Origin: an uncultured Lachnospiraceae bacterium
GTDB lineage: Bacteria; Bacillota; Clostridia; Lachnospirales; Lachnospiraceae
Direction: 5' to 3'
Assembly: GCA_951801955.1 (NCBI GenBank)
Contig: CATOOV010000002.1
Location: 1 to 64,000 of the forward strand
Length of the DNA stretch: 64,000 bases
The position numbers and the translations under genes are program-made. The notes beneath the pieces were generated by a model that was not told the origin of the DNA, made no database searches, and saw only the letters and a program-made list of their open reading frames with translations. Below are positions 1-64,000 of the stretch, piece by piece; position 1 is the first letter of the stretch, and every line of letters begins with the position of its first letter.

Positions 1-187
1 GTATTAAAGTACGCCCTTTTTTAATTTAAGCAAACATTTCCGACAGAACAGATCAAATATGACCATAAAAAAGGCAAAAAGAAAGCTGCCGCTTCACGAT
101 TATTCAATCGTTAAAGCGACAGCCCCAATTTTCAAAATAGGTGAATAAAATTTCTGTTCGCAGGGAATACTAAAAAGTTTGCCCGAA
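1..187. other. Left edge, no gene seen, flank of IS insertion
   Basis: No open frame with a start and ribosome binding site is visible here. The stretch holds one imperfect hairpin (listed separately) and ends with the left copy of the 9-bp duplication TTGCCCGAA at 179-187. It probably belongs to the same decayed mobile element as 1620-5380. Confidence 0.5.
68..123 (-). terminator. Rho-independent terminator-like hairpin, minus direction
   Basis: The arms at 85-101 and 106-123 (GCTGCCGCTTcACGATT against AATCGTtaAAGCGaCAGC) pair with few mismatches. Read on the minus strand, the stem is followed by a T-rich tract (complement of 68-84). No minus-strand gene remains directly upstream, so it is probably orphaned by the IS insertion. 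Confidence 0.5.
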
Positions 188-1610
188 TTTGAGTTTCCCC
201 ATTTTTAGAATGCAGATGCCCCGGTATCCTCTATTTTAAAGTGTTCAAACAGATTCATCTGCTGTGATTTGACTTTTTTCGTAAGAAAGGCCTGTATGCC
301 TGTCCGGCTCATGCCCAGAACGCGATTTATTGCATAGCCTAATGCATAAAAAATGAACCTTGGAACCCCATAAATACGTTTGGAGCATTCCTTTAATTCT
401 TCCAGAAAAATACTTTCCCTGTGGATGGATGATGTAAGACTGATATATCCTGCCGCAAGGGTGGCAAAAAAATTCAGGCTGCGGATAGACTGCAGGGACA
501 TTACCCGCAGATCTTCCAGTTCAAACTGCTGTTTCTTGAACTTGAAATATTCCTCAATCCGCCACCTAAGCAGGTACACTTTGGCGATGATGTGGCACAG
601 CTTTTTCTTTTCCTGCATGTTCAAATTGGATAGCAGGAGCATGGGTTCCTCACCAAAGCCATACACTACTGTCAGCACCAGTTCTTTGGCTGGGAATTCA
701 CAGAGCCGTACAGGTATGCAGTTCATTTTGCACTGAACGTTCCTGCCACTTTTATCTTTAAAATCCATGCGGTAAGCCCCTTTATATTTTAATGCCACAT
801 CCATGATGTTGCATGTCTTCCCATTACAGATGACATTCCGGTTCTTTTTGGCGCGGATGACAAAACGCTCCCCGCGTTTTAAGAAATAGCGGTAATAGTC
901 ATTGGCATCAAATCCGCGGTCGAGGGTACGGACACATTTCGGGCTGAAGTTTTCAGAAAGGGACCCAAGGCAGCACAGATTTTCATAGGTTTCACTTACA
1001 AACCCTTCTTCTGCCGCCGAGAATACTTTCTCATAGACTGGGAGGGGCATCTTCCCAGACTCAGACAGCACGGCAGCTTCAATTGTCAAATAGCCCTGTG
1101 TGATCTCACCGGTGCTCCCATCACGTATTTCGGAGAGTGCCTCAAGCTTTCTGCTTGCCGGTTTTGCGATATCTGAGTTGTCAATGACAATCACAGCATA
1201 ATCCTCTTTGGCATGCTGTTTTACAAGAGAAAGATAATCCTGCATCACAGCCTGCTTTTCATCAAAGGAATTCAAGTTTCGGGACAATCGGTCAATCGTC
1301 TTTTTCAGCGTGATGTCTTCTTTCAGGGAGCGGGCGATTTCGCTCAGGTGCAGTTTGTTTCCTGCAAGTATGCCATAAACCATCTGATAGACAAACTTCT
1401 GCTGTGGGCATTTCAACTTCTGTGAAATTTTTACGGAAAAATTTGTAAAATCCCTTTTAATTTCATATCCCAATCTGTTATAATTAATCATGCAAAAACA
1501 CTCCTTTGTTTGGTTATTTGTGGTGATTTAATTATAACATTTAGGATGTGTTTTTGCATTTTTTATTTTTTTGATAAAATCAGTTGGTAGAAAAAATGGG
1601 GAAACTCAAA
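188..1610 (-). mobile_element. IS4-family insertion sequence, complete, with 9-bp target duplication
   Basis: Perfect 19-bp terminal inverted repeats lie at 188-206 (TTTGAGTTTCCCCATTTTT) and 1592-1610. The 1423-bp element is bounded by direct repeats TTGCCCGAA at 179-187 and 1611-1619. It encodes one DDE transposase on the minus strand. Intact ends, an intact duplication and an unbroken transposase frame indicate a fairly recent insertion. The target was the non-coding leader of a mobilization region. Removing the IS and one duplicate restores continuous DNA running into a TTGACA motif at 1623-1628. Confidence 0.93.
205..1491 (-). CDS. IS4-family DDE transposase
   Basis: This 428-residue transposase catalyses cut-and-paste movement of the surrounding element. 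Visible catalytic signatures are an acidic residue in the VIDNSD stretch (about residue 103), the second aspartate in TLDRGFD (about residue 188), and a C-terminal YLLRWRIEEYFKFKK stretch. That last stretch matches the IS4 signature Y-x2-R-x3-E-x6-K. The length is normal for the family and the frame is intact. The start is the ATG at 1489-1491, preceded by AAGGAG. The stop lies just inside the left inverted repeat, as usual for compact IS elements. It is very likely functional. Confidence 0.93.
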   Translation of the reverse strand: MINYNRLGYEIKRDFTNFSVKISQKLKCPQQKFVYQMVYGILAGNKLHLSEIARSLKEDITLKKTIDRLSRNLNSFDEKQAVMQDYLSLVKQHAKEDYAVIVIDNSDIAKPASRKLEALSEIRDGSTGEITQGYLTIEAAVLSESGKMPLPVYEKVFSAAEEGFVSETYENLCCLGSLSENFSPKCVRTLDRGFDANDYYRYFLKRGERFVIRAKKNRNVICNGKTCNIMDVALKYKGAYRMDFKDKSGRNVQCKMNCIPVRLCEFPAKELVLTVVYGFGEEPMLLLSNLNMQEKKKLCHIIAKVYLLRWRIEEYFKFKKQQFELEDLRVMSLQSIRSLNFFATLAAGYISLTSSIHRESIFLEELKECSKRIYGVPRFIFYALGYAINRVLGMSRTGIQAFLTKKVKSQQMNLFEHFKIEDTGASAF

Positions 1611-1619
1611 TTGCCCGAA

Positions 1620-2276
1620 ATATTGACATGGGTGCAGCCGCTATGGTATTCTAAAATACCCGTGAGGGAATTGGAAGATTGAAAATGAAATAACACATAG
1701 ATGGAAGAATGGAATGCCAGCCAACGGAAAAGGCTGACCGCCGCCGAAAATATGCTGCCTTTTTCGGCTGGTGTATGGCAGCAAGGTTTTGAATCCCAAA
1801 GCCGTTACATAGCATTGCGAATCCGGGCAGGAGAAATCTCTCCTGTCATTCGTGGTGTCGTGTGACGGCTTTTTTCATTTATCCAAAAGTCAAGAGAAAT
1901 AAAATCCAGAACGGAGGTGCAGGGACATAGGATTTTATTTTCGGCGGGTAAGACAGGTATGGAAGAATGCCGCTGCACAGGAAATAGGGTTCCCGAAAAG
2001 TCGTCAGACTTTTTGGGAGAAGGAGGAGCAGTGAAGTGAGTGATTTTCCGTGCCTGCACGGAAATGAGCGATACGGAACTTGTGACGATGCGTCCACAGA
2101 GATAGCAAGCATCGGATTGTGTCAGCCACAATCCCGCCCACACAAAACAAGTGGGCATAACTTACCCAGGGGACGTCTCCGCTCCGCTGCGGTCCGCGCT
2201 GGACAGACGTCCACTGGACGTCTAGCGCCCCTGAATACCCCGAAGAAAGAAAAATAAGACTGGAGGATTGGAGAAA
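1620..2276 (+). other. Structured non-coding leader of a mobilization module
   Basis: No convincing gene is present in these roughly 650 bases. The short frames seen on both strands lack ribosome binding sites and run through hairpins. Several stem-loops occur, for example GCCGAAAA/TTTTTCGGC near 1743-1770, AGGAGA/TCTCCT near 1830-1845 and AAAAGTC/GACTTTT near 1996-2013. A promoter-like TTGACA (1623-1628), 18-base spacer and TATTCT (1647-1652) start right after the IS. The mobC-like gene lies downstream. The stretch looks like the leader and transfer-origin zone of a Firmicute integrative/mobilizable element. Confidence 0.5.
2125..2250 (+). other. Candidate origin of transfer (oriT-like)
   Basis: Directly upstream of the mobC-like gene lies a cluster of inverted repeats: CCCAC(ACAAAACAA)GTGGG near 2139-2157 and several GGACGTCT/AGACGTCC arms at about 2170-2225. 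Relaxosome accessory genes of this type usually sit next to oriT. The assignment rests on position and repeat content only. No nick site can be proved from the sequence. Confidence 0.35.
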
Positions 2277-2663
2277 ATGAGCAGAGAAAAATCAGAAAAG
2301 GACGTGCGGAATGTTCCGATTACCGTCCGATTGAATGAGGAAGAACATGAAAAATTAAAGCAGTGCGCCGCCGCTTGCGGTCTGTCCGCAGCAGAATTTA
2401 TGCGTCAGTTATGCAAGGGAAACGCCCCGCAGCCAAAGCCTAAAATCGAGTTTTGGGAACTGTTAAATAGGCTCTATGAGGTGCATGACGCTTTCAAGAA
2501 GTGTGTTCCTTACTATCCAACCGCCGCTGAAATCTGCAAGGAGATTGAGGATTTTATTTCACAAGTTCATCGGCTCTGCGTCTGTGCGTCTGGCTCTGTG
2601 ATGACAATTATTCGTAAATTCTTTACATCAATTAAGGCTTCCTGCTTGCATTTCGGACAGTAA
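2277..2663 (+). pseudogene. mobC-like relaxosome protein, 3' end replaced
   Basis: MobC-type proteins are ribbon-helix-helix accessory factors that help a relaxase open the oriT of mobilizable elements. The first ~96 residues fit the family (VPITVRLNEEEHEKLK, CGLSAAEFMRQL, YEVHDAFKKCVPYYPTAAEICKEIEDF). After about position 2564 the frame runs antisense through the end of the neighbouring KTR gene, and the natural C-terminus is lost. The start is the ATG at 2277 behind GGAGG at 2262-2266, not the earlier TTG. No relaxase follows, so it is a relic of a rearranged mobilizable element. Confidence 0.75.
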
Positions 2664-2755
2664 AGAGGATAGTTTTTTAAAACCGTATCTTCTCTGATTC
2701 TGTCACGGGTTTTGCCGCCGCAAATGGGGCAAAGTATCCATTCATTTTTATTCAT
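2567..2755 (-). CDS. Cysteine-rich KTR-domain small protein
   Basis: This is a 62-residue protein with two CxxC knuckles (CPICGGKTR and YCPKCKQEA), expected to bind one metal ion, and the family-typical ending TEPDAQTQSR. Such proteins are common cargo of Firmicute conjugative and mobilizable elements. Their function is unknown to me. The start is the ATG at 2753-2755, preceded by GGGGGA. The in-frame TTG upstream at 2768-2770 overlaps that ribosome binding site and is not used here. It is the last gene after the MerR/ABC operon on the same strand, and its 3' end abuts the truncated mobC. Confidence 0.8.
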   Translation of the reverse strand: MNKNEWILCPICGGKTRDRIREDTVLKNYPLYCPKCKQEALIDVKNLRIIVITEPDAQTQSR

Positions 2756-2770
2756 ACGGTTGTCCCCCAA

Positions 2771-3487
2771 CTATTTCGATTTCTGTTTCTTCAAAAGTAT
2801 TCCACATACAATTACCGCCATAAAAAAGACAAGGATTAGATACCACAGATTTTCAAGGCAAAAGCCCTTATCCAACATCAACCGGTATCCACAGGAAGCG
2901 GGGAAAATACGCCCGGTAATTTTAAGAAAATCGGGTAACAAATCAATGGGGAACATAATCCCCGAAAGCATAATTGAAGGCAGAAACACTAACTGCGCTG
3001 TCATCGTCAATTTCGCTTGATTTTTTATAATCAATCCTAAAATACTTCCAATGCTTAATGACGCAATAATATATATGGCAAGTGCAAAAAAGAAAATCGG
3101 AAGCTGTGCTGGTAAATCCGCTTTAAATAGCACGGGGGCCAGCAGCACTATCACAGCACAGGCAATCATCAAATGTATAAATGCGGAAAGAAACATTGTA
3201 ACAAGACCTAGATAGATAGGGATTCCGTTTGCTTTATAGACTTTGTTTATGTCACTTCCATAAGTTTCAATCAACGATGGCGGCAGTCCAATAAACGCCC
3301 CCATTGAAACACTCATCACAATCATAGATTGGCTAAGCGTACTTCTCATATCGGGCATAACAGAAGTGAAAATACCGCCCATAAGAAGAAAGAATATAAG
3401 CGGAATGATATAGCAGGTGACTAACAAAGATTTGCTTCGTATATCCAATTTCCACTGTAACGCAACGCCATATAAAAACCCACTCAT
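2771..3487 (-). CDS. ABC-2 type transporter permease
   Basis: This 238-residue integral membrane protein has about six hydrophobic segments and is the membrane half of the exporter encoded with the upstream ATPase. ABC-2 permeases of this size usually export drugs, peptides or antibiotics. The substrate cannot be read from the sequence. The start ATG overlaps the ATPase stop by 4 bases, implying translational coupling. It is the third gene of a MerR-ATPase-permease operon, which suggests induction of efflux by the substrate sensed by the MerR protein. Confidence 0.88.
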   Translation of the reverse strand: MSGFLYGVALQWKLDIRSKSLLVTCYIIPLIFFLLMGGIFTSVMPDMRSTLSQSMIVMSVSMGAFIGLPPSLIETYGSDINKVYKANGIPIYLGLVTMFLSAFIHLMIACAVIVLLAPVLFKADLPAQLPIFFFALAIYIIASLSIGSILGLIIKNQAKLTMTAQLVFLPSIMLSGIMFPIDLLPDFLKITGRIFPASCGYRLMLDKGFCLENLWYLILVFFMAVIVCGILLKKQKSK

Positions 3488-4302
3488 TCTGCTTCCCTCC
3501 TCGTCATTTCCATAAAATGCTGTTCCAGTGTGCCACGGTCAACTTTAATATCTAACACATGAATTCCCTTTTGTTTCAACTCGCCAAGCAGAGAAATCAA
3601 AGTATCTTCAATATTGTCCGTTTCAAAAGTACTGTCCCCTTGCAGCGTTTTGATATGGATAAAATATTTTTTTCCAACCTTGTCTGTAAGTTCCGAAGCT
3701 GTGCCGCAAAAAACAATATTTCCGTGATTTAAAATGGCAATACGATCACATAAGGTTTCTACCTCCGCCATATCATGGCTTGCCAAGACAATTGTTTTTC
3801 CTTGTGATTTGAGCTTGCGTATTTGCTCATGAAGCAAAAACCTGCCCTCGACATCAAGTCCCGCAGTCGGCTCATCGAGGAAAATAATATCTGGATTGCT
3901 GATAAGCGCAAGGGCAAGATGTAGACGCCTTTTTTGCCCCGTGGATAGTTGGACATACTGCTTTTTCTCAATTTCTTTGATACCAAGAGTATGAAGCATA
4001 GAATAGTCAATCTTTGCTGTATTCCATTTTGCAAACAGCTTTATAGCCTCCATAGGTTTGATGTGAGCGGGCAAAGATGATGATTGCAGCTGAATACCCA
4101 TTTTCCCATTTACGATAATTGTACCGCTGTCGTATTTCTTCAAACCCTCGATACATTCCAGAGATGTCGTTTTTCCTGCTCCATTTACGCCAAGCAGAGA
4201 AAATACTTCTCCTTTTTCGATTTGAAAATTAAGTCCCTTAAGAACAATATGGCTACCATAGCTTTTCCTTAGCTCATTAACTTGTATTGCATGGTTCATC
4301 AT
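3484..4302 (-). CDS. ABC transporter ATP-binding protein
   Basis: This 272-residue nucleotide-binding subunit powers the neighbouring permease. It has Walker A GVNGAGKTTS (about residue 39), the signature LSTGQKRRL (about residue 118), Walker B IIFLDEPTAGLD (about residue 138) and the H-loop ASHDM (about residue 173). The C-terminal ~60 residues are an extension often seen in multidrug or bacteriocin exporter ATPases. It overlaps the MerR gene stop by 4 bases and the permease start by 4 bases, so the three are one transcript. All catalytic motifs are intact. Confidence 0.92.
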   Translation of the reverse strand: MMNHAIQVNELRKSYGSHIVLKGLNFQIEKGEVFSLLGVNGAGKTTSLECIEGLKKYDSGTIIVNGKMGIQLQSSSLPAHIKPMEAIKLFAKWNTAKIDYSMLHTLGIKEIEKKQYVQLSTGQKRRLHLALALISNPDIIFLDEPTAGLDVEGRFLLHEQIRKLKSQGKTIVLASHDMAEVETLCDRIAILNHGNIVFCGTASELTDKVGKKYFIHIKTLQGDSTFETDNIEDTLISLLGELKQKGIHVLDIKVDRGTLEQHFMEMTRREAE

Positions 4303-5096
4303 TCCACCTCCTCAAATGGATTTACTCCGAGTTTTGAAAAGAAAACTTGCAAAGCTGGCTCTAAATAATCGTTTACTATTTTTTGTCTTTCTTCCCAAGC
4401 ATTTGTAGCAGTATCAATATTGCCTATTTCCATCAATTTCGGCAGCATACTCATATCGCCGTCTGTAAATTCCATAATCAAGCCCCAATATTCTTTTACA
4501 ACCTGCTGACACTTTTCACTTTCGGGGAGCACATTTTCCTTTTGAAGTTGTACGATTTCATCACTCAAACGATTAAATCTGTCCATAAAATCCAAACCAC
4601 TTTCTCTGTCGAATTGATTACGGATATGGTCAAGCGTATCGTCATCGAAACGCTTAATAAGATAGTATGAGTCATTTTTTATTTGCAGATTGACAATAAT
4701 ATCTGCATATTTCTTAAAATTGACTGTCCGCATTTGTAACACTTCTGTTTTTAACTGTTCGATTGCTGTCAAAGAATCTGTTAGCTGTTCTATTTTCTCT
4801 CGTATGCTATCTGCCTGTTGGGTAAGGGCAGTTGCCACATCAGTCGGTGTTTCTAAAGAAATTAAGCGTCGTTTTATATCATCCAAAGAAAATCCTAATG
4901 ATTTCAAGGACAAAATCTGATGAAGTGTAACTAAATCTTTATTCGTATAAAGCCTGCGCCCACCCTCACTTTCTGCTGATGGAGAGAGTAATCCCTCTTT
5001 GTCGTAATACTGCAAAGTTCGGACAGTTGTTCCCATTTTCTTCGCAACTTCTCCAACTGTCATATATCCATCTGGAATTGCCCTGTATTTTGCCAT
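4299..5096 (-). CDS. MerR-family transcriptional regulator
   Basis: This 265-residue regulator has an N-terminal winged helix-turn-helix typical of MerR (YMTVGEVAKKMGTTVRTLQYYDKEGLL), then a dimerization helix and a long C-terminal effector domain (about residues 120-265). MerR proteins bind the over-long spacer of their promoter and untwist it when the ligand is bound. Exactly such a promoter lies upstream. AGGAGG at 5106-5111 precedes the ATG. As the first gene of the ABC operon it probably controls itself and the exporter in response to the exported compound (inference). Confidence 0.92.
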   Translation of the reverse strand: MAKYRAIPDGYMTVGEVAKKMGTTVRTLQYYDKEGLLSPSAESEGGRRLYTNKDLVTLHQILSLKSLGFSLDDIKRRLISLETPTDVATALTQQADSIREKIEQLTDSLTAIEQLKTEVLQMRTVNFKKYADIIVNLQIKNDSYYLIKRFDDDTLDHIRNQFDRESGLDFMDRFNRLSDEIVQLQKENVLPESEKCQQVVKEYWGLIMEFTDGDMSMLPKLMEIGNIDTATNAWEERQKIVNDYLEPALQVFFSKLGVNPFEEVE

Positions 5097-5118
5097 AGTC
5101 CTTTACCTCCTGAAACGT

Positions 5119-5149
5119 ATTATAAATCATTACGCAACGTAACAAGCAA
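5119..5149 (-). promoter_or_regulatory. MerR-type promoter, 19-bp spacer with operator dyad
   Basis: On the minus strand, -35 TTGCTT (5144-5149) and -10 TATAAT (5119-5124) are separated by 19 bases instead of 17. The spacer contains the perfect dyad TTACG-TTG-CGTAA (complement of 5130-5142). An elongated spacer with a central palindrome is the hallmark of MerR-activated promoters. It lies 23 bases upstream of the MerR start. Confidence 0.85.
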
Positions 5150-5170
5150 GACCTTTTTGGAAAATTTTTA

Positions 5171-5199
5171 GGCGGCAAGATTTCTTTGCCGCCTTTTTG
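5171..5199 (+). terminator. Rho-independent terminator-like hairpin
   Basis: The stem GGCGGCAA (5171-5178) pairs with TTGCCGCC (5186-5193) and is followed by TTTTT on the plus strand. It lies between the MerR promoter and the gene fragment at 5203-5385. Confidence 0.7.
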
Positions 5200-5202
5200 T
5201 AC

Positions 5203-5385
5203 TTATGCAGAAATGATTTCCTCGTTTACAATCTCTCTCGCACAAGCCCTTATGTTACCTAGCTGTCCTGTCCATTCTAAGGCATTTTTTCCTTTAGGCG
5301 TTCCGTTATGCCCTGTGCCTGTTTCATACCCTCTATGAGCCTGTGGGAGCGTTCCTGTGCCTGCCTGTTTGTGTTTACCCAAAAT
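5203..5385 (-). pseudogene. C-terminal remnant of a mobile-element gene, frameshifted
   Basis: On the minus strand a coherent protein tail reads NRQAQERSHRLIEGMKQAQG...RLKEK in one frame. It continues in a second frame as ALEWTGQLGNIRACAREIVNEEI... to a TAA stop at 5203-5205. The frame change lies at an A6 run near 5285. The sequence resembles the tail of a mobilization or plasmid-type protein, but I cannot name the family with certainty. The 5' part is missing: around 5385 the sequence changes to the promoter of the next gene. This marks the right boundary of the decayed element. Confidence 0.55.
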
Positions 5386-5413
5386 TGACAAAACATGGGG
5401 AATGGGGTATAGT
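5385..5413 (+). promoter_or_regulatory. Sigma-A-type promoter for the secreted protein gene
   Basis: TTGACA (5385-5390), a 17-base spacer and TATAGT (5408-5413) lie 35 bases upstream of the start codon. The -35 box begins at the boundary with the mobile-element remnant. Confidence 0.75.
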
Positions 5414-5448
5414 AGAGCTTAATGAAGTAATAAAGAAGGGAGAAAATT

Positions 5449-6348
5449 ATGGAGAAACAAAAGAAATTAGGTTTATTAGGCATTTTGATGTTTTGTGTTC
5501 TGGCAGGTATCTGCTTTGCCCATCCGATAAAGGCCGAAGCCGCGGCATTTAAAACAATTGTTTTTGCCAATGAAAAACGGGAGAAAGTAGGGGGTTATTA
5601 TCTTTGGAGGGCGTCCGATGGTAGTGCGCTCTATGTTTCCAAATCCAAGACAGGAAAGGGAAAAATAATTGCCAAATCTTCTAAGGGTGTATTCAATGAA
5701 GAAGTACTATCCAACGGTTCTTTGGTTTATTATACTTATTATAGCAATAACAGCCATGATGATAACGGGCAAATTTATTCTGTAAAAATCGATGGAAAAA
5801 ACCGTAAATACATTGGTAAAGTGAAATATGCGTATAGGATTCAAGCATACTATAATGGAAATTTATATATTTGGGACGCCGATTGGCCAAACAATAGTAT
5901 TTATCGTTTGAATATAAAAACGGGCAAGGTGAAATGTATACAAAAAAGTGCTATGCTATGTGACCAATATAAGCACTATTTACTCATTCGCAACATTAAC
6001 AAATTTGATGGGAAATATAGCAACGCATATATTTATAACTGTAAAACAAGAAAATCCATCAAAATCAGCAATAAAGTTTTCAGTGGGCTAAATTTTGTGT
6101 CAGGAAAAGTATATTATGCGGAAAAAGTCAATAACAAGTCTATCAGCATAAAAAGTTGCAGCCTGACTGGTAAAAGTAAAAAGACCCTTGTAAGGAAACT
6201 TTCTGCAAATCTGCATAATACAGGAAAAATTACTTCTAGATATGTGTATTACATGAATCCTGAAGCTAGTAAATGTTATCGTTACGATATGAAGACGAAA
6301 AAGTCAAAGAAAATCAGTCAAAAGGCATATGAGGGGGATGGATTATAA
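5449..6348 (+). CDS. Secreted protein, DUF5050-like propeller repeats
   Basis: This 299-residue protein has a clear signal peptide (basic MEKQKK, hydrophobic core, cleavage near IKAEAAA, about residue 30). The mature part contains repeated segments of the type GxxIYSxKxDGKNxKxI, NLYIWD, IYRLNIKTGK and VYYAEK. These resemble DUF5050-type beta-propeller modules found in extracellular clostridial proteins. It is lysine- and tyrosine-rich and probably sits at the cell surface. GGGAG precedes the ATG, and a consensus promoter is 35 bases upstream. It is monocistronic. The function is unknown. Confidence 0.8.
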   Translation: MEKQKKLGLLGILMFCVLAGICFAHPIKAEAAAFKTIVFANEKREKVGGYYLWRASDGSALYVSKSKTGKGKIIAKSSKGVFNEEVLSNGSLVYYTYYSNNSHDDNGQIYSVKIDGKNRKYIGKVKYAYRIQAYYNGNLYIWDADWPNNSIYRLNIKTGKVKCIQKSAMLCDQYKHYLLIRNINKFDGKYSNAYIYNCKTRKSIKISNKVFSGLNFVSGKVYYAEKVNNKSISIKSCSLTGKSKKTLVRKLSANLHNTGKITSRYVYYMNPEASKCYRYDMKTKKSKKISQKAYEGDGL

Positions 6349-6448
6349 TATGCGGCAGAGAGGAAGACGGCTGTCGTCAGCAAGAACATTTAAACAATTC
6401 TGCGGAAGTAGTAAGCAGTAACAATTCAAAAAGATTTTTCATGGAATA

Positions 6449-6477
6449 TTGCATTTCAAATTTGCATATGCTATAAT
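6449..6477 (+). promoter_or_regulatory. Promoter of the antitoxin-like small RNA
   Basis: TTGCAT (6449-6454), a 17-base spacer and TATAAT (6472-6477). A start point near 6484 would give a small RNA of about 85 nt ending at the terminator with its T-tract at 6561-6568. Confidence 0.7.
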
Positions 6478-6483
6478 GCCAGT

Positions 6484-6568
6484 AGGCAAAAGGATATGAG
6501 CAATCCATTTGAACAAAGAATGAAATCCCCGAACCGTGAGGCAACACAGTCCGGGGATTCTTTTTTTT
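6484..6568 (+). ncRNA. Candidate type I antitoxin RNA (RNA II-like)
   Basis: A strong promoter is followed by about 40 unstructured bases and a rho-independent terminator. The segment 6487-6515 nearly repeats 6671-6702, which is the antisense of the toxin start region (shared AAAAGGATATGAGCA and ATCC-TTTGAACA blocks). The RNA could therefore pair with the toxin mRNA at its translation start as well as through the shared terminator. This matches the arrangement of the enterococcal par locus RNA II. Confidence 0.65.
6524..6568 (+). terminator. Bidirectional terminator shared by toxin mRNA and antitoxin RNA
   Basis: AATCCCCG (6524-6531) pairs with CGGGGATT (6552-6559), followed by C and T8 on the plus strand. 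On the minus strand it lies downstream of the toxin frame, with a weaker T-rich tail. Confidence 0.75.
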
Positions 6569-6596
6569 CTTTTATAGTGGTAAAGCATCCACTAGG

Positions 6597-6689
6597 CTAT
6601 TTGCTGTCCTTGTCGTTTCTGTCAAGCCATTTAACGATGAGGTGGCAAATCACACCGCCAGCAACAGTAACAAAAAGGGATATGAGCAT
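6597..6689 (-). CDS. Small Fst-like type I toxin, 30 residues
   Basis: This predicted 30-residue peptide has one membrane segment (LISLFVTVAGGVICHLIV) followed by KWLDRNDKDSK. That is a hydrophobic helix, a WLD turn and a charged polar tail, as in Fst-family toxins that damage the membrane. AGGAGG lies 13 bases upstream of the ATG. The start codon sits inside a 10-bp hairpin (AAAGGGATAT-GCTC-ATATCCCTTT, complement of 6674-6697), which would limit translation, as known for the fst mRNA. A TATAAT at 6742-6747 on the minus strand would give an mRNA of about 200 nt ending at the shared terminator. Confidence 0.68.
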   Translation of the reverse strand: MLISLFVTVAGGVICHLIVKWLDRNDKDSK

Positions 6690-6806
6690 ATCCCTTTGAA
6701 CACCTCCTCCCGTTGCCAGGTATCGGTCGGACAACAAAAAAATTATATCACAACATATTTGGCCCTGCCGTATTTTTTTCGACAGGCATTCCATTTTGCA
6801 GGCATT

Positions 6807-6838
6807 CAAGAACGCATTCGGCGTTCTTGCTGCGGGTG
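6807..6838 (-). repeat. R2 dispersed repeat, partial copy
   Basis: The hairpin CAAGAACGC-ATTCG-GCGTTCTTG (6807-6829) is followed by CTGCGGGTG. It matches the copies at 10490-10540 and 32338-32390 but lacks their second hairpin. Confidence 0.7.
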
Positions 6839-6839
6839 A

Positions 6840-7231
6840 AGCTTACGACAATTTTGAAATCTTGGTAGATGCTACCGTTTGCAATCCTGACACATATTTC
6901 ATAAGTGACATAATTTTTAACACTTTGAAAGCCACCTTTTGACACCTGAATCCTATAAGAGAAAAGCCCTCTCGGCAGGATGCGTACGTCATACATCGTA
7001 TAACAAGTTTCTTTTCTGAATCTGAAAAATAACCACAATTCTTGAAATCCAAAAGAATCAATTCTGCAAACTATCTTACACACATTACAAAACGGGAAGA
7101 TCGTATCATCTGCTTTTTCACAGGCATCATTTTTTACTAGCCTTATAGCCGCAGTTGTGCTAGAATGAGATAAAAGAGAGTAGGAATGTCCATGACACTC
7201 CTGCAATATAATACGATCAGGAGGATACGAA
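6840..7231. other. Intergenic stretch with R3 repeat, no gene
   Basis: No supported gene. A 165-codon minus-strand frame (to 6748) crosses repeats R2 and R3 and the toxin promoter and has no ribosome binding site. A weak -10-like TAGAAT near 7160 may belong to the downstream sulfhydrylase gene. Confidence 0.5.
6921..7012 (-). repeat. R3 dispersed repeat
   Basis: On the minus strand this shares two blocks with 63075-63227: GAAACTTGTtATaCGATGtATGACGTaCGC and TATAGGATTcaGGTGTCAAAAGGTgG. The second block also occurs at 28135-28158. The reading frames are not conserved between copies, so it is non-coding. Confidence 0.6.
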
Positions 7232-8512
7232 ATGAGTGAATACAAAATTGAGACAAAGTGTATTCAGTCTGGCTGGCATCCAAAGAAGGGGGAACCTAGG
7301 GTACTGCCCATTTATCAGAGTACAACCTTCAAATATGATACCAGTGACCAGATGGGCAGGCTTTTCGATTTGGAAGACAGCGGTTATTTTTATACTAGGC
7401 TGCAGAACCCGACCAACGATGCAGTAGCACAGAAAATCTGTGAATTAGAAGGCGGCGTGGCAGCAATGCTTACTTCTTCTGGACAGGCGGCGAACTACTA
7501 TGCGGTGTTTAATATCTGTGAGACGGGGGACCATATGGTATGCTCTTCTTCCGTTTACGGCGGAACCTTTAATTTGTTTGGAGCTACCTTAAAAAAGCAG
7601 GGAATTGACTGTACATTTATTGATCCGGATGCTTCGGAAGAGGAGATTGCGGCGGTCTTTCGTCCCAATACCAAAGTGTTGTTTGCAGAGACCATTGCTA
7701 ATCCGGCGTTGGTGGTTTTGGATATTGAAAAATTTGCAAGAGCAGCCCATAAGCATGGAGTTCCGTTGATTGTGGACAATACCTTTGCAACGCCCATCAA
7801 TTGCCGTCCGTTTGAGTGGGGGGCGGATATTGTGACCCATTCTACCACAAAATATATGGATGGACATGCGATGTGTGTGGGCGGCTGTATTGTGGACAGC
7901 GGCAATTTTGACTGGACACAATATGGGGACAAATTTCCAGGGCTGACAAAGCCAGATCCCACCTACCATGGCATTGTTTATACAGAGAAATTCGGCAAGG
8001 GAGCTTATATTACTAAGGCAACGGCGCAGATTATGCGTGACCTTGGTTCCATCCAGTCCCCCCAAAATGCATTTTTACTGAATGTGGGACTTGAGACACT
8101 GCATCTGCGGATGCCTCGCCATTGTGAGAATGCAAAGAAGGTTGCAGAATTTTTAAATTCCCATGAAAAAGTTGCCTGGGTGAATTATGCAGGGCTTCCA
8201 GATAATCGATATCATGCCTTGGCAGAGAAATACATGCCAAATGGTACCTGTGGTGTGATCTCTTTTGGTTTAAAAGGAGGCAGGGAGGTATCTGTAAGTT
8301 TCATGGATCAATTAGAATTGATCGCCATTGTCACCCATGTGGCAGACGCAAGGACCTGCGTCCTTCATCCGGCAAGCCATACCCACAGGCAGATGACGGA
8401 TGAGCAGCTTGTGGAAGCAGGAGTGGCGCCGGATTTAATCCGGTTGTCTGTAGGGCTTGAGAATGCCGGGGATATTATAGCTGATCTGACTCAGGCATTA
8501 GAACATATATAA
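7232..8512 (+). CDS. metY: O-acetylhomoserine sulfhydrylase (Cys/Met metabolism PLP enzyme)
   Basis: This 426-residue PLP enzyme of the Cys/Met metabolism family most likely condenses O-acetylhomoserine with sulfide or methanethiol to give homocysteine or methionine. Family motifs include YxRLQNPTNDAV (about residue 60), LTSSGQAA (about 80), VDNTFATP (about 180) and HSTTKYMDGHA with the PLP lysine (about 206). A length near 430 fits the sulfhydrylase subgroup better than the shorter cystathionine lyases. Methionine gamma-lyase remains possible. The ribosome binding site is CAGGAGG. Glycogen synthase follows after only 27 bases and may be co-transcribed, though the pathways are unrelated. Confidence 0.87.
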   Translation: MSEYKIETKCIQSGWHPKKGEPRVLPIYQSTTFKYDTSDQMGRLFDLEDSGYFYTRLQNPTNDAVAQKICELEGGVAAMLTSSGQAANYYAVFNICETGDHMVCSSSVYGGTFNLFGATLKKQGIDCTFIDPDASEEEIAAVFRPNTKVLFAETIANPALVVLDIEKFARAAHKHGVPLIVDNTFATPINCRPFEWGADIVTHSTTKYMDGHAMCVGGCIVDSGNFDWTQYGDKFPGLTKPDPTYHGIVYTEKFGKGAYITKATAQIMRDLGSIQSPQNAFLLNVGLETLHLRMPRHCENAKKVAEFLNSHEKVAWVNYAGLPDNRYHALAEKYMPNGTCGVISFGLKGGREVSVSFMDQLELIAIVTHVADARTCVLHPASHTHRQMTDEQLVEAGVAPDLIRLSVGLENAGDIIADLTQALEHI

Positions 8513-8539
8513 AATTATTTACAATATGGAGGATAGAAA

Positions 8540-9994
8540 ATGAGAAAAATTCTGTTTGCAGCATCTGAATGTGTACCTTTTATCAAAACTGGCGGATTGG
8601 CTGATGTATGTGGGGCATTGCCGAAAGAGTTTGATAAAAAAGATTGGGATATCCGGGTAGTGATTCCCAATTACAGTTGTATTCCTGAGCATTTGAGAAA
8701 CCAGTTTGAGTATGTCACCCATTTTTATATGAATTGCGGGAATTATATCCAGAACAAGTATGTTGGTATCTTACAATATAAAATGGATGGCATTACTTAC
8801 TACTTTATTGACAATCAGGAGTATTTTGACTGCTTCCTGCCTTATGGGGATATTCGGTTTGATATTGAGAAATTTATTTTCTTTGATAAAGCGGTATTGT
8901 CCATGCTGCCATTAGTCAATTTCCAGCCGCAGATTATCCACTGCCATGACTGGGAGACCGGTTTTATTCCAGTTTATTTGAGAACAGAGTTCCAGGGGGA
9001 TATGTTCTTCTGGGGGATGAAATCTATTATGACCATCCATAACCTGAAGTTCCAGGGAATCTGGGATGTTAAGACGGTAAAAGGGCTGACAGGGCTTCCA
9101 GCGTCTCTTTTTGTGCCGGACAAACTGGAATTTAAGAAAGATGCTAATATGTTAAAGGGTGGTTTGGTATATGCAGATTATATTACGACAGTAAGTGATA
9201 CGTATGCCCAGGAAATCCAGACCAACTTTTATGGGGAAGGTTTGAATGGCTTACTTGCTGCAAGACATATGGATATGCAGGGCATTGTCAATGGGATTGA
9301 TTATGATGTGTACAATCCTGCCACAGATGAAAAATTATATGTAAATTATGACGCTTCCAGCTACCGCAAGAAGAAATATATGAATAAAGAGAGGCTGCAG
9401 CAGGATCTTGGGCTTGCGGTAGACAAGAAGAAATACATGATTGGATTGATTTCAAGACTGACAGACCAGAAGGGATTGGATTTGATTAATTATGTGATTG
9501 AGCGTATTATTGATGATTATACCCAGTTGGTAGTAATTGGGACTGGCGATCCCCAATATGAAAACATGTTCCGTCATTTTGCATGGAAATATCCAGATAA
9601 GATTTCTGCAAATATCTGCTATTCTGATGACTTGGCGCATAAACTGTATGGCGCTGCCGACGCATTTTTGATGCCTTCCAGGTTTGAGCCATGCGGATTG
9701 ACACAGATGATTTCTTTCCGTTATGGGACGATCCCGATTGTCCGCGAAACCGGAGGACTGAAAGATACCGTACAGCCTTACAATGAGTATGATAACGTGG
9801 GAGACGGATTCTCATTTACCAACTATAATGGCGAGGAAATGCTGAATGTGATTAACTATTCCAAACATATTTTCTTTGACAAAAAACGTCAGTGGAACCA
9901 GATGGTAGACCGTGCCATGGCAAATGATTATTCTTGGAATGCATCGAAATTCCGCTATGAAGGTTTATATAAATATCTGATGGGAGAATGTTAG
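8540..9994 (+). CDS. glgA: Glycogen synthase (ADP-glucose glucosyltransferase)
   Basis: This 484-residue GT5 enzyme extends alpha-1,4-glucan chains from ADP-glucose. The N-terminal KTGGLADV (about residue 17) is the ADP-glucose-binding signature of bacterial starch/glycogen synthases. The C-terminal half holds the second Rossmann domain with SRLTDQKGLDLI and the ESCGLTQM-like stretch FEPCGLTQMISFRYG (about residue 379). GGAGG lies 8 bases before the ATG. No other glycogen genes are adjacent. A strong terminator follows. Confidence 0.96.
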   Translation: MRKILFAASECVPFIKTGGLADVCGALPKEFDKKDWDIRVVIPNYSCIPEHLRNQFEYVTHFYMNCGNYIQNKYVGILQYKMDGITYYFIDNQEYFDCFLPYGDIRFDIEKFIFFDKAVLSMLPLVNFQPQIIHCHDWETGFIPVYLRTEFQGDMFFWGMKSIMTIHNLKFQGIWDVKTVKGLTGLPASLFVPDKLEFKKDANMLKGGLVYADYITTVSDTYAQEIQTNFYGEGLNGLLAARHMDMQGIVNGIDYDVYNPATDEKLYVNYDASSYRKKKYMNKERLQQDLGLAVDKKKYMIGLISRLTDQKGLDLINYVIERIIDDYTQLVVIGTGDPQYENMFRHFAWKYPDKISANICYSDDLAHKLYGAADAFLMPSRFEPCGLTQMISFRYGTIPIVRETGGLKDTVQPYNEYDNVGDGFSFTNYNGEEMLNVINYSKHIFFDKKRQWNQMVDRAMANDYSWNASKFRYEGLYKYLMGEC

Positions 9995-10022
9995 TGTATC
10001 ATTGATCATCCCTGTGAGTGTT

Positions 10023-10080
10023 GGCGCAGGATTCGGTAGTATTTGCTGATATGCACATATCCGAATCCTTGTGCCTTTTT
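10023..10080 (+). terminator. Rho-independent terminator after glgA
   Basis: GGCgCAGGATTCGG (10023-10036) pairs with CCGAATCCTtGTGCC (10061-10075), followed by TTTTT. Confidence 0.85.
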
Positions 10081-10489
10081 ACAGGAGCGTATCTTGGATG
10101 AAATAAGGCATTTCCACCCATACAAATTTTTCCCCGACCATCTTTTTCTCTCTATCATTTGAACAATCTGGTTCTGCTATTTTTTGAAGAATTCCTCCAG
10201 GAAATCCATAAATACTTCGTTAGCAATTCTGAATTCTTCCAACATAGAAGCCAATAGTCCCAAAGAGAATATCGTTCATTTCAAAGAAGCAGAGAGAATT
10301 TTTGTCAAACATTTCTGAATTTTTCCCAAGGAATCCTTGTCGGTTAATATTTCCATTCTATAACTGCATAAAGTTTTAAGAAATTTTTCATACTAAACAA
10401 GAATAGAGGAAGTGTGAAAGAAAAAAACAAAGAGAAAGGAAAAGATACAAACACATCTTTCGGATTGCAGAGATGCGGATTTGTTATTT
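10081..10489. other. Intergenic stretch, possible coding relic
   Basis: No intact gene is present. On the minus strand around 10185-10255 a short run of plausible codons (SMLEEFRIANEVFMDFLEEFF) is bounded by stops on both sides. It could be the relic of a lost gene, but I cannot assign it. Confidence 0.3.
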
Positions 10490-10540
10490 GTCAGCAGGGC
10501 TGACCCGCACCCGAAGTAAGAATGCGGATGGCGTTCTTGA
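10490..10540 (+). repeat. R2 dispersed repeat, full copy
   Basis: Two adjacent hairpins: GTCAGC-AGG-GCTGAC (10490-10504) and AAGAATGCGGATGGCGTTCTT (10518-10538), separated by CCGCACCCGAAGT. The same arrangement, reverse-complemented, occurs at 32338-32390. It lies just upstream of the ClpP-like gene, so longer start choices for that gene would be artefacts of reading through the repeat. Confidence 0.75.
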
Positions 10541-10601
10541 ATTTTGTGTTTGTGCCTCAAATGAAAATGCGGGCATTTTCCCTTGGGGCTTGGTGCAAAT
10601 C

Positions 10602-11306
10602 ATGGAAGAAAATTTAAAACAGCAGGAAAAAAATAAGAATGAAAATGATGAAATACGGGAAATGGGGCAGATGACTTTAGAGCAGGGGAAAGAACGCCAC
10701 AAAATTCATCTTCTGTCGATTATAGGGGAAATCGAAGGACACGAAAGTCTGTCGCCGAATGCGAAAACGACAAAATATGAACATGTGCTGCCGAAGCTTG
10801 CCTCCATTGAGGATGATGACAGTGTAGATGGGGTGATGCTTTTACTCAATACTGTAGGCGGAGATGTGGAATCAGGGCTTGCAATTGCAGAAATGATCGC
10901 GTCTTTGAGCAAACCTACTGTGTCCTTGGTATTGGGGGGGAGCCATTCGATTGGAGTCCCCCTTGCCGTATCCACAGATTATTCCTATATCGTACCCACA
11001 GGCACCATGGTCATTCATCCAGTGCGGCTGAACGGGCTGGTAATCGGGGCGCCTCAAACCTATGATTATTTCCAGCAAATGCAGGATCGTATTACAAGTT
11101 TTGTCGCAGAACATTGCTTTGCAAAACAGGCAACCCTGGAAAAAATGATGATGAATACTGGGATGCTTACCAAGGATCTTGGTACCATTCTGGTAGGCAG
11201 ACAAGCGGTAGAAGAAGGAATTATCAATGAAGTGGGCGGCATTGACGAAGCCATGAAGAAACTTCATCAAATGATTGATGAAAATAAGCAAAATAACGAA
11301 ATCTGA
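10602..11306 (+). CDS. ClpP-fold serine protease, TepA-like
   Basis: This 234-residue ClpP/crotonase-fold protease is of the TepA (translocation-enhancing) type, commonly encoded beside ftsK in Firmicutes. Visible features are NTVGGDVESGLAIAEMI (about residue 80), GGSHSIGVPL with the nucleophilic serine (about residue 112) and MVIHPV with the histidine (about residue 136). The last resembles the ClpP catalytic order. I start at the ATG at 10602 (MEENLKQQ). The open frame extends 43 codons upstream, but that part is repeat R2. The ribosome binding site is weak. FtsK follows after its own promoter. Confidence 0.85.
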   Translation: MEENLKQQEKNKNENDEIREMGQMTLEQGKERHKIHLLSIIGEIEGHESLSPNAKTTKYEHVLPKLASIEDDDSVDGVMLLLNTVGGDVESGLAIAEMIASLSKPTVSLVLGGSHSIGVPLAVSTDYSYIVPTGTMVIHPVRLNGLVIGAPQTYDYFQQMQDRITSFVAEHCFAKQATLEKMMMNTGMLTKDLGTILVGRQAVEEGIINEVGGIDEAMKKLHQMIDENKQNNEI

Positions 11307-11324
11307 AAACTGGAAAAAGTTGTA

Positions 11325-11353
11325 ATGACATTTTCTGCTAAATGTGATACTAT
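11325..11353 (+). promoter_or_regulatory. Sigma-A-type promoter upstream of ftsK
   Basis: ATGACA (11325-11330), a 17-base spacer and TACTAT (11348-11353), preceded by TGTG. It lies about 105 bases before the ftsK start. Confidence 0.55.
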
Positions 11354-11458
11354 AAATAATACGCCATAGGCAGTAAAAGGCGGAATTTTTCAGAGCCCTT
11401 GGGATTGTACTAGGAATATGGAATCATGGGATCTATGGATAGTTTAGGAGGAAATGTT

Positions 11459-14191
11459 ATGGCAGCAAAGCCTGATCATACAAAAAACGCAAAAAACAGT
11501 TCTGGCAACAGAAAAAATGAGGCAAGAAAACAAAGCCCATCCACCAGTTCGGAGATATCGTTTCGGAGTGAAGTGATTCTTTTGGCAATCTTGGGGATCA
11601 GCATTCTTTTGTTTATCAGTAATTTTGGATTTGGAGGATTTATCGGGGCAAAAGTAAGCGCTTTGAGCTTTGGATTATTTGGTATGATGGCATATTTAAT
11701 TCCCATTGCTTTTTTTGTAGGAGCTGCTTTTTATGTATCCAACAAAGATAATGGTATCGCCATGGTCAAACTGGTTGCAGGAATTTTGTTTGTGTCATTC
11801 CTGTGTATGTTTGTGGAACTGGTGGTAGCTGGAGAAAAAGGGTACTCTTTGACAAAATCTTTTCAATATGCAGTGGAGCATAAAAATGGCGGCGGCGCGC
11901 TGGGTGGGCTGCTCGCCAGTGTTTTATGCCCGGCAATCGGAAAAGCTGGAACGTATGTGGTGGATGTGGTTATCCTGATTATTTCACTGGTGATTTTAAC
12001 AGAGCGTTCTTTTTTTGGAGGTGTGAAAAAGGGCAGCCGCAAGGTATATGATACTGCAAGAGAGGATGCTGCCAGGCGGAGGAACGTGCGGAAGAGTCGA
12101 AGGGAAGCATATGAACAGAGGCGTATGGACAGGAAAGTGGAAGGGGTGGCATTGGATACCAAGATTCATCCTGTGAATCAGGAGGCTTCCGATAATCTCA
12201 GTGAATTAAAGTTGCCAGAGGAGAAAGAACAGACAAAAACGGAAGAAATTGGGGAGGAAATGGATGCTTTATCCAAAAGGAAGGAAGCAAAACCTCAGAC
12301 ATTTTCCGTTGAACCTGTGGTAGTGGAAAAAGTACATAGAAAGCCCAGAAAAAGTGGGAAATCCATGTCGGAATCCATACAACAGGAGTCGAGCCAAAGT
12401 CAAAAAACAATTTCTTTGCAAGAGAAAGAACAGGAATCTTTATTTTTTGAACAGCGAAAAGAAGGACAAAATCCTGTGTTTTGGGAACAGCACAAAGAAG
12501 AACAAGAGGTTTCCATTCCAATACAGATTGAGGAAGAACCAGAATCGCCAACTCCCTTACCAAAAGAAGAAATACAGGAAATTCCAGTCACTATACAAGA
12601 GGAGGAGATGCATGAGATTCCAGTCACTCTCCAAAAGGAAGAAGTACAAAGTCATCCAGTGTCTGAAAAAACACAAATCCAACTGGATGAGGCTGAAACC
12701 TTTGCGGAGGGAAAGCCAATATCTGCAGAATATGTATTTCCCCCAATTTCGTTATTAAAGCAGGGAAATGCCGCAAAGGGGGACAGCATGCAGCATTTGC
12801 AGGAGACAGCGATGTATTTGCAGCAGATTTTGAAAAATTTCGGTGTCAATGTGACAATTACAGATGTAAGCTGCGGTCCCACAGTAACCAGATATGAGCT
12901 GCAGCCGGAAATGGGTGTAAAAGTCAGTAAGATTGTAAATCTTGCGGATGATATAAAATTAAATCTTGCGGCGGCAGATATCCGTATTGAGGCGCCGATT
13001 CCAGGAAAAGCAGCAGTTGGAATCGAAGTGCCTAACAAAGAAAATGTAATGGTGCGTTTCCGCGAGATGATTGAAGCATCTGAGTTCCAAAATCATAAAT
13101 CAAATATCTGTTTTACAGCAGGAAAAGATATTGGCGGGCAGGTAATTGTGGCAGATATTGCAAAAATGCCCCATTTGCTGATTGCGGGCGCCACTGGTTC
13201 TGGCAAATCTGTCTGTATCAATACGATTATTATGAGTTTGTTGTACAAGGCTAATCCAGATGACGTAAAACTGATACTGATTGACCCAAAGGTAGTGGAA
13301 TTGAGCGTATACAATGGAATCCCCCATTTATTTATTCCGGTAGTTACAGATCCCAAAAAGGCAGCGGGAGCCTTGCATTGGGCGGTGGCAGAGATGACAG
13401 ACCGTTATCAGAAATTTGCAGACTATCAAGTGCGTGATCTGAAAGGTTACAACCAGAAAGTGGAAGCCATCGAGGATGTTGAGGATGAGACGAAGCCGCA
13501 AAAACTTCCCCAGATTGTCATTGTGGTGGACGAGCTTGCGGACTTGATGATGGTCGCGCCGGGGGATGTGGAGGATGCCATCTGCCGCCTTGCCCAGCTT
13601 GCAAGGGCTGCAGGCATTCATTTGATTATTGCAACCCAGCGTCCGTCAGTGGATGTTATCACAGGACTGATTAAGGCAAACATGCCCTCTAGGATTGCGT
13701 TTTCTGTATCTTCCGGTGTGGATTCCAGGACAATTTTGGATATGAATGGTGCGGAAAAATTGTTGGGAAACGGCGATATGCTTTTTTATCCCCAGGGCTA
13801 TCAGAAACCGCTGCGTGTGCAGGGACCTTTTGTTTCCGATTCAGAGGTCGAAGCGGTGGTGGATTTTCTGAAAAAGCAGAGTACCGTGGTTTATAATACG
13901 GATATTGAAGAAAAAATGAATACGGTTTCCATTTCTTCCGGCAATATGGGCGCTGGCGGAGGAGACCAGCGGGATGCCTATTTTGTGGAAGCTGGGAAAT
14001 TTGTAATAGAGAAAGACAAAGGTTCTATTGGTATGCTGCAGCGTATGTTTAAAATCGGTTTTAACCGTGCCGCACGAATTATGGACCAGTTGGAGGAAGC
14101 AGGAGTAGTAGGAGCAGAAGAGGGGACAAAACCTAGAAAGATTTTGATGTCCTTATCAGAGTTCGAAGAATATATAGACGAGTATGTGTAG
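11459..14191 (+). CDS. ftsK: DNA translocase FtsK/SpoIIIE
   Basis: This 910-residue membrane-anchored dsDNA pump clears chromosome from the division or sporulation septum. The order is four N-terminal membrane segments (about residues 35-185), an acidic Glu/Pro/Gln-rich linker (about 220-410), the RecA-like motor with Walker [11 protein letters not shown] (about residue 580) and Walker [14 protein letters not shown] (about 684), and the C-terminal winged-helix gamma domain (about 845-910) that reads KOPS/SRS sites. I start at the ATG at 11459 because AGGAGG (11446-11451) is ideally spaced. The in-frame ATG at 11426 has no ribosome binding site. The linker uses repeated [10 protein letters not shown]-type units. 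Confidence 0.95.
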
Positions 14192-14242
14192 GTTATGTTA
14201 TCATCAATATTATCAATGTGAAAGCACATAGGAGGACGATCT

Positions 14243-15913
14243 ATGAAAACAGACATTCAGATTGCACAGGATGCTAAGATGGTGCACATTCGCGAAGTGG
14301 CATCGCAGCTTGGAATTGAAGAGGATGATTTGGAATTATATGGAAAATATAAGGCAAAGTTGTCGGATGAATTGATGGAGAAGGTAAAAGGCAACAAAGA
14401 TGGGAAATTGATTTTGGTAACGGCAATCAATCCCACACCTGCCGGAGAAGGGAAAACCACTACAAGCGTTGGGCTTGGGGAAGCATTTGGCAGAATGGGA
14501 AAAAAGGCAGTACTTGCACTGCGTGAACCATCTTTAGGACCTTGTTTTGGAATCAAAGGCGGCGCCGCCGGAGGAGGTTATGCACAAGTAGTCCCCATGG
14601 AGGAGCTAAATCTTCATTTTACTGGGGATTTCCATGCGATCACTTCGGCAAACAATTTGCTTGCCGCGCTGTTGGATAACCATATCCAGCAAGGCAATGA
14701 GTTGAAAATTGATCCCAGGCAGGTTGTCTGGAAACGTTGTCTGGATATGAATGACCGGGTGCTGCGGAACATTGTGGTGGGTCTTGGAAATAAAATGGAT
14801 GGAATGGTACGGGAAGACCATTTTGTCATAACGGTTGCATCAGAGATTATGGCAGTATTGTGTCTTGCGGATGATATGGCAGATTTGAAAAAGCGGCTGG
14901 GCAGGATGATTGTAGCATACAATTTTGAGGGACAGCCAGTGACTGCAGATGACCTGAAAGCCACAGGTGCCATGGCCGCATTATTGAAGGATGCATTGAA
15001 GCCCAATTTGATTCAAACTTTAGAACATACTCCTGCCATTGTCCATGGGGGTCCTTTTGCAAATATTGCCCATGGCTGCAACAGTGTCCGTGCTACAAAG
15101 ACAGCCTTAAAACTTGCAGATTATGTGGTGACAGAGGCAGGTTTTGGGGCGGATTTGGGTGCAGAGAAGTTTATGGATATCAAGTGCCGGATTGCTGGTT
15201 TAAAGCCAGATGCCGTGGTGCTGGTGGCGACAGTACGTGCATTAAAGTATAATGGCGGCGTTCCAAAGTCAGAGCTGTCAGCAGAAAATCTGGACGCATT
15301 GAAAAAGGGCATTGTAAATCTGGAGAAGCATATTGAGAATTTACAGAAATATGGCGTGCCAGTAGTTGTCACCCTGAATTCTTTTTTGACAGATACCAGG
15401 GCAGAGACCGATTACATTGAGCAGTTTTGTACTGAGCGGGGCTGTGAATTTGCTTTGTCCCAGGTATGGGAAAAAGGAGGAGAAGGAGGGATTGCCCTTG
15501 CAAAGAAGGTGCTTAAGGCATTGGAGGAGAAAGAAAGCAATTTTGCCCCAATCTATAAGGATGATCTGCCTTTGCAGGAAAAAATAGAGAAGGTAGCGAA
15601 GGAAATCTATGGTGCAGATGGCGTCAGTTATTCCCCTGCTGCATTAAAGGAATTGCGGCGCATTGAAGAGCTTGGAATGGGACATTTTCCAGTCTGTATG
15701 GCAAAAACACAATACTCGCTGTCGGATGACCAGACGAAACTTGGAAGACCTACAGGATTCACAGTTCATGTCCGTGAAGTGTATGTGTCAGCAGGAGCAG
15801 GTTTTGTAGTGGCGATTACTGGTGCAATCATGACAATGCCAGGGCTTGGCAAGTCGCCGGCAGCTTATGGGATCGATGTAGATGACAATGGTGTGATTAC
15901 AGGATTGTTTTAA
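14243..15913 (+). CDS. fhs: Formate--tetrahydrofolate ligase
   Basis: This 556-residue enzyme makes 10-formyl-THF from formate, THF and ATP. It has the P-loop-like [17 protein letters not shown] (about residue 60), [27 protein letters not shown] (about 95) and the C-terminal [19 protein letters not shown]. These are all highly conserved in the family, and length is standard. AGGAGG precedes the ATG. It forms a C1-folate operon with folD (27 bases downstream). MetF and MetH in this window draw on the same pool. In acetogens it is part of the methyl branch, but the same gene is used widely for purine and formate metabolism. Confidence 0.97.
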
Positions 15914-15940
15914 AAGTTGGTTAAGAAAGGAAGTAGAGTC

Positions 15941-16783
15941 ATGGCACAAATCATAGATGGAAAGAAGATCTCCCAGCAGATCAAGGATGAATTAAAGGAA
16001 AAAGTGGAGTCATTGAAAGCAGAGGGAAAGTCGGGCGCTCTTGCCGTTATCCAGGTAGGGGAGGATCCTGCTTCCAGTGTATATGTGAGAAACAAAAAGA
16101 ATGCCTGCGCTTATATTGGGATTGAATCCTTGGCATATGAGCTGCCAGAAGATATCTCAGAAGAAGAGCTGCTGGAGCTGATCGCTAAGTTAAATGGAAC
16201 AAAGCAGGTGAAAGGGATTTTAGTTCAGCTTCCCCTGCCCAAGCATATCTGTGAAGATAAAGTCATCCAAGCAATCAGTCCCTCAAAAGATGTGGATGGA
16301 TTCCATCCCCAGAGTGTGGGTGCCATGACGATCGGGGAACCAGGCTTTTTGTCCTGTACTCCGGCAGGAATTATCCAGCTTTTAAAACGTTCTGGCATTG
16401 AAATTTCAGGAAAACGGTGCGTAGTGATTGGAAGAAGTAATATTGTAGGAAAGCCCATGGCGCTTTTGATGCTTCGGGAGGATGCCACTGTGACAATTGC
16501 CCATTCTAAAACGCAAAATCTAAAAGAGATCTGCAAAGAGGCGGATATCCTTATTGTGGCAATCGGAAAACCTAGGTTTATCGGTGCAGAATATGTAAAG
16601 GAAGGCGCAGTGGTCATTGACGTTGGAATCCACCGGGATGAGAATCATAAACTTTGCGGGGATGTAAAGTTTGAGGAGGTGGAACCTGTGGCTTTTGCCA
16701 TCACTCCAGTTCCAGGCGGGGTCGGTCCCATGACGATTGCAATGCTGATGAATAACTGTGTACAGAGTATAGAAGAGGATTAG
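15941..16783 (+). CDS. folD: Methylene-THF dehydrogenase / methenyl-THF cyclohydrolase
   Basis: This 280-residue bifunctional enzyme interconverts 5,10-methylene-, methenyl- and 10-formyl-THF. Motifs are VGEDPASSVYVRNKKNAC with the catalytic lysine (about residue 50), GILVQLPLPKH (about 95), KDVDGFHP (about 118), GRSNIVGKP nucleotide binding (about 165) and ITPVPGGVGPMTIAMLM at the C-terminus. AAGGAAG lies before the ATG at 15941. The frame is open from a TTG at 15917 but that has no ribosome binding site. It is co-transcribed with fhs, and the next gene starts 2 bases after its stop. Confidence 0.96.
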   Translation: MAQIIDGKKISQQIKDELKEKVESLKAEGKSGALAVIQVGEDPASSVYVRNKKNACAYIGIESLAYELPEDISEEELLELIAKLNGTKQVKGILVQLPLPKHICEDKVIQAISPSKDVDGFHPQSVGAMTIGEPGFLSCTPAGIIQLLKRSGIEISGKRCVVIGRSNIVGKPMALLMLREDATVTIAHSKTQNLKEICKEADILIVAIGKPRFIGAEYVKEGAVVIDVGIHRDENHKLCGDVKFEEVEPVAFAITPVPGGVGPMTIAMLMNNCVQSIEED

Positions 16784-16785
16784 GA

Positions 16786-17949
16786 ATGAAATGTGCAAAT
16801 TGCGGGGCAGAGCTGAAGGTTGGATGTATTTACTGTTCTGTCTGTGGAAAAGAAGCACAGATTGTATCCGATTACAATTTGCTGGAGGACGATTTTCTCA
16901 GGGATGTTCTGAAAGAAAAAAAGAAAAAAAATCCCAATTTAAAGAAACCATTACAAAAGCAAAACACCAAAAAAAGTACTCAAAAATCCAGCGCTGACCA
17001 TGCTGGAAAAAATACAAAAGCAGCACGAAGGATAAAAAAACATCTGATATTCGCTTTTGTGGCGATAGCTTTGCTGGTTATTTTGGTTACAGCGATTATT
17101 CTTACTGTAAACCATACCAGGAAAAATTCTTATGACTACCAGATGGAGCAGGCAGAGAACTATTATTCCGATATGAATTACAGGGAAGCAGAACACTTTG
17201 TAAAACGCGCATTGGAATTGGACGCGGACAGCCTGGAAGCAAAAATTATGCTGGCTGATATTTATATGCTGCGCGGAGAAAAAGGCAAGGCGGCAGAGCT
17301 GTTAGAGGAAGTGTGCAAGACGCATCCTGATAGTGCAGAAGCTTATAAAAAGTTGATTCAGGTTTATGGGGATAAAAAAGATTACGAGAGTATCCAAAGA
17401 CTGGCGGAGGATGTGGATGATATAGAAATTTTGGAGCTGTTTTCTGACTATCTTCCAGAAATGCCGGAATTTAGTGTTGCAGAGGGAACGTATCAGGAAT
17501 CTGTGACCATAGAGATTTCAGCGGGGAAACCAGACAGTATTTTTTATACGACAGATGGTTCTGACCCTAAAACTGGTACAAAATATTTAAATCCGATTTT
17601 GGTAGAGCCGGGAGAAGAAGTGCATATCCGTGCAGTTTCCCGAAGCCGATACGGCGTTTACAGTGAGGAGGCAGAGGGGGATTTCAAGGTAGAAATCCCA
17701 CATCCTGACAGTCCCCAAGTGACTCCCTCTGGAGGTACCTTTTATTCCCCGCAGGCCATTTCTGTTACAGTGCCAGAAGGATGCAGCGTTTATTATACCT
17801 GGGATGACACAGAGCCGACGAATCAGTCTAACCTGTATACCCAGCCTATAGAGATACCAGAGGGAAATAATATTCTTTCATTGGTTGCAGTAAATGAATA
17901 TGGTATGAGTTCCCATGTGCTGAAGCGAAATTATATCAGATGGGAATAG
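16786..17949 (+). CDS. Zinc-ribbon, TPR and chitobiase-C-like membrane protein
   Basis: This 387-residue protein has an N-terminal zinc ribbon (CANCGAEL...CSVCGKEA, residues 3-23), a lysine-rich linker and one membrane helix (about 86-108). TPR-like helices follow (about 120-215, YYSDMNYREAEHFVKRALELD). Two chitobiase/beta-hexosaminidase C-terminal-like beta domains end it (about 240-305 and 310-385, FYTTDGSDPKTG and YYTWDDTEPTNQS). The zinc ribbon would be cytoplasmic and the repeats outside. The start overlaps the folD operon end closely, so it is probably co-transcribed. The function is unknown, and a link to folate metabolism is not obvious. Confidence 0.82.
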   Translation: MKCANCGAELKVGCIYCSVCGKEAQIVSDYNLLEDDFLRDVLKEKKKKNPNLKKPLQKQNTKKSTQKSSADHAGKNTKAARRIKKHLIFAFVAIALLVILVTAIILTVNHTRKNSYDYQMEQAENYYSDMNYREAEHFVKRALELDADSLEAKIMLADIYMLRGEKGKAAELLEEVCKTHPDSAEAYKKLIQVYGDKKDYESIQRLAEDVDDIEILELFSDYLPEMPEFSVAEGTYQESVTIEISAGKPDSIFYTTDGSDPKTGTKYLNPILVEPGEEVHIRAVSRSRYGVYSEEAEGDFKVEIPHPDSPQVTPSGGTFYSPQAISVTVPEGCSVYYTWDDTEPTNQSNLYTQPIEIPEGNNILSLVAVNEYGMSSHVLKRNYIRWE

Positions 17950-18052
17950 TATATAAGTCTATAAGCGTTAGGTAACAAATTTGGTATGATTGAGAGATGG
18001 CTCCCATGAGTGCAGGTGGCAAGTACAAATTTGTAGCCATGTAAACGAAAAG

Positions 18053-18106
18053 CAGACAGAGGGATGAAATATGAGAAACATATTTCATCCCTCTGTCTGT
18101 TTTTTT
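18053..18106 (+). terminator. Strong rho-independent terminator, possibly bidirectional
   Basis: A perfect stem of about 20 bp (AGACAGAGGGATGAAATATG against its complement), a 5-base loop, then T7 on the plus strand. It closes the fhs-folD operon. Confidence 0.9.
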
Positions 18107-18201
18107 GTCATATGGGAAATACAAATCAAAAAGGGAACCTCAACATAAGCTTTTGCGATAAACAATACGAACCATCCAGTTAAAGACATTACCAGTACAA
18201 T

Positions 18202-19035
18202 TTATGGCAATTTATCCAAATGTTCCTGCAAAAGTCCAATAAACCTTTTACAGGCAATCGGCATACTGGATTTATCTTTATAACCAATAGCGATTGTTCT
18301 AGTTATTGATGGTTCCGTCGGACGTAATTTAATCCGATAGTTGGTTCGATGCAATACTAATTCTGCAAGGATACTTACTCCCAGTCCAGCTTCTACCATA
18401 GTCATAATCGCATAATCGTCATGAATGGTATATTTAATATTGGGGGATATCCCTATTGACTTAAATACCTCTAATGGCTCATAATAATGTCCTTCCTCCA
18501 AAAGAATAAAGGGTTCCAGTGCCAATAATTGCAGTGGAATCGTATCATTTACAGTTAATGGATGATTTTCCGGCAGGACTGCTAACATAGCTCCCTCTTT
18601 TAATACAAGTGTTTGCAAACCGCTAACCGCCTTTGGATTTACAAATCCAAAATCCACTGCACCTGTTTTAATCCATTCATAGATGGAAGTGTAATCCCCC
18701 TGATGGATAACAAAATCTACTCCGGGATATTGTTCCTGAAATTCCTTTAACAGACTAGGAAGCCAGTGTGCAGAAATACTGGCAAGGGTCCCCATGCGGA
18801 TGGTCCCTGTCTCCAATCCCTTAATCTCATTTGCCTTCTCTCGTACAGCATAAAACTGGTATATCATTTTTTCTATTTGCGGATACAGTTCTTCTCCTTC
18901 CAAAGTAAGTTTTGCTCCAGTGCGGAAGCGATTTACCAGCTTGATGGATAATTCATTTTCTAAAGAAAAAATCATCTGACTCAAAGCGGACTGGGAATAT
19001 CCCATACGATCGGCAGCTTTTGAAAAACTCCCCAT
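18202..19035 (-). pseudogene. LysR-family regulator lacking its N-terminus
   Basis: The 277-residue open frame covers a LysR regulator from the middle of its first helices (GSFSKAADRMGYSQSALSQMI) through the full effector domain. LysR proteins normally have about 15-20 further residues before GSFSKAA. Here an in-frame stop and foreign sequence (the cupin gene on the other strand) lie 18 bases upstream. No ribosome binding site precedes the ATG at 19033-19035. The rest, including the C-terminal ligand-binding domain, is intact. It is most simply a 5'-deleted gene; a shortened product with a defective HTH cannot be excluded. Confidence 0.75.
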
Positions 19036-19045
19036 CTCAACAATT

Positions 19046-19270
19046 ATGAATTACATTGCCGGAAATTATGCTACAGAGCATACCCATCCACAGGAACAAT
19101 GCGGATATGTCATTTCGGGAAAATACCTTATGACAATAGAAGGAAAGGAGTTTATCCTTGAAACCGGGGACAGCTATGCCATTCCGGGAAATGTAGCGCA
19201 TTCTTTTAAGGTTTTGGAAGCAGGAGAGGTAATTGATGTATTTACACCACATAGGGAGGATTATTTATAA
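19046..19270 (+). pseudogene. Cupin-domain protein lacking its N-terminus
   Basis: The 74-residue frame carries most of a single-domain cupin: HTHPQEQCGYVISGKYLMTIEGKEF (motif 1, with the metal-binding HxH and E) and GDSYAIPGNVAHSF (motif 2), ending in the family-typical DVFTPHREDYL. Family members have about 25-30 further N-terminal residues. Here the frame begins only 10 bases from the LysR remnant and has no ribosome binding site. The acetyltransferase begins 1 base after its stop, so the two were probably an operon before the deletion. Confidence 0.72.
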
Positions 19271-19271
19271 A

Positions 19272-19727
19272 ATGGAAGTGATTGAATATCAGCAGAAATA
19301 CAAAAAGGATTTTATTCAATTTAATACCGACTGGATTAAAGATAATTTTGGTTCTCTGGAAGAAGAGGATATTGACACATTTAACCATATTGAGGAAAGT
19401 CTTGCAGAAGGGGCAATGATTTATTTTGCCCTTGAGGAAGGAAATGTTTTGGCGACATGCATGGCTAAACCGTTTGATAAAAACGGAACATGGGAATTAT
19501 GCAAACTTGGTTCTAATAAACATCTTTCGCATAAAGGAGCAGGAAGCGCCGTATTTCACGCTGCAATGGATTGGGCAATCCAACATGGAGCAAATAGATT
19601 GTTTATCTTGTCAAACAGCAAGTTGAAAGCCGCATTACACATTTATGAAAAATATGGTTTCCGTGAGATTAAACTGGATGATTACGAATATGTCAGAGGC
19701 GATATTGCATTTGAATGCATAGTTTAG
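19272..19727 (+). CDS. GNAT-family N-acetyltransferase
   Basis: This 151-residue GNAT enzyme transfers an acetyl group from acetyl-CoA to an amine; the substrate is unknown. The acetyl-CoA-binding region HLSHKGAGSAVFHAAMDWA (about residue 84) follows the R/QxxGxG/A pattern loosely, and the C-terminal IYEKYGFREI is typical. I start at the ATG at 19272 (MEVIEYQQ). GGGAGG lies 12 bases upstream. It follows the truncated cupin with 1 base between, so its original promoter may have been lost with the deletion upstream. Confidence 0.8.
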   Translation: MEVIEYQQKYKKDFIQFNTDWIKDNFGSLEEEDIDTFNHIEESLAEGAMIYFALEEGNVLATCMAKPFDKNGTWELCKLGSNKHLSHKGAGSAVFHAAMDWAIQHGANRLFILSNSKLKAALHIYEKYGFREIKLDDYEYVRGDIAFECIV

Positions 19728-20073
19728 TAAGAAATTATTAGAAACAATATTAAGGAGCGTTTGAAATAACCAATATAAAAATGATAACACTAAGGAGCGT
19801 TTATGGGCATTTTGTATATATTTTTGGGTATTCTTAAAAAGTAAGAAAATCAAATTCATATTTGTCTGAATAATCATAACCACAATCATAATAGAATAAG
19901 CAACACAGCGTTAGAGCGTATAGAAAATCAATCTATGCGCTCTAGTTTTCTCATAATAGGAAATTCCTTGGAATTTCCTATTATGAGAAAACTAATATGT
20001 GCAAAAGGCGTTTTGGTAGTTTGGGCGATAAATTTTGCAAGGGAGATTTTCTTGTCATTTTTTGCTGGGAAAC
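19728..20073. other. Intergenic stretch with palindrome and short direct repeat
   Basis: No gene. TAAGGAGCGTTT occurs twice (19751-19762 and 19791-19802). A short hairpin of TAGAGCGTATAGA and TCTATGCGCTCTA (about 19913-19944) precedes the 25-bp perfect palindrome listed separately. Confidence 0.6.
19943..19994. repeat. P palindrome (25-bp perfect arms)
   Basis: The arms 19943-19967 and 19970-19994 pair without mismatch around a TT loop. The inner core CATAATAGGAAATTCC/GGAATTTCCTATTATG resembles the palindrome at 28195-28238. Confidence 0.85.
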
Positions 20074-20102
20074 TTGCCTTTAAGCCGTGATTGGTATATG
20101 AT
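20074..20102 (+). promoter_or_regulatory. Sigma-A-type promoter of pheA
   Basis: TTGCCT (20074-20079), a 17-base spacer and TATGAT (20097-20102), 28 bases before the start codon. Confidence 0.75.
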
Positions 20103-20130
20103 AAAAGAAAATAATTTAAGGATGTGACCT

Positions 20131-21261
20131 ATGAAAGATCTGAATAAAATCCGGGAGGAAATTGATAAAATTGACAGCCAGATCGTTGCCCTGTACGAAG
20201 AACGGATGCGGTGTACGACAGAAGTGGCAGAATATAAAATTTCTGTGGGAAAGCAGGTGCTGGACAAGGAACGGGAAAAAGAAAAGCTGGCAAAGGTCCA
20301 GGCGCAGGTCCAGGCAGAGGAGAATTGTTTTGGCGTGAGTGAGCTTTTTCATCAGATTATGGCATTGAGCCGAAAACGCCAGTACCAGTTAATGAATTTG
20401 TATGGTTTGGTGCAGGATCAGGGCTTCGTGTCCGTAGACAGGCTTCCTTTTCATACACAACGTGTCGTCTATCAAGGGACAGAAGGCGCTTACAGCCAGC
20501 TTGCCATGAAAGCATATTTCGGGGAAAAAGTGGACAATTACCATGTGGCGAGCTGGAGGGACGCTATGGAGGCAATACAGCGAGGAGAAGCAGATTATGC
20601 AGTATTGCCCATTGAGAATTCTTCTGCCGGAATTGTAGGAGAAAATTTTGATTTGATGTTGGAATATGACAATTATATTGTGGCAGAACAGACGATAAAA
20701 ATTGACCATGCGCTTTTGGGACGGCAAGAGGCGCAGCTTTCTGATATTAAAATTGTATATTCCCATATTCAGGCATTGAAACAGAGTATAGATTTTTTAA
20801 ATGAACACAAGGAATGGAAGCAGGTTCCGGTGGAGAATACGGCAGTTGCCGCTAGGAAAGTAAAGACTGAACAAAAAAAAGAACAGGCGGCAATCGCCAG
20901 CAAGGAAGCGGCAGAGCGTAATGGGCTTAAAATTTTAAAAAGCAGCATCAATTACAGTGAGGATAACAGTACCCGTTTTATCATTGTGGGAGGGGAAAAA
21001 TTAAGGCTGAAGGATTCAAAAAAGGTGAGTCTGTGTTTTGAATTGTCCCATGAAAGTGGTTCCCTATACCGGATACTTTCTCATTTTATGTTTAACAACC
21101 TGAACATGGTCAAGATTGAGTCCAGGCCCATCAAGGATAAAAGTTTTGAATATCGGTTTTTTGTAGATCTTGAAGGCAGTTTAGAAGATGGCGCCATGCA
21201 GAATGCACTGAAAGGTTTAATGGAAGAGGCTCTTTTTTTGAAAGTTCTTGGAAATTATTAA
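20131..21261 (+). CDS. pheA: Chorismate mutase / prephenate dehydratase (P-protein)
   Basis: This 376-residue bifunctional enzyme turns chorismate via prephenate into phenylpyruvate for phenylalanine synthesis. The N-terminal AroQ chorismate mutase spans about residues 1-90 (IREEIDKIDSQIVALYEERM). The dehydratase follows (about 108-285, YQGTEGAYSQLA, ENSSAGIV, NSTRFIIVG). The C-terminal ACT domain (about 298-376) carries the feedback-binding ESRP motif (KIESRPIKD). The length fits the fused form. AAGGATG precedes the ATG, and a good promoter is directly upstream. The mutase-to-dehydratase linker is rich in charged residues. Confidence 0.96.
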   Translation: MKDLNKIREEIDKIDSQIVALYEERMRCTTEVAEYKISVGKQVLDKEREKEKLAKVQAQVQAEENCFGVSELFHQIMALSRKRQYQLMNLYGLVQDQGFVSVDRLPFHTQRVVYQGTEGAYSQLAMKAYFGEKVDNYHVASWRDAMEAIQRGEADYAVLPIENSSAGIVGENFDLMLEYDNYIVAEQTIKIDHALLGRQEAQLSDIKIVYSHIQALKQSIDFLNEHKEWKQVPVENTAVAARKVKTEQKKEQAAIASKEAAERNGLKILKSSINYSEDNSTRFIIVGGEKLRLKDSKKVSLCFELSHESGSLYRILSHFMFNNLNMVKIESRPIKDKSFEYRFFVDLEGSLEDGAMQNALKGLMEEALFLKVLGNY

Positions 21262-21276
21262 GGTGGGGATGGAAAG

Positions 21277-22569
21277 ATGAAATTTTCAGGAAGTTTAATT
21301 ATTTACCGCACGCTGGAACAAGAACAAATTTTTCAGGATATGGTTTGGCTGATGGAGCGTGCAGCACAAAATTATGAAAACCGTGATAAGATTCGCACTC
21401 TGTGTTACAAAATATTTCACAATCTTGTTGAGATAGCAGTGAGCCATGGGTTCGAAGGGAATTTGTGGCAGAATTATCTTACTTATCTAATGGTAAACGA
21501 TGAAAATGCCTATAGCACTGCCTGCGAAATCCGGGGCAGCGTATTTGGCAGTATCAATGAACTGGCAAGGCATGATTTTGTCATATTGAAAGAACTTTTT
21601 AAGTTTGATTTTAAACAGCTAATACCAAGGCTTGAGATACCAGAATTGTGTCTTTTGGAGGATTATCAGCCTTCGGAGCCATGTGGGAAAATATTTAACA
21701 AAAGAATACGGGATCGGATTTGTGAGTTGAGTGCCAGTCTGGATTGTGTGGAAACAGTGGAAGGATTCCAGGCAGAAATTACGAACTTTTACCAGGAATT
21801 TGGTGTGGGCAGGCTGGGGCTGCACAAGGCATTCCGCATAAGACACACAGAGCAGGAGGCACAAATTGTACCTATTACCAATATTACCCATGTGCATCTG
21901 TCAGATTTGATTGGATATGAGCAGGCAAAGCAAAAATTGATTGACAATACGGAAGCTTTTTTGCAGGGGAAACAGGCGAATAACTGCCTGCTCTTTGGGG
22001 ATGCCGGAACTGGAAAGTCCACCAGTATCAAGGCGATAGCAAATCAATATTATGACCAGGGGCTGCGGATTATTGAGGTGTACAAGCACCAGTTTCAGGA
22101 TTTGAATTCTGTAATTTCCCAGATTAAGAATCGAAATTACAAATTTATCATATATATGGATGATCTGTCTTTTGAAGAATTTGAGATAGAGTACAAATAT
22201 CTGAAGGCAGTGATTGAAGGAGGTCTGGAAAAAAAGCCAGACAACGTACTGATTTATGCCACTTCCAACCGGCGTCACCTGGTTCGGGAAAAATTCAGCG
22301 ATAAGGAAGAACGGGATGAGGAGCTTCATACCAGGGACACCGTACAGGAGAAACTGTCTTTGGTGGCAAGGTTTGGCGTTACCATTTATTTTGGAGCGCC
22401 GGACAAGAAGGAGTTTCAAAATATCGTAAAAAGCCTGGCAAAAAGATATCAGATACAGATGGAGGAGGAAACGCTTCTTCTGGAAGCAAATCAATGGGAA
22501 TTAAGCCATGGGGGGCTCTCAGGGAGATGTGCCCAGCAGTTTATCAATTATCTGCTTGGAAGACAATGA
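21277..22569 (+). CDS. DUF815-type AAA+ ATP-binding protein
   Basis: This 430-residue protein has a helical N-terminal half and a C-terminal AAA+ module. The module has Walker A LLFGDAGTGKSTSIKAIAN (about residue 240), Walker B-like KFIIYMDDLSFEEFE (about 287) and a sensor-like LIYATSNRRHLVREK (about 325), as in the DUF815 family. The cellular role of DUF815 proteins is not established. It starts 15 bases after pheA and probably shares its transcript. The ribosome binding site is GGTGGGGAT. All nucleotide-binding motifs look intact. Confidence 0.85.
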   Translation: MKFSGSLIIYRTLEQEQIFQDMVWLMERAAQNYENRDKIRTLCYKIFHNLVEIAVSHGFEGNLWQNYLTYLMVNDENAYSTACEIRGSVFGSINELARHDFVILKELFKFDFKQLIPRLEIPELCLLEDYQPSEPCGKIFNKRIRDRICELSASLDCVETVEGFQAEITNFYQEFGVGRLGLHKAFRIRHTEQEAQIVPITNITHVHLSDLIGYEQAKQKLIDNTEAFLQGKQANNCLLFGDAGTGKSTSIKAIANQYYDQGLRIIEVYKHQFQDLNSVISQIKNRNYKFIIYMDDLSFEEFEIEYKYLKAVIEGGLEKKPDNVLIYATSNRRHLVREKFSDKEERDEELHTRDTVQEKLSLVARFGVTIYFGAPDKKEFQNIVKSLAKRYQIQMEEETLLLEANQWELSHGGLSGRCAQQFINYLLGRQ

Positions 22570-22730
22570 GGCAATCAGAAATTGTGGACCCAATCATTGT
22601 AAAAATTTTATATACAATTCAAAGAATTTGGTGAAAATATTGCTGCATGGTTGGATGAGCTGTATATGAAATGGCGATAATTTGGCAGTTTTGCAATTTT
22701 CTAAATAATGTAAATTGGGAAGGAGAGGCT

Positions 22731-24266
22731 ATGAAAATAACAACATTTGCGGCAATTTATATTGGCTCCTATGAAGTGAGCCTCAAAATATTCGAGATTT
22801 GCCCAAAGCGGAACATGCGCTCGGTGGATTATATACGCAGCCGTTTAGAACTGGGGAAAGATGCATACAACAAGGGCTTTATCGGATATGAATTGGTGGA
22901 AGAACTTTGCCAGATACTCAAAGAATTCCATTCGATTATGGAAGGTTATAAGGTAGATGCCTATAAGGCATATGCAGGAAACGTAATGCGGGTGGCAAGC
23001 AATGCACTATTTATTTTAGACCAGATTCGATTCCGCACCAAGATAGAGGTTTCCGTAATCAGTAATTCGGAACAGAGGTTTATGGGCTATAAGTCCTTGG
23101 CGGCATCGGCACAATTTGAAAAGATGATTCAAAAGGGCGCTGTTGTGGTTGATGTAGGGGGCGGAAGTATGCAGCTTACCCTATTCCGGAAAGGGACAGC
23201 CATAACGACCCAGCATATTGAACTTGGGATTATGCAGATCTGGGAGAAACTGGCAAAAATCCGCAACATGGTTTCCCATTATGAGATGCAGATCCAGGAA
23301 CTGATTGATAAAGAACTGGAAATTTTTAAGAGGATTTATCTGCAGGAAAAAGATATCCAGTATGTGGTTGTGATGGGGGATTATATCGGTGAGATGGTGA
23401 AGGGCTTTTCTAAAAAGGAGGAGGACGGAACCATAGAAACAGAACGTTTTCTCAAACTTTTAAAGAAGTGGCATAGGAAGTCACCAGAAGAGATTTCCGT
23501 AGAATTGAATCTTTCAAATGAGCAGGATCCTCTGATTTTGCCTTCTGTTGTACTTTATAAAAGGCTTACGGAGGAAATGAACGCGCCGTATATCTGGGTG
23601 CCTGGCGTGAATATTACAGATGGTATTGTCTGTGATTATGCGGAAGCGAATCATATGATTCGTTTTGAGCATGATTTTGAGAAGGATATCCTTTCAGCTT
23701 CCAGAAATCTTGCAGAACGCTATCACAGTTATTCGAAACATACAGAGGCAGTGCTTTCCATGGGTCTTGTGATTTTTGATGCCATGAAGAAAGTACATGG
23801 CATGGGAAAGAGGGAGCGCCTGTTGCTACAGGCAGCGGCAATCCTTCATGACTGTGGACGGTATATCAGCCTGGTGAATCAGTCTGAGTGTTCTTATCAG
23901 ATTGTCATGGCATCTGAAATTATTGGAATGACCCATCTGGAGCGTGAGATTGTGGCGAGTATTGTAAAACACAATGCAATGCCCATGCAGCCCTATAAAA
24001 GTGTCAATGATAAGATGGATCAGGAAAGTTATATGATCGTCTCCAAGCTTACCGCAATTTTAAAAATTGCAAATGCCATGGACAGGAGCCATAAACAAAA
24101 ATTTAAGAACATGAAAGCCGTGTTAAGGGATAGGGAGCTGATGATCACAGTGGAAGCAGAGGAGAGTATTGTGCTGGAAAAAGGTCTTTTTTCTGCATAT
24201 GCGGATTCCTTTGAAGAAGTGTTCTGTGTGATGCCTAAGATTAAAGAAAAAAGAGTGTTTCAGTAG
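22731..24266 (+). CDS. ppx: Exopolyphosphatase, Ppx/GppA family with HD domain
   Basis: This 511-residue member of the ASKHA fold releases phosphate from polyphosphate or removes the 5' phosphate of pppGpp. The N-terminal phosphatase halves carry GAVVVDVGGGSMQLTLF (about residue 135) and the C-terminal part carries an HD domain (AAAILHDCGRYIS, about residue 377). I start at the ATG at 22731 behind AAGGAGAGG. The frame is open 20 codons further upstream without a ribosome binding site. The polyphosphate kinase gene follows 10 bases later, so synthesis and breakdown of polyphosphate are co-expressed. The paired gene supports the exopolyphosphatase reading. Confidence 0.9.
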   Translation: MKITTFAAIYIGSYEVSLKIFEICPKRNMRSVDYIRSRLELGKDAYNKGFIGYELVEELCQILKEFHSIMEGYKVDAYKAYAGNVMRVASNALFILDQIRFRTKIEVSVISNSEQRFMGYKSLAASAQFEKMIQKGAVVVDVGGGSMQLTLFRKGTAITTQHIELGIMQIWEKLAKIRNMVSHYEMQIQELIDKELEIFKRIYLQEKDIQYVVVMGDYIGEMVKGFSKKEEDGTIETERFLKLLKKWHRKSPEEISVELNLSNEQDPLILPSVVLYKRLTEEMNAPYIWVPGVNITDGIVCDYAEANHMIRFEHDFEKDILSASRNLAERYHSYSKHTEAVLSMGLVIFDAMKKVHGMGKRERLLLQAAAILHDCGRYISLVNQSECSYQIVMASEIIGMTHLEREIVASIVKHNAMPMQPYKSVNDKMDQESYMIVSKLTAILKIANAMDRSHKQKFKNMKAVLRDRELMITVEAEESIVLEKGLFSAYADSFEEVFCVMPKIKEKRVFQ

Positions 24267-24276
24267 GAGGTAGGGT

Positions 24277-26409
24277 ATGGAAAAAGAAAAAGATTTTCTG
24301 AAACCAGAATATTATGAAAATCGGGAATTGAGCTGGCTGAAATTTGATTATCGCGTGTTGAATGAGGCAAGGGACAAATCAATTCCTTTATTGGAGCGAT
24401 TAAAATTTGTGAGTATTACATCTTCGAATTTGGATGAGTTTTTTATGGTTCGCGTGGCATCGCTGAAGGATATGGTCCATGCAGGGTATAAGAAAAAAGA
24501 TATTGCAGGAATGACAGCACAGGAACAGTTGGATGCAATCAATAAGGATACCCGTGCCTTGGTGGAACTGCAGTATTCTACCTATAATCGTTCTTTGGTG
24601 CCTTTGCTTTATAATCATGGAATTGAGATTGTAAGCGCCCATGAGGAACTGACGCCAGAACAGGCGGAATATGTGGATCATTATTTTCAAGAGAACGTCT
24701 ACCCGGTGCTCACGCCGATGGCTGTGGATGCCTCCCGTCCATTCCCATTAATTCGAAATAAATCGTTGAATATTGCGGCACTTCTCACCAAGAAAAATGA
24801 AAAGAAGAAAGAGACGGAGTTTGCAACCGTCCAAGTGCCAGCCGTGCTACCGAGGATTGTACAGATTCCTTCTTCTAAGGAAGGGATTCGAACATTTCTT
24901 TTGCTGGAACAGGTGATTGAGCGGAATATCCATCAAATGTTCCTAAATTACAATGTGCTCTGTGCTTATCCATACCGCATTATGCGGAATGCAGATCTCA
25001 GCATTGACGAAGACGGGGCGGAAGATTTGCTCCAGGAAATCCAAAAACAGTTGAAAAAGCGTCAGTGGGGAGAGGTGATCCGCCTTGAGGTGGAGGAGAA
25101 AATCGATAAACGTCTCTTACATATCTTAAAGGAAGATCTCCACATTGCCCAGGAAGATATTTATAAGATTGGCGGTCCATTGGATCTGACATTTCTGATG
25201 AAAATGTATGGGATTGATGGGGCAGAAGATCTGCGTTATTCTTCTTATAAACCTCAGCGGGTTCCTCAAATTACGCCAGGGGAAGATATTTTTGCGGCAA
25301 TCCGTAAAGGGGATATCTTACTGCACCACCCCTATCAAACCTTTGACCCTGTCGTGGATTTTATTCGCCAGGCATCTGTGGATCCAGATGTGCTTGCCAT
25401 TAAGCAGACGCTGTATCGTGTCAGCGGCAATTCCCCAATTATTGCATCCTTGGCCCAGGCAGCAGAGAATGGGAAGCAGGTATCCGTACTGGTTGAATTA
25501 AAGGCAAGGTTTGATGAAGAGAACAATATTGTTTGGGCAAAAAAGCTGGAAAAAGCAGGCTGCCATGTGATCTATGGATTGGTGGGGTTAAAAACCCACA
25601 GTAAGATTGCCCTTGTAGTGCGCAAAGAGGAAGACGGCATCCGCAGGTATGTACATCTTGGAACTGGAAATTACAATGACTCTACAGCAAAACTGTACAC
25701 AGATTTAGGGATGTTTACTTGTTCCGAGGCAATCGGTGAAGATGCTACCGCCGTATTTAACATGCTTTCTGGTTACTCTGAGCCTCTTTCCTGGAACAAA
25801 CTGATTGTGGCACCAATCTGGTTACGGAAACGTTTCTTAAAGCTTATTAAACAGGAAGTAAAACATGCCCAAGAGGGGAAGGAAGCATTCATCAAAGCGA
25901 AGATGAATTCCCTTTGTGACCGGGATGTGATTGCAGCACTGTATGAGGCATCTGCAGCAGGGGTGAAGATTGAATTGGTTGTTCGTGGGATTTGCTGTCT
26001 GAAAACAGGAATACCTGGTGTCAGTGAGAATATCACCGTACATTCCATTGTTGGGAATTTCCTGGAACACAGCCGGATTTTCTGGTTCCACAACGATGGG
26101 CGTGAGGAAATTTATATGGGAAGCGCGGACTGGATGCCCAGAAATCTAGACCGCCGTGTAGAAATTATGTTTCCCGTGGAGGATGAGCGGCTGATGGACC
26201 AGGTCCGCCATATTTTGGGAACGCAGCTTGCGGACAATACTAAGGCGCATGTCCTTCAAGCAAGTGGAAAATACGAGAAGATAGATAAAAGAGGAAAAAA
26301 ACTGGTAAATTCTCAGGAACAGTTCTGTGAAGAAGCAAAAAATGCCGTACCCAAGAAGGTCAATGCTTACCAGGACCGGGTTTTTATTCCGGCAGAGCCG
26401 GTGGAGTAG
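24277..26409 (+). CDS. ppk: Polyphosphate kinase 1
   Basis: This 710-residue membrane-associated enzyme reversibly transfers the terminal phosphate of ATP to polyphosphate. It has the N-terminal ENRELSWLKFDYRVLNEA, then the two phospholipase-D-like catalytic domains. Motifs include ILLHHPYQTFDPVVDFI (about residue 348), VLVELKARFDEENN (about 408), GLKTHSKIALV with the autophosphorylated histidine (about 445) and HLGTGNYN (about 466). The length is normal for PPK1. GTAGGAGG-like bases precede the ATG. It is co-transcribed with ppx, and a HAD phosphatase gene follows after 10 bases. Confidence 0.96.
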   Translation: MEKEKDFLKPEYYENRELSWLKFDYRVLNEARDKSIPLLERLKFVSITSSNLDEFFMVRVASLKDMVHAGYKKKDIAGMTAQEQLDAINKDTRALVELQYSTYNRSLVPLLYNHGIEIVSAHEELTPEQAEYVDHYFQENVYPVLTPMAVDASRPFPLIRNKSLNIAALLTKKNEKKKETEFATVQVPAVLPRIVQIPSSKEGIRTFLLLEQVIERNIHQMFLNYNVLCAYPYRIMRNADLSIDEDGAEDLLQEIQKQLKKRQWGEVIRLEVEEKIDKRLLHILKEDLHIAQEDIYKIGGPLDLTFLMKMYGIDGAEDLRYSSYKPQRVPQITPGEDIFAAIRKGDILLHHPYQTFDPVVDFIRQASVDPDVLAIKQTLYRVSGNSPIIASLAQAAENGKQVSVLVELKARFDEENNIVWAKKLEKAGCHVIYGLVGLKTHSKIALVVRKEEDGIRRYVHLGTGNYNDSTAKLYTDLGMFTCSEAIGEDATAVFNMLSGYSEPLSWNKLIVAPIWLRKRFLKLIKQEVKHAQEGKEAFIKAKMNSLCDRDVIAALYEASAAGVKIELVVRGICCLKTGIPGVSENITVHSIVGNFLEHSRIFWFHNDGREEIYMGSADWMPRNLDRRVEIMFPVEDERLMDQVRHILGTQLADNTKAHVLQASGKYEKIDKRGKKLVNSQEQFCEEAKNAVPKKVNAYQDRVFIPAEPVE

Positions 26410-26419
26410 GAGGGTGCAG

Positions 26420-27232
26420 ATGGAAAATAAAATATTGTTTACGGATCTGGATGATACCTTACTGGATCAGGAAAAAAGTATTTGCAGTGAAGATCGTGGT
26501 GCCATTGCAAAACTGTTGGAACAGGGACATTATTTTGTAATTACGACTGGGCGCCCTATCGCAACGGGTCGGATTGTGGCAAAAGAACTGGGGCTTACCA
26601 AACCAGGATGTTATATGGTAGCTTTTAATGGTGCCGTCATATATGACTGTGCTGCAGAACGTATCCTTGCGGAGCGTACCATTCCATTGTATGTGACAAA
26701 AGAGATTATAGATGCGGCACATAAAGCTGGGATTTATGTACAAAGCTACCAGCAGAATGTTATTTTGACAGAAGAACATGGACGAGAACTGGACTTTTAT
26801 CTTGCCAATGCAAAAATGGAGTACAAACTGGTTTCAGACATATACAGCAGGCTGGAGGTTGAGCCCAATAAAGTCATTCTGATTGACGTGGACAGCCAGC
26901 AGAGGTTGTTGGATTTCCAGGAACAACACCCAAGCTTAAATCAGAAGTGCAACAGCTTTTTTTCTAGAAATGAGCTGCTGGAATATTGTCCCAAAGACAC
27001 AGACAAAGGAAGCGGTGTGAAATATATCAGCGAATTTCTGAATGTTCCCCTCGTAAATACCGTTGCAGTGGGGGATGAACGCAATGATATTCCTATGATT
27101 CGCGCCGCACATATCGGCGTTGCAGTAAAAAATGCCCATCCCAAACTCCGCCAGGAATCAGACTATGTGACAGAGCGGGATCATGGGCATGGGGCGATTG
27201 CAGAGGTGATTGAAAGATTTATCCTGGAATAG
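26420..27232 (+). CDS. Cof-type HAD-superfamily hydrolase
   Basis: This 270-residue HAD phosphatase of the Cof type usually acts on sugar phosphates, flavin or PLP phosphates. Motif I is TDLDDTLLD (residues 8-16), motif II is ITTGRP (about 46) and motif IV is AVGDERNDIPMIRAAHIGVAV (about 217). Motif III is the lysine near KGSGVKYI (about 198). The start is the ATG at 26420, behind GGAGGG. The frame is open upstream inside ppk but that is a shadow. It is the last gene of the ppx-ppk unit. Its 3' end overlaps the convergent PHP gene by 14 bases. Confidence 0.9.
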   Translation: MENKILFTDLDDTLLDQEKSICSEDRGAIAKLLEQGHYFVITTGRPIATGRIVAKELGLTKPGCYMVAFNGAVIYDCAAERILAERTIPLYVTKEIIDAAHKAGIYVQSYQQNVILTEEHGRELDFYLANAKMEYKLVSDIYSRLEVEPNKVILIDVDSQQRLLDFQEQHPSLNQKCNSFFSRNELLEYCPKDTDKGSGVKYISEFLNVPLVNTVAVGDERNDIPMIRAAHIGVAVKNAHPKLRQESDYVTERDHGHGAIAEVIERFILE

Positions 27233-28109
27233 AATCCGTTTGATTCCTGCTTTCTTTGTATTGTTTGATTTTAGCAAGGATATCATAGGAGATCTTGAGA
27301 TTTCCCCTTCCAGTCCCCAGACGGATATGGGGTTTGTTTGTACCATGGAAGTCGGAACCGCCGCTGATAAGCAGGTCAAATTCCTGGGCAATTTGCAGCA
27401 TATTTCTTTCATCCCCTGGGGTATTCATAGAATACAGGGCTTCGATTCCGTCTAGTCCGGCATCTTTTAAACTTTGGAGAAAAGAACGCAGCCTGGTTTG
27501 ATTCATATGGCATAACACCGGATGGGCAAAAAAGGCAAGCCCGCCGCCCATTTTTATCAAGGAAACAGCTTCAAAAGGAGTAATTTTTTTTCGGGGGACG
27601 TAGCATTTACAGCCGTCCCCCAGATATTTGGAGAAGACGGTTTCCATATTTTTGACAAAGCCATGTTCTACTAAGTATCTGGAAAAGTGAGCCCTGGTGA
27701 TCACGCTGTCTGGATAATCTTGGTAGAGTGCCTCCATAGTAATATGGAATCCTTCGTTTTGAAGCAGAACAGCCATTTTCTCATTGCGCTGGTCCCTTTC
27801 GTCTATGAACTCTTTTAGTTTGGAAACAAATGTTGGATTTGTCTCGTCAATATAGAAGCCTAACATGTGGACTTCCTGCTGTTGGTAATCGGTGGACAAT
27901 TCTATGCCTGGAACCAGTTCAAGTCCCAGTTTTTCTGCTGTGGGACGTGCTTTTTTGATACCGTTTAAGGTATCGTGGTCTGTCAGCGCAATTGCCGACA
28001 ATCCGCTTTCTTTTGCGTGATACATTAATTCCTCCGGGGTAAGGGTTCCGTCAGATTCCGTGGAATGGGTATGGAGGTCAATCAGGCGTTTCGTTGGGTA
28101 TTCTTTCAC
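27219..28109 (-). CDS. PHP-domain phosphoesterase (RNase AM/YciV-like)
   Basis: This 296-residue PHP-family metal-dependent phosphoesterase has DLHTHSTESDGTLTPEEL (motif 1), ALTDHDTLNGI (motif 2), GIELSTDYQ (motif 3), FFAHPVL and GGSDFHGTNKP, which together supply the trinuclear metal site. Close relatives act as 5'-nucleotidases or 5'-3' RNA/oligonucleotide phosphatases. I start at the GTG at 28107-28109, behind AAGGAG at 28118-28123. The open frame runs 27 codons further upstream, but only through repeat R3. The last 14 bases overlap the convergent HAD gene. Confidence 0.88.
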   Translation of the reverse strand: MKEYPTKRLIDLHTHSTESDGTLTPEELMYHAKESGLSAIALTDHDTLNGIKKARPTAEKLGLELVPGIELSTDYQQQEVHMLGFYIDETNPTFVSKLKEFIDERDQRNEKMAVLLQNEGFHITMEALYQDYPDSVITRAHFSRYLVEHGFVKNMETVFSKYLGDGCKCYVPRKKITPFEAVSLIKMGGGLAFFAHPVLCHMNQTRLRSFLQSLKDAGLDGIEALYSMNTPGDERNMLQIAQEFDLLISGGSDFHGTNKPHIRLGTGRGNLKISYDILAKIKQYKESRNQTDSIPG

Positions 28110-28134
28110 TAATATACTCCTTTCTTGTAATTCT

Positions 28135-28158
28135 ATATAGGATTTGGATGCCAAAAGG
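28135..28158 (+). repeat. R3 dispersed repeat, core only
   Basis: TATAGGATTTGGATGCCAAAAGG matches the cores at 6935-6962 (minus) and 63205-63227 (plus). It lies in the promoter zone of the PHP gene. Confidence 0.55.
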
Positions 28159-28194
28159 TGTGTTGATAAATTCTTATTGGCAATTGCCAATATT

Positions 28195-28238
28195 TTTTAT
28201 CATATAGGAAATTCCTCCGAATTTCCTATATGATAAAA
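28195..28238. repeat. P palindrome (20-bp perfect arms)
   Basis: The arms 28195-28214 and 28219-28238 (TTTTATCATATAGGAAATTC) pair perfectly around CTCC. The core is shared with the palindrome at 19943-19994. Confidence 0.85.
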
Positions 28239-28344
28239 TCTTTTCAGAATGGGAGTAAAGCGACACTAAGAAAAAACGAAATTTTTGGAATTTCATAGTT
28301 TCCTACAATGTCTTTATAGATCCGAGTTTCAAAAAGTGGTAAAA

Positions 28345-28466
28345 GAACAAAAGTGCGTTTCAGGCACTCCCGCGCCCAATTATTTTTTCTAACGCATCTT
28401 TTGTTCCCACGCCGCGCCCAATTGCGCAGCAATATTTTCCCCTTTGTGCGCGTGCGCATAATTATT
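28345..28466 (-). repeat. R1 dispersed structured repeat, full copy
   Basis: Read on the minus strand this ~120-base element matches 32133-32250 over its whole length (ATGCGCACGCGCACAA, GGAACAAAAGATGCGTT, AAAATAATTGG, GGGAGTGC, CTTTTGTTC blocks). Domain 1 has an inner hairpin ATTGC-TGC-GCAAT beside a purine bulge. In domain 2, GAACAAAAG(A)TGCGTT pairs with AACGCACTTTTGTTC. Confidence 0.8.
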
Positions 28467-28623
28467 TTGTTGTCTCAAAAGTTCCGTTTTTCTTATATGC
28501 AGACATGGTAATCCTGGTAATCTTACATCCTTCCTCCAAAGTAAATTTTACTTTTCCTAATTTTGCTGTGGTGTAACAAAAACTAGCATTAGAATTATTT
28601 TGCTTTACATCATATAAATCGCT
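28462..28623 (-). pseudogene. C-terminal remnant of a third secreted-protein paralogue
   Basis: The frame reads DLYDVKQNNSNASFCYTTAKLGKVKFTLEEGCKITRITM and matches the middle-to-late part of the two neighbouring secreted proteins (YDVNKNSAFTFFCYTTATSGKVKFTLDDGCKIKNITM). It has no signal peptide, no first 150 residues and a different C-terminal end. Upstream lies the terminator of the next copy. It is therefore a truncated tandem duplicate that R1 may have interrupted at its 3' side. Confidence 0.7.
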
Positions 28624-28641
28624 TCCTTTCCTAACAAAAGA

Positions 28642-28670
28642 CGGGAAGTTTTTAACTTCCCGCCTTTTTA
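28642..28670 (-). terminator. Terminator after the secreted-protein gene
   Basis: The stem CGGGAAGTT/AACTTCCCG has T-rich tails on both strands (TTTTT on plus, CTTTTG on minus). It lies 22 bases beyond the stop at 28693. Confidence 0.75.
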
Positions 28671-28692
28671 TTTTCATAAAAACCGTATCTAT

Positions 28693-29445
28693 TTATTTTC
28701 TTAAAATCCAAAAAGCGGTCATTCCTGTAGTGCCATTTTTTTTATCTGTATAGTGGATAACAAAACGATTCGTTCCAAACATTGGTTTCGACCAGCTAGT
28801 AGAATCGGAAGTGTTCTTTGCTCTTTCAAATGTCACTTTACTTCCATTCTTAAATTTTTTATTTTTTGAAGCGTAAATCTCAATCTTTGTAATCTTGTAT
28901 CCTTCATTCAATGTGAATTTTACTTTTCCTGACTTTGCTGTGGTATAATATCCACCTGCCATAGTATTTGGGTTTGGGTCATGATTATCTGCATCATATA
29001 TTTTCTTGTTGTCTATGGTAACAGTTTTTAACACGCCACCGCCATTTCTTTTGGCACATACCGTGATGGTATGGCTGCTTCTCTTGGACGTCTTACTCTT
29101 ATATACGTCAAATTTAATCTTGTAAGTTCCCTTTTTCTTTGCATACATCGTAAGCGTAGCCAGGGAACTATAAGCACCTCCCCCTCTGTATGTCTGCTTT
29201 ACAACCAAATTTTTCGTTGTTTTCTTTCCTTCATACACTTTGATGTTTTTAATGTTGTCATCTTTGCCAGGCATAGACACACTTGTTGATGTATAATTTT
29301 CCACTCCTACGCCACAGCGAACATACTTTGCCACTGATACTTTTTTGGCTGCCGCCTCTGCCTCCATGCTGTTCACTGCCAGCCCCATACTGCAGGTCAT
29401 GATAACTGCCAGAAGCATACAGAGTATTCTCTTTCCTATTTTCAT
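28693..29445 (-). CDS. Secreted protein, tandem paralogue A
   Basis: This 250-residue secreted protein has a signal peptide MKIGKRILCMLLAVIMTCSM with cleavage after NSMEAEAAA (about residue 33). The mature part is beta-rich and lysine-rich, with a central GTYKIKFDVYKSKTSKRSSHTITV stretch that resembles an Ig-like or immune-evasion-type beta-sandwich strand pattern. I recognise no named domain. It shares about the whole layout with the upstream paralogue (30422-29643), including identical first 9 residues. The start has AAGGAG 8 bases upstream. It is probably a cell-surface or matrix protein. Confidence 0.75.
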   Translation of the reverse strand: MKIGKRILCMLLAVIMTCSMGLAVNSMEAEAAAKKVSVAKYVRCGVGVENYTSTSVSMPGKDDNIKNIKVYEGKKTTKNLVVKQTYRGGGAYSSLATLTMYAKKKGTYKIKFDVYKSKTSKRSSHTITVCAKRNGGGVLKTVTIDNKKIYDADNHDPNPNTMAGGYYTTAKSGKVKFTLNEGYKITKIEIYASKNKKFKNGSKVTFERAKNTSDSTSWSKPMFGTNRFVIHYTDKKNGTTGMTAFWILRK

Positions 29446-29642
29446 AAATTTTCTCCTTTCACAATCTTTTCCTGTTAGGTAATTGCGAAACGCAATCGTT
29501 TTATAAGTTTCCTATACAATTCAAGGAATTTGATAGTAAATATTTTCACATACAAAAGGTAAGAAATGCATTCCAGCACCATGGAAGCAAGACGCAAAGA
29601 ACCCCTGTTATCTTTTATAAATGTAGAAACCTGTCGACCCTT

Positions 29643-30422
29643 TTATTTATATCTAAGAATATAAAAAGCTGCTTTATCGACAGCTCCTTTATTATTCTCA
29701 TCCGTATACTCAATCTCAAACTCGGTACGTCCCCACATCGACTTATTCCAACTGGTAGAATTAGAAGAATCTTGTCCATATTTTCCAAATGCCGCTTTAC
29801 TGCCATTCTTAAATTTTTTGTTCACGGGATTGCTGTCCCTTTTATATGTACGCATAGTAATATTTTTAATCTTGCATCCGTCATCCAATGTGAATTTCAC
29901 TTTTCCAGATGTTGCCGTGGTGTAACAAAAAAAAGTAAAAGCAGAATTTTTGTTTACATCATATACTTTCTTACCATCTATGGTAACTGAATCCAGTGCA
30001 GAATCAGTGTTTCCTCTGGCACGTACCGTGATGGTATGGCTGCTTCTCTTAGTCGTCTTGCTCTTATACACATCAAACTTAATTTTATATGTTCCTTTCT
30101 TCTTTGCATACATCGTAAGCCTAGCCACGGAACCATAATTATCATAGGTTCCCGTATTTTTCGATCTGGATGTCTGCTTTACAACCAAATTTTTCGTCGT
30201 TTTCTTTCCTTTGTACACTTTGATATTTTTAATATTATCATCCTTGCCGGGCATATACACATCCGTTGAGATATTATGTCTCATCCCCACGCCGCACCGG
30301 ATATATTTTGTTATTGACACTTTCGTCGCTGCTTCTGCCTCCATGCTGTTTCCTGCCAGTCCTATACTGCAGGTCATGATAACTGCCAGCAGAAAGCAAA
30401 GTATTCTTTTTCCTATTTTCAT
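29643..30422 (-). CDS. Secreted protein, tandem paralogue B
   Basis: This 259-residue protein is homologous to paralogue A downstream. It has a signal peptide MKIGKRILCFLLAVIMTCSI, cleavage after NSMEAEAA, then matching segments KYIRCGVG, MPGKDDNIKNIKVYKGKKTTKNLVVKQT, GTYKIKFDVYKSKTTKRSSHTITV and a C-terminal WNKSMWGRTEFEIEYTDENN. The start is the ATG at 30422 behind AGGAGG. The frame is open 21 codons upstream without support. About 200 non-coding bases separate the copies, so each probably has its own promoter. The function is unknown. Confidence 0.75.
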   Translation of the reverse strand: MKIGKRILCFLLAVIMTCSIGLAGNSMEAEAATKVSITKYIRCGVGMRHNISTDVYMPGKDDNIKNIKVYKGKKTTKNLVVKQTSRSKNTGTYDNYGSVARLTMYAKKKGTYKIKFDVYKSKTTKRSSHTITVRARGNTDSALDSVTIDGKKVYDVNKNSAFTFFCYTTATSGKVKFTLDDGCKIKNITMRTYKRDSNPVNKKFKNGSKAAFGKYGQDSSNSTSWNKSMWGRTEFEIEYTDENNKGAVDKAAFYILRYK

Positions 30423-30537
30423 AAATTTCTCCTCCTTAAAAAAATAGTATGGTTCCATTATCCCCTCCCCTCCAGAATTTGTCAAGGATTTTCATTTATC
30501 CGGCAGGACAATGTCGCGGAATTATTATAAAAAAAGC

Positions 30538-30566
30538 TTGACGTATCTGGCAAAACATGATAAACT
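30538..30566 (+). promoter_or_regulatory. Promoter of the infC-rpmI-rplT operon
   Basis: TTGACG (30538-30543), a 17-base spacer and TAAACT (30561-30566). Transcription from about 30573 would include the whole regulatory leader. Confidence 0.6.
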
Positions 30567-30572
30567 AACTGA

Positions 30573-30713
30573 GTTGTAAGAGGAAAATAAAGTAGGGTAT
30601 CCACTCTCACCTTAGCACAAATGCGTGACTAACGGTTTATATTCAAAATGCAGCATGGTTTTGTTGTAATTGTATTTGAAGTATAAGTGGATAGTCTGCC
30701 TATCCACTTTTTT
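30573..30713 (+). promoter_or_regulatory. L20-leader-like attenuator upstream of infC
   Basis: TATCCACT at 30598-30605 is repeated in the terminator 3' arm (30701-30708). Both can pair with AGTGGATA at 30686-30693, giving mutually exclusive antiterminator and terminator folds. This position and logic match the Firmicute L20 leader, where ribosomal protein L20 promotes termination of its own operon. Confidence 0.7.
30685..30713 (+). terminator. Attenuator terminator hairpin
   Basis: AAGTGGATAG (30685-30694) pairs with CTATCCACTT (30700-30709) around a TCTGC loop. T6 follows within the stem end. It is 28 bases before the infC start. Confidence 0.85.
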
Positions 30714-30740
30714 GAAATTAATTTTTGGAGGTGCACGACA

Positions 30741-31247
30741 ATTAGCGAGTTAATGATTAATGAACAAATCAAAGATAAAGAAGTTCGTCTGATTGGTCAG
30801 GACGGAGAACAGCTTGGCATTATGCCGGCAAGGGAGGCTATGAAGCTTGCGCAGGAAGCGGAACTTGATTTGGTGAAGATTGCCCCAACGGCAAAACCGC
30901 CTGTATGTAAAATTATCAATTATGGTAAATACAGATATGAACTTGTTAGAAAAGAAAAAGAGGCAAAGAAAAAGCAGAAAACTGTTGAGATTAAGGAAAT
31001 CCGTTTGTCACCGAATATTGAGACTAACGATCTCAATACCAAAATTAATGCAGCAAGGAAATTTATTTCAAAGGGCAATAAGGTAAAGATCACTTTACGT
31101 TTTCGTGGCAGAGAAATGGCACACATGCAGAGCAGCAAACATATTCTGGATGATTTTGCAGAGGAGCTGGCGGATATTGCTACCGTGGAGAAGGCACCCA
31201 AATTGGAAGGACGCAGTATGAGCATTGTGCTGACAGAGAAGAAATAA
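30741..31247 (+). CDS. infC: Translation initiation factor IF-3, probable ATT start
   Basis: This 168-residue IF-3 binds the 30S subunit and proofreads start codon selection. It has the N-terminal MINEQIKDKEVRLIGQDGEQLGIM, the linker and C-terminal domain KAPLEGRSM-like KAPKLEGRSMSIVL. I place the start at ATT 30741 because GGAGG (30728-30732) is 8 bases upstream. The first ATG at 30753 is 20 bases from it. The unusual AUU start is known in infC and makes IF-3 limit its own synthesis. A start at 30753 would give 164 residues. Confidence 0.93.
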   Translation: MSELMINEQIKDKEVRLIGQDGEQLGIMPAREAMKLAQEAELDLVKIAPTAKPPVCKIINYGKYRYELVRKEKEAKKKQKTVEIKEIRLSPNIETNDLNTKINAARKFISKGNKVKITLRFRGREMAHMQSSKHILDDFAEELADIATVEKAPKLEGRSMSIVLTEKK

Positions 31248-31271
31248 CTGGAATTTAAGGAGGAATTTAAA

Positions 31272-31469
31272 ATGCCAAAAATTAAAACATGCAGAGCAGC
31301 AGCGAAACGTTTCAAAAAGACTGGTACTGGAAAGTTGAAAAGAAATAAAGCTTATAAGAGCCATATCCTGACAAAGAAGTCTGCCAAGAGAAAGAGAAAT
31401 CTCAGAAAATCAACAATTACGGATGCTTCCAATGTAAAGAATATGAAGAAGATTTTACCATATCTGTAA
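31272..31469 (+). CDS. rpmI: 50S ribosomal protein L35
   Basis: This 65-residue, very basic protein has the family-typical start [24 protein letters not shown] and [12 protein letters not shown]. It is part of the large ribosomal subunit. AAGGAGG is placed before the ATG. It is the second gene of the classical infC-rpmI-rplT operon. Confidence 0.97.
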
Positions 31470-31495
31470 GAATGGATTAAGGAGGAATAGAGACC

Positions 31496-31852
31496 ATGGC
31501 AAGAATTAAAGGCGGATTAAACGCAAAAAAGAAACATAACAGAATATTAAAATTAGCAAAAGGATACAGAGGGGCGCGTTCCAAACAATATCGTATCGCA
31601 AAGCAATCTGTCATGAGAGCATTGGCAACTTCTTATGAAGGAAGAAAGCAGAGAAAGAGACAGTTTAGACAGTTATGGATTGCACGTATCAATGCAGCGG
31701 CAAGAATGAATGGACTTTCCTATAGCAAGTTTATGTATGGATTGAAGCTGGCAGGCGTGGATGTAAACCGTAAGATGTTGTCAGAGCTTGCCGTAAATGA
31801 TGCAGATGGTTTTGCAGAATTGGCAAAATTAGCTCAAAGCAAACTATCTTAA
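31496..31852 (+). CDS. rplT: 50S ribosomal protein L20
   Basis: This 118-residue protein is essential for early 50S assembly and, in Firmicutes, represses its own operon through the leader [32 protein letters not shown] and [20 protein letters not shown] are highly typical. AAGGAGG precedes the ATG. It is the last gene of the operon. Confidence 0.98.
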
Positions 31853-31868
31853 TTTTTTAAAAAAGTAC

Positions 31869-31897
31869 TTGACTTTCTCGAGCCCGGCATGTATAAT
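31869..31897 (+). promoter_or_regulatory. Consensus promoter for tRNA-Glu
   Basis: TTGACT (31869-31874), a 17-base spacer and TATAAT (31892-31897), 36 bases upstream of the tRNA. Confidence 0.85.
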
Positions 31898-31933
31898 GAT
31901 CATGTTGAGTTCGAGAGAACAAGATAGAGTTAA

Positions 31934-32005
31934 GGCTCGTTGGTCAAGCGGTCAAGACGCCGCCCTCTCACGGCGGAAACAGGGGTTCGATTCCCCTACG
32001 AGCTG
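31934..32005 (+). tRNA. tRNA-Glu (anticodon CTC)
   Basis: All four arms can be drawn: acceptor GGCTCGT with ACGAGCT (last pair G-U), anticodon stem CCGCC/GGCGG around CT-CTC-AC (anticodon 31967-31969), and T arm AGGGG-TTCGATT-CCCCT. The overall sequence is of the Firmicute glutamate type. CCA is not encoded. It has its own promoter and terminator. Confidence 0.92.
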
Positions 32006-32035
32006 TTAGCTATGAATTGAATAGCCCAACCCGAT

Positions 32036-32078
32036 AAAACACTGAAAATGTCTGAAAAAGGCAGTTTCAGTGTTTTTT
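32036..32078 (+). terminator. Terminator after tRNA-Glu
   Basis: AAAACACTGAAA (32036-32047) pairs with TTTCAGTGTTTT (32065-32076), and T6 runs into the adjacent palindrome. Confidence 0.85.
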
Positions 32079-32134
32079 ATTCTAGTAGGAAAGAGCCTTT
32101 CATATGAAAGGCTCTTTCCTACTAGAATAAAAAA
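32073..32134. repeat. P-type palindrome (31-bp perfect arms)
   Basis: A perfect 62-bp palindrome is centred on CATATG (32101-32106), with arms containing TTCTAGTAGGAAAGAGCCTTT. It shares the TAGGAAA...TTTCCTA outline with the palindromes at 19943 and 28195. It overlaps the tRNA terminator on its left and R1 on its right. Confidence 0.85.
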
Positions 32135-32250
32135 TAATATGCGCACGCGCACAAGAGGAAGAGTCACTTCGTGACTGTGCGCGTCGCGGAACAAAAGATG
32201 CGTTGTCGAAAATAATTGGTCGTGGGAGTGCGTGAAACACACTTTTGTTC
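32133..32250 (+). repeat. R1 dispersed structured repeat, full copy
   Basis: Domain 1: ACGCGCAC pairs with GTGCGCGT, enclosing a purine bulge AAGAGGAAG and the inner hairpin AGTCAC-TTC-GTGACT. Domain 2: GGAACAAAAG pairs with CTTTTGTTCC around a ~40-base loop. The inner hairpin differs in sequence from the 28345 copy but keeps pairing. Confidence 0.8.
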
Positions 32251-32337
32251 CTATAAGATTCACAAAAAGGCGTTGCTGATTATGGGAAAATAAGATATAA
32301 TAACGGAAATAAGTATAGAAACTGCAACCACCAAGTA

Positions 32338-32390
32338 CAAGAACGCCATCAGCGTTCTTGCTGCAGGGTGCGGGTCAGCTCTGCTGACAA
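32338..32390 (-). repeat. R2 dispersed repeat, full copy
   Basis: The hairpins CAAGAACGC-CATCA-GCGTTCTTG (32338-32360) and GTCAGC-TCT-GCTGAC (32374-32388) are separated by CTGCAGGGTGCGG. It is the reverse complement of the 10490 copy and lies 28 bases upstream of the giant NTPase gene. Confidence 0.75.
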
Positions 32391-32417
32391 AGATAAATAC
32401 ATATGAGGAGGAAGTGC

Positions 32418-35400
32418 ATGGAAAAAAAAGAAATTTTGGAAGCGATAAGAGGGAATCTGAAGGAGATAAAGAGCGGAATGTTGTGCATGGAAAAAGACAT
32501 TGCACATATTTCCGCTTGTATTAAGAATCAACAGTTTATCCCAGTAGATATAAGTCAAAATATGATTGATGTTTTGAAGAATGTCAAGGAGGCAAGGGAT
32601 GATTGTAAAGAACAGTATGAACAGTTGAGTGATGACCCCTTTGAATTTCAAAAAATTGAAGATTTTGAAAGTGTTTTAAGTGTAATAGAAGAAGAAGCCC
32701 GGCGGGAAGATTTTATTCAGACGACACAGTTATTCCTGAAACTTCATGCAAAAGATGAACACATACAAGAGCTTTTGGTAAGTGAGCAAATAAAATTAGT
32801 GGAACTGCTTCCAGAGGCAGATGATACAGATGAAGCATTATCAAAAATACGGCCCTATTATGATTTTGTGCAACTTGTAATAGGAAAAGATTCTACATCT
32901 TCAGCCTCTATTGTGGAGTCCATTGTAAATTTACGGGTAAATTTTGGAGATGGACTGATCGGAGAGGCATTTTGTAAAAATAATATCTATATAAAAACAG
33001 AAGAAGATACAAAAGGGGAGCCTTTGAAAGAACTTTCACGGATAAATGGTGGAGGAAAAAACGCAGATTCTTTGGAGACCCTTGAGGAAAAAGCAGCCTT
33101 ACAGTCAGAAGGACAGATTGCCGGTCACTTGGGGGAATCTCAGGCAAAAGTAACTTCACAAGCATCAGAAGAACAGATCACAGGTCAGTTGGAGGGGGTT
33201 GAGCCAGGAGTGGCTTTGCATGCCGAAGAAGATGATGACGCAGATCTGTTGGAGGGGGTTGAGCCAGGAGTGGCTTTGCATGCCGAAGGAGATGATGACG
33301 CAGATCTGTTGGAGGAATCTCAGACAGAAGGATTCTTACAGGCATACGAAGGAGAAGCGATCACAGGAGAGGAATCTTTCGGACAGCCAGGAACCCTGCA
33401 GGATGCGAAGGAAGCAGAAACCGAGCAGATGGAAGGGAGCTCACAAGAAACGGGATCGGCGCAGGACACAGAAGAAGAGGAGGAACAGGCAGAGGAACTG
33501 AACGAAGAGTTCCCAAAGATTGTACAAGAACTGTTGGATGCACAGGCAATTCTTCCTGATACATACAATTATGGAGAGCTGAAGATTTACAAAGGGGAGC
33601 GTGAAGGCAAAAAATTTGGTGCAAATATTTTTAAAAATGATTTAAAAAGTGGGCATATGAAGCTTGAGAAGAAAATTTTTGTTTTTGCCAGAAAGTATGA
33701 TGCAATCGCAGAGAATTTTATTTTTGCTTTTACCGATATCCCAAAAGAGATGGTGAATTATGCATTTGAACACTTAATCAAAAAAGGTTATCTGAGAAGA
33801 TATTCCATCCTTGGAATAGGTTCCTTTTGCTGTGTGACTCCAAAAGGCGAACATGCCTTTTCTTCCAAGGAAGCATGTGCTTTTTTAGGGGTAAAGCGTT
33901 CAGGGCATAATCAAAATGTGGAAGTGGTGGAAGATACCATTCAAGCGGTTGCCACTCGAATTGCTTATGCAAAAATGCTGGGATTAGATTTTAAGATAAG
34001 AGGTGCAATTGGTTTCTCTATTCAGAAATTGTTATATACAGAATCTTTTTTGCTCGGCATAGAGAATTTAAAACAAGAGTCAGATTTGTTTGTCGGATGT
34101 TTCTGGGGACAACTGGATGAGTGTGATAAATTTGATAAGGAATTGAAGGACAGCCTGCAGGAATTAAAAAAAGTATCACGCATTATTTTTGTAGGCATGG
34201 ATGTAAGCCATGTGTCAGCTGTGGCAGAAGTTTTTATTGCGCGGTATGAGGAGTTTATGCCAGAAGAAAGATATTTATATGCCTTGAAGGATGATAGCTT
34301 TTATTCCTGGGAAGATGGGCAAGAATTGGAGGTTCAAGATATCTGGCGATTTCAAGAAGAGGGGGAAAAAGAAGGGCAGGAAACTTTTGAGAAAGAATCG
34401 GAAATGAAAGCTGTGCTGCAAACAGAAGGCGAAAAAAAAGCTGTGTCAGAAACAGGGGATGAAAAAAAAATTGGGCTGGAAATTGAGTTCAAATCCGAAA
34501 CAAATGACAGGCTTGGAGCCGTGCCGGAAGCAGAACTGGAAGAAGGGGAAAAGTGGAAAGACGGACTGAAAGACGTTGAAAAACTGGAAGAAGACCAAGT
34601 ATTCCAGCCAGTCATTGGCATGGAAAACATTCTGCAGGAAGCATATAAGATGATTGTAGGTGGAAGAACTTACTGTGCCGCCGCATATTTAAAAGCAAAC
34701 ACAACAATTATTGATGGAATTGACATGGTTTATGACAAATTGGCGTATGCGGTGAATGAGCCGTCAAGATCCTGCAGTTACAGTTCCGATGAAATTTTTG
34801 ATGTTTTTCTGGATGACAGTAGTTTGTTTTATGATTATTTGATGATTTCAGCGGCGTTGAGAACCTTTTTTTACAATCATTCGGAATTTGATTATTCCAT
34901 GAAAGCCTTGTACGAAAATATGAAAAATCTGCCTACAGTAACATTAATTCCTGAGCTGAGCAACTTTATGTACTTTTTAATTGATTTTAAGGAACAGGAA
35001 CATAAAGGGATTGATGTATATGCAGATTACCGGATGAAAGATAAGATTCTTTTGGAAAATACAATTATTCGAATACAGCGGGAAGCAGAAGGGTTTTATG
35101 AAAAAAATGTCCGCGGGCATTTTTCAGAGAAGGCAAGCCATAAACGTTTTATGGAAACAATGAAGCTTATTTTTTCACAGGACAATGATATCGCTGTTTA
35201 CCTGAACTATATTGTGGAGGGCGATAACAGTGTGTTGGAACTGATGAAAGAATATTTGGCGGAAAATTTTATGAAAGACGAAAGCCCTGTGGATGTGGTA
35301 AATATTGACCGAAGCAAAATTGAAGCCTATATTGATGATAATTGGGATAAGGCGAGAGAGAAAATGCGGGTGGCAAAGAAGACATCTGATTTGATGGGAA

Positions 35401-38165
35401 GCTTCAGACAAAATCTCTACAATTCATTACATACAGCAATTACTACTATGTGTGACTGGGTGAAATATGTGGAGTGTTTGGAGCGTTCCGGGGAGGATGC
35501 CGGTTTTGAGCATTATAAAAAGGTCAGGAATACCTTGCTGAATGACATTGATGTCCTGGTAGGATTTTACAGCCGGCAGAAAACTGAAAATTGGGAGGAA
35601 AAAGCAGGAATTAAAATATTGACAGATACGCTTGTCGAATTAAAAGCGAGGTTAAATGGAAGTTATAATGAAAACGAGCAAAAATATTTCTATATTGATT
35701 TCCTGAAATCAGATATAGTGCTTTTGGATGAAAACTATTTTCCTGTTTTTGACAAAAACTTCCATGATATTCCAGAGCTTGCCGTTACTTCGAGGATCCT
35801 TTATCATTCCAAGCAGAAGTTTGCAGGTTTGGAGGAAAGGCTGCACGATATTTTTGAAAAATCTGGAGATGATTTTGGTTCCGCACAGTTGATTGACCAG
35901 TATTTTGCAGATGTAACAGGGCAATCTGCCTTAGAGGGCAAATGGGATTTGAACGAGAGTATCAGTTTTGCAAAACGCAGGGCAGAAAAAAATAAAAACG
36001 ATTTTGTAGAAAATTTGGAATTGGCACAAAGTTATGGTCAGATTGACAATTCTATGGAAAATAGAAAAGAGAAAATTCTTCAAATTGTAAATGAATTTTA
36101 TGAACATGCCAATGATACAGATAATTATGGATTTTTCTTAAAAGTGACCAAGGCATATATGTCTCAAATTAAAAAAGATGCAAAGGTAAGGGAAGAGCCG
36201 CTGAAAAGAGAGCTGGAGCTTTATAAAAAAGAGATGCCAGAGGAAAATCCCGAAATTACAAAAAGATTTGAGAAAATTGAGAAAATGCTGGAGGTTCAGA
36301 ACTATACGGTTGCAGAGGATTTGTTGTCCCGTCTGAAGAACGGCGAACCAGAAGGGGAGCTTGAAATTTTTGAGACGGATTATCTCAGAAAATTTATGGA
36401 TGAGTATGATTATTACTGCAGAATGGTGCTGAACAGCAGCCGTACTATGAGTTCCTTGGTACCAAGCCGGCTCCGCAACAAAGAAGGACGGGGCGGGCAG
36501 CGTTTGGTTGACAATTGGATTTCCAATGGACAGACAACAGAAAAAGTAAAAAATTTACTGCAGGCATTGGGATTTTCAGTTTTGGAGGTAAAGGAACAGG
36601 CAAAAATCGGAAAATTTGAAAATTATAATGTGATGCTTATGAAACCTCAAAATGGTAAAAAAGCAAATTTTAAACATCCCATTGCCGCTTTGGGTTCCAG
36701 GGCAGTGGAAAATGGTTTTCGGGTGGTTTGCCTGTATGGAATATACGATGCAAACCGTATCATCGAGGTAATTAAAGAGCTTGGAAATGCGAAAAATACG
36801 ATGATTTTTCTCGATTGCGCACTGACGATACAAGATAGAAGGAGTCTTGCCAGAAAAGTAAAATCTGATGTGCAGGACAAATTGTTTGGCATTATTGACA
36901 GAGTACTTTTGATGTTTTTGATCAACCATTACAACGAAGAATATATCAATAAAATGCTGATGTGCATTATGATGCCTTTTGCCTATTACCAGCCTTATGT
37001 GTGGGAATCTTCCAATGAGATTCCGCCGGAAATTTTTATGGGCAGAAAAGAAGAATTGGAAAAAATTGAATCGCCTGGAGGGGTCCATATTGTATATGGC
37101 GGAAGACAGCTCGGAAAGTCTGCTTTGCTCCGAAGGGCAAAAAATGATATTGACAGAAATGAAAATGGGGACCGTGCGGTCCTGGTGGTAATAAAAGATA
37201 AAGATTATAAGAAAACGGCAAGTGCAATTGGGGAAGCGCTTTATTTTGCCGGGATACTCAAATACGACCCCCAGACGGAGGATTGGGATGAGCTGGCGCG
37301 CGTGATCAAGAAACGTCTGCTCCTTGATACAGAAGAAAAAATTCCATATCTGCTGCTTTTGTTAGATGAAGCAGACGCATTTATTGAGAGCTGCGAGGAG
37401 GTAGGGTATCATCCGTTTGATGCTTTGGAGGATATTCAGGGAATTGGAAGCGGAAGGTTTAAATTTGTGATTGCAGGATTGAGAAATATTATCCGGTTTG
37501 ACAGAGACCATACTTTAAATAGCAACAAGGGATTGACGCATTTTGCATCTATGACCGTGAAACCATTCCAGGTGCAGGAGGCAAGGGAACTTTTGGAGGT
37601 TCCGCTATATTATCTCGGTTTACGGTTTCCAGCAGATAAGGAATCTTTGATTTCTTTGATTTTTGCCAGTGCAAATTATTTCCCAGGATTGATTCAGCTC
37701 TACTGTGCAAAATTGGTGGAGGCAATGCGCAAAGGGGATTATGCTGGATATGATGAGAGAAATACTCCTCCTTATGAAGTACAGGAAAGCCATATTAAGA
37801 AAGTGCTTGCCGATAAAGGGTTTATGGAACAGATTCGAGAAAAATTTGATATTACGCTGAGATTGGACGATGATGATTATTATCATATTATTGCGTTGCT
37901 TGTGGCGCATTTGTATCATCAGAATGGATATATGAGCGGATATACTTCAGAGGAGGTTCATGAAGAAGGACGAAGCCTGGGAATTTACAAAATTGAAGAG
38001 CTTAGTTTAAACAAGCTGACGGCATTGATGGAAGAACTTTGTGAATTGAATGTGCTGCGGAAAACATCAGATGAGAAATACCTGTTTAACCAATATCGCT
38101 TCCATCAGATGATGGGTTCTTGTCAGGAAGTAGATGATAAGCTTATGGAGTATATGGGAGAATAA
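32418..38165 (+). CDS. Giant multidomain P-loop NTPase (STAND-like), 1915 residues
   Basis: I do not recognise a named family. In order: a helical N-terminus (1-200), an acidic low-complexity zone with seven 20-residue repeats (about 211-350), a winged-helix-like segment (about 410-470, IPKEMVNYAFEHLIKKGYLRRY) and an alpha/beta segment (about 495-610). A second acidic linker (about 635-735) and a long helical middle (740-1400) follow. Last come an alpha/beta domain (about 1415-1500), an AAA/STAND-type ATPase and a winged helix (about 1800-1915). The ATPase has Walker A YGGRQLGKSALLRR (lysine about 1567), Walker B YLLLLLDEADAF (about 1650) and a VIAGLRN sensor. The start is ATG 32418 behind GAGGAGG. 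It is probably an operon with 38238. Confidence 0.85.
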   Translation: MEKKEILEAIRGNLKEIKSGMLCMEKDIAHISACIKNQQFIPVDISQNMIDVLKNVKEARDDCKEQYEQLSDDPFEFQKIEDFESVLSVIEEEARREDFIQTTQLFLKLHAKDEHIQELLVSEQIKLVELLPEADDTDEALSKIRPYYDFVQLVIGKDSTSSASIVESIVNLRVNFGDGLIGEAFCKNNIYIKTEEDTKGEPLKELSRINGGGKNADSLETLEEKAALQSEGQIAGHLGESQAKVTSQASEEQITGQLEGVEPGVALHAEEDDDADLLEGVEPGVALHAEGDDDADLLEESQTEGFLQAYEGEAITGEESFGQPGTLQDAKEAETEQMEGSSQETGSAQDTEEEEEQAEELNEEFPKIVQELLDAQAILPDTYNYGELKIYKGEREGKKFGANIFKNDLKSGHMKLEKKIFVFARKYDAIAENFIFAFTDIPKEMVNYAFEHLIKKGYLRRYSILGIGSFCCVTPKGEHAFSSKEACAFLGVKRSGHNQNVEVVEDTIQAVATRIAYAKMLGLDFKIRGAIGFSIQKLLYTESFLLGIENLKQESDLFVGCFWGQLDECDKFDKELKDSLQELKKVSRIIFVGMDVSHVSAVAEVFIARYEEFMPEERYLYALKDDSFYSWEDGQELEVQDIWRFQEEGEKEGQETFEKESEMKAVLQTEGEKKAVSETGDEKKIGLEIEFKSETNDRLGAVPEAELEEGEKWKDGLKDVEKLEEDQVFQPVIGMENILQEAYKMIVGGRTYCAAAYLKANTTIIDGIDMVYDKLAYAVNEPSRSCSYSSDEIFDVFLDDSSLFYDYLMISAALRTFFYNHSEFDYSMKALYENMKNLPTVTLIPELSNFMYFLIDFKEQEHKGIDVYADYRMKDKILLENTIIRIQREAEGFYEKNVRGHFSEKASHKRFMETMKLIFSQDNDIAVYLNYIVEGDNSVLELMKEYLAENFMKDESPVDVVNIDRSKIEAYIDDNWDKAREKMRVAKKTSDLMGSFRQNLYNSLHTAITTMCDWVKYVECLERSGEDAGFEHYKKVRNTLLNDIDVLVGFYSRQKTENWEEKAGIKILTDTLVELKARLNGSYNENEQKYFYIDFLKSDIVLLDENYFPVFDKNFHDIPELAVTSRILYHSKQKFAGLEERLHDIFEKSGDDFGSAQLIDQYFADVTGQSALEGKWDLNESISFAKRRAEKNKNDFVENLELAQSYGQIDNSMENRKEKILQIVNEFYEHANDTDNYGFFLKVTKAYMSQIKKDAKVREEPLKRELELYKKEMPEENPEITKRFEKIEKMLEVQNYTVAEDLLSRLKNGEPEGELEIFETDYLRKFMDEYDYYCRMVLNSSRTMSSLVPSRLRNKEGRGGQRLVDNWISNGQTTEKVKNLLQALGFSVLEVKEQAKIGKFENYNVMLMKPQNGKKANFKHPIAALGSRAVENGFRVVCLYGIYDANRIIEVIKELGNAKNTMIFLDCALTIQDRRSLARKVKSDVQDKLFGIIDRVLLMFLINHYNEEYINKMLMCIMMPFAYYQPYVWESSNEIPPEIFMGRKEELEKIESPGGVHIVYGGRQLGKSALLRRAKNDIDRNENGDRAVLVVIKDKDYKKTASAIGEALYFAGILKYDPQTEDWDELARVIKKRLLLDTEEKIPYLLLLLDEADAFIESCEEVGYHPFDALEDIQGIGSGRFKFVIAGLRNIIRFDRDHTLNSNKGLTHFASMTVKPFQVQEARELLEVPLYYLGLRFPADKESLISLIFASANYFPGLIQLYCAKLVEAMRKGDYAGYDERNTPPYEVQESHIKKVLADKGFMEQIREKFDITLRLDDDDYYHIIALLVAHLYHQNGYMSGYTSEEVHEEGRSLGIYKIEELSLNKLTALMEELCELNVLRKTSDEKYLFNQYRFHQMMGSCQEVDDKLMEYMGE
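33048..33467 (+). repeat. Seven tandem 60-bp units inside the NTPase gene
   Basis: Units begin at 33048, 33108, 33168, 33228, 33288, 33348 and 33408. Each encodes 20 residues with the outline xxxxxxLEgxepgvaLhae. Across the 33189-33309 stretch, neighbouring units are nearly identical at DNA level. The outer units are strongly diverged. Confidence 0.85.
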
Positions 38166-38237
38166 GAGAGAAAGAATTTATTAATTCTTTGATTAACTGC
38201 CTGTATATGCTGGAAAACGCACAGAATGGAGGAAACA

Positions 38238-39311
38238 ATGGAGGACATATGGTGGAAGCAGGTGACCAATGCAGTACAGTTTATTGAGAAAATGGTAGAA
38301 ACCGTACAGGAGAAAGAAAAACATGTAGCTTTGGAACTGCCTGAAAATATGCCATGGTATGATACGATGATACAATTGACAGAGGAAAAAATGCGAGGGG
38401 GAAGCTCTGAAAGGAAACTGGTCTTTATGCAGGGGGATGAGGAGGAAGCTGGAAAATCTATATTCCTTGAATTTTGCAGCGGCGATAAGCAGACGGAATA
38501 TAACCCGGCAGTTGGATATGCAGCATTTTTGGCAAAGAGCGATGATATTGTGCTGAATGAAAGGATTGTCTGGATATCTGGAATACCCAGGGACAGAAGC
38601 AGGGAGTGGATGGAGTTTGTGTCTGAGTATGCATCGAGCAGGAAGAAAAAAGGGGGAGGAGGTGGCATTTTTATTCTGGAACTCCAGGAATCCGCAGTCG
38701 GATTGGCAAAGAAAAAGGGGGTTCAGATGATTTCTTTTCATAAGGAAATCAGCCGATATGACAGTGTGGTTTTTAATATGCTTGCAGCTTCCTCTATAAA
38801 AGAACCAGCCAATTTAAAAGAATATTTGGCAGAACTAATTTCTAACATTGCGGGAAGCGATATAGAATTGGGTGCACAGTGTGTCAGAAGGCATAAGGAA
38901 TTTTTGACAGATCCCTATCAGGCATTACAAAGGATTTCCTTGGAGGAATTAAGGAGCAGCGGAAAACAATTCAACATTGCGTTAAATCCAGAAGAAGTAA
39001 AAAAGCAAATTTGGAAGGCACAGATTAAAATTATTTTTCCGTTGATTGAAGAATTCAGAGGGCGTTTTGTGGATAGATATCAGGAACAGATTCGGGGACA
39101 ACTGCCCATTCCCTATGCTTTTGGAGAGGAATTCACCGTGGCAGATGAGGTAGAGGTGGGAACTCTGTATTATATGGCATGTCATGATAAAATACACGTT
39201 TCCAGAAAGGATTATGATTGTTTGAAGATGTTTCGGGAAGCAAGAAATGATTTGGCTCACTTAAGTACCTTAAGCCAGCAAGAAATGAAAATAATATTTG
39301 ACGCATTTTAA
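38238..39311 (+). CDS. HEPN-motif protein paired with the giant NTPase
   Basis: This 357-residue protein is of unrecognised family. The N-terminal half looks like a degenerate P-loop fold: MQGDEEEAGKS (about residue 62) in place of a Walker A, then RIVWISGIPRDRSREWMEFVSEYA and a Walker-B-like GGIFILEL (about 145). The C-terminus is helical and ends in FREARNDLAHLSTLS. That fits the R-x4-H signature of HEPN ribonuclease domains (RNDLAH, about residue 338). I start at the ATG at 38238 because GGAGG at 38228-38232 suits it. ATG 38226 lacks a ribosome binding site. It follows the giant NTPase by 72 bases with no terminator, suggesting joint function. RNase activity is inferred only. Confidence 0.7.
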   Translation: MEDIWWKQVTNAVQFIEKMVETVQEKEKHVALELPENMPWYDTMIQLTEEKMRGGSSERKLVFMQGDEEEAGKSIFLEFCSGDKQTEYNPAVGYAAFLAKSDDIVLNERIVWISGIPRDRSREWMEFVSEYASSRKKKGGGGGIFILELQESAVGLAKKKGVQMISFHKEISRYDSVVFNMLAASSIKEPANLKEYLAELISNIAGSDIELGAQCVRRHKEFLTDPYQALQRISLEELRSSGKQFNIALNPEEVKKQIWKAQIKIIFPLIEEFRGRFVDRYQEQIRGQLPIPYAFGEEFTVADEVEVGTLYYMACHDKIHVSRKDYDCLKMFREARNDLAHLSTLSQQEMKIIFDAF

Positions 39312-39351
39312 TTTCAGTCTGGAATGAACAGGCTGTACTAGGAATATATAT

Positions 39352-39394
39352 CAGATGGGAGGCGGATCCCATCTTAGAACGCCGATGGCGTTTT
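39352..39394 (+). repeat. Hairpin plus R2 half-copy after the NTPase/HEPN pair
   Basis: AGATGGGA-ggcgga-TCCCATCT (about 39354-39375) is followed directly by AGAACGCC-GAT-GGCGTTTT (39376-39394), the second hairpin of R2. Without a clear T-run it is a weak terminator candidate. Confidence 0.55.
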
Positions 39395-39430
39395 GAATCG
39401 AAGATAAAGCAGAAAACATGGAGGATGTGT

Positions 39431-40048
39431 ATGAAGGTTTTAATGATTAATGGAAGCCCAAGGGCAGAAGGGAATACTTTTTTGGCATTACATGAAATGG
39501 AGAAAATATTTCAAAAAGAAGGGATTGAAACAGAAATGGTCCAGGTTGGCAATCATGCAGTGAGAGGTTGCGTGGCATGTAATTCTTGTGGTGAAAAGGG
39601 AAAATGTGTGTTTGATGACATTGTAAATGAGACAGCGCCAAAATTTGAAGCATGTGATGGACTGGTAATCGCAAGCCCTGTGTATTATGCATCGGCAAAC
39701 GCTACGTTAATTGCATTTTTAGACAGACTTTTCTATAGCACCCATTTTGATAAGACCATGAAAGTGGGGGCAAGTGTTGTGGCAGCAAGAAGAGGAGGAT
39801 TGTCGTCTACTTTTGACGAGTTGAATAAATATTTTACGATCTGTGGGATGCCGGTGGCTTCCAGCCAGTATTGGAACAGTATTCATGGCAGGCTTCCAGG
39901 CGAGGCTGCGAAAGATCAAGAAGGCTTGCAGGTCATGAGGGTTTTAGCGGCGAACATGTCATTTTTGATAAAAAGTATTGCTATTGGCAAGAAAACTTAT
40001 GGTCTGCCGCAGAAAGAGGAGCGGATATCCACAAACTTTATCTCGTAA
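39431..40048 (+). CDS. NADPH-dependent FMN reductase-like flavoprotein
   Basis: This 205-residue flavodoxin-fold protein begins MKVLMINGSPRAEGNT, the phosphate-binding loop for FMN. It carries CVACNSCGEKGKCVFDD (about residue 48), a cysteine cluster common in the iron-sulfur flavoprotein-like branch of this family, then VIASPVYYASANATLIAFLDRLF. It probably reduces quinones, nitro compounds or an unknown acceptor. The start is ATG 39431, spaced 6 bases from GGAGG (39420-39424). The ATG at 39425 touches the ribosome binding site. It is monocistronic. Confidence 0.88.
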   Translation: MKVLMINGSPRAEGNTFLALHEMEKIFQKEGIETEMVQVGNHAVRGCVACNSCGEKGKCVFDDIVNETAPKFEACDGLVIASPVYYASANATLIAFLDRLFYSTHFDKTMKVGASVVAARRGGLSSTFDELNKYFTICGMPVASSQYWNSIHGRLPGEAAKDQEGLQVMRVLAANMSFLIKSIAIGKKTYGLPQKEERISTNFIS

Positions 40049-40301
40049 AAATTTGAAATGACTAAGCGGTGTTTTTCTAAAAGTTAGTAGATTACTCCAG
40101 TGGAAGATTAAAAGGTGTTTTAAAGAAAAAGTGTGTTTCGCAGTACAGTTAAGACATGATACAAGCGAAGCATACTTTTTTATACGAAAACCATTACCAT
40201 TTAAAAAAATATATCCGATATAAATACTAATACACCGAATCATAATTTCGTGTACCAGGGAACATTGGTTGAAAATCGCTTATTTCAAGGAGGAAATGAA
40301 T

Positions 40302-41045
40302 ATGAATACGAACGGAGTAGGAAACACATATGCGGCACAGGCGACAGCAGCGGCGCAGGCTGCATCAAGTGAGAAGACGAAATTGACCAGCAAAACGAAC
40401 AGAACAAATGGACAAAAAGAGATTGGCACGCCAAAGTTAAGCGAGAAGGCACAGAAGTATTATGACAAACTTAAGAAAAAATATGGCAACATGGAATTTA
40501 TTTTAGTAAGTGCTGACAAAAAAGCAGAAGCAGAAGCGAATGTGGGTAAGTATGCCAGCAACAAGAGCTTAATCGTGTTAATTGACGATGAGAAGATTGA
40601 AAAGATGGCGGAAGACGCTGCATACCGAGAGAAATATGAAGGCATACTGGATAAAGCAACTGTCCAGTTTGCACAGATGAAAACCAGCCTTGGAAGTAAT
40701 GCAGACAGTGTAAAAGCATTTGGGATGAAGTTTGATGATTATGGAAATGCCTCTTTCTTTGCAGTAGTTGATAAGTCATTAGCGGCACAAAAAGACCGGA
40801 TTCAGCACAAGCGAGAACAGAAAGCAGAGGATCAGAAGAAAGCTGAGAAGAAAGCGGAACAAAAGGAGAAGCAAGAGAAAATACAAGAGAAGCACAAAAC
40901 CTCTGACGATACCGTGACAGTAGAGGCTTCCTCCTGGGATGAACTGCTGCAAAAGATCAATGAAACGGTTGCAATGGGGCGGAGTGATATGGTGCAGAGC
41001 AAAGCGGAGACTTATGTAGGGCAGCAGTTTGACTATACTATTTAG
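40302..41045 (+). CDS. DUF6033-like protein of unknown function
   Basis: This 247-residue soluble protein has an Ala/Thr/Ser-rich N-terminus (MNTNGVGNTYAAQATAAAQAA) and a compact alpha/beta centre (SEKAQKYYDKLKKKYGNMEFILVSADKKAEA, about residues 48-80). A very lysine/glutamate-rich coiled-coil stretch follows (about 165-205), then a short C-terminal helix. It resembles DUF6033-type proteins seen in Lachnospiraceae, though I name this only tentatively. AAGGAGG (40288-40294) fixes the start at ATG 40302. The function is unknown. A terminator lies about 75 bases downstream. Confidence 0.75.
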   Translation: MNTNGVGNTYAAQATAAAQAASSEKTKLTSKTNRTNGQKEIGTPKLSEKAQKYYDKLKKKYGNMEFILVSADKKAEAEANVGKYASNKSLIVLIDDEKIEKMAEDAAYREKYEGILDKATVQFAQMKTSLGSNADSVKAFGMKFDDYGNASFFAVVDKSLAAQKDRIQHKREQKAEDQKKAEKKAEQKEKQEKIQEKHKTSDDTVTVEASSWDELLQKINETVAMGRSDMVQSKAETYVGQQFDYTI

Positions 41046-41117
41046 TAATACCAGATGCAAAATGGTTTTTGCTTTTACTAATTTTTCTTAAAGTTAAGCT
41101 TTTCTTACACGGGTCTT

Positions 41118-41184
41118 GGCGTAGGATCCGCTTCAAATGATGTCAGTGTTTTGAAGCGGATCCTTGCGCCCCTCAAATTTTTTC
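41118..41184 (+). terminator. Rho-independent terminator
   Basis: GGCGtAGGATCCGCTTCAAA pairs with TTTGAAGCGGATCCTtGCGCC (41149-41170). A T6 run follows at 41178-41183. Confidence 0.7.
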
Positions 41185-41236
41185 GTGCAGTTTTTCTTTT
41201 TTATCAGTGATATGCTGCCACGGGCAATATGCCTGC

Positions 41237-41488
41237 TTATTTTGACGTATGGCTGTTTTTTTCCTTTTCCCCGTTGAGCATGTCAATTTCCAGAGGACTT
41301 GGTTTTACAAAGGCAGATTGAGGAAGGAAATTATACACGTCCAGATAAGAATCCAATTCAGCGCTGTTCTGAGGCGGTCTTGGAACAGCTCCAGTACAAT
41401 CAGTGACGGAGCTGGCTTTCAAATAATCGTAATTGTCTGTCAGGTCAGGCACCGGATGGGTGTCTTTCATTTTATTTTCATAATTCAT
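41237..41488 (-). CDS. Small hypothetical protein
   Basis: This 83-residue hydrophilic protein reads MNYENKMKDTHPVPDLTDNY, then SSVTDCTGAVPRPPQNSAELDSYLDVYNFLP. It has a proline-rich middle, one cysteine and no membrane segment. The start is ATG 41488, preceded by AGAGG. The frame extends further upstream without support. Codon use looks like real coding sequence, and it lies alone on the minus strand between two plus-strand units. The CTG-x-P-x-P-Q pattern reminds me of small Lachnospiraceae proteins, but I know no function. Confidence 0.55.
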   Translation of the reverse strand: MNYENKMKDTHPVPDLTDNYDYLKASSVTDCTGAVPRPPQNSAELDSYLDVYNFLPQSAFVKPSPLEIDMLNGEKEKNSHTSK

Positions 41489-41574
41489 AACATACCTCTT
41501 TTTCTTAAATATATTTGCGGTATTAGTATCTGTTATTTTGGACAGTCTATACATCAGAATTAAATAGTAAAAGT

Positions 41575-41603
41575 TTGACTTTTACACTGTAAATCATTAT
41601 AAT
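41575..41603 (+). promoter_or_regulatory. Consensus promoter of metF
   Basis: TTGACT (41575-41580), a 17-base spacer and TATAAT (41598-41603), 66 bases before the start. The ~60-base leader holds only a small hairpin (AAAGAATG/CATTCTTT). No SAM or cobalamin riboswitch is visible. Confidence 0.85.
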
Positions 41604-41669
41604 GAAAAAATAGCAAAGAATGGAAAGAAAAACATTCTTTAAATATAGGATGAAAGAAGCAAAAAATTT

Positions 41670-42539
41670 ATGAAGATATCAGAATTGTTACAAACAAAAG
41701 AAATTACAATCAGTTGTGAATTATTTCCGCCCAAAAAGGGCTCGGAGCTGCAAAAGGCACATGAATTAGTACAGGATATGGCAAAGTTAAAACCGGCATA
41801 TATCAGCGTGACTTATGGGGCAAGCGGCGGCATCAGCGAACATACGGTGGATATGGCAAATGAAGTACAAAATGTAAACGGCGTGACAGCATTGGCGCAT
41901 TTGACTTGTGCATCTTCCGGCAGGGACAAGATTCATGCCGTGCTGGGAGAATTAAAAGAAAACAAAATTGAAAACATTTTAGCGCTGCGGGGGGATATTC
42001 CAGAGGATTTGGATTTTCCGCTGCAAAACCAGTACCGCTATGCCAGTGAGCTGGTGAAAGAAATTAAGGAATTTGGTGATTTTTGTATCGGGGGCGCCTG
42101 TTACCCAGAAGGGCATCCAGAAGCAGATTCGATAGAAGCAGATATTGACCATTTAAAACGCAAGGTGGAAGCAGGGTGTGAATTTCTGACAACGCAAATG
42201 TTTTTTGACAATAATATTTTATATAATTTTTTATACAGGGCTTTAAAAAAAGGAATTCAAATTCCAGTGATTGCAGGAATTATGCCCGTGACAAATGTAA
42301 ATCAGATCAAACGGATTATATCTTTATCAGGAACCATTCTTCCCCAGCGTTTTCGTGCGATTGTGGAGCGGTTTGCAGATAATCCTAGCGCATTGAAGCA
42401 GGCTGGAATTGCTTATGCCACGGAACAGATCATTGATTTGATTGCCAATGGGGTTGGGCATGTGCATATTTATACCATGAACAAGCCTGATGTTGCAGGA
42501 GCCATTATGAAAAATCTTTCAGAGATCTATATCGTATGA
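41670..42539 (+). CDS. metF: Methylenetetrahydrofolate reductase
   Basis: This 289-residue TIM-barrel flavoenzyme reduces 5,10-methylene-THF to 5-methyl-THF, the methyl donor for MetH downstream. Family features are SCELFPPKKGSE (with the catalytic glutamate, about residue 17), VTYGASGG (about 48), LALRGDIPEDL (about 110), GGACYPEGHPEA (about 140) and FLTTQMFFDN (about 175). It is the first gene of a metF, activation-domain, metH operon; the next start overlaps its stop by 4 bases. The ribosome binding site is weak, which is unusual for this window. Confidence 0.95.
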   Translation: MKISELLQTKEITISCELFPPKKGSELQKAHELVQDMAKLKPAYISVTYGASGGISEHTVDMANEVQNVNGVTALAHLTCASSGRDKIHAVLGELKENKIENILALRGDIPEDLDFPLQNQYRYASELVKEIKEFGDFCIGGACYPEGHPEADSIEADIDHLKRKVEAGCEFLTTQMFFDNNILYNFLYRALKKGIQIPVIAGIMPVTNVNQIKRIISLSGTILPQRFRAIVERFADNPSALKQAGIAYATEQIIDLIANGVGHVHIYTMNKPDVAGAIMKNLSEIYIV

Positions 42540-43186
42540 GGGTCGACAGAAAAGAGGCTTTGCGGTATTTGGGATATCGCGGGCAGGAGATAGAGGGACA
42601 AACGCTTCAGATGATAGAGGAAATAGCCGCAGAGCTGGAAGAAAACAGCAGCCCGAAAAGTATCTACCATGAATATGGATGTAAAGTGACAAAAGATATG
42701 GTAAAGCTAGGCGGACTGGAAATAAAAAGCCATAATCTTTCTGTGAATCTTAAGGGATGTGAGCGCGCAGTACTTCTTGCGGCTACCATAGGGCGTACTG
42801 CAGATTTTATGATTCGAAAATATTCCATTTCCAATTTTGCAAAAGCAGCAATTGTGCAGGCGGCAGGGGCGGCATGTATTGAGAGTTATGTGGATGAAGT
42901 GGAGGAGGCAGTACGGAAAGATGCAGCGAGCAGGGGATTGTATCTGCGCCCCAGATTCAGTCCTGGCTATGGAGATTTTTCCTTGGAATACCAGAAAGAT
43001 ATTTTTACATTGTTGGAATGCAGCAAACGAATTGGGATTACACTGACAGAAGGAAATCTGATGATGCCTTCGAAATCTGTAACGGCAGTGATTGGGCTTA
43101 CTGCAAAAGAAAGAGAATCTTGCCAGATGGAGAAATGCAGCCTTTGCGCCAAGACAGACTGTGAATTTCGGCAGGAGGGAGATTGA
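42536..43186 (+). CDS. Methionine synthase reactivation-domain protein
   Basis: This 216-residue stand-alone version corresponds to the C-terminal activation domain of cobalamin-dependent methionine synthase, which binds SAM and supports reductive remethylation of inactive cob(II)alamin. The YLRPRFSPGYGDFSLEYQ stretch (about residue 137) carries the conserved RxRxSPGYG SAM-binding signature. A C-terminal CxxCxxxxxCxF cluster (CSLCAKTDCEF) is added. It lies between metF and metH, overlapping metF by 4 bases and ending 1 base before metH. The pair thus rebuilds full-length MetH from two polypeptides. Confidence 0.92.
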   Translation: MRVDRKEALRYLGYRGQEIEGQTLQMIEEIAAELEENSSPKSIYHEYGCKVTKDMVKLGGLEIKSHNLSVNLKGCERAVLLAATIGRTADFMIRKYSISNFAKAAIVQAAGAACIESYVDEVEEAVRKDAASRGLYLRPRFSPGYGDFSLEYQKDIFTLLECSKRIGITLTEGNLMMPSKSVTAVIGLTAKERESCQMEKCSLCAKTDCEFRQEGD

Positions 43187-43187
43187 T

Positions 43188-45581
43188 ATGAGCTTGAAAG
43201 AACGATTGGGAAAAGAGTTGTTATTTTTTGATGGTGCAATGGGTACCTTGTTACAGGAACGAGGGTTGCAGTCTGGGGAATTGCCTGAAATCTGGAATAT
43301 GACAAAAGAAAATGTAATCGGTGAAATTCACAGGGAATATTTGGACGTGGGCTGTGATATCATCAAGGCAAATACCTTCGGTGCCAATCCCTTTAAAATG
43401 AAGGGTACAGGCTATTCCTGCCAGGAGGTAACCGCAAAGGGCATTGCAATTGCAAAACATGCGATTGTAGAATCCGGAAAAAAGGCGTATGCTGCGTTGG
43501 ATATTGGATCTTTGGGAAAATTGTTAGAACCATTGGGGGATCTCTCTTTTGAAGCGGCATATCAGGCGTTTGTACCTATGTGTACGGCGGGAGAACATGC
43601 TGGCGCTGATTTGTGCCTGATTGAAACCATGAACGATACTTATGAAATCAAAGCGGCAGTGCTTGCCGCAAAGGAACATACCAGCCTCCCTGTTGTAGTC
43701 ACGATGGTATTTGACGAGTGTGGAAAACTTCTGACAGGCGCTGACATGGAAGCAGCAGTTGCCATGCTGGAAGGGCTGCGGGTGGACGCGCTGGGCCTAA
43801 ACTGCGGGTTTGGACCAGATATCATGAAAAAATTCCTGCCAAGGCTGCGGGAAATAACATCGTTGCCGATTGTGGTCAATCCCAATGCAGGGCTTCCAGT
43901 GGTGGTTGATGGGAAAACTTCTTTTCATGTGGGACCTGAAGAATTTGCAGGGATTATGAAGGAGATTGCACAGGACGGGGTATCGGTACTGGGCGGATGC
44001 TGCGGTACGACTCCGGCACATCTTCATGCATTGGTGGAATCATGCAGGGACATCCCAGCTATGGTTTTAACAGATAAGAACCGTTCTGTGGTCTCTTCTT
44101 ATACCCATGCAGTTGAGATGGACCAACATCCTAAAATTATCGGCGAACGAATCAATCCCACTGGAAAATCCCGTTTTAAGCAGGCTCTTAGAGAACAAGA
44201 TTTAGAGTATATTTATAAGGAAGCATTGGCACAACAGGATAGGGGCGCGCATATTTTGGATGTGAATGTGGGACTGCCAGAAATTGATGAAGTGGAGATG
44301 ATGCGTTCCGTGGTGACAGGCCTGCAGGGTATCACAGATCTGCCCTTGCAGATTGATACTTCCAATCCAACAGCAATGGAGACGGCAATGCGGCTTTATA
44401 ATGGCAAACCGCTTATTAACTCTGTCAATGGCAAGCAGGAATCCATGGACGTGGTATTTCCCCTGGCCGCAAAATACGGCGCTATGGTTGTGTGCCTGAC
44501 ATTGGATGAGAATGGAATTCCCAAGACGGCAAAGGGGCGGATTCAAATTGCTGAGAAAATCATTGCTGAGGCAGCGAAATATGGCATAGGAAAAAAAGAT
44601 TTGCTGATAGATACGCTGACGATGACAATCAGCACTGGGCAGGAAAATGCAAAAATTACTTTGGAGGCACTCCATTATGTACGGAATGTACTGGGTGTGC
44701 ACACTACATTAGGAGTGTCTAATATTTCTTTTGGACTGCCTTTGCGTGGGCATGTCAACACAGCATTTTTTACGATTGCATTGTCCCAGGGATTAAGTGC
44801 AGGGATTATCAACCCAAATAGTGAAGAGATGATGGCGGCATATCATTCTTTTTGTGCCTTAAATGGCAGTGACGGCAATTGCAGCGATTATATTGCAAGG
44901 TATTCCAAGCAGTCAGAACAGCAAAAGAAGGGACCAGAGAAATCTGGAGAACTTCGCCTGTTTGATGCGGTAGTCCGGGGACTCTCAGACAGCGCTTATC
45001 ATGCCGCGAAAAAAGAACTGGAAAACAAAAAACCCCTTGAGGTAATTGACCAAGAGCTGATTCCAGCATTGGACCAAGTTGGTCAAGGGTTTGAAAAGAA
45101 GACCGTGTTCCTCCCACAGCTTTTAATGAGTGCAGATGCTGCAAAGGCAGGGTTTGATGCCATCAAAGAACATTTAAAGGCAGAAGGCGGTGCACAGGCG
45201 TCCAAAGGGACCATTGTGATTGCCACCGTAAAGGGAGATATCCATGATATTGGAAAAAATATTGTAAAGGTGTTGCTGGAAAATTATGGATTCCAAGTAA
45301 TTGATCTAGGCAAGGATGTCCCGCCAGAGACCGTGGTGGAGGCGGCAAGGAAGCACCAGGTAAAACTGGTGGGATTAAGCGCGCTGATGACTACCACAGT
45401 GGCGAATATGGAACTTACCATCAAAATGATCAAAGAGGAATTCCCAGGGTGTAAGGTTATGGTAGGCGGCGCAGTGTTGACCCAGACCTATGCAGATATG
45501 ATCGGGGCAGATTTTTATTCCAAGGACGCTATGGGATCTGTCCGGTATGCCAATGAATTATTTGCTTCAGATGGGAGATGA
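43188..45581 (+). CDS. metH: Cobalamin-dependent methionine synthase, activation domain absent
   Basis: This 797-residue enzyme moves the methyl group of 5-methyl-THF to homocysteine through cobalamin. Domains: homocysteine/zinc-binding barrel (about 1-300, FDGAMGTLLQERG, NCGFGPD, GGCCGTTPAH), pterin-binding barrel (about 320-590, IIGERINPTGKSRFKQAL), and the cobalamin cap plus Rossmann domain (about 625-797, VKGDIHDIGKNIV with the cobalt-coordinating histidine). It ends there. The activation domain is the preceding gene. I start at ATG 43188 behind GGGAG. The frame is open 32 codons upstream as a shadow. B12 dependence ties methionine supply to cobalamin. Confidence 0.96.
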   Translation: MSLKERLGKELLFFDGAMGTLLQERGLQSGELPEIWNMTKENVIGEIHREYLDVGCDIIKANTFGANPFKMKGTGYSCQEVTAKGIAIAKHAIVESGKKAYAALDIGSLGKLLEPLGDLSFEAAYQAFVPMCTAGEHAGADLCLIETMNDTYEIKAAVLAAKEHTSLPVVVTMVFDECGKLLTGADMEAAVAMLEGLRVDALGLNCGFGPDIMKKFLPRLREITSLPIVVNPNAGLPVVVDGKTSFHVGPEEFAGIMKEIAQDGVSVLGGCCGTTPAHLHALVESCRDIPAMVLTDKNRSVVSSYTHAVEMDQHPKIIGERINPTGKSRFKQALREQDLEYIYKEALAQQDRGAHILDVNVGLPEIDEVEMMRSVVTGLQGITDLPLQIDTSNPTAMETAMRLYNGKPLINSVNGKQESMDVVFPLAAKYGAMVVCLTLDENGIPKTAKGRIQIAEKIIAEAAKYGIGKKDLLIDTLTMTISTGQENAKITLEALHYVRNVLGVHTTLGVSNISFGLPLRGHVNTAFFTIALSQGLSAGIINPNSEEMMAAYHSFCALNGSDGNCSDYIARYSKQSEQQKKGPEKSGELRLFDAVVRGLSDSAYHAAKKELENKKPLEVIDQELIPALDQVGQGFEKKTVFLPQLLMSADAAKAGFDAIKEHLKAEGGAQASKGTIVIATVKGDIHDIGKNIVKVLLENYGFQVIDLGKDVPPETVVEAARKHQVKLVGLSALMTTTVANMELTIKMIKEEFPGCKVMVGGAVLTQTYADMIGADFYSKDAMGSVRYANELFASDGR

Positions 45582-45756
45582 TTCCAACCTCGGCAGGCGG
45601 CGTATAACAAATTTGTATCAGTGGAGGTACCATCCCCTATCTGATAACGCTCCGCAAAAAGGCGCAGGGAGCCGGATATGTGCCATATCGGCAAAAGCTG
45701 GACAGAATCCATGCCAAGACTTACAGGAGCCAGTCTTGAAACAAATTGCCAGCTAG

Positions 45757-45853
45757 AACTCTCCAATCCTTTCTGAATATATTAATAACAGGATAAAAGT
45801 GCAAAAATTTCATTATCCTGTAGATTGATAAAAAGAAAGGAGCTGGAGAGTTT
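45757..45853 (+). promoter_or_regulatory. Nested hairpin masking the next gene's ribosome binding site
   Basis: AACTCTCCA-AT-CCTTTCT (45757-45774) pairs with AGAAAGG-AGC-TGGAGAGTT (45834-45852). A second hairpin AACAGGATAA/TTATCCTGT lies inside the loop. The 3' arm contains the AAAGGAG ribosome binding site of the DUF4474 gene, so the fold would hide it. There is only a T4 after the stem, so I favour translation control over termination. Confidence 0.6.
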
Positions 45854-46764
45854 TGTGTATTAATTATATTATATTTGGAATGGTTGTAATTATGCTTGTG
45901 TTAATCCTTATCATATGCCGCCTTCGGTACCAGAGGCATAAACGGGCAAAATTCAGGGTGAAGGAACGCTGTGACCATGAGAAAATACAGGACATCAATC
46001 AGGCTTTAGAACCCTTTGGATTTTCCTACCATCCCCAGAAGGATATTTTTTATTCCTTAGAAGAAGCGTGGCAGAAAAAATTTGGCTATGGAAAAATATA
46101 TGATGAAATGGCTCCAACTATGAATATGATTATTCACAGCGAGCCAATTTATTTTGAATATGGCCACCGAAGATGGATGATTGAGTTTTGGAAAGGGCAG
46201 TATGGCGTTACCACAGGTGCAGAAGTTGGGATTTATGTGGAAAAAGAGAAGGGAAGGCAGAAGGATCCAAGCGAGGTTTTCTATCAATGTGTTTCAAAGG
46301 AAGATGAAATTCCCATCAGCATGATTCTCTATAAAAACGGTAAGCGGTTGTTCCAGAGAGAGAAGACACATTGGTGGCTTGCGGGGTTTTCCCTGGGGGA
46401 ATTTTCCTGGCCAGCAGAACTGATGCTGGAAGTGTCTTTGAACTTTCCAAATTTAGAAATGCTGGAAGCATTTCTAAAGGGTTGTTACCATGCCGGTTAC
46501 CAGCCGGAAGATCTGCATGTCTGGTATAAACAGGTATCACTTCGCCTCTATCAGCCAAAGACAAAGCAGCCTTCAAAATATGGAAAGTTGTTTGGCAGAT
46601 GGATTCAATGGCAGAATCGCCATAATTGCAAGTTATATCACAAGGTTACAAAAGATTTTACAAGGACGATTGATAAACTGGATTATCTGATGCAGGCATA
46701 CCCCAGGATTTTTGGCATAATTATGAAAACAGGAAGAATTGCCTGGGAGAAAAAGAAGAAATGA
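45853..46764 (+). CDS. DUF4474 membrane-anchored protein
   Basis: This 303-residue protein has one N-terminal membrane helix (IIFGMVVIMLVLILIICRL) and a large soluble part. FGFSYHPQKDIFYSLEEAWQKKFGYGKIYDEMAP and YFEYGHRRWMIEFWKGQYGVTTGAEVGIY are characteristic of DUF4474. The role is unknown. The likely start is TTG 45853, 10 bases after AAAGGAG. The first ATG is at 45880, inside the membrane helix. The ribosome binding site lies in a long hairpin. The next gene overlaps its stop by 4 bases, so the two are translationally coupled and probably act together. Confidence 0.85.
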   Translation: MCINYIIFGMVVIMLVLILIICRLRYQRHKRAKFRVKERCDHEKIQDINQALEPFGFSYHPQKDIFYSLEEAWQKKFGYGKIYDEMAPTMNMIIHSEPIYFEYGHRRWMIEFWKGQYGVTTGAEVGIYVEKEKGRQKDPSEVFYQCVSKEDEIPISMILYKNGKRLFQREKTHWWLAGFSLGEFSWPAELMLEVSLNFPNLEMLEAFLKGCYHAGYQPEDLHVWYKQVSLRLYQPKTKQPSKYGKLFGRWIQWQNRHNCKLYHKVTKDFTRTIDKLDYLMQAYPRIFGIIMKTGRIAWEKKKK

Positions 46765-47663
46765 GTCGTACTGGAAAAAAACTGGATCAGGCTTATGAGA
46801 AGGCACTCTGTATTCGGATTGACAGAGGGAGCCGGATTGTATTGATGAGTGATTGCCATCGCGGAATTGGAAATTGGGGGGATAATTTTCAGCCTAACCA
46901 GAATTTGTTTTTTGCAGCATTGCAGTATTACAACCGAAGAAATTTTACGTACATTGAGTTGGGGGATGGGGATGAACTTTGGGAAAATCGAAATTTGAAA
47001 GAAATTATAAGGATTCACAGCAATCAGTTTTGGCTGATGGGGGAGTTCTACAAAAAAGGGCGGCTGTTTATGCTGTTTGGAAACCATGACCGGAAGAAAG
47101 GCTGTGAGAAATATTTTAATTCCCATTGCAATTCCTATTATTGTGAGACAGAAACACAGATGAAAAGTTTGTTTCCAAATTTGAAGGTACAGGAGGCAAT
47201 CCGTCTGCAGGAACCCAGCAGCGGGGTAGAATTGTTTTTGGTACATGGGCATCAGGGAGATTTGTGGAATGATACTTTGTGGAAGCTGACGAGGTTTTTG
47301 GTTCGCTATCTCTGGCGTCCCTTGGAGCTGGCGGGGTGTAACGACCCCACCAGCGCGGCAAAAAATTATCAGAGAAAGGAAAAAACAGAAAAAAGGCTTG
47401 CCGAATGGGCGAAGGAACACCAGAAGGTTTTGGTGGCTGGCCATACACACCGCCCTTTCTTTCCCAAGCCGGGAGAAGGATATTATTTCAACGATGGAAG
47501 CTGTGTGCATCCCCGTTGTATCACAGCGTTAGAGCTGGAATGCGGCGCCATATCTTTGGTAAAGTGGAGCATGAAAGTACGGGAGGATAATTTGCTCTAT
47601 ATTGGAAGGGAATTGTTGGAGGGTCCTAGGGCATTGGCAGAGTATGCGAAAAAAAATACATAA
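46761..47663 (+). CDS. Calcineurin-like metallophosphoesterase
   Basis: This 300-residue enzyme has all metal-binding motifs of the calcineurin-like superfamily: MSDCHRG (about residue 29), GDGDELWE (about 68), FGNHDRKKG (about 107), HGHQGDLWND (about 160) and VAGHTHRP (about 224). The substrate is unknown; relatives include UDP-2,3-diacylglucosamine hydrolase-like and protein phosphatases. It overlaps the DUF4474 gene by the ATGA tetranucleotide. No terminator is obvious before the next gene. Confidence 0.9.
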   Translation: MSRTGKKLDQAYEKALCIRIDRGSRIVLMSDCHRGIGNWGDNFQPNQNLFFAALQYYNRRNFTYIELGDGDELWENRNLKEIIRIHSNQFWLMGEFYKKGRLFMLFGNHDRKKGCEKYFNSHCNSYYCETETQMKSLFPNLKVQEAIRLQEPSSGVELFLVHGHQGDLWNDTLWKLTRFLVRYLWRPLELAGCNDPTSAAKNYQRKEKTEKRLAEWAKEHQKVLVAGHTHRPFFPKPGEGYYFNDGSCVHPRCITALELECGAISLVKWSMKVREDNLLYIGRELLEGPRALAEYAKKNT

Positions 47664-47895
47664 AGGATGCAACTTTTTTGAACTTTCATGCATCTAATAA
47701 AGTGTAGAGGGAAGGTTTGCCGCCATAGAGAATGCAAATGCCAACCGAATTTCGAAAAATGATCTGCAAAGACGCCAGCCGGCGCTGCATTCTTTCCAGT
47801 AAAAGGAAACCTAAGAAAAACTTAAGAATTTCAGAAAGAAATAGATAAGGATGATTTGTTATACTAAAGAAGAAAAGAGAAGGGCGGGGGTTATT

Positions 47896-48504
47896 ATGAG
47901 AGTTGGAAAACAAAGTCTGGTAAAGCAGTTGCAGCTTCAGAATGAAAAAGCAGTAGAATTGCTGATTACAGAACATGGCGAGCGGTTGATTACGATTATT
48001 CGCAAACATTTGTTTACATTACCTCATTTACAGCAGGACTGCCTTGTGGATACCATCCAGGCAATCTGGAATCATGCAGAATATTTTCATGAGAACAATG
48101 AATTTGAGAATTGGATTGGTTCTGTGGCGCGGTATTGCTGTCTGGAATATTTAAGAAATCACAAGCAGGAAGCAACCATTGCATGGTTGATTGAGAAGGA
48201 GATTGCCGAAGAAAAGGAAGTGATGACAAGCTGCCTTGAACCAGAGGAGCAGAAATTATTTTATCAGTTTTATACTTGTGAGGAGAATAAAAGCACTTCC
48301 CAGCCTGCCTATCACAATATGTATGAGCTTCTGAATCGGATTGACACAGATATTTTTGAATACGAAAAAGAACCTTTGTCAATGGAGGAACAAAAAGAAG
48401 TCCTTTCACGGATTCAAATTGTAAAAAAAGACAAAAAGCGCAGATTTTCTTTGAAACGCTATCTGGAGCATTCTTTCCGAAAGACAATGGCAGTAAATTG
48501 TTAA
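47896..48504 (+). pseudogene. ECF sigma factor region 2 fused to anti-sigma N-terminus
   Basis: The first ~100 residues look like sigma region 2 of an ECF factor (LLITEHGERLITIIRKHL, LVDTIQAIWNHAEYFHENNEFENWIGSVARYCCLEYLRN). The expected region 4 helix-turn-helix is missing. Instead, after CLEPEEQKLFYQFY, the sequence turns into MYELLNRIDTDIFEYEKEPLSMEEQKEVLSRI...RKTMAV. This resembles the cytoplasmic N-terminus of a DUF4179-type anti-sigma factor and stops just before its expected membrane helix. I read it as an internal deletion joining two neighbouring genes. The start is ATG 47896 behind GGCGGGGG. Confidence 0.55.
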
Positions 48505-48538
48505 TCTATATCCGGTATTGGATTAAGATGAATTTGTA

Positions 48539-48656
48539 ATGGCTGGATTGATACCAATAACCATGCCAGAAGGGATAACGATATGGATGATAATTAAATG
48601 GCTGGAATCGATACCAATTATCCATGTCGGAAAAGAAGATGACATAGATTATAGAA
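48539..48656 (+). repeat. Two diverged 59-bp tandem copies
   Basis: ATGGCTGGATTGATACCAAT at 48539 and ATGGCTGGAATCGATACCAA at 48598 begin two copies that stay similar through ACCATGCC/TCCATGTC and then fade. A short open frame spans both but has no ribosome binding site. Confidence 0.6.
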
Positions 48657-49671
48657 TTACCGTAACTAAGAGGGAACATCCATCTTTGCTTTCGGCAGTA
48701 ATTTTTCCTTTATGGGCTTTTGTGACGGCATGGGCAATGGAAAGCCCGATTCCATATCCCCCTGTCTCAGAGTTCCGGGAAGCATCTGTACGGTAAAAGC
48801 GGTCAAAAAGATGGGGCAATTGTTCCTGTGAAATTTGTTTTGTTGTATTGTAAATGGTAAAACAGATATTTTTTCCCCGTTTTTTCAGGGTAACTTCGAT
48901 CGTTCCTTGGGGCGGGGAATATTTTATGGCATTGTCAAGCAAGATGGAAATAAGCTGGCGAACGGAAGGCTCGTCTCCATGGAAGGACAGCAGGGGTGCG
49001 ATATCTGTGGAAAAAATCTTTTCCTGTGTGGCTGCAAGGGGCAGGAATGACTGGATAATTTCTTCTGCCAGGTCAGAAATAGAAAAATCAATTTTTTGTA
49101 ATTGGTTTTTAGGCTCTTCCATTCGGGACAGGTAGATCAACTGGTTCGTCAAGCTGGCAAGACGTGCTGTCTGTTTCTGGATGCCTTGGAACCACTCGTT
49201 TTCCCCATATTCCATTTCTAAAATTTCCCGATTGGCGTCAATTATGGTAAGCGGTGTCTTGATTTCATGTCCCGCATCTGTAATAAATTGGCGCTGTTTT
49301 TCATAACTTTCTGATACAGGCTTCATTACGATCCTTGAGAAGAAGAGCACCAAAATTAGGACAGAGAAAAGCCCAAGGGCAGATACCAAAATACTGGTCA
49401 GCAAAAAAGAGCGGAAGGTGGAAAGGCTCCTGGTACAATCCAGAAAGATAATGCGGGTTTTTTCTGGATCGGTTTTCTTAAGATAACGATAAGAAGACAG
49501 AAAACCAGAGTCTTTTTTAGAATTCCAGACTTTTATAGTTAAAATATTTTTGGCATCCTGCACAACTTTCTGATAATTGAGGATATTGATGGCGCCGATA
49601 ATAATGGTTAAAACTAAGAGTACAGATAACATGGAGATAAGGATAAATCGGTTTTGAAGTTGTTTGATCAC
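48649..49671 (-). CDS. Sensor histidine kinase
   Basis: This 340-residue membrane kinase has two membrane helices (about residues 12-34 and 90-112) flanking a short extracellular loop. The HisKA domain is ITDAGHEIKTPLTIIDANREIL (phospho-acceptor histidine about 134). The HATPase domain has N-box LDNAIKYSP and G-boxes TGGYGIGLSIAHAV. It phosphorylates the response regulator encoded just upstream, whose stop it overlaps by 4 bases. The loop is only about 50 residues long, which favours sensing of membrane or cell-envelope signals over a large ligand. Confidence 0.93.
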   Translation of the reverse strand: MIKQLQNRFILISMLSVLLVLTIIIGAINILNYQKVVQDAKNILTIKVWNSKKDSGFLSSYRYLKKTDPEKTRIIFLDCTRSLSTFRSFLLTSILVSALGLFSVLILVLFFSRIVMKPVSESYEKQRQFITDAGHEIKTPLTIIDANREILEMEYGENEWFQGIQKQTARLASLTNQLIYLSRMEEPKNQLQKIDFSISDLAEEIIQSFLPLAATQEKIFSTDIAPLLSFHGDEPSVRQLISILLDNAIKYSPPQGTIEVTLKKRGKNICFTIYNTTKQISQEQLPHLFDRFYRTDASRNSETGGYGIGLSIAHAVTKAHKGKITAESKDGCSLLVTVIL

Positions 49672-50342
49672 GGCAGTTCCTCCAGATAATAGCCGACATT
49701 CCGGGTTGCTTTGAGTTGTACATTGGAATGAAGTGCAGACAGTTTTTTGCGCAGATAAGAAATATAGGTCCAGACGACATTGAGTTCCGCCTCGCTGTCA
49801 TATCCCCAGATTCGTTCCAGAAACCGCTCGCTGGGAATGAGCTGACCAGGATTTCCCATCAACATTTCCAACATTTGGAATTCCTTGTTTGTAAGCCGGA
49901 ATTTTCCTGTGGGGGAGGACAGGGTAAAAGAGGAAAGATCTAAAGTAACATTTCCAATTTGTAGGCAGGAGCTGACGGCGCTTGTATGTCCCCTGGTCAT
50001 AGCACGTATGCGTGCAAGCAGCTCCTTTGCGGCAAAGGGTTTGGTCAAATAGTCGTTGGCGCCTGCATCCAATCCGGTCACTTTATCGTCAATTTCAGAT
50101 TTTGCAGTTAATAAAAGTACCGGGAGAGGGTTTCCCTGCTCCCGGAGTTTTTTTAAGACAGTGAGGCCATCTAATTTTGGCATCATAATATCCAAAATTA
50201 GACCATCATAATTATTGCTGTTTAGATAGGCGAGCGCTTCCTCACCATCAAAAACTGCATCTACAGAATAATTGCTGCGCTCTAATATCGTCAGAAGGGC
50301 GCGGGAAAGCTCTTTTTCGTCTTCTGCAAGTAATAATCGCAT
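49668..50342 (-). CDS. OmpR-family response regulator
   Basis: This 224-residue regulator has receiver domain residues DE (8-9), phospho-acceptor D in LILDIMMPKLDG (about 51) and K in LTKPF (about 101). The C-terminal winged helix reads RLTNKEFQMLEMLMGNPGQLIPSERFLERIWGYDSEAELNVVWTYISYLRKKL. It forms a pair with the kinase downstream (4-base overlap). An R1 fragment lies about 30 bases upstream of its start. The targets are unknown; the ion transporters nearby on the same strand are possible. Confidence 0.94.
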   Translation of the reverse strand: MRLLLAEDEKELSRALLTILERSNYSVDAVFDGEEALAYLNSNNYDGLILDIMMPKLDGLTVLKKLREQGNPLPVLLLTAKSEIDDKVTGLDAGANDYLTKPFAAKELLARIRAMTRGHTSAVSSCLQIGNVTLDLSSFTLSSPTGKFRLTNKEFQMLEMLMGNPGQLIPSERFLERIWGYDSEAELNVVWTYISYLRKKLSALHSNVQLKATRNVGYYLEELP

Positions 50343-50370
50343 GACCTACCACCTTTCTTAAATGAGGCAC

Positions 50371-50424
50371 TCGCACAAAAGGAAACGATTGCTGCGCAAT
50401 TGTGCACGGCGCGGCAAAGCGTGC
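50371..50424 (+). repeat. R1 dispersed repeat, domain 1 only
   Basis: GCACAA pairs with TTGTGC, enclosing the purine bulge AAGGAAACG and inner hairpin ATTGC-TGC-GCAAT, followed by ACGGCGCGGCAAA. It matches domain 1 of R1 at 28345 and 32133 but lacks domain 2. Confidence 0.65.
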
Positions 50425-50506
50425 AAACCCCTCCCCCAAGAATGATGGGAAGGGGGCTGGGGCAGGCTTGTTGCTGAAAGTGTGCAAGCCTTTCAAGATT
50501 AGAAGG

Positions 50507-51700
50507 TCAGACCGCAGACACAGGTCTGGCTGTTTTCTTTTTAAAGACAATCTTTAATAGGATTGGCGTGATAATCGTAGTGATTACCACCATAACAACA
50601 ATAGGGGCGTACAATGATTCACTGATCAGCCCAAGCGCCTCGCCTTTGTTTGCCACAATTAATGCTACTTCGCCCCTAGAAATCATTCCAACACCAATCT
50701 GTATGGATTCCCTGTTGCTGTACCCCATAATCTTGGCGCCAAACCCGCATCCTACCACTTTGGTGAGAATGGCGACAATCAGAAGAGCGATGGTAAACAA
50801 GAGAATGTTGGAAGACATGGAGCTGATTTCTACTTTCAAACCAATGCTGGCAAAAAATACTGGTGCCACCAGCATATAAGATACCGTGTCAAACTCCTGG
50901 TATACGATCTCCCGTTTGGTACTGTGGCTTAAGATCAGCCCTGCAGCATAAGCGCCTGTGATATCTGCAACTCCAAAAAAGGCTTCTGCACAAAAGGACA
51001 TAACCAGGCAGAATGCGAAAATTAGGATTACATAACGCCGGTTAGGTCTTGGATCTTTGGAGATCCATTTTTGGATCACAAAGTAAAAAGCAAATCCAAA
51101 GGCAACTGCAAATACAAAAAATCCAACAATTTTTACTAAAACTACAAAAATATTTGTGCTGGGGTCAGCCATACTGGTGACGATGGTCAATGCCACAATC
51201 CCAAGGATATCATCAATAATGGCTGCTCCTAGGATGGCGGTGCCTGCTTTGGTGGAGATTTTTCCCATTTCCTTGAGGGTCTCCACGGAAATACTAACAG
51301 AAGTTGCTGTTAAGATGATTCCAATAAATATGTATTGTAAAAATGTGCTGGCAGGCAGGTCGTCGGAACCCACTTTGCACACATAGGCGACGCCGAGACC
51401 GCCTAAAAGGGGGGCAATTACACCTACAAGGGCGATTACAAAGGAAGCAAGACCAGATTTTTTTAATTCCTCTGTATCTGTCTCCAGTCCTGCCATAAAC
51501 ATCAGGATAATCACACCGATCTCAGATACCTGGTTTAAAAAGGTAGAACCATGAATTAGATTCAGACAGGCAGGTCCAAGGAGAAGACCGGCAAGCAAAG
51601 CACCAACGACCTGCGGCATATGGGCACGCCTGGTCACAAGCCCAAGTAGTTTTGTACTAAATAAGATAATTGCCAAAAATAACAAATAATCATAATTCAT
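50507..51700 (-). CDS. Cation/proton antiporter, CPA2/NapA type
   Basis: This 397-residue polytopic membrane protein exchanges Na+ or K+ for H+. It has about 12-13 membrane segments, including the CPA2-typical PQVVGALLAGLLLGPACL near the N-terminus, AAIIDDILGIVAL with the paired aspartates of the ion-binding site (about 165) and GMISRGEVALIVANKGE (about 350). There is no C-terminal TrkA-N domain, as in NapA. The start is ATG 51700 behind GGAGGAG. The frame is open 8 codons upstream without need. A ClC channel gene lies 130 bases upstream on the same strand. Confidence 0.92.
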   Translation of the reverse strand: MNYDYLLFLAIILFSTKLLGLVTRRAHMPQVVGALLAGLLLGPACLNLIHGSTFLNQVSEIGVIILMFMAGLETDTEELKKSGLASFVIALVGVIAPLLGGLGVAYVCKVGSDDLPASTFLQYIFIGIILTATSVSISVETLKEMGKISTKAGTAILGAAIIDDILGIVALTIVTSMADPSTNIFVVLVKIVGFFVFAVAFGFAFYFVIQKWISKDPRPNRRYVILIFAFCLVMSFCAEAFFGVADITGAYAAGLILSHSTKREIVYQEFDTVSYMLVAPVFFASIGLKVEISSMSSNILLFTIALLIVAILTKVVGCGFGAKIMGYSNRESIQIGVGMISRGEVALIVANKGEALGLISESLYAPIVVMVVITTIITPILLKIVFKKKTARPVSAV

Positions 51701-51829
51701 AAAAAACTCCTCCATCCGTTTCATTAATAAATCCTTTGGAATTATAACTCTGTATTAAAAAAAATACAAGTAGAAAATCTGCCAAGAAAATACAAAATGA
51801 AAAAAGATTTTGGTGAAAAATACACCTTA

Positions 51830-53089
51830 TTAATGTGTTTTTCGATTAATAAATTCCGTTTTGTATTTGGAATACATGATTTTTTGGCTGTGGTACAGTC
51901 CATAATAGCCAGACAACATGTAGCCCAGGGCGATAGACAGCAGATAATACGGCATCCCAGTAAAGCCAAACAGTTCAAAACAGATTAACAGGGAGGTGAT
52001 GGGGCAGTTGGTAACTCCGCAGAATACGGCGCCCATACCACAAGCAGTGCATAGTGCAGGGAAAAAACCAGTAACGTTTCCAAACAGGCAGCCAAAAGTG
52101 CCGCCAATTACAAAAGAAGGCACAATTTCCCCTCCTTTAAATCCTGAGCCAAGGGTTACGGCTGTAAACACCATTTTTAATAAAAAAGCATAAGGTACAT
52201 AATCATTTTCAAAGCAACGCTCGATGATTGGCATCCCAGCGCCGTTGTAGTCTTGGGTCTTGACCAGCAAGGTCAGGATCACAATAAAGGTGCCTCCAGT
52301 AAAAATTCGAAGGTAAGGGTTGGGAAGGTATTTTTTATACAGATTTTCCCCGCTGTGGAGCATGATACAAAATAGGGTGCTCACTCCGGCACAAAGCATG
52401 GCGAGAAGCGCGATGGGCACACCCGTTGCCAAAGAAAATTCCGGGAGTTCTGTCAAGAGGAACTGTTCTGGCATTACATGGAAATATGCTGCAACCCCAT
52501 TCGCAGTCAGGGAGGAGATGACACAGGGCACAAGCGCCGCATAGTGCATAATTCCTACGCTGACCACCTCCATAGAGAAAATAGCGGCAGCCATCGGGGT
52601 ACCGAACAGTGCAGAAAATGCTGCGCTCATGCCACACATAATCATAATATGCTGGTCTTTTTCGTCAAATTTTAGCAGGCATCCAAGAGTATTGCCAATG
52701 CTCCCGCCAAGCTGCAGTGCAGCGCCTTCCCTTCCGGCAGAACCGCCGAACAGGTGGGTCATAATTGTGGAAATAAAGATCAATGGCGCCATTTTTAAGG
52801 GGATATGTTTGCCAGAGTGGATGGCGGCAAGAACCAGGTTTGTACCAGTATCTTTTTCATCATGCATCACATGGTAAGCGCCTACAATCAAAAGCCCTGC
52901 AAAGGGGAGCAATAGGACCAGGCTTGGGTATAACAGCCGTGTCTCATTTGCCCATGCCATACAGTAATGGAATATGGTGCCGGCGCCGCCGATTAAAATG
53001 CCGGATAAGACGGAAAATATCAACCATTTTATAAAAATGCAAAAACGGCTGATAAAATGATGGATATAATATTGAAACTCTTCTCTCAT
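51830..53089 (-). CDS. ClC-family chloride channel/antiporter
   Basis: This 419-residue ClC protein has the family filter motifs GGSAGREGAALQLGGSIG (like GxxGxEGP, about residue 115) and GSGFKGGEIVPSFVIGGTFG (like GGxFxP, about residue 318). There are many membrane segments. The central tyrosine of chloride-selective members is not obvious to me, and the GREGA variant suggests a fluoride- or chloride-type branch not easily told apart. No CBS domains are present. GGGAG precedes the ATG. The neighbouring cation antiporter suggests ion or pH homeostasis. Confidence 0.88.
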   Translation of the reverse strand: MREEFQYYIHHFISRFCIFIKWLIFSVLSGILIGGAGTIFHYCMAWANETRLLYPSLVLLLPFAGLLIVGAYHVMHDEKDTGTNLVLAAIHSGKHIPLKMAPLIFISTIMTHLFGGSAGREGAALQLGGSIGNTLGCLLKFDEKDQHIMIMCGMSAAFSALFGTPMAAAIFSMEVVSVGIMHYAALVPCVISSLTANGVAAYFHVMPEQFLLTELPEFSLATGVPIALLAMLCAGVSTLFCIMLHSGENLYKKYLPNPYLRIFTGGTFIVILTLLVKTQDYNGAGMPIIERCFENDYVPYAFLLKMVFTAVTLGSGFKGGEIVPSFVIGGTFGCLFGNVTGFFPALCTACGMGAVFCGVTNCPITSLLICFELFGFTGMPYYLLSIALGYMLSGYYGLYHSQKIMYSKYKTEFINRKTH

Positions 53090-53163
53090 AAGTAAACTCC
53101 CAAGTCTAAGTATCGTCTCCTTTGTCCTGTTTCGTTTGGAACAAAGGAAGCCATAGAATTATT

Positions 53164-53185
53164 CAAGAACGTCATCCGCATTCTT
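53164..53185 (-). repeat. R2 half-copy
   Basis: CAAGAACGTCATCCGCATTCTT matches the AAGAACGCC hairpin of R2. It lies in the 240-base gap between the divergent ClC and DUF975 genes. Confidence 0.55.
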
Positions 53186-53332
53186 TTATCACTGTTTCAT
53201 CTTACCATCCATTTTGCCAATGTGCAAGATGGACTTTGTAAGGTTATTGTAAGAAAAGAACAGTCTATTGTTAAGATAGATAAAATAAAATAGACTTAAT
53301 AGATAAAAGAATTCGACAAGGAGGAGATAAAT

Positions 53333-54181
53333 ATGTGGACAAGAAAAGAATTAAAGGAGAAGGCAAAAGAGCGGTTGCGGATGAACTACTGGAAATGTAT
53401 TCTTGCTGCGCTTTTGCTTGGGTTAATCGGCGGAGGGGTTGGCATAAAAATTCCAGAAAAAATTTTATTTGGCAATCGTGGCAGTTCTTCTTCTGAGGAA
53501 GAATATGAATTTGAAGAATACGAGGATGACGGTCCCAATCTGGATGAATTTTTTAGTTCTATCGGAGAAAAAAGCAGTACCTTTGGCGATGGGGAGTTTG
53601 ATGATGGGAAAGGCGTTGCGCTGATGGTGGTATTTGTCACTTTGATGATGGTGCTGTTTATTTTTATTTTGGTATTGCTTGTGGTTGTGCTTCCTTTACA
53701 TATTTTGCTGATAAATCCTATGGAAGTTGGGATTCGGCGTTTTTTTGCCAGGAATTTAAAAGAACAGGCAAATATACGGGAAGTATGTTACGCTTTTGAC
53801 CATAGTTATAAAAATTGTGTAAAAGTTCAGTTTTTCCGCGGTTTGTATATCTTTTTGTGGAGTTTGCTGCTGGTGGTTCCGGGAATTATAAAGGCGTATG
53901 AATACAAGATGATGCCTTATATTTTGGCGGAAGAACCAGAAATCAGTATGGGGGAAGCCTTTGTGCGAAGCAAATTTATGATGGATGGGAACAAATGGAA
54001 GGCTTTTGTCCTGGACTTATCATTTCTGGGATGGTATATTTTAAGTGGGATGACTTTTGGAATTTTAAGTATCTTTTATGTTGGACCTTATGTAGAACAA
54101 ACAAGGGCAGCGTTATACCGGAAATTAAAAGAGCAGAAAGGAAGCGGGAACAATGGCATATACGATTCTGGTTGCAGATGA
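53333..54181 (+). CDS. DUF975 membrane protein
   Basis: This 282-residue protein begins with the DUF975 signature MWTRKELKEKAKERLRMNYWKCILAALLLG. Four to five membrane segments follow, split by an acidic extracellular loop (SSSEEEYEFEEYEDDGPNLDEF, about residues 50-75). The later part (FDHSYKNCVKVQFFRGLYIFLWSLLLVVPGIIKAYEYKMMPYILAE) is also typical. The molecular role of DUF975 is unknown. AAGGAGG precedes the ATG. The response regulator gene begins 29 bases before its stop, so it probably shares transcription with the two-component system. Confidence 0.9.
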   Translation: MWTRKELKEKAKERLRMNYWKCILAALLLGLIGGGVGIKIPEKILFGNRGSSSSEEEYEFEEYEDDGPNLDEFFSSIGEKSSTFGDGEFDDGKGVALMVVFVTLMMVLFIFILVLLVVVLPLHILLINPMEVGIRRFFARNLKEQANIREVCYAFDHSYKNCVKVQFFRGLYIFLWSLLLVVPGIIKAYEYKMMPYILAEEPEISMGEAFVRSKFMMDGNKWKAFVLDLSFLGWYILSGMTFGILSIFYVGPYVEQTRAALYRKLKEQKGSGNNGIYDSGCR

Positions 54182-54845
54182 TGAAAAGGAGATTCGCGAG
54201 CTACTTTGTCTGTATCTGGAAAAAGATGGTTATCAAGTGTTGGAGGCGGCAGATGGATATAAGGCGCTTTCCTTATTAGAAAAAGAAGAAATTGACATGG
54301 CTCTTTTGGATATTATGATGCCGAAGATGGATGGGTTCAGGGTGCTGAAAAAGCTGCGGGAAACCAGCAATATCCCTGTCATGATTTTGTCAGCAAAGGA
54401 CCAGGATGCAGATAAAATATTAGGTCTGGATCTGGGAGCGGATGATTATTTGACAAAACCTTTTAACCCTATGGAGGCAATGGCAAGGATCAATTCCCAT
54501 ATCCGCAGGTTTTATTCCTTAGGGGTAAAGGGCAAAGAGCTAAAGCAGCTTCAGGTAAAAGACCTGAAACTGGATACAGAAGCATGTATGGTATATCAAG
54601 GGGAGAAGCCTATTGATTTGACTTCTGTGGAATATAAATTACTGCGGCTGTTTATGGAGCATCCAGGAAAAGTATTTACGAAACAGCAGGTATATGAAAA
54701 CGTCTGGGGCGAGGAATATGCCATTGCAGATAATAATATTATGGTGTGCATCAGCCGGCTGAGGTCGAAATTATCTTCCGACAGTACCGCTTATATCAAG
54801 ACCATCCGGGGGCTTGGGTATCGTATGGAGAAGGATTCGGCATGA
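54153..54845 (+). CDS. OmpR/VanR-like response regulator
   Basis: This 230-residue regulator has receiver residues DDE (9-11), phospho-acceptor D in ALLDIMMPKMDG (about 53) and LTKPFN (about 102). The winged helix reads IDLTSVEYKLLRLFMEHPGKVFTKQQVYENVWGEEYAIADNNIMVCISRLRSKL. Layout and spacing resemble VanR-type regulators. The start codon lies inside the DUF975 gene, with AAAGGAAGCGGG upstream. The kinase start overlaps its stop by ATGA. It may regulate cell-envelope genes, including DUF975. Confidence 0.93.
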   Translation: MAYTILVADDEKEIRELLCLYLEKDGYQVLEAADGYKALSLLEKEEIDMALLDIMMPKMDGFRVLKKLRETSNIPVMILSAKDQDADKILGLDLGADDYLTKPFNPMEAMARINSHIRRFYSLGVKGKELKQLQVKDLKLDTEACMVYQGEKPIDLTSVEYKLLRLFMEHPGKVFTKQQVYENVWGEEYAIADNNIMVCISRLRSKLSSDSTAYIKTIRGLGYRMEKDSA

Positions 54846-56059
54846 GTAAGAAGGAATGGAAATGGTTTTTGGTCAAGCGGTTTCTTCTGATTTTACTTTT
54901 GGTCAGTTTCAGTGAACAAATGCTTGCAGCGATATATGAACAAATGATTTTTCCTTGGCTTTCGAATACATTACATATTGATTTTTTTACTGCGGGGCTG
55001 GAAAATGGGCAGACTATTGGAGCATTGCTGCGGGGCGGATGTTACCTTGCCGTTATGGGGTTGTGCAGACAATTTCCAGATGTGGTAGGTTTTGGCCTTG
55101 GTGCGCTCAGTGAGAAATGGGCAGGGAGTGCAGTGGCAGGGCAGATTACTAGGCAGACCGCACATATGAATCAGCGTCAGATGCAGATTTATATATTGGG
55201 AATGATTGCCTTGACGCTTTTGATTTTGATTACCCTTTTTGTTCCCTATGTACTTGCCGCTTTTGCTTTCAGCCAAATGGTGGAGACGCAGATTCAAAGG
55301 ATGGAGAAAGTGGAACAGCAGCAGAAGGAAGAGTATGACAGAAGAAGAAATTTGCTGCTGTCAGATGTGGCGCATGATTTGAAAACGCCGATGACTACGG
55401 TGGCAGGCTATTCTAAAGTACTTTTGGAGGAAACGGTCTTGCCAAAAGAGGGACGAAGCTTTGGAATGGGACCATTATCAATGGGCACAAGGCAGCAGGA
55501 ATATTTGGAAACCATTTATAACAAATCTATGCAGATGAGCGGGCTGTTAAATTTGCTGTTTGAATATGTCAAGCTGGACAGCGAGGGGTTCCAGCTAAAA
55601 AAAACAAACGAAGATTTGTGGGAACTTTTGCGGGAATGTGTAGCGGGGCTTTATATGGATTTTGAGGAAAAACAGATGGAAATGATTCCGAAAATTCCAG
55701 AGGAAGCATTTCAGATGGACATAGACCGGATTCAATTCCAGCGGGTTGTCAATAATCTTCTGAACAATGCACTTCGCCACAATAGTCTGGGAACACGCGT
55801 ATGGATTTTGGCAGAACAGGAAGATGAGTATGCTGTTATCCAGATCTGTGATGACGGGGAAACGATACCGGCAGAGACTGCAAAGTATATCTTTGAGCCG
55901 TTTGTCCTAGGGGATGAATCCAGGAACAGCAGACATGGCAGTGGATTAGGCTTAAGTATCGCACATAAAATTATTGCCATGCATGGCGGCGACCTGACGC
56001 TGGAACAAGAAGAGGGAGAGGAGTATACCAAGGCATTTGTAATTCGGCTTAGGGTATAA
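54842..56059 (+). CDS. Sensor histidine kinase (VanS-like)
   Basis: This 405-residue kinase has two membrane helices (about residues 10-30 and 115-140) and a HisKA site LLLSDVAHDLKTPMTTVAGYSKVLLE (histidine about 179). The HATPase domain has N-box VNNLLNNALRHN and G-boxes GDESRNSRHGSGLGLSIAHKI. It forms a pair with the response regulator, overlapping by 4 bases. The start is ATG 54842; the open frame upstream is inside the regulator gene. It is the last gene of the DUF975-RR-HK unit. The signal is unknown. Confidence 0.93.
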   Translation: MSKKEWKWFLVKRFLLILLLVSFSEQMLAAIYEQMIFPWLSNTLHIDFFTAGLENGQTIGALLRGGCYLAVMGLCRQFPDVVGFGLGALSEKWAGSAVAGQITRQTAHMNQRQMQIYILGMIALTLLILITLFVPYVLAAFAFSQMVETQIQRMEKVEQQQKEEYDRRRNLLLSDVAHDLKTPMTTVAGYSKVLLEETVLPKEGRSFGMGPLSMGTRQQEYLETIYNKSMQMSGLLNLLFEYVKLDSEGFQLKKTNEDLWELLRECVAGLYMDFEEKQMEMIPKIPEEAFQMDIDRIQFQRVVNNLLNNALRHNSLGTRVWILAEQEDEYAVIQICDDGETIPAETAKYIFEPFVLGDESRNSRHGSGLGLSIAHKIIAMHGGDLTLEQEEGEEYTKAFVIRLRV

Positions 56060-56178
56060 ATGGAATCTATTGACGTAAGATTTTGTGTACGGTATAATTA
56101 ATTCAGGATTCGTATGGAACTATATGGTTAAGATAGAAGAGGCACCGTCGGATTTTGATGGGAAAACCATTGTATGTC

Positions 56179-56312
56179 CTCTGTTGGGAGGAAGAAAGAT
56201 AAACTTATAGAATACAAATGCAAAATACCAGGAAGCGCCATATGGCTCTGTTGGGAGTAAGAAGGATAAATTTATGGAGTACAGATATGAAATACCAGAC
56301 AGCTTCTATAGC
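56179..56312 (+). repeat. 67-bp tandem duplication across the jetA start
   Basis: Copies at 56179-56245 and 56246-56312 share CTCTGTTGGGAG-AAGAA-GATAAA-TTAT-GA-TACA and more. The upstream copy carries ATA (56207) where the real start ATG (56274) lies and stops after 17 codons. Confidence 0.75.
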
Positions 56313-57686
56313 TTGTTCCGGTCACCGAACCGGGACATGTATATAGAAGCCTTATTGATTATAAACGAAGAATATGAATATCAGAGTTATTTTCTAAGCA
56401 GGGAATCTTGTGTGCGGATTTTAAGCGAGTATTTTTCCCAGAAAAAGTTTCAGATGGAGCGGGAGGAAAATGAGACGGATCTTGATTTGCAGGAAACACC
56501 TGCAAACCGTATTTTAAATTGGTTGTTGAAGAGCCGCTGGCTGAAAAAGTTAGAGGATTATTATGCCCAGGTCACCAATATTATGATCCCGGATTATGCG
56601 GCGGTTTATATTGAAGCTTTTGAAAAACTTACCAGCCAGGAAGTGGACGAGACAGAGGTTTATATCCAGAATATCTATGCCATCTTATTTTCTCTGAGGA
56701 ATGACCCTCATGCCAGTGCAGGGCTGCTGCGCACGGCACTGCACAATACCAGGAGGCTGAATAAGTCTCTGCAGGACATGCTTCACAATATGGACCGTTT
56801 TTTTGACAGCCTGCTGGAACAGGAATTTTATGGGGATTTATTGAAGGAGCATTTGGACGGTTATGTGCAGGAGATTATCCGCAGAAAATACCATATTTTA
56901 AAAACCAGCGATAATTTTTATATCTATAAAAGCGGAATCAAGCAATGGATTCGGGAAATGCAGGATAATTACGACTGGATGGAAAACCTTGCCGGGCAAA
57001 ACGAGAGGGAGTTAAACGTGCCGGCAGGCGCAGGGCAGGGAAATTCAATGGAAGAATGCCGTCAGGAAATTTTGGATATCTTAGATCGGATTGACCGGGG
57101 ATTTGACCATATTGAACGGCGCATCGCCAACCTGGACAAGGAACATATGAAATATGTCAAGGCTACCGTGGCAAGGCTGAATTACCTGCTGGACCAGGAG
57201 GGCAGCATGAGGGGCATGGTGATTCAGATTTTAAATGGAATTTCCAAAAGGGAACGGCAAAAGCAAGATCTGGAAAAGGTGGCAAAGAAGATGAATCTTT
57301 CCCAGTTTGAGATCCTGACAGGAAAATCCCTGTACCGGAAACGTGCGCCAAGAAAAAAATTTATCGAAAATTTACAGCCCCAGAAGGAACAAGAGGAACT
57401 TTCCAAAGAGGATATTTTAAGGATTAACCAGATCCATCACAGGTACAACAGACAACAGATTGAAGAATTTTTAGAGAAACATGCCGATGCAGAGGGAACC
57501 ATACGGATTGGGGAAGAATCGGTAAAAAGTGAGGAGGATTTTGAAAAGCTGATTCTTGCCTATGATGATGCAGGAAAGAAAAACAGCAGGTACCAGTTAT
57601 TAGCCCAAAAGGGGGATGACCTGGTTGTGGACAATGGAAAATACCGCTATCCCAGATTGGCATTTATACGAAAGGAACATTTATGA
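56274..57686 (+). CDS. jetA: Wadjet JetA-like protein (DUF5716), kleisin-type subunit
   Basis: This 470-residue protein begins MEYRYEIPDSFYSLFRSPNRDMYIEALLIINEEYEYQ, matching the JetA/DUF5716 family. A winged-helix-like N-terminus is followed by a long helical middle (LEQEFYGDLLKEHLDGYVQEIIRRKYHILKTSDNFYIY) and a C-terminal helical segment. In Wadjet and MksBEF-type complexes this subunit is the kleisin that bridges the SMC dimer. It is the first of three overlapping genes (next start overlaps by 4 bases). The ribosome binding site is AAGGAT. A 67-bp tandem duplication covers its start region. Confidence 0.88.
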   Translation: MEYRYEIPDSFYSLFRSPNRDMYIEALLIINEEYEYQSYFLSRESCVRILSEYFSQKKFQMEREENETDLDLQETPANRILNWLLKSRWLKKLEDYYAQVTNIMIPDYAAVYIEAFEKLTSQEVDETEVYIQNIYAILFSLRNDPHASAGLLRTALHNTRRLNKSLQDMLHNMDRFFDSLLEQEFYGDLLKEHLDGYVQEIIRRKYHILKTSDNFYIYKSGIKQWIREMQDNYDWMENLAGQNERELNVPAGAGQGNSMEECRQEILDILDRIDRGFDHIERRIANLDKEHMKYVKATVARLNYLLDQEGSMRGMVIQILNGISKRERQKQDLEKVAKKMNLSQFEILTGKSLYRKRAPRKKFIENLQPQKEQEELSKEDILRINQIHHRYNRQQIEEFLEKHADAEGTIRIGEESVKSEEDFEKLILAYDDAGKKNSRYQLLAQKGDDLVVDNGKYRYPRLAFIRKEHL

Positions 57687-58354
57687 TAGAGTATTTTGAT
57701 CAGTTACCAGAGGAAGAGCAGCAGCAGTTGGCACAGGTAATACAGACTTTGCTGCGGCAGACCTTTTTCCTGGAACGAAAATATGAAAAGCGTACTGGAA
57801 GGTTTGTCTTTAACAAAGGGTACCGTTTGCTGGAAAAGCATTTGGAATTCTTGAAGGAATACTTTCAGATTGCAGGCATACAGGTCCAGGAAAATGTCCA
57901 AAACGGCGTAATCTATCTAACCGGGGAACAGGTGACGACAGAACGGCTTACCCGGCTTACCACGATTTACTTGTTGGTTTTAAAACTGATTTATGATGAA
58001 CAGATGGCGTCCGCTTCCACCAGTGTAAATATTTATACGACTTTGGGGGACGTCAATGAGAAGATGGGAAGTTTCCAGCTTCTTAAGGACAGACCTTCTT
58101 CCACAGAGATTCGAAGGGCTCTTGCCGCATTAAAGCGCTATCAGATTCTGGAAGTGCTGGATTCTGTGGAGGAGGCGCAAGCAGAGACACGCCTGATTAT
58201 TTATCCCTGCATCAATATGGTATTGATGGGGGAGAATGCAAGGATTTTGCTGGAAAGCTTTCAGGAGGAAGAGATAGAATCTCCAAAACAGGCAGAAGGG
58301 GAACTGTCCAAACAGGAGGCAGAGGAGGGACACAATGGAGCAGATGAAACATAA
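57683..58354 (+). CDS. jetB: Wadjet JetB-like protein (DUF4194), KITE-type subunit
   Basis: This 223-residue winged-helix accessory subunit is of the DUF4194/MksE kind and binds the kleisin. Recognisable are RYEKRTGRFVFNKGYRLLEKHLEF-like and the conserved SVNIYTTLGDVNEKMGSFQLLKDRPSSTEIRRALAALKRYQILEVLD. The C-terminal ~25 residues are an acidic tail. It overlaps jetA by 4 bases and jetC by 20 bases, implying tightly coupled translation of complex subunits. Confidence 0.88.
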   Translation: MIEYFDQLPEEEQQQLAQVIQTLLRQTFFLERKYEKRTGRFVFNKGYRLLEKHLEFLKEYFQIAGIQVQENVQNGVIYLTGEQVTTERLTRLTTIYLLVLKLIYDEQMASASTSVNIYTTLGDVNEKMGSFQLLKDRPSSTEIRRALAALKRYQILEVLDSVEEAQAETRLIIYPCINMVLMGENARILLESFQEEEIESPKQAEGELSKQEAEEGHNGADET

Positions 58355-61300
58355 TTTAAAGGACCGTTTTGAAATATTGACCCGGATGTGTCTGAATAAC
58401 TGGCATTACATTGACCAAAAAACCCTGTCTTTCCATAAAGAAATTAATTTTTTTACGGGGCATTCCGGCAGCGGAAAATCCACGATTATTGACGCAATGC
58501 AGGTGGTTTTGTATGCAAATACAGATGGAAGGGGGTTTTTTAATAAGGCGGCGGCAGACGATTCCGACCGGAGCTTGATTGAGTACCTTCGGGGCATGGT
58601 AAATATGGAGGATAACAACCAAAGCCAGTATCTGAGAAATCAGGACTTTTCCACAACCATTGTGCTGGAGTTTACACGCAGCGATACCAGGGAGAGGCAG
58701 TGTATAGGGGTGGTTTTTGATGTGGATACAGCGGCAAATGATTATTCCAAACGGTATTTCTTCTGGCATCGGGGCGGGTTGTTTGAAAATGGATACCGTT
58801 TCGGGCACAGGGCGATGTCCACGGAGGAGATCCGGGAGTTTTTAAACAAAAATTATGAAAAGGCAGAGTGGTACGCAACTTCCCGCAATGAGGCGTTTCG
58901 CAGGAGGCTCTACGACGAGTATCTGGGCGGGCTGGATATGGAGAAATTCCCTATGTTGTTCAAACGGGCGATTCCCTTTAAAATGAACAGCCGGATAGAA
59001 GAGTTTGTAAAAGAATATATCTGCCTGGAACAGGATATCCATATAGAAGATATGCAAGAAAGCGTAATCCAATATGGCAGGATGCAGAAAAAAATTATGG
59101 ATATAGGGGAAGAGATTGCAAGTCTCAGAGAAATTCAAAAAGCCTTTGGACAGGTAGAAGAAAAGAAAAAAGAAATTCAAAAATATCAGTATTTTGCGGA
59201 AAAGTTTTCGATTTTAAGGAAACAAGAAAAAATAAAAGAACTTGAGGATAAGGTTGAGTTTCGCAGACAAGATCTGGAGCGAAATAAGGAGCTGTTAGCG
59301 CAGCAGAAGAAAGAAAAACAAGAATACGGCAAAAAAAAGGAGGAATTGATCCGCCTTATTGCACAGACAGGCTATGAGGAAGCGAAAAACCAGTTAAAGA
59401 GCGTCGAAGAGCTGTTGGAACGGCTCAAACGCAACAAGCAGGAATGGGACCGTACAGGAGAGGGATTAAAGGCTTGGGCAGAAAACGAGCTTGCTGTAAA
59501 TGCCATTTTATGGAATGTGGAAAAATTTTGCCAGTATTCCATTACACGGCAGGAATTGGATACCTTGAAAGGGGCGATTATCCAACTGCGCCAGGAGGTG
59601 TCAGAGGAAAAAGAGGAACTGCAGACCCAGATCCGGGAGGAGCGCAGAAAGTTAAAAGAGGCAGAAAGGGAACTTTCAGAGCTTCGCAAGGGAGGCAAAG
59701 CATACCCTAGAGAACTGATTGAGGCAAGACAGTATCTGTACCAGAAGTTATCAGAACAGAATGGAAGGGCAGTTTCTGTCAGTATTCTTGCGGATCTTCT
59801 GGATATCCAGGAGGAACGCTGGCGCAATGCTGTGGAAGGGTATCTGGGCAGGAATAAACTGTTGTTAATTGTAGAGCCTAAATATGCCAAGCAGGCGCTT
59901 TTTTTGTATCATCAGATGGATCGCAAAAAATTTTCCAGGGTTTCTGTGCTGGACACTGAAAAAGTGCAGAAAGCGCAGTTCCAGGTACGGGAAGATGCCT
60001 TGGCTGAGGCGGTAAAGACAAAAGAAGGGTATGTGAAAAATTATCTGGATTTTCTTTTGGGAAATGTAATGAAATGCGATTCTATGGAGGAAATGCGCCA
60101 GTTTCCTATTGGAGTGACAGATGACTGTATGTTATACCAGGGCTATCGCCTTCAGCACATGAATCAGGATTATTATACGAAATTTGCCTATATTGGTGCG
60201 GAAAGTTTAAAACGGAGAATGTCCATGCTCAAGAAGAAGCGGGAGGGCTTGGAGAAGGAACTGCGGCATTCATTGGAAGAACTGGAACATTTGAATCATC
60301 TCTTAGGGATGGAATCTCTCGACAGGGAGGCTGGCGAATATATGGAGTGGCTGTCGGATATTGGACGGATTGAAAGGCAGCAAAAGGAGAGGGAACATTT
60401 GGCAGCGCGGATTTTGGAATTGCAGCAGAAAGACGTGGCACGGCTGAAAATGCAGATAGAAGAGCTGGAAGAAAAGATTCAAAAGCAAGACGCACAGATT
60501 TTGCATTTATCCAATGAAATTTATGATGGGGAAAAACAGATTGTGCGGCTAGGACAGGAGCATATCCAGCTTGGTCAGGAATTGACAAAACAAGAATATG
60601 AGTTTCAGATTATATCCGAGATAGAACAACAAATTGCTGTGTTGTTAGATCAGAAAAACAAGGGATTTGAGCAGTTGGAAAAACAATATCTGAGCCGTAA
60701 GGAATCGGCAGTTGTGCAGCAGGAGGAACTCTTTCGGGAACTTGCCAGGATTCGCAGTAGTTATCTGCAGAATTATCCCAATCGCAGTTTTGGCGCTTTT
60801 GAGGAAACAAACCACAATTATGATACGTTATTGGAGCAGCTGCAGTGCAGTGACCTGGAGCGTTTTGGACAGCTTTCCAGGGAACAGGCGAAATCGGCAA
60901 TGGAGCATTTCAAAGATGATTTTATATACAAAATACGAAGCGCCATCGAGGATGCCATGCGCAGGAAGGATGAATTAAATAAGATTATTGCAAAGCTGGA
61001 TTTTGGAAAGGACAAATATCAGTTTGTATTTACGAAAAACGCTGGCGAGGATGGAAAGTATTTTGACATGTTTATGGATAAAGATTTGCAGATTAACCCA
61101 AACCAATTATCCAACCAAATGGTAAACCAGATGAATCTGTTTACCATGGAGCATGAAAATAAATATGGGGATTTGATGAATGAACTGCTGAATATCTTTA
61201 TTCCTCCGGCAGACGCCACGATAGAGGAGCAGGAAGAGGCAAAACGCAATATGGATAAATATGCGGATTACCGTACTTACTTGTCTTTTGACATGCAGCA

Positions 61301-61706
61301 GATTATCCAAGGGGAAAACAATAAGCCCATGAAATTAAAACTCAGCAGGATGCTGAAGAAAAATTCTGGCGGGGAAGGGCAGAATCCTCTGTATGTGGCA
61401 TTGTTGGCAAGTTTTGCCCAGACTTACCGGATTACCATGGACAGCAAAGTTTTAAGGTCGCCTACGATCCGCCTGGTGGTATTGGACGAGGCATTTTCCA
61501 AGATGGACGCAGAGAAAGTGGCAAGCTGTATCAGTTTGATTCGAAGTCTTGGATTTCAGGTGATAATCAGCGCGACCAACGATAAGATTCAAAATTATCT
61601 GGAAAATGTGGACAAAACATTTGTGTTTGCCAATCCCAATAAAAAAAGTATTTCCATCCAGGAATTTGAAAAACGGGAGTTTGAAGAATTGGCATGGGAG
61701 GAATGA
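58335..61706 (+). CDS. jetC: Wadjet JetC-like SMC ATPase
   Basis: This 1123-residue SMC-family ATPase has Walker A FTGHSGSGKSTIIDAMQVVLYAN (about residue 40), long coiled-coil arms (about 275-480 and 630-890) around a hinge-like globular part (about 480-620, DIQEERWRNAVEGYLG), the ABC signature NSGGEGQNPLYVALLASF (about 1013) and Walker B IRLVVLDEAFSKMDAEKV (about 1045). JetC/MksB-type proteins extrude DNA loops with JetA and JetB. All ATPase motifs are intact. GAGGAGGG precedes the ATG. In Wadjet the nuclease JetD normally completes the operon, but none follows here. Confidence 0.93.
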   Translation: MEQMKHNLKDRFEILTRMCLNNWHYIDQKTLSFHKEINFFTGHSGSGKSTIIDAMQVVLYANTDGRGFFNKAAADDSDRSLIEYLRGMVNMEDNNQSQYLRNQDFSTTIVLEFTRSDTRERQCIGVVFDVDTAANDYSKRYFFWHRGGLFENGYRFGHRAMSTEEIREFLNKNYEKAEWYATSRNEAFRRRLYDEYLGGLDMEKFPMLFKRAIPFKMNSRIEEFVKEYICLEQDIHIEDMQESVIQYGRMQKKIMDIGEEIASLREIQKAFGQVEEKKKEIQKYQYFAEKFSILRKQEKIKELEDKVEFRRQDLERNKELLAQQKKEKQEYGKKKEELIRLIAQTGYEEAKNQLKSVEELLERLKRNKQEWDRTGEGLKAWAENELAVNAILWNVEKFCQYSITRQELDTLKGAIIQLRQEVSEEKEELQTQIREERRKLKEAERELSELRKGGKAYPRELIEARQYLYQKLSEQNGRAVSVSILADLLDIQEERWRNAVEGYLGRNKLLLIVEPKYAKQALFLYHQMDRKKFSRVSVLDTEKVQKAQFQVREDALAEAVKTKEGYVKNYLDFLLGNVMKCDSMEEMRQFPIGVTDDCMLYQGYRLQHMNQDYYTKFAYIGAESLKRRMSMLKKKREGLEKELRHSLEELEHLNHLLGMESLDREAGEYMEWLSDIGRIERQQKEREHLAARILELQQKDVARLKMQIEELEEKIQKQDAQILHLSNEIYDGEKQIVRLGQEHIQLGQELTKQEYEFQIISEIEQQIAVLLDQKNKGFEQLEKQYLSRKESAVVQQEELFRELARIRSSYLQNYPNRSFGAFEETNHNYDTLLEQLQCSDLERFGQLSREQAKSAMEHFKDDFIYKIRSAIEDAMRRKDELNKIIAKLDFGKDKYQFVFTKNAGEDGKYFDMFMDKDLQINPNQLSNQMVNQMNLFTMEHENKYGDLMNELLNIFIPPADATIEEQEEAKRNMDKYADYRTYLSFDMQQIIQGENNKPMKLKLSRMLKKNSGGEGQNPLYVALLASFAQTYRITMDSKVLRSPTIRLVVLDEAFSKMDAEKVASCISLIRSLGFQVIISATNDKIQNYLENVDKTFVFANPNKKSISIQEFEKREFEELAWEE

Positions 61707-61887
61707 TTTGATCGTATATCTGTTAGCAAAGCTGGTCCGAACCTAGTGCCAAGATGTTAGTAAACCTGGGAACAGCGCGAAATGCGTCTGAAAACACGCA
61801 AAACCCATATTTTTTAGAAAACCTGCACAGCCCTGGTATAGTGAAAGAAATATTTTACAATGAGGGTTTTGCAATACAAAAGAGGGT

Positions 61888-62820
61888 ATGAAAAATATGG
61901 GGCATTATATGTTAGGCACCCTGATTCGGGACGCCAGGGAACGGCAGAAATTTTCTCAGGAGGAATTAAGTTATGGGATTTGCACCTCCTCTACACTGTC
62001 AAGGATTGAAAACGGGGTGCAGATGCCAGGAAAAAAGATTTTAGAAGGTTTGCTGCAAAGATTAGGGATTACGGATCAGATTTGTGATATTTACCACAGC
62101 CGGGAGGAATTAGAACGGTATGAAATGGAGCAGAATCTGGTTCGGTGCCTAGGGAAAAAACAATTTGCAGAGGCAGAAAGGCTTGCCGACCTTTTGGAAG
62201 ACAAAATACAAAAAGTTCAAAATAAAGAATACAGCCGAAAAATGGAAGATCAGTATCTGAAATTTGCCAGAATATTGATTCGAAAACATCAGGGGGAAAG
62301 TACCCAGAACATATTAAGACAACTATTGGAAGTGATTCACATGACCATTCCTGATTTTGACGGTGTGCATATTAAGACAAGGCTTTTGACCTACCATGAG
62401 ATCAGTATTTTGAACAATATTGGATGCTGTTACCATACGATTGGGAGGAAGTGGGACGCCTTCCAGCTTTTATTAGAATTGAAAGAATATATGGAAAAAT
62501 ATCTGTTGAACGGGCAGGAATTGTCGGTGAAGTATCCAATGATCTTACAGAACTTGTCCTCTTGGATGGGACAGGAAGGATATTATGAAGACGCCCTCGA
62601 ACTCTGCCAGAAGGGAATCGAGTTCTGCATTGAATATGGAAAAATGCATACCTTTCCAATGCTCTTGTGCAATAAAGCATGTGCACTGGCAGAGCTGGGA
62701 CAATATGAGATGTCTAAAGAGATTTTCTATCAGAGTTCTGCCGTATTTCAGGCAATGGGCCAGCAAGAACGTGCGGACCAGGTGAGAAAATATGCCGAGA
62801 ATTATGGCATTTCAGAGTAA
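61888..62820 (+). CDS. XRE-type regulator with TPR-like C-terminus
   Basis: This 310-residue cytoplasmic regulator has an N-terminal XRE helix-turn-helix (LIRDARERQKFSQEELSYGICTSSTLSRIENG, about residues 9-65). A long helical C-terminus follows, with TPR-like repeats (about 150-300, EYYEDALELCQKGIEFC, ALAELGQYEMSKEIFYQS). This layout is that of peptide-responsive or Rgg/PlcR-like regulators in Firmicutes, but a ligand cannot be proved. AGAGGG precedes the ATG. It follows jetC by 180 bases and may or may not regulate it. A polytopic membrane protein begins 650 bases downstream. Confidence 0.85.
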   Translation: MKNMGHYMLGTLIRDARERQKFSQEELSYGICTSSTLSRIENGVQMPGKKILEGLLQRLGITDQICDIYHSREELERYEMEQNLVRCLGKKQFAEAERLADLLEDKIQKVQNKEYSRKMEDQYLKFARILIRKHQGESTQNILRQLLEVIHMTIPDFDGVHIKTRLLTYHEISILNNIGCCYHTIGRKWDAFQLLLELKEYMEKYLLNGQELSVKYPMILQNLSSWMGQEGYYEDALELCQKGIEFCIEYGKMHTFPMLLCNKACALAELGQYEMSKEIFYQSSAVFQAMGQQERADQVRKYAENYGISE

Positions 62821-63074
62821 ACGATTGTTGTGTTAAAAGGTTTCTTCCACATCATCCAGAAAAAAACGGTTGGCTATGTTTTTTTCTGGGTGTGGATTCC
62901 ATGTATTAACACGAACACCTAATCTGGAAGATTTACCAGTAAATCTAGAATATGAAACGAATCTTTTTGGTCTTTCCATAAATTACCACCTCCCCTCTAC
63001 TCCTAAAATGATAGTGGAAAATAACAATTTTTGCCATGTGATAAGGAACAAAAAAATATTTGCACCAGATCATA

Positions 63075-63227
63075 TGAAACTTGTCATGCGATGCATGACG
63101 TGCGCTTCGCATAAGCACGCTGGCAGCGGTCTTGAACAGATGAAAATGGCTTTTGAATCCTCTGAAAGCAGATATAAGCGCTTGCTTTCGGGGTTTTTTA
63201 TCATATAGGATTTGGGTGTCAAAAGGT
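63075..63227 (+). repeat. R3 dispersed repeat, long copy
   Basis: GAAACTTGTCATGCGATGCATGACGTGCGC (from 63076) and TATAGGATTTGGGTGTCAAAAGGT (63204-63227) are shared with 6921-7012 (reverse). About 95 bases separate the blocks here, against about 30 in the other copy. Confidence 0.6.
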
Positions 63228-63261
63228 AGTTCCAGAAAACCTTCTTGAAAAATTGCATAAA

Positions 63262-63300
63262 GAAATTGGTCGCGGGAGTGCGTAAAACGCACATTTGTTC
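63262..63300 (+). repeat. R1 dispersed repeat, 3' end only
   Basis: AAATTGGTCGCGGGAGTGCGTAAAACGCACATTTGTTC matches the last ~38 bases of R1. GTGCGT and ACGCAC form a perfect small hairpin here. A run of nine G (63302-63310) follows directly. Confidence 0.7.
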
Positions 63301-63474
63301 TGGGGGGGGGTAACTGACAATAAATACCAAAAAAAATGCAAACCGTGCCAAGCATATATGTTTGGAGCATATAGTCTGATATAATAAAATGGTACTTACT
63401 GTGAATATTCGTGATCTGAACGGAAGGTTATCGGGTTTGGCTGTTTTAAATACAGATTGGGGGTATGGAAAGAA

Positions 63475-64000
63475 ATGTTAGGCGGTTCTGTGTATATTGC
63501 ATTGATTCGGTTTGTCATAAGCATTGCAGGCGTAATGATATTATTCTTTTTGATGAGTGAACTGAAGTTTGGAAGAAAAAAGTCAATTATTTTGTATAGC
63601 TGTTTTAATATTATATTGCTTATATTTGCCTGCACTTGGTATATGATTGACTGGGAAAGTTGTGTGAAGATGGTGGCTTTTGTGATCTATCTGTCCTTTG
63701 CTGTTTTCTCCATATTTATGAGCAGGGATAAGGTTTTCTTGTCCGTGTATAAGCTTGCGCTGGTATTTTATCTGCTTGCAGTATTCTTAATTACAGGAAT
63801 TGAGGTTGCAATTCTTTTTTTTGACAGGAATGTCTGGGCGGATATTGTCACTAGGATCGTGCTGATTATATTAATGTCTGTGTTTATCGAAAAAAAGATA
63901 AAAAAAGTAATTTTTGGGTTCGCAAATTATGTGGAGACTGAACTTGACCGGTTTAGCATTGTGGTAATGGTTATCAGCATTTTGTTTGGCATAGGGTTTA
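63475..64000 (+). CDS. Polytopic membrane protein, runs off the window (sensor kinase-like)
   Basis: An open frame starts at ATG 63475 (MLGGSVYIALIRFVISIAGVMI) and stays open for 175 codons to the edge. It contains about five to six membrane segments (SIAGVMILFFLM, SIILYSCFNIILLIFACTWY, MVAFVIYLSFAVFSIFM, LALVFYLLAVFLITGIEVAILFF, DIVTRIVLIILMSVFI, FSIVVMVISILFGIGF). This resembles the sensor half of AgrC-type or GHKL histidine kinases, but the kinase part is outside. GGAAAG precedes the start. Its position after an XRE/TPR regulator would fit a signalling locus. Confidence 0.6.
   Translation, partial: MLGGSVYIALIRFVISIAGVMILFFLMSELKFGRKKSIILYSCFNIILLIFACTWYMIDWESCVKMVAFVIYLSFAVFSIFMSRDKVFLSVYKLALVFYLLAVFLITGIEVAILFFDRNVWADIVTRIVLIILMSVFIEKKIKKVIFGFANYVETELDRFSIVVMVISILFGIGF

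Follow-up and report, generated by a model that had tools for sequence, protein, structure and literature searches.

A mobile operon of two bacterial genes was described by Kaur et al. (eLife, 2021; PMC8195603), who assigned both of its products to a new family of STAND NTPases, nSTAND2. One of the two proteins has eroded NTP-binding motifs and is most commonly fused to a GT4 or a HEPN domain, and the pair is predicted to form a toroidal hetero-multimer with the HEPN or GT4 effector. The STAND domains of nSTAND2 are closest to CR-ATPases, Dap3 and RNA12, and a conserved arginine finger is stated for both proteins. In its available text, the paper gives no accessions, protein sizes or N-terminal modules and mentions neither a pPIWI-RE fusion nor a kinase-like end on the eroded partner. 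No further paper on the nSTAND2 system was found in the literature searched.

Other described systems share parts of this design. BrxC of BREX binds DNA and BrxB:PglZ (PMC13326643). A BREX survey classifies BrxB as an inactive STAND protein (PMC12839542), and it binds BrxC via the interface through which BrxC self-associates, with ATP between the subunits (PMC13326643). The BREX-related DUF499/Hma proteins and the HEPN-STAND-TPR proteins link HEPN to a STAND/ORC-type ATPase in defense, with both domains in one chain, and the DUF499 operons add a methylase and a helicase (PMC12839542, PMC3710099). pPIWI-RE is encoded in a three-gene island; in the main text of the 2013 paper the term HEPN does not occur, and "stand" is found only within "standalone" (PMC3702460). 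Two further papers treat HEPN systems or inactive-STAND systems, and the gene pair described here is absent from their available text (PMC13092281, PMC7159879).

The window analyzed here is a stretch of 64,000 nucleotides from an uncultured Lachnospiraceae bacterium (contig CATOOV010000002.1). It contains two adjacent forward-strand genes, A and B. Like nSTAND2, the pair is a two-gene operon of an active and an eroded STAND protein, here with a probable HEPN effector on the eroded one. Compared by the published description, it probably belongs to that system or to a close sister of it. The original prediction had known of no named system with this composition. That statement has to be withdrawn, since this type of system was already predicted in 2021 (PMC8195603); a family model for it was not found.

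Gene borders, surroundings and distribution

Gene A (32418..38165) encodes a giant STAND/ORC-Cdc6-type ATPase of 1,915 amino acids, according to the open reading frame and its relatives. The longest open reading frame spans 32403-38165 (1,920 amino acids), and residue numbers of A are counted from 32403 throughout. The start at 32418 is preferred because AGGAGG, at 32406-32411, precedes this ATG. Gene B (38226..39311; 361 amino acids) encodes the inactive-STAND and HEPN-like partner. A start at 38238 fits B better, as relatives in the same genus begin at the residue equivalent to that ATG. Both reading frames of the original prediction therefore exist, and its 1,915-residue version of A has the better start.

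Upstream of the pair are infC, rplT and a tRNA-Glu(ctc) gene (31934..32005, forward strand), and downstream are genes for FMN reductase, DUF6033, MTHFR and methionine synthase. The tRNA and the repeats reported beside the pair are both present. Their proximity is probably incidental to the system, because two same-genus relatives keep the pair at the same downstream junction, with different upstream genes and with no tRNA near the pair in the 20 kb scanned of each. Six A-less relatives from the genus (G021, G013, G002, G019, G003 and G012) were compared at DUF6033-MTHFR, with only about 1 kb upstream covered in G012. The genes upstream of DUF6033-MTHFR differ among these six genomes, so that neither a clean empty site nor a border could be delineated.

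The pair belongs to a large family. Scanning of genome contigs gave at least 570 relatives of A among 593 candidates, and the best 80 loci, which by their titles are mainly from Bacillota of the gut and rumen, were kept. Co-occurrence of the two genes had been set beforehand as a test, and B follows A in 78 of these best 80 loci, with a spacing of -8 to +4 nucleotides in 60 of the 78. The two exceptions are L027, whose contig ends 211 bases past A, and L097, where B was not found. Because the 80 loci were the best-scoring ones, a phylum-wide sample was also searched. A is present in 11 of its 398 genomes, including that of the window, and B lies directly downstream in all 10 of the others, split in two frames in one of them. 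In the order sample, the 3 genomes with A, of 392, are also the 3 with B, and 4 of 29 genomes of the genus carry A, with B adjoining it in all four; both counts include the window's genome. Plasmid-borne A is found in Rhodothermota, Cyanobacteriota, Pseudomonadota and Actinomycetota. Here, 16 loci were opened of 27 plasmid records, and B was found by profile at 8 and was absent by profile at the other 8, which counts against the explanation favored below. No match was found in 50,697 phage records; one viral-contig scan returned none and a second returned one distant relative. This, too, counts against the favored explanation. The relatives in many genomes and the near-constant pairing outside plasmids place the pair beyond chance, and A-B is a conserved operon that is real, widespread and patchily distributed.

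The tight operon, the near-constant pairing in Bacillota and the plasmid carriage would also suit a toxin-antitoxin system, for which HEPN/MNT is a known two-gene type (PMC7641770). B would then be a constantly dangerous RNase and A its neutralizer, and the system would be triggered by stress or by loss of the plasmid. This is improbable, since an ATPase of 1,900 residues with a variable N-terminus far exceeds the needs of a neutralizer, and the fusion of some relatives to pPIWI-RE (see below) suggests recognition.

The genes around the pair bear on the alternative that we favor, a role of A-B in defense. In the window, the pair sits among housekeeping genes (Pfam, 10 neighbors), and PADLOC gave a single marginal match in 10 window proteins, a PHP-domain protein (E 9.4e-5); both results count against a defense reading. 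Among the PADLOC matches listed for 148 neighboring open reading frames at 26 of the 80 loci are DpdF, DrmC, PsyrT, Csn2, MADS and AriA-/GajB-like proteins. These matches beside relatives, pooled over loci without a background control, are a hint only, and Pfam finds many metabolic families in the same 148 frames. Regarding the BREX core, Pfam found no PglZ, PglX or BrxC among 10 window neighbors, and in those plasmid flanks of A that are annotated, no gene bears the name PglZ, BrxA or BrxL; an N-6 DNA methylase is encoded on the opposite strand in L024. No GT4 partner lies beside A in 8 plasmid records. PF20706 was matched in 3 of these 8, never beside A, and also in 14 of 14 control genomes.

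Domains and conservation of protein A

The variable N-terminal part of A (approximately residues 1-660; 32418..34380) has a helical start, an acidic linker and a winged-helix-like and alpha/beta stretch. It is followed by a conserved alpha-helical middle (approximately residues 738-1370; 34614..36510), which is drawn from the AlphaFold model and the conservation profile, and by an alpha/beta domain predicted from the model (approximately residues 1376-1512; 36528..36940). The C-terminus is a STAND/ORC-Cdc6 ATPase with a winged helix (37020..38162), assigned by motifs, model and PDB comparison. All of these features are on the forward strand. Mean identity is 17% before residue 738 versus 40% after it.

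The ATPase has the motifs FMGR (1545-1548), Walker A GGRQLGKS (1566-1573) and Walker B D1655-E1656 (LLLLDEAD). The C-terminal STAND-like ATPase of the original prediction is thus borne out, and the lysine that it singled out, K1567 of the shorter frame and K1572 of the longer, is found in all 64 aligned A rows and in all 14 of a wider set. The conservation profile comprises the window's A and the 63 of 80 A proteins that were complete and longer than 1,650 amino acids. Chains of ORC/Cdc6 and TnsC are among the structural matches of A. Winged helices had also been claimed for A. The one after the ATPase agrees with both the AlphaFold model and the PDB comparison, and the one near residues 440-490 is winged-helix-like by a look at the sequence only.

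A "Rossmann-like part" had been proposed as well. An alpha/beta domain is indeed predicted at approximately 1380-1510, and the searches gave no fold family for it: alignment to PDB sequences returned nothing useful, and NARF was matched in 1 of 44 members (E 0.0082), with no other consistent family. A restriction-endonuclease-like fold was considered for this domain from the shape of a motif and was left unclaimed.

Neither A nor B has a significant match above cut-off in Pfam or NCBIfam or among PDB sequences, and PADLOC-DB 2.0.0 returned 0 families for both at E values up to 1. The alignment of A against PDB sequences gave only weak matches to primase large subunits (E 0.05-0.2). A clear match to a housekeeping family was not found for either protein in Pfam, NCBIfam or PADLOC.

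The order of domains sets A apart. In the usual STAND sensors, the ATPase is central, whereas in A it is C-terminal, and this difference counts against the favored explanation. In BrxC, the ATPase is N-terminal. Compared with Avs and other antiviral STAND sensors, A-B splits the ATPase and the effector over two proteins and has its variable part at the N-terminus.

Protein B, an inactive STAND part and a probable HEPN domain

Residues 1-250 of B (38226..38975, forward strand) are predicted to adopt a STAND/ORC-Cdc6-like fold without Walker motifs, based on an AlphaFold model (pLDDT 96.3), PDB comparison and a motif scan. The degenerate P-loop fold proposed earlier for the partner is in agreement with this model. 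P43-W44 occupies the loop that follows the first strand. A loose GxxxxGK[ST] pattern occurs within the first 250 residues in 9 of 85 B rows, and these matches are judged from the model to lie before the first strand, off the Walker A loop. A profile search of the B alignment against PDB sequences returned nothing useful.

The arginine finger may set the window pair apart from nSTAND2 as published: there it is stated for both proteins (PMC8195603), and here, judged from sequence alone, it is seen for A only. In A, the basic residue after the sensor strand is R1698; among 64 rows, 60 have R and 3 have K at this position, and in the wider set 12 of 14 have R. In residues 1-250 of B, no arginine reaches a conservation of 80% in the 83-row alignment. 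This alignment consists of 74 loci and 9 seeds, with 4 partial B of the 78 left out, and approximately 80 of its rows are independent, as L025, L026 and L033 seem to duplicate the genomes G418, G004 and G001.

Residues 255-361 of B (38988..39308, forward strand) form a helical domain in the model and are a probable HEPN RNase. The model places helices at 255-284, 286-291, 311-319, 327-344 and 351-359, and the RNDLAH motif, R340-N341-D-L-A-H345, lies at the end of the fourth. The motif had been read earlier as a HEPN signature. R340, N341 and H345 are invariant in 83 of 83 aligned B rows, and the third position of RNxLAH varies freely across distant loci. Among the plasmid partners, 7 of 8 have RN-x-x-A/S-H, and Azospirillum has RRGMAH. 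The B model alignment, in which E275 and R278 vary no more than the motif, holds 60 of the 74 complete B after removal of near-duplicates plus those of the window, L026 and L033.

Profile searches returned weak matches. For the window B, every HEPN family of Pfam stayed below its cut-off, and the C-terminal profile had no match among PDB sequences. Among the weak Pfam matches listed for 63 B proteins are HEPN_Swt1 (4), RiboL-PSP-HEPN (2), HepT-like (1), DUF4145 (2) and Abi_2 (1), the last two of which we take to be HEPN-type families, and the best E value of these HEPN-family matches is 0.0021. DUF6548 is also weakly matched, by 5 of the 63. Alignment of the C-terminus to 21 HepT-type proteins by hhalign covered just the 12 motif columns (probability 1.7%), HEPN_Swt1 was too rare for building a profile (2 of 116 genomes), and fold searches with B were dominated by the STAND part; in the one against a viral fold library, clamp-loader and other ATPase-like proteins ranked first. 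A genome search with the C-terminal profile gave 19 matches other than B. Of the 10 weak look-alikes scanned with Pfam, 2 match named HEPN-type families and 2 match DUF6548; decarboxylase, amidohydrolase, CBS or MobA proteins are among the others. With such families among the look-alikes, the RNxLAH motif alone can arise by chance.

It is quite unlikely that the domain is instead a non-catalytic helical adaptor in a regulatory or structural pair that cleaves no RNA. Such an adaptor would account for the absence of a significant HEPN profile match and, given that E275 and R278 are equally invariant, RNxLAH could be structural. Against it, R, N and H stay constant over distant loci while the third position varies, and for a system composed in the same way, specialists have read the domain as a HEPN RNase (PMC8195603). 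Motif and model topology make the HEPN assignment probable. Taken together with the invariance and the published reading, it is very likely that the C-terminal domain of B is HEPN.

Exchange of the N-terminus and the proposed mechanism

The N-terminal third of A is exchanged between lineages, and some relatives have a different, repeat-like region in its place. In Azospirillum and Microvirga, the relatives of A contain all three of the pPIWI_RE X, MID and RNaseH domains, and the Azospirillum relative also has the pPIWI-RE Y/REase and Z genes. These domains are common to the three-gene island (PMC3702460); the window pair has no pPIWI-RE. In some relatives, B has a kinase-like end. In the window A, the domain scan found neither the pPIWI_RE X, MID and RNaseH domains nor any nuclease or guide-binding domain. 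No description of pPIWI-RE fused to a STAND/HEPN pair was found in the literature searched, and what looks new is that recognizer modules, pPIWI-RE among them, are exchanged.

The pPIWI_RE domains, which are of a guide-binding kind by family, could point to targeted interference without suicide. The STAND pair would bind nucleic acid or move along it in the manner of BrxC and ORC, the variable end of A would choose the target and B would cut the RNA of the invader, not that of the host. The ORC/Cdc6 and TnsC chains among the structural matches of A are in line with this, as is the binding of BrxC to DNA and to BrxB:PglZ (PMC13326643). We regard this as doubtful because no nuclease or guide-binding domain was found in the window A. 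Moreover, activated HEPN RNases are often indiscriminate.

On balance, it is rather likely that the two proteins A and B work together as a conflict system switched by ATP, probably anti-phage and of the abortive-infection type, that gathers HEPN RNases. A mechanism of this general kind has been predicted for nSTAND2 (PMC8195603). A would be the sensor and the switch, with its variable N-terminal module recognizing the invader and its conserved helical middle transmitting the signal. The C-terminal STAND ATPase would then bind ATP and oligomerize. By analogy to BrxB on BrxC, the inactive STAND part of B would pack on the ATPase of A and carry HEPN into the assembly. In this mixed assembly of A ATPases and inactive STAND parts, HEPN domains would be brought together upon triggering and cut RNA, and growth or phage production would stop. 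HEPN catalysis, the contact of A and B, oligomerization, the trigger and the defense role of the pair are inferred. A variable recognizer, an ATP switch, a probable RNase, patchiness, plasmids and the occasional pPIWI-RE fusion all fit a conflict system. Compared with BREX, the effector of A-B would be HEPN-like and fused to the inactive STAND protein; compared with DUF499/Hma and HEPN-STAND-TPR, the pair has its HEPN-like domain on a second protein, an inactive STAND.

More tentatively, A-B may be an exchangeable executioner cassette, one STAND assembly with a HEPN effector attached to differing recognizers. In some Alphaproteobacteria, pPIWI-RE loaded with a guide would activate the STAND assembly and, along with it, a collateral HEPN RNase that has the kinase-like domain beside it. 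In the window lineage, the cassette would be the same and its N-terminus a different one that perhaps senses protein or DNA. If this is true, guided recognition is coupled to an RNase kill switch in the cassette with pPIWI-RE.

The family of at least 570 loci is overlooked by scans with Pfam, NCBIfam and PADLOC, since none of their models recognizes the window proteins. A-B is a testable case of an active and inactive STAND pair driving a HEPN effector, and it links BREX-type ATPase pairs, NLR-like switches and, via the fusion, Argonaute-like proteins. If the mechanism is confirmed, comparison of the N-terminal versions would reveal which part senses what.

Genomic surroundings of the pair and local repeats

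Across the same-genus genomes inspected (L189-L194), the gene content upstream of DUF6033 varies. Because these upstream genes differ from genome to genome, this position resembles a variable junction. On the other side of the pair, the block with infC, rplT, and tRNA-Glu is bracketed by two pairs of inverted repeats at positions 28340-28468 and 32130-32255, one of 68 nt (85% identical) and one of 25 nt (88%). They may represent a dispersed repeat element or mark the border of an inversion.

Shortly 3' of the tRNA-Glu is a perfect palindrome of 62 nt (31+31; 32073-32134), which is followed by a GC-rich hairpin sequence. Two neighboring ORFs on the minus strand (28693-30485) are apparent duplicates of one another. 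They share repeat blocks that are 80-87% alike and ~970 nt apart, with one weaker block at 73%, and the first ORF has a weak match to a glucanase domain. Gene A itself contains tandem repeats with units of 60 nt (33167-33315) and 30 nt (34407-34469), and these fall in acidic linkers of its variable part.

The C-terminal motif of B

The most common weak Pfam match of B is DUF6548. DUF6548 proteins (L144, L154) carry an RNxIAH motif that resembles the motif of B, and this family may be HEPN-type.

Partners of A in other genomes

In one Bacillota genome (L218), two separate frames make up the broken B gene, and A has an open frame of just 917 codons. In Euzebya (L202), the gene immediately 3' of A (12589-15276) encodes an 895-residue product that does not match the B profile and is a possible different partner of A. 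Among alphaproteobacterial B partners, Pfam identifies an extra C-terminal kinase-like AAA_33 domain in L019, and L023, L203, and L204 seem to have the same addition. This AAA_33 domain suggests that nucleic acid end modification may occur alongside the probable RNase.
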